Source of the DNA: Candidatus Desantisbacteria bacterium CG1_02_49_89
GTDB taxonomy: Bacteria > Desantisbacteria > UBA1551
DNA length: 7,935 nucleotides
Direction of reading: 5' to 3'
Assembly: GCA_001871075.1 (NCBI GenBank)
Contig: MNUP01000082.1
Span: 1-7,935 of the forward strand
Translations under genes and position numbers: made by a program
In this document: positions 1-7,935 of the stretch, piece by piece
How the letters are laid out: each line of letters starts with the position of its first letter
How positions within the stretch are numbered: position 1 is the first letter of the stretch
Notes under the pieces: generated by a model
Told to the model about the DNA's origin: nothing
Database searches by the model: none
What the model saw: the letters and a program-made list of their open reading frames with translations, nothing else

Positions 1-591
1 CAGTATGCCGTATTTGCCGTGCTTCATCTGGTGCCTGGGGCCGTACGAGTTGTTGATGCGCAGGCTGCAGACCTTCAGCCCGTACGAATTGGCGTAAAGG
101 AAATGGTATTTTTCGCCCGCGGTCTTGTTGACGCCGTAAACGTCGGTCGGGTTCAGGGGATGCTCTTCGTCAACGGGAACGTATTTCACCCTCCCGTACT
201 GGCCCCTTGTTCCGGCATAAATTATTTTTACTGACGGATTTAGCCTGCGGCATGCTTCGAGGAAGATTATGTTGCCCCTGCAGTTAATGTCCACGTCCAG
301 GAGGGGGTCTGTCATGCTGTCTATGTGGCTGGTCTGGGCCGCTATATGGAATATTATTTCTTTATCTTTTACCGCCTTTCCCAGGACGGCTTCATCCCTT
401 AAATCCCCTATTATTACATCTACTTTATCATTTATATCTTTTATATTAAATAGGCTGCCGCCGTACAGCGGAAGCATAGCGTCAAACACAGACACCTTTG
501 CCCCGCGGCTAACCAGACTTACGGCAAGGTTGCTTCCCAGGAACCCCAGCCCTCCGGTTATCAAAATGTTCTTTTTATCATAAAATTCCAT
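1..591 (-). CDS. NAD-dependent epimerase/dehydratase, extended SDR family (C-terminus beyond window)
   Basis: The frame runs from ATG at 591 to the window edge with no stop: 197 residues, the N-terminal two thirds of a typical 310-350-residue enzyme. It begins with a Rossmann nucleotide-binding motif (ITGGLGFLGSN, residues 10-21, glycines 13, 16 and 19) and an acidic residue at D37 that would bind the NAD ribose. The catalytic region is YAGTRGQYG (125-133) followed by YGVNK (Y152, K156), the SDR Thr/Tyr/Lys set with normal spacing. LRINNSYGPR (177-186) is the usual substrate-side motif. These enzymes epimerise, dehydrate or decarboxylate nucleotide sugars in the cytosol. The substrate cannot be told, because the C-terminal sugar-binding domain is missing. 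The start is supported by AGGA about 10 nt upstream; another ATG just upstream is out of frame. It has its own strong promoter, so it is probably expressed independently of the glycosyltransferase operon before it. Confidence 0.9.
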   Translation of the reverse strand, partial: MEFYDKKNILITGGLGFLGSNLAVSLVSRGAKVSVFDAMLPLYGGSLFNIKDINDKVDVIIGDLRDEAVLGKAVKDKEIIFHIAAQTSHIDSMTDPLLDVDINCRGNIIFLEACRRLNPSVKIIYAGTRGQYGRVKYVPVDEEHPLNPTDVYGVNKTAGEKYHFLYANSYGLKVCSLRINNSYGPRHQMKHGKYGIL

Positions 592-646
592 AAAATCATT
601 ATCCTGTGATCATTGTTCTGTATTCAATACCATCCAAATTTATTCT

Positions 647-675
647 ATTATATCATATTATATTTAAAATGTCAA
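647..675 (-). promoter_or_regulatory. Consensus sigma70 promoter of the epimerase gene
   Basis: On the minus strand, TTGACA (670-675) and TATAAT (647-652) are separated by exactly 17 nt. Both hexamers match the housekeeping consensus perfectly, and TGA just before the -10 gives an extended -10 (TGNTATAAT). The surroundings are AT-rich. Transcription should start near 640, leaving a leader of about 50 nt before the ATG at 591. It lies in the 97-nt gap after the upstream GT2 gene, so the epimerase would have a start of its own besides any read-through. Confidence 0.85.
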
Positions 676-688
676 ACTTTGCGGGATT

Positions 689-1453
689 TCATTCTGAAAA
701 CCTGTATTTTATCAGGGTCCATATGGCTTCCAGCCCGTCCTTCCAGCTTATCTTCTTGCCCTCTTCCATCGAACGGGGCTCGTAGCTTATGGGGATTTCC
801 AATATCCTGTGGCCCCTGCGGCTTATCTTCGCGGTCACTTCAGGGCAGAACTCAAAACGCCTGCATTTCAGGTCTATGCCCTTTATGACATCGGCCCTGA
901 AGGCCTTGTAGCAGGTCGGCTCGTCCGTGATCCTGGTCCCGTAAAGCAGGTTCGTCAGGAAAGAAAGGAACTTGCCGCCCAGGTAAAAACTCCAGTAGGA
1001 TTTCCTGCCGGAACCCGTTATCCTGGAACCGTAAACAACGACGGCTTCCCCTTTTATTATCGGCTCGATCAGTTTCAGGTAATCGTTAGGGTCATATTCA
1101 AGGTCCGCGTCCTGTATGATGACCGCTTCTCCGGTCACTGCCTTAAGCCCGGTCCTTATCGCCATTCCCTTCCCCTGGTTCTTTTCATGAAAAATCACCT
1201 TAATCTCGTCGTGCGTCGTACGTCTTACGTCGTACGTTTTAAGCATATCGCGCATGCAGTCACCAGAATCAACATCTACTTGACTCTTGATACTTGACTC
1301 TTGATACTGTTTAAGGAGCTCCCGCGTGCCGTCGGTTGAGCCGTCGTCAACGATTATGATCTCCTTATCGACCCTGACAGCCCTGACCTTCTCAAGCAGG
1401 CTTAAGATCGTGTTCTTCTCGTTATAAACCGGGATTATCACCGACAGTTTCAT
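689..1453 (-). CDS. GT2 family glycosyltransferase, polyprenyl-phosphate mannose/glucose synthase type
   Basis: A 254-residue cytosolic GT-A glycosyltransferase. It starts MKLSVIIPVYNE, has the nucleotide-binding VDDGSTDGT (35-43), the block HEKNQGKG (89-96) and the metal-binding DxD in QDADLEYDP (D115, D117). It ends with EIPISYEPRS...EGKKISWKDG (219-240), a pattern of bacterial dolichyl/undecaprenyl-phosphate sugar synthases. There are no C-terminal membrane segments, so it probably works at the membrane surface, loading a sugar on undecaprenyl phosphate for a GT-C enzyme, most likely the one encoded just upstream (ATGA overlap, 1450-1453; AGGGG as Shine-Dalgarno). Residues about 50-82 are absent from the usual family layout: they lie between a helix and the IKVIFHEKN strand and are encoded by a 99-bp stretch bounded by two heptanucleotide arrays. 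The catalytic motifs are intact, so the enzyme is likely active. The sugar is unknown. Confidence 0.93.
   Translation of the reverse strand: MKLSVIIPVYNEKNTILSLLEKVRAVRVDKEIIIVDDGSTDGTRELLKQYQESSIKSQVDVDSGDCMRDMLKTYDVRRTTHDEIKVIFHEKNQGKGMAIRTGLKAVTGEAVIIQDADLEYDPNDYLKLIEPIIKGEAVVVYGSRITGSGRKSYWSFYLGGKFLSFLTNLLYGTRITDEPTCYKAFRADVIKGIDLKCRRFEFCPEVTAKISRRGHRILEIPISYEPRSMEEGKKISWKDGLEAIWTLIKYRFSE
1208..1235 (-). repeat. Heptanucleotide array, 4 x GTCGTAC type, inside GT2 gene
   Basis: Four contiguous 7-bp units read on the plus strand as GTCGTGC, GTCGTAC, GTCTTAC and GTCGTAC, followed by GTTTTAA at 1236-1242. On the coding strand the unit is GTACGAC and the array encodes most of TYDVRRTTHD. The same design (four units, then GTTTTRA) recurs at 3061-3095 in the GT4 gene. 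Confidence 0.9.
1279..1306 (-). repeat. Heptanucleotide array, 4 x CTTGAYW type, inside GT2 gene
   Basis: Four contiguous 7-bp units on the plus strand: CTTGACT, CTTGATA, CTTGACT, CTTGATA, so also a perfect 14-bp dimer. It encodes residues Y50 to about Q58 (YQESSIKSQ). A related array in the opposite orientation lies in the intergenic region at 6783-6810. Together with the array at 1208-1235 it bounds a 99-bp stretch, exactly 33 codons. Confidence 0.9.
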
Positions 1454-2640
1454 TTCTTACCCCTGTAGACAGAACTGATGGTATAGCTGGCGAATATGAT
1501 AAGGTACGGCTCTATGGGAAGCCTGTACCTCAGCGACGACACAAAAGCAAGGTTTACGAGCATGGTGTAGAGTATCAGGTAATAAATGAACATCAGGTTT
1601 TTTCTGTTCCAGTAAGTCAGCATCAAGCCGGGTATGAAAAGGAGAAGCACCGGGCCGAAACTCAGCATGCTTATCATATTGTTCCTTTTTGAAAAATACC
1701 GCGGGTCTTCGGTATTGAGGCCGATGTTCCAGAACCTCTTAAACTTGCTCAGGCACAACAACGCGAACCTGCCCGGGTCCTGCCTGATAACCTTCAGGGT
1801 CTCGTTTCGAAGATATTTGTCCCTCTGCACCTCGTCCATGCCTGTTGTGTCGGGAAAATATGAGCACGGGCCGCCGGTTGTGTTCCGGGGATTGTTCCCC
1901 TCCCAGAAGGTCCACCCGCCCATTGTTGAAAGCGGCACAAACCTGCCGAAGGCCATATAGTTCCTGGCAGCCCAGGGAGACAGGACCGCGCATACGAGCG
2001 CCAGGACCACGACAAACGTTCCCAGCGCGTCCCGCGCCTTCATCAGGACGAACAACCCGACCAGGATAAAAATAAGGAAGCCCGCGATCTCCGCCCTGCA
2101 CATGATCACTCCGCCGAACACCAGTGACGCCCACGCGTATTTCCTCGTTATTAAAAGCCACATGAAAAGGCATAGCAGGAATATGTACAGCGTTTCGGTC
2201 AGCACCGCCCCGCTGTAATACACGAAGAACGGGTAAAAAGCGGATATGATCGCCGCGATCCTCCCGACCCTGTGCGCGTGCTCGTCTTCCGCAAAAACAG
2301 TGATCGTGATCAGGTACACGAAAAAGCAGGTCAGCGCCGAGATCACTGCCTGGATGACCCTTACCGCGAAAAGATTGCCGGCCCCGAAGACCTTGTAGAT
2401 CCCCGCCAGGAAAAATGAATACAGCGGCATCCTGTACGCGGTCGGGGCGGTATCGATGATCACGCCCTTGCCGGCGATGATATTGAGCGCCATCTGGTTC
2501 CACTGAAGCGAATCGTCAAAATAGAACAGGCCTGACTCGAGAGTAAAAATGTAAAGCAGGCGCCCTATGAACGCAATGATCGTCAGCAGCAGTACGAACT
2601 GCCAGTCAATGCTTATCTCGATTTCCCGTAAGTCTTTCAT
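1450..2640 (-). CDS. Polytopic GT-C glycosyltransferase, ArnT/PMT (GT39-like)
   Basis: A 396-residue integral membrane protein with about ten hydrophobic segments, the first at residues 16-34. The first outer loop carries YFDDS (D42, D43) followed by WNQMALNIIAGKG, the acidic catalytic-loop pattern of GT-C enzymes that move a sugar from a polyprenyl-phosphate donor outside the cytoplasmic membrane. Other landmarks are AYRMPLY, YSGAVLTETLY, SPWAARNY and, near the end, RYRLPIEPYLIIFASY (371-386). Only the end motif and loop layout are shared with the second GT-C protein (3742-4974), so they are distant paralogues. A GTG two codons upstream (2646) abuts the GGAGG; the ATG at 2640 has correct spacing and is chosen. 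It overlaps the GT4 gene by 35 nt and the GT2 gene by 4 nt, so all three are coupled. The acceptor (protein, lipid A or glycan) and sugar are not evident. Confidence 0.88.
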   Translation of the reverse strand: MKDLREIEISIDWQFVLLLTIIAFIGRLLYIFTLESGLFYFDDSLQWNQMALNIIAGKGVIIDTAPTAYRMPLYSFFLAGIYKVFGAGNLFAVRVIQAVISALTCFFVYLITITVFAEDEHAHRVGRIAAIISAFYPFFVYYSGAVLTETLYIFLLCLFMWLLITRKYAWASLVFGGVIMCRAEIAGFLIFILVGLFVLMKARDALGTFVVVLALVCAVLSPWAARNYMAFGRFVPLSTMGGWTFWEGNNPRNTTGGPCSYFPDTTGMDEVQRDKYLRNETLKVIRQDPGRFALLCLSKFKRFWNIGLNTEDPRYFSKRNNMISMLSFGPVLLLFIPGLMLTYWNRKNLMFIYYLILYTMLVNLAFVSSLRYRLPIEPYLIIFASYTISSVYRGKK

Positions 2641-3745
2641 AGACACCCTCCGTTTTACTTATCATTTTTTCTATGCCGAACTCAGACCCGGCTTTTTTTC
2701 TGCCCGCCTCGCCCATTTTTTTCGCAAGTTCCGGGGAACCCGCAAGCGCTTCGATCGCTTTTTCAAGTGCGGGCACGTCCCCCGGAGGCACGAGCAAACC
2801 GGTCTCCCCCTCAACAACAGCCTCCGGTATTCCCCCGGCCCTGCTCGCTATCACGGGCTTTCCTGACGCCATCGCCTCGATCACGGAAACCGGAAAACCC
2901 TCCCACAGCGACGGCAGAACGAATATGTCTATGGCGGCAAGCACCCGCGGTATCTCGTCCCTGAACCCGGCGAATACGGTGTCGTTGCTCACGCCAAGCT
3001 TATCCGCCAGGTCCTTCAGCTCCCCCTCAAGTTTTCCTTCTCCGACCACCAGAAGCTTCAGTCGTACGTCGGGCGTCGTACGTCGGACGTTTTGAAATGC
3101 CTTAAGGAGAAACTTGTGGCCTTTGACCGCGCGCAGGTTCGCTATAATGCCTAACACCGTATCGCCAGGCGCAAACCCGAAGGCTTTTCTGGCAGCACCC
3201 GCATCAGCACCGCAGGCGGCGGCGGCGAATTTTTCCGCGTTAATGCCGTTGTGTATCGTGATGACCCTTGCCGGATCGATCTTTTCCCTTTCGATGAGCG
3301 CCTTTCTTCCTGCCTCGGAATTTGAGATTATAAGGTTACACAGGCCTGATGTCCATTTGTCTAGAGCCGAATGCCAGGGCTTCCTCCATTTGTCAACACT
3401 CCTCTGGCTGGAAATTATGACCGGAACCCCGCACATCCTGCCGGCTATCCTGCCTGCTATGTTCGCGTGGAAAAGGAACGTGTGAAGTATACCGGGTTTT
3501 TCCTTCCTCAGCATCGGGATAATGCCGCAGAGCGCGGGCAGGTCGGTCCTGGATCCCGCGTTAAGGGTTACCGCCTTAACGCCCAGCTTTTCCGCCTCGG
3601 GGAGCAGCGCTCCGCCGGGTTTTATGGCGCACAGAAAAGGCTCGTATTTATTCCTGTCCAGGCCTTCCAGGAGGGCCAGTATCATGCGCTCGGTACCGCC
3701 TATTTTTGAATCAGTCGTGAAATAAAAGATCTTCGTCCTGCTCAT
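2606..3745 (-). CDS. GT4 family glycosyltransferase (GT-B fold)
   Basis: A 379-residue cytosolic GT-B enzyme of normal length. The N-terminal acceptor domain has the glycine loop GGTER (16-20) and HTFLFHANIAGRIAG (88-102). HNGIN (165-169) marks the domain linker. The C-terminal donor domain has NLRAVKGH (203-210; R205 and K208 would contact the nucleotide phosphate), VVGEG (233-237) and the EX7E motif in WEGFPVSVIE (E282, E290), then ASRAGGIPEAVVEGETGLLVPPGD. It would transfer a sugar from a nucleotide donor to a growing lipid-linked glycan, retaining anomeric configuration. Start ATG at 3745 overlaps the upstream stop (ATGA). The Shine-Dalgarno is weak and distant, so translation probably depends on coupling. 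Residues V220-R228 (VRRTTPDVR) are encoded by a heptanucleotide array, yet blend into the normal family pattern before the LLVVGEG strand. The sugar is unknown. Confidence 0.95.
   Translation of the reverse strand: MSRTKIFYFTTDSKIGGTERMILALLEGLDRNKYEPFLCAIKPGGALLPEAEKLGVKAVTLNAGSRTDLPALCGIIPMLRKEKPGILHTFLFHANIAGRIAGRMCGVPVIISSQRSVDKWRKPWHSALDKWTSGLCNLIISNSEAGRKALIEREKIDPARVITIHNGINAEKFAAAACGADAGAARKAFGFAPGDTVLGIIANLRAVKGHKFLLKAFQNVRRTTPDVRLKLLVVGEGKLEGELKDLADKLGVSNDTVFAGFRDEIPRVLAAIDIFVLPSLWEGFPVSVIEAMASGKPVIASRAGGIPEAVVEGETGLLVPPGDVPALEKAIEALAGSPELAKKMGEAGRKKAGSEFGIEKMISKTEGVYERLTGNRDKH
3061..3088 (-). repeat. Heptanucleotide array, 4 x GTCGTAC type, inside GT4 gene
   Basis: Four contiguous 7-bp units on the plus strand: GTCGTAC, GTCGGGC, GTCGTAC, GTCGGAC, then GTTTTGA at 3089-3095. 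Same design and orientation as the array at 1208-1242. It encodes V220 to R228 of the GT4 enzyme. The two arrays sit in different reading phases, one unit apart, and so both give the peptide VRRTTxD. Confidence 0.9.
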
Positions 3746-4974
3746 GTTTTGGGTTTATCCTTTAATTTCGTCCACAGCATCCATAGCCCGTAAGAGGCAA
3801 AAAGGATCAGGTACGGCTCCACAGGCATCCGGTAACGGATCGTAGCCCTGACAAGCACATGGGTCCCGCAGTAATAAATCATAAAAAAATATAAAAGAGA
3901 AAGTTTTTTCCAGTTCTTAAGCGACATAAAAAAACCGGCAAGCGCAAGCGCGAAAAGCGGTATGGTGTAAGCCGCGCTGGCCGCGACATGCATTGCCGAA
4001 TAAGGCTGGCCCGGGCCGGAAATGCGGTGCGGGAAAGGCCTCCAGAAATTCAGGAGCCTGCGCCCCACATACTTAATGTAAGTAACCGGGTTTTTCTTTA
4101 TGAATTCGATTGCCCTGCCCGCGAGCGTGCGGTTCGTTTCCAGTTCGCCCATATTGCTGAATTCTTCGGGCTTGTAATAATAAGCGACGCCGCTGGGGTC
4201 ATCTTTGAAAGAATCGGGATTGTTGTTTATGTAGAGCGCCTGACCGCTGTCCGTTGAATTCAGGAGGAACGCATGGTGTATCCGGTAATTCCTTATTATC
4301 CAGGGAGAAACAACAGCCGCCATGACCAGGACCATAACCGCAAATTTTACGGCGATCTCCTTTTTCCCGCGGTAGTTCAGGAGCATCCAGGCAAGTATAA
4401 AAACAAAGAAGAGGCTCAAGATCGTCCTGCACAGGACTGCCAGGCCGAGGAACAAACCGCAGAACGCGTAATTGGAAACGGATGGCTTTTCCGTGTCCCT
4501 TGCCAGGAAAAATAAAAAGGATAAGATCAGGAAAAGTGTGAGGCTCTCGGGAGCGAGGTAACCGGAGAAAAATATAAATGTCGGGTACAGCGCCGTGGCA
4601 GCGCACGCGAGAGTTCCCGCCGGCCTGCCGAAAAATCTTTTGCCCGTGTAATAAACCAGCACCGCGGAAACCGAGCTGATCAGGGCGACGGATATTTTTG
4701 CCGCAAGGTAGTTACGCCCGAAAAAGAAGAACGGCACCGAGAGGAACAGCGGGAAAGCGGGCGGGCGCCAGGAATAAAAAAGACCTGACGTGAAAGCGAT
4801 AGGGTTTGCCACCGCGTATCCTTTCCCGCTGATAAGGTTAAGCGCGAGCTGGTCCCACCAGTCATCCCACACGTTCACCGTGTTGTCCAGGCTCAGGATC
4901 CACGCCAGCCTTATCAGAAAAGCTGCCGCCACCGCCGCCAGAAGAAACAATCTTTCCTTTTTATCAGATCCCAA
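3742..4974 (-). CDS. Polytopic GT-C glycosyltransferase, ArnT/PMT (GT39-like), TTG start
   Basis: A 410-residue multi-pass membrane protein. After the first transmembrane helix (about 9-28) comes VWDDWWDQLALNLISGKGY, the acidic outer-loop motif (D37, D38) of polyprenyl-phosphate-sugar-dependent GT-C transferases. Further landmarks are SWRPPAFPLF, YLAPESLTLF, SPWIIRNY and RYRMPVEPYLILFASY (380-395); the last matches the GT-C protein at 1450-2640. It would transfer a lipid-linked sugar on the outer face of the inner membrane. The start is TTG at 4974: GGAGG lies 6 nt upstream, and no in-frame ATG occurs before the first helix or the catalytic loop, so a later start would delete essential parts. 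It overlaps the upstream GT2 gene by 11 nt and the GT4 gene by 4 nt. The likely donor-maker is that GT2 enzyme. Acceptor unknown. Confidence 0.88.
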   Translation of the reverse strand: MGSDKKERLFLLAAVAAAFLIRLAWILSLDNTVNVWDDWWDQLALNLISGKGYAVANPIAFTSGLFYSWRPPAFPLFLSVPFFFFGRNYLAAKISVALISSVSAVLVYYTGKRFFGRPAGTLACAATALYPTFIFFSGYLAPESLTLFLILSFLFFLARDTEKPSVSNYAFCGLFLGLAVLCRTILSLFFVFILAWMLLNYRGKKEIAVKFAVMVLVMAAVVSPWIIRNYRIHHAFLLNSTDSGQALYINNNPDSFKDDPSGVAYYYKPEEFSNMGELETNRTLAGRAIEFIKKNPVTYIKYVGRRLLNFWRPFPHRISGPGQPYSAMHVAASAAYTIPLFALALAGFFMSLKNWKKLSLLYFFMIYYCGTHVLVRATIRYRMPVEPYLILFASYGLWMLWTKLKDKPKT

Positions 4975-5719
4975 TCCCGGCCTCCGTGCCTTTTTTTCTG
5001 TATTTCAGGTTCCCGTCCCTGTATTTTTTCCAGAAATCAGCCATGCTCTTCATTGTGCCCCGGATAAGGCTCCATTTCGCCCCGGAACCCGTTCCCTCCG
5101 CGCGCCTGTAATGGGTCACGCCTGTTTCGGCGATCCTGTACCCGGCGAGCGCGGCTTTTATCACAAGCTCCGAATCGATAAATACCGAGGGGAATTCAAT
5201 ATCGATATGCTCGAGCACTTCCCTTTTGAACAGCTTGAAAGAACAGTTGAAATCGCGGAAACGCAGGCCTGTCATGGCGCGGGTAAGCGAATTATAGACC
5301 CATGACTGGAATTTTCTGCGCCAGTCCTCAACACGGTTGGCCCTGTAGCCGATGACGACATCGTTATCTTTCATCATGGGCAGCAGCTTTTTCAGCTCGC
5401 CGATGTCGAATTGCCCGTCACCGTCCGTGTAGAAAACCAGGTCATATCCGGAACGCCCGGGATCCGTAAAACCGGTCTTGAGGGCCTCGCCGTACCCGCG
5501 GTTGACCGGATGGTGTATGACCCTGACGTTTTTGTGTTTTCCGGCCAGCCTGTCAGCCAGTTCTCCGGTTTTGTCCGGGCTCCCGTCCTCCACGATAGTG
5601 ATCCTGAAATCGCCTGCTACCTCGGACAGGATGGCTATTGCCGCGGAAACCACCCCTTCAAGATTGCCCTCATCCTTATACGCGGGGCAGAAAAAATATA
5701 TAGAAGGTTTTTTATCCAT
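4964..5719 (-). CDS. GT2 family glycosyltransferase, polyprenyl-phosphate sugar synthase type
   Basis: A 251-residue GT-A glycosyltransferase without membrane segments. Motifs in order: YFFCPAYKDEGNL (8-20), VEDGSPDKTGE (43-53), HHPVNRGYGEALKTGF (69-84), the metal-binding DGDGQFD (D99, D101), FNCSFKLFKREVLE (147-160) and VTHYRRAEGTGSG (191-203). FNCSFKLF and HYRR..G.GSG are typical of the DPM1-like/undecaprenyl-phosphate glycosyltransferase branch. It probably charges undecaprenyl phosphate with one sugar for the GT-C protein encoded immediately downstream, whose TTG start it overlaps by 11 nt. It is only distantly similar to the GT2 enzyme at 689-1453 and carries no repeat-encoded insert. 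ATG at 5719 has GAGGGG 11 nt upstream, a rather long spacing. That Shine-Dalgarno lies at the edge of an intergenic palindromic element. First gene of the tightly overlapping block. The sugar is unknown. Confidence 0.93.
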   Translation of the reverse strand: MDKKPSIYFFCPAYKDEGNLEGVVSAAIAILSEVAGDFRITIVEDGSPDKTGELADRLAGKHKNVRVIHHPVNRGYGEALKTGFTDPGRSGYDLVFYTDGDGQFDIGELKKLLPMMKDNDVVIGYRANRVEDWRRKFQSWVYNSLTRAMTGLRFRDFNCSFKLFKREVLEHIDIEFPSVFIDSELVIKAALAGYRIAETGVTHYRRAEGTGSGAKWSLIRGTMKSMADFWKKYRDGNLKYRKKGTEAGIGI

Positions 5720-5740
5720 TTTAAAATTATCCCCTCACCC

Positions 5741-5771
5741 CCCGAACCAGTCGCTACGCTCCGGTTCAGGG
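5741..5771. repeat. Intergenic inverted repeat upstream of GT2 gene
   Basis: CCCGAACC (5741-5748) pairs with GGTTC-A-GGG (5763-5771), eight base pairs with one bulged A and a 14-nt loop. The palindrome lies between two copies of CCCTCACC (5732-5739 and 5797-5804), which could be a duplicated target of an inserted element or chance in C-rich DNA. In the minus-strand transcript the hairpin ends just before the GAGGGG used by the GT2 gene. Confidence 0.6.
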
Positions 5772-5808
5772 CAAGCCCATTCTCTCTATCTACCCACCCT
5801 CACCTCAA

Positions 5809-5860
5809 TCCTCCCCCGTCCCACCCAGAAAGATTGGCGGGTCTTCGACAAGGGGGAGGA
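5809..5860. repeat. Long GC-rich palindrome after RmlD-like gene
   Basis: TCCTCCCCC (5809-5817) is exactly complementary to GGGGGAGGA (5852-5860). The stem continues inward with GTC/GAC (two bulged A's) and an inner CCC-A-CC/GG-C-GGG helix around a 10-nt loop. It sits 20 nt beyond the stop of the RmlD-like gene. No run of T follows on either strand, so it looks more like a REP/MITE-type element than an intrinsic terminator, though it could reduce read-through or stabilise the mRNA 3' end. Confidence 0.6.
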
Positions 5861-5879
5861 AGACTAATGAAGGTATTTT

Positions 5880-6722
5880 TTACTGCAGCCAGTTTTTCAG
5901 ATATTCGCTAAGGGCTTCCTGCCACGGCCTCATTTTGTGCACGCCCAGCAGTTCAAGCTTGTAATTCCTCATCGCTTCCGAATCCGCCCTGGGCGCCGGG
6001 AGCGGGAAAACCGATGAAGGCACCGGCTCCACCGGAGTTTTTTTGCCCAGGATCTTCCCTATCTCCACGGCAACGTCATACCTGCTGCACACGCCGGTGT
6101 TCGCCATGTGGTAAAGGCCGAAATAACCGGTCGTGATCAATTTTTTAATACCTTCCAGAAGATCGCGCGCGTACGTGGGGGTGCCTGTCTTGTCGTTCAC
6201 GGCAAGGATCTTGTCCTTTTCGCCGAACTGCCTTACTATCTTACCGACAAACTTTTTGTCTTTTTCCCTGCCGCCGATCATCCATCCGGCCCTGACGATA
6301 TAGTACCTGTCCAGCAAAAACCGGACTATTTTCTCGCCTTCCCATTTTGCGCGCCCGTAGATATTCGCGGGATCCGGCTGGTCAAATTCCGTATACGGCT
6401 CGGATTTCCCGCCCCCAAAAACTCCCGCAGTGCTGATGTAGATCATTACCGCTCCGGCTTCCTGGCAGGCAAGCGCGACATTCTGCGTCCCCAGCGCGTT
6501 GGTCAGATACGCGTGGTCCGCTTCTTTTTCGCACCTGTCCACATCTGTCTCCGCGGCAAGGTGCAGAACGAATTCAGGCTTCCTTTTTTTGATCTCGTTC
6601 CTGACTTTCACGGGATCCGTTACGTCAAGGGTGTCTATGTCCGTAAGAACGAGCTTCCCGCCGCTGAAAACCTCTTCCAGGTAACTGCCCACCATTCCGT
6701 TAGCGCCGGTCACGAATATCAT
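5880..6722 (-). CDS. RmlD-like NAD(P)-dependent sugar-nucleotide reductase (repeat-free paralogue)
   Basis: A 280-residue extended SDR, the size of dTDP-4-dehydrorhamnose reductase (RmlD). It has TGANGMVGS (G6, G9, G12), acidic D28/D30 after the second strand, HLAAETDVDRCE (54-65) and the catalytic set T98 (ISTAGVFGG), Y122 and K126 (YGRAKWEGE), with the same T-to-Y spacing as RmlD. Later come RAGWMIGG, the NDKTGTPTYARDL substrate region and YHMANTGVCSRYD. Classical RmlD has STDYVFDG; here DY is replaced by AG, so a different 4-keto sugar or another reaction is possible and rmlD is not assigned. AAGGAG lies 5 nt before the ATG at 6722. By my hand alignment it is about 69% identical to the next upstream gene, a clear tandem duplication, but it lacks the roughly 37-residue repeat insert of that copy. 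Probably supplies a nucleotide sugar for the glycosyltransferases that follow. Confidence 0.92.
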   Translation of the reverse strand: MIFVTGANGMVGSYLEEVFSGGKLVLTDIDTLDVTDPVKVRNEIKKRKPEFVLHLAAETDVDRCEKEADHAYLTNALGTQNVALACQEAGAVMIYISTAGVFGGGKSEPYTEFDQPDPANIYGRAKWEGEKIVRFLLDRYYIVRAGWMIGGREKDKKFVGKIVRQFGEKDKILAVNDKTGTPTYARDLLEGIKKLITTGYFGLYHMANTGVCSRYDVAVEIGKILGKKTPVEPVPSSVFPLPAPRADSEAMRNYKLELLGVHKMRPWQEALSEYLKNWLQ

Positions 6723-6740
6723 GCCTTCTCCTTATAAAAT

Positions 6741-6774
6741 GATTACGGTGATTTCAAAAGAGATTACGGTGATT
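6741..6774. repeat. Direct repeat GATTACGGTGATT x2
   Basis: Two identical 13-bp copies (6741-6753 and 6762-6774) with a 21-bp period, which is three heptads. They lie in the leader between the putative promoter and the Shine-Dalgarno of the RmlD-like gene, and the second copy overlaps the putative -10. Confidence 0.8.
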
Positions 6775-6802
6775 ATATTAAGTGTCAAGTGTCAAGTATC
6801 AA
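6772..6802 (-). promoter_or_regulatory. Putative promoter of RmlD-like gene, -35 from heptad array
   Basis: TATAAT on the minus strand (6772-6777) is preceded by TTGATA (6797-6802) with a 19-nt spacer, longer than the optimum of 17. Exact TTGACA hexamers occur in the other heptads, but at spacings of 5, 12 and 26 nt. Transcription would start near 6765, about 42 nt before the ATG. The -10 is perfect; the spacing is the weak point. Confidence 0.4.
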
Positions 6803-6810
6803 GTGTCAAG
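6783..6810 (+). repeat. Heptanucleotide array, 4 x TGTCAAG type, intergenic
   Basis: Four contiguous units: TGTCAAG, TGTCAAG, TATCAAG, TGTCAAG, 28 bp in total. This is the reverse orientation of the related array at 1279-1306 (CTTGACT/CTTGATA), and the only heptad array here outside a coding region. Confidence 0.9.
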
Positions 6811-6828
6811 CTTGAAACTAAAATAATA

Positions 6829-6862
6829 TTTCGTGCTTTCGTGACACTTTCGTGATTTCGTG
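6829..6862. repeat. TTTCGTG repeat, four copies
   Basis: TTTCGTG occurs at 6829-6835, 6837-6843, 6848-6854 and 6856-6862 (spacings 8, 11 and 8). The cluster ends 6 bp past the stop codon of the upstream RmlD-like gene. It has no obvious hairpin, so it does not look like a terminator; none is visible in this gap. Confidence 0.85.
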
Positions 6863-6868
6863 GAAATT

Positions 6869-7825
6869 TCAGAGTTTCCAGGTCGAAAGATAATCTTTCA
6901 GCGCGTCCTGCCAGGTTCCCATTTTCGCCATCCCAAGCAGTTTTAACTTGTAGCTTTCCAGCGCTTCAGAGCGCGCCCTGGGAGCGGGCGACGGGAAACG
7001 GGACGAATCAACGGGCCTGACAGGGATGTTCTTCCCCAGTATCCTGCCTATCTCCACGGCAACGTCATACCTGCTGCACACGCCGGTGTTCGCCATGTGA
7101 TAAAGCCCGTAATAACCGGTCTTCATCAGATCCCTTATCCCCTCTACCAGCTGCGGAGCGTATGTAAGGGTCCCGTGCTTGTCGTTCACCGCGAGGATCT
7201 CGGGCCCGGGCGTCCCAGCTTGCCGGGCGTCACGGGGCGCCCGAACTTGTTCGGGGTCACGGGGTGCCCGAACTTGTTCGGGGTCACGGGGCGCCCGAAC
7301 TTGTTCGGGGATTTCTATTTCCCTGAACTGCCTTACTATTTTCCCCACGAACTTCTTGTCCTTTTCCTGGCCGCCGCCTATCATCCATCCGGCCCTGACT
7401 ATGTAATATTTCTTCAGGAGGCCCTGCACCGCCTTCTCGCCTTCCAGCTTTGTCCGGCCGTAGGTATTGGCGGGGCTGGGCCCGTCGAATTCCGTGTACG
7501 GCCCCTCTTTTTTTCCGTCGAAAACACCCGAAGTGCTGACGTACACCATGACTGCGCCGGTTTCCTGGCAGGCAAGCGCCACGTTCTGCGTGCCGATGGT
7601 GTTTGAAAGGAAGGCGTCATCCGGCTCGATCTGGCACCTGTCCACGTCGGTCTTCGCCGCAAGATGGATAACAAAATCAGGCTTTGCCTTTTTAACCGCC
7701 TTCATTACCCCGGCGGGATCCTTTATATCCAGCGTGTCTATGTCGGTAGCGATCAGCTCTTTTTCTTTAAAGAATTTGCTGACATAGCTGCCCACCATGC
7801 CGTTGGCGCCTGTAACGAAAATCAT
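6869..7825 (-). CDS. RmlD-like NAD(P)-dependent sugar-nucleotide reductase with in-frame repeat insert
   Basis: A 318-residue extended SDR, tandem paralogue of the protein at 5880-6722. It keeps TGANGMVGS (G6, G9, G12), D28/D30, T98 in STSGVFDG, and Y122/K126 in YGRTKLEGE, so catalysis should be intact; as in the paralogue, the DY of the classical RmlD STDYVFDG is missing. Residues about 173-209 have no counterpart in the paralogue: three copies of PEQVRAPRD plus a degenerate fourth, placed between the helix ending in KIVRQF and the strand ILAVND. This is expected to be an exposed loop. ATG at 7825 is chosen because AAGGAG lies 5 nt upstream and the protein then begins MIFVTGANG exactly like its paralogue; the same frame is open to an ATG at 7867, but that would add 14 unrelated residues and has no supported ribosome site. 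Probable role: nucleotide-sugar supply for the glycan genes downstream. Confidence 0.92.
   Translation of the reverse strand: MIFVTGANGMVGSYVSKFFKEKELIATDIDTLDIKDPAGVMKAVKKAKPDFVIHLAAKTDVDRCQIEPDDAFLSNTIGTQNVALACQETGAVMVYVSTSGVFDGKKEGPYTEFDGPSPANTYGRTKLEGEKAVQGLLKKYYIVRAGWMIGGGQEKDKKFVGKIVRQFREIEIPEQVRAPRDPEQVRAPRDPEQVRAPRDARQAGTPGPEILAVNDKHGTLTYAPQLVEGIRDLMKTGYYGLYHMANTGVCSRYDVAVEIGRILGKNIPVRPVDSSRFPSPAPRARSEALESYKLKLLGMAKMGTWQDALKDYLSTWKL
7202..7309 (-). repeat. In-frame 27-bp palindromic tandem repeat in RmlD-like gene
   Basis: Three units at 7229-7255, 7256-7282 and 7283-7309 differ at one position only (GGGGCGC versus GGGGTGC). A degenerate fourth (7202-7228) matches at a little over half its positions. 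Each unit holds the near-palindrome CCCGAACTTGTTCGGG and the palindrome GGGCGCCC. The 27-bp period equals nine codons, so copy number can change without breaking the frame. Confidence 0.93.
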
Positions 7826-7935
7826 CTGTTCTCCTTTGATAAAATTCCTCAAGGTATCTTTTGACACAGATTTACACAGATTGGCACAGATCTTACTTTT
7901 TCGGTTAATAATATTACAAAAAACAAAATTCCTGT
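7826..7935 (-). other. Leader region of first RmlD-like gene, with CACAGATT decamers
   Basis: Upstream of the Shine-Dalgarno (AAGGAG) lie three tandem decamers, GACACAGATT, TACACAGATT and GGCACAGATC (7863-7892), and then AT-rich DNA to the window end. The AT-rich part is where a promoter would be expected, but I see no convincing -35/-10 pair. Confidence 0.6.

Follow-up and report, generated by a model that had tools for sequence, protein, structure and literature searches.

The question raised by this locus is what the short heptanucleotide arrays in and around its glycosyltransferase genes are, and how they came to be there. The window, by which we mean the whole 7,935-bp stretch analyzed, is contig C61 of Candidatus Desantisbacteria bacterium CG1_02_49_89, whose genome comprises 2.48 Mb in 150 contigs. 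Its minus-strand genes encode nucleotide-sugar epimerases, GT2 and GT4 glycosyltransferases, PMT_2 membrane proteins, and two adjacent RmlD-type reductases. A first-pass annotation had described four arrays of exactly four heptanucleotides, 28 bp each, as members of a dispersed repeat family with a preferred copy number of four. Tandem Repeats Finder and direct reading of the sequence place four period-7 arrays at these positions, with the 28-bp stretches lying inside arrays whose full length is about 31 bp, or four heptads plus three bases. Three of the arrays lie within glycosyltransferase genes, as had been noted, and the resemblances drawn among them are real: a GTCGTAC unit and a GTTTTRA flank are common to arrays 1 and 3, and CTTGAYW/TRTCAAG units occur in opposite orientation in arrays 2 and 4. 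The features are as follows.

689..1453, minus strand: GT2 glycosyltransferase gene (PF00535) with arrays 1 and 2
1207..1237, plus strand: array 1, GTCGTAC family, 31 bp, in the GT2 gene; followed by TTTAAGCATAT
about 1277..1308, minus strand: array 2, CTTGAYW family, 31 bp, in the GT2 gene with array 1
2606..3745, minus strand: GT4 glycosyltransferase gene (PF00534) with array 3
3061..3090, plus strand: array 3, GTCGTAC family, in the GT4 gene, residues 219-229, NVRRTTPDVRL
6739..6776, plus strand: module adjoining array 4, two GATTACGGTGATT copies; 38 bp, with an identical copy in locus L044
6780..6810, plus strand: array 4, AAGTGTC family, 31 bp, intergenic between two rmlD/rfbD genes
6826..6867, plus strand: TTTCGTG-type short array, third module of the intergenic mosaic around array 4
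7861..7892, plus strand: period-10 array of about three units (CACAGATT, 2-bp spacers)

Region 1180–1275 gave 78 BLAST matches in loci of the same genome, the best being 36 bp at 92% identity, and the sequence TTTAAGCATAT 3' of array 1 resembles loop TTTAAAGATTTAT of the GTCGTAC palindromic element described below. Copies of array 2 reached up to 97–100% identity in loci L037 and L056. Array 4 is one of a series of modules that all have copies elsewhere in the genome. The intergenic gap that holds it consists of three modules (6739–6776, array 4, and 6826–6867), the last of which matches L039 and a second locus of the same genome over 42 bp at 98% identity. These kinds of module recur in similar order in L040 and L037, with other short arrays replacing some of them. 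Two further repeats were seen in the window. An intergenic stretch of 68 bp (5794–5861) has a 96% copy at L037:561-628, and a core resembling AGATTGGCGGGTCTTCGA within it was also seen in several further genome stretches. At 7224–7310, the second rfbD-like gene carries an in-frame insert of about three copies of a 27-bp unit (containing CCCGAACAAGTTCGGG), which is absent from the tandem rfbD-like paralogue at 5880–6722.

Tandem arrays of short units were abundant in the sampled genome. The sample covered 491 kb in 40 stretches, 10 of which were the window contig and contigs picked for holding matches, while the other 30 were taken by contig number. Across these 491 kb we found 99 period-7 arrays compared with 0 in first-order shuffled sequence; the agreement with shuffled sequence that the first-pass annotation had named as refuting a distinct family was not seen. 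Periods 8, 9, and 10 were represented by 28, 25, and 24 arrays, respectively, versus 0, 0, and 1 after shuffling; periods of 11 or more mostly gave few or none, except for 43 arrays at period 14, the double of 7. The sequence GTCGTACGTCGTAC, allowing up to two mismatches, occurs 354 times in the genome, compared with 32 occurrences of its reversed control. The 30 contigs taken by number held 160 arrays in 303 kb, which extrapolates to an estimated 1,300 or so arrays per 2.48-Mb genome.

Array lengths were peaked. Rather than spreading smoothly from two to many copies, a pattern set out beforehand as speaking against a distinct element, period-7 arrays showed a sharp length peak at 30–31 bp (67 out of 179 arrays), with a minority longer, up to 57 bp. 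Full period-9 arrays measured 39–42 bp, period-8 lengths were broader, and period-10 arrays were about 29 bp and usually contained three units. Consensus units in the sample fell into 121 groups, many of them related, with related ones counted separately. The original description of the arrays therefore needs revision in part: they are dispersed, contain approximately four units, share flanks, and sometimes lie in frame in coding DNA, but they make up dozens of unit sequences with periods of 7 to 10 instead of one family, and the constant for period 7 is a length of 31 bp.

Comparison of arrays between loci suggests that they spread as larger pieces. The order of variant units was conserved between loci relative to permuted units in the GTCGTAC family (24 arrays, p <= 0.0033) and in the TTGCAAA family (p = 0.013); it was not significant in the AATTATG, CGTGTCAA, and AGTTTACAG families, with 5–11 arrays each. 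Where arrays were listed with their flanks, several families had shared flanking sequence mainly on one side. We also found 24 inverted pairs of arrays of the same family, with spacers that were mostly family-typical, either 12–14 bp or 35–51 bp. Taken together, conserved unit order, shared flanks, and shared partners favor dispersal of whole arrays or elements. Larger composites were reconstructed for the two main families, and about 10–15% of arrays lay in detected inverted pairs.

The clearest composite, R1, is built from AATTATG arrays. A pair of these arrays and the 35–47-bp spacer between them align as one 104-bp element with exact, sharp ends (AATTATG...CATAATT) and unrelated outer flanks. 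A genome-wide covariance model search returned 94 hits over both strands, which correspond to 48 places because the element is palindromic and is found on both strands; this count is a lower bound, as 150 of 740 candidates were scored. The element has terminal inverted repeats like those of a MITE, with the arrays as its arms, and target-site duplications at its borders showed no excess over shuffled flanks. None of the 31 base pairs had been altered on both sides in a compensatory manner, and Rfam had no match in the window. A structured RNA was rejected on these two grounds.

The two arms of the 104-bp element are different from each other in a consistent way. Among 14 orientable elements, the arms of one element differed at 4.64 of 31 positions, compared with 3.74 +/- 0.28 for randomly paired arms, and the asymmetry is constant, with AATGATG units tending to one arm and AGTTATG units to the other. 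Snap-back synthesis, in which one arm is copied from the other, was rejected because arms are less alike within an element than between elements. The center of the element is also recognizable by itself. A half-center motif (CAWGGWATT and variants) lies 3' of 19 out of 27 AATTATG arrays, always on the same side and never preceding the array, and it likewise lies 3' of 6 out of 21 CGTGTCAA 8-bp arrays and never before them, with about 0.2 expected per set. Arrays of different period therefore sit on the same kind of center.

The second composite, R2, is the GTCGTAC element of 72 bp or longer, with 80 hits at 44 places genome-wide, some of which are extended by further arrays. Arrays 1 and 3 of the window are of the GTCGTAC type and are arms of this element. 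Because arrays of both families form the arms of larger palindromes, each with a center of its own, the flank that arrays share is the inner part of an element. Every unit of the GTCGTAC composites contains CGTC, so a REP-type unpaired-foot tag (GTAG or CGTC) is indistinguishable in them.

Arrays were mostly intergenic, between co-directional genes, and many were close behind stop codons. By a home-made gene caller, about 13% lay in predicted genes, compared with 74% of the sample being coding; the gene gaps of L031-L070, from the same kind of caller, were 289 tandem, 6 divergent, and 5 convergent. Orientation relative to co-directional genes was even in both main families (19:19 for GTCGTAC and 10:13 for AATTATG), although inverted pairs put one array on each side by construction. 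This evenness speaks against a strand-specific RNA role. Median distances to the start codon in the two families were 86 and 42 bp, and forward placement upstream of starts of the kind seen in TAACTGA repeats was not found.

Some arrays are nevertheless found in coding sequence, where they survive in loops of GT2, GT4, LeuRS, and MnmG. The GT2 region that spans both arrays (1206..1310, minus strand, about residues 49-84) is roughly 25 residues longer than in aligned relatives from many phyla. A Nitrospirota GT2 gene has its own period-7 array (L094:3149-3184) in the loop matching that of the window GT2 arrays, which appears to be a separate insertion into a site that tolerates it. The GT4 protein shows a net gain of only two residues at array 3 compared with most homologues, so native sequence must have been replaced or trimmed as well. 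In LeuRS (L066), two arrays lie in the editing-domain region with small net gains relative to T. thermophilus LeuRS, and MnmG and a ThiL-like protein also contain arrays. Five arrays encode hydrophobic N-termini judged by eye to be signal-peptide-like (L047:16009-16051, L054:2966-2995, L054:4922-4952, L070:2484-2513, and L048:987-1017), four of them of the AGCTTTC type; it looks as though repeats had furnished the cores of signal peptides. We also observed an 807-residue protein (L032:12856-15276) that contains three arrays, each of a different family, within a single reading frame; a PDB search with it gave no match. The suggestion that the repeats tolerate coding DNA stands only in part: arrays are sometimes in frame and their persistence probably depends on the frame being kept, but coding DNA as a whole is avoided.

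Several explanations could account for such arrays. Polymerase slippage on 7- to 10-bp units could have expanded them in place, array by array, in the manner of microsatellites. Many prokaryotes have an excess of heptamer repeats, for which slippage has already been proposed as the cause (PMC4692102); the longer minority of period-7 arrays is in keeping with this. We consider in-place expansion quite unlikely here, as lengths peak at 31 bp with no decay, GTCGTAC copies far apart keep the order of their units, inner flanks and inverted partners recur from array to array, and the same unit sequence stands at dozens of loci. The arrays could otherwise be conserved binding sites, with four or five evenly spaced cores that a protein binding DNA or RNA would read close to where genes start or end. 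Their intergenic position between co-directional genes, often close behind stop codons, agrees with this, as does an inverted pair in locus L079 just upstream of a Shine-Dalgarno-like sequence, and a protein-binding role would also fit the fixed length. The main families, however, have no gene-orientation bias, no compensatory changes, and no preferred distance to the start codon; their units are unrelated in sequence, arrays are present in coding loops, and they are nearly absent from the one same-order genome, which makes binding sites an unlikely explanation.

A third candidate is that the arrays are REP/REPIN elements moved by RAYT (Y1) transposases of the genome itself. The genome encodes 10 Y1_Tnp proteins, and the palindromic elements lie between genes, form inverted pairs in part, and lack target-site duplications, all in line with such an origin. 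The RAYT genes of contig C23 are instead flanked by a different hairpin family, CGTAACTCAGGGCTAAAGCCCTGA, and the arms here are tandem arrays rather than simple hairpins of 20–40 bp, so we regard this route as improbable. Flanks of the IS200-like gene and the other Y1 genes examined contained no heptad arrays, except for an 8-bp array near one truncated copy, and RAYT or IS200 were rejected as carriers because the flanks of the genes examined do not match the heptad composites. At L060:1824-4400, two RAYT-like genes lie amid tandem and inverted REP-like hairpins (CGTAACTCAGGGCTAAAGCCCTGA / GTCAAACCTGAAGGTTTGAGTTACG).

We think it probable that the arrays are component parts of small dispersed DNA elements that do not code for protein and are copied whole. 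In the two best-studied families, the element has an imperfect palindromic center, with a four-unit array forming one arm and a related, non-identical inverted array the other. Whole elements may be copied to new sites at the DNA level by a putative trans-acting activity that leaves no target duplication and perhaps recognizes folded hairpins. Arrays that stand alone would be one arm of an element, remnants of decayed elements, or pieces of mosaics. Long perfect palindromes are unstable in bacteria, and the asymmetry of the arms could be maintained for this reason; differences between units may likewise be kept, as identical units would slip, and length would thereby be held near 31 bp. Insertions into genes would persist only where the reading frame was kept and the site tolerated extra residues.

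Comparison with other genomes was made for 58 assemblies, of which one, G001, belongs to the same order and the rest share only the domain. G001 is distant and nearly array-free, and was for these reasons rejected as an empty-site control. The 104-bp element was found in none of the 58 genomes under stricter filters, and dense period-7 arrays occurred in only 2 out of 40 single stretches from other genomes. Single arrays close to 31 bp long were present in named loci of several unrelated phyla. In L079, an Actinomycetota-labelled locus, two inverted arrays separated by a 15-bp spacer stand immediately before a gene. These similar arrays in genomes from other phyla, one of them an inverted pair, bear on a broader proposal, rather unlikely in our judgment: that these are mobile palindromic DNAs recognized by their architecture (about four 7- to 10-bp units per arm, with mismatched arms) more than by sequence, with differing modules swapped on a common center, and that they occur in several phyla.

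Repeats of comparable form are known from other bacteria. The STRR sequences of heterocystous cyanobacteria (Calothrix, Nostoc) are dispersed tandem heptanucleotides with several units per genome, mainly intergenic. The arrays described here are likewise tandem heptanucleotides dispersed above chance (99 versus 0 arrays and 354 versus 32 occurrences), with several unit sequences and a mainly intergenic position, but differ in having periods of 7–10, the 31-bp length peak, and inverted pairs with conserved palindromic centers. In Rickettsia, palindromic elements lie in frame inside protein genes; those are unrelated in sequence, and in the present genome it is the array arm alone that occurs within genes. 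The Calothrix heptanucleotide case is cited in a study of Xanthomonas GGGAATC repeats, which number about 185 dispersed arrays in each genome, usually of four units, some in inverted pairs and with heterogeneous units, based on one G-rich unit able to form quadruplexes (Rehm et al. 2015, PMC4692102). Dispersal, a usual size of four units, some inverted pairs, and heterogeneous units are shared by our arrays, which differ in comprising many families and in being arms of discrete elements; no G-tract heptamer comparable to GGGAATC was found among the listed consensus unit families. TAACTGA repeats of Beggiatoaceae occur as arrays of 2–6 copies, mostly intergenic with few in ORFs, and have a patchy phylogenetic distribution; they consist of a single unit placed immediately before start codons with a strong forward bias, and a binding role was suggested for them (MacGregor 2015, PMC4679880). 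The present arrays are also mostly intergenic with few inside ORFs and are likewise patchy across lineages, but have many units and no orientation bias. REP/REPIN and other bacterial palindromic repeats are short, intergenic, and non-autonomous, form inverted pairs and lineage-specific families, and occasionally occur in genes (PMC3733652, PMC3116915). Our elements resemble them in all these respects, but their arms are four-unit tandem arrays and an association with RAYT was not found at the flanks examined. A text search of the literature for the repeat strings gave no matches.

The array set is best read as a modular form of the known dispersed heptad repeats; in at least two of its families, the arms of discrete palindromic elements are made up of arrays. 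For decades, heptamer repeats have been described with no known means of dispersal. Here, many of them are tied to palindromic elements with a fixed arm length, a conserved arm asymmetry, and a center common to families of different period, and the 104-bp element at 48 places offers a concrete, testable object instead of a vague microsatellite excess. The entry of such short repeats, in frame, into essential enzymes and probable signal peptides makes them a source of new protein sequence.
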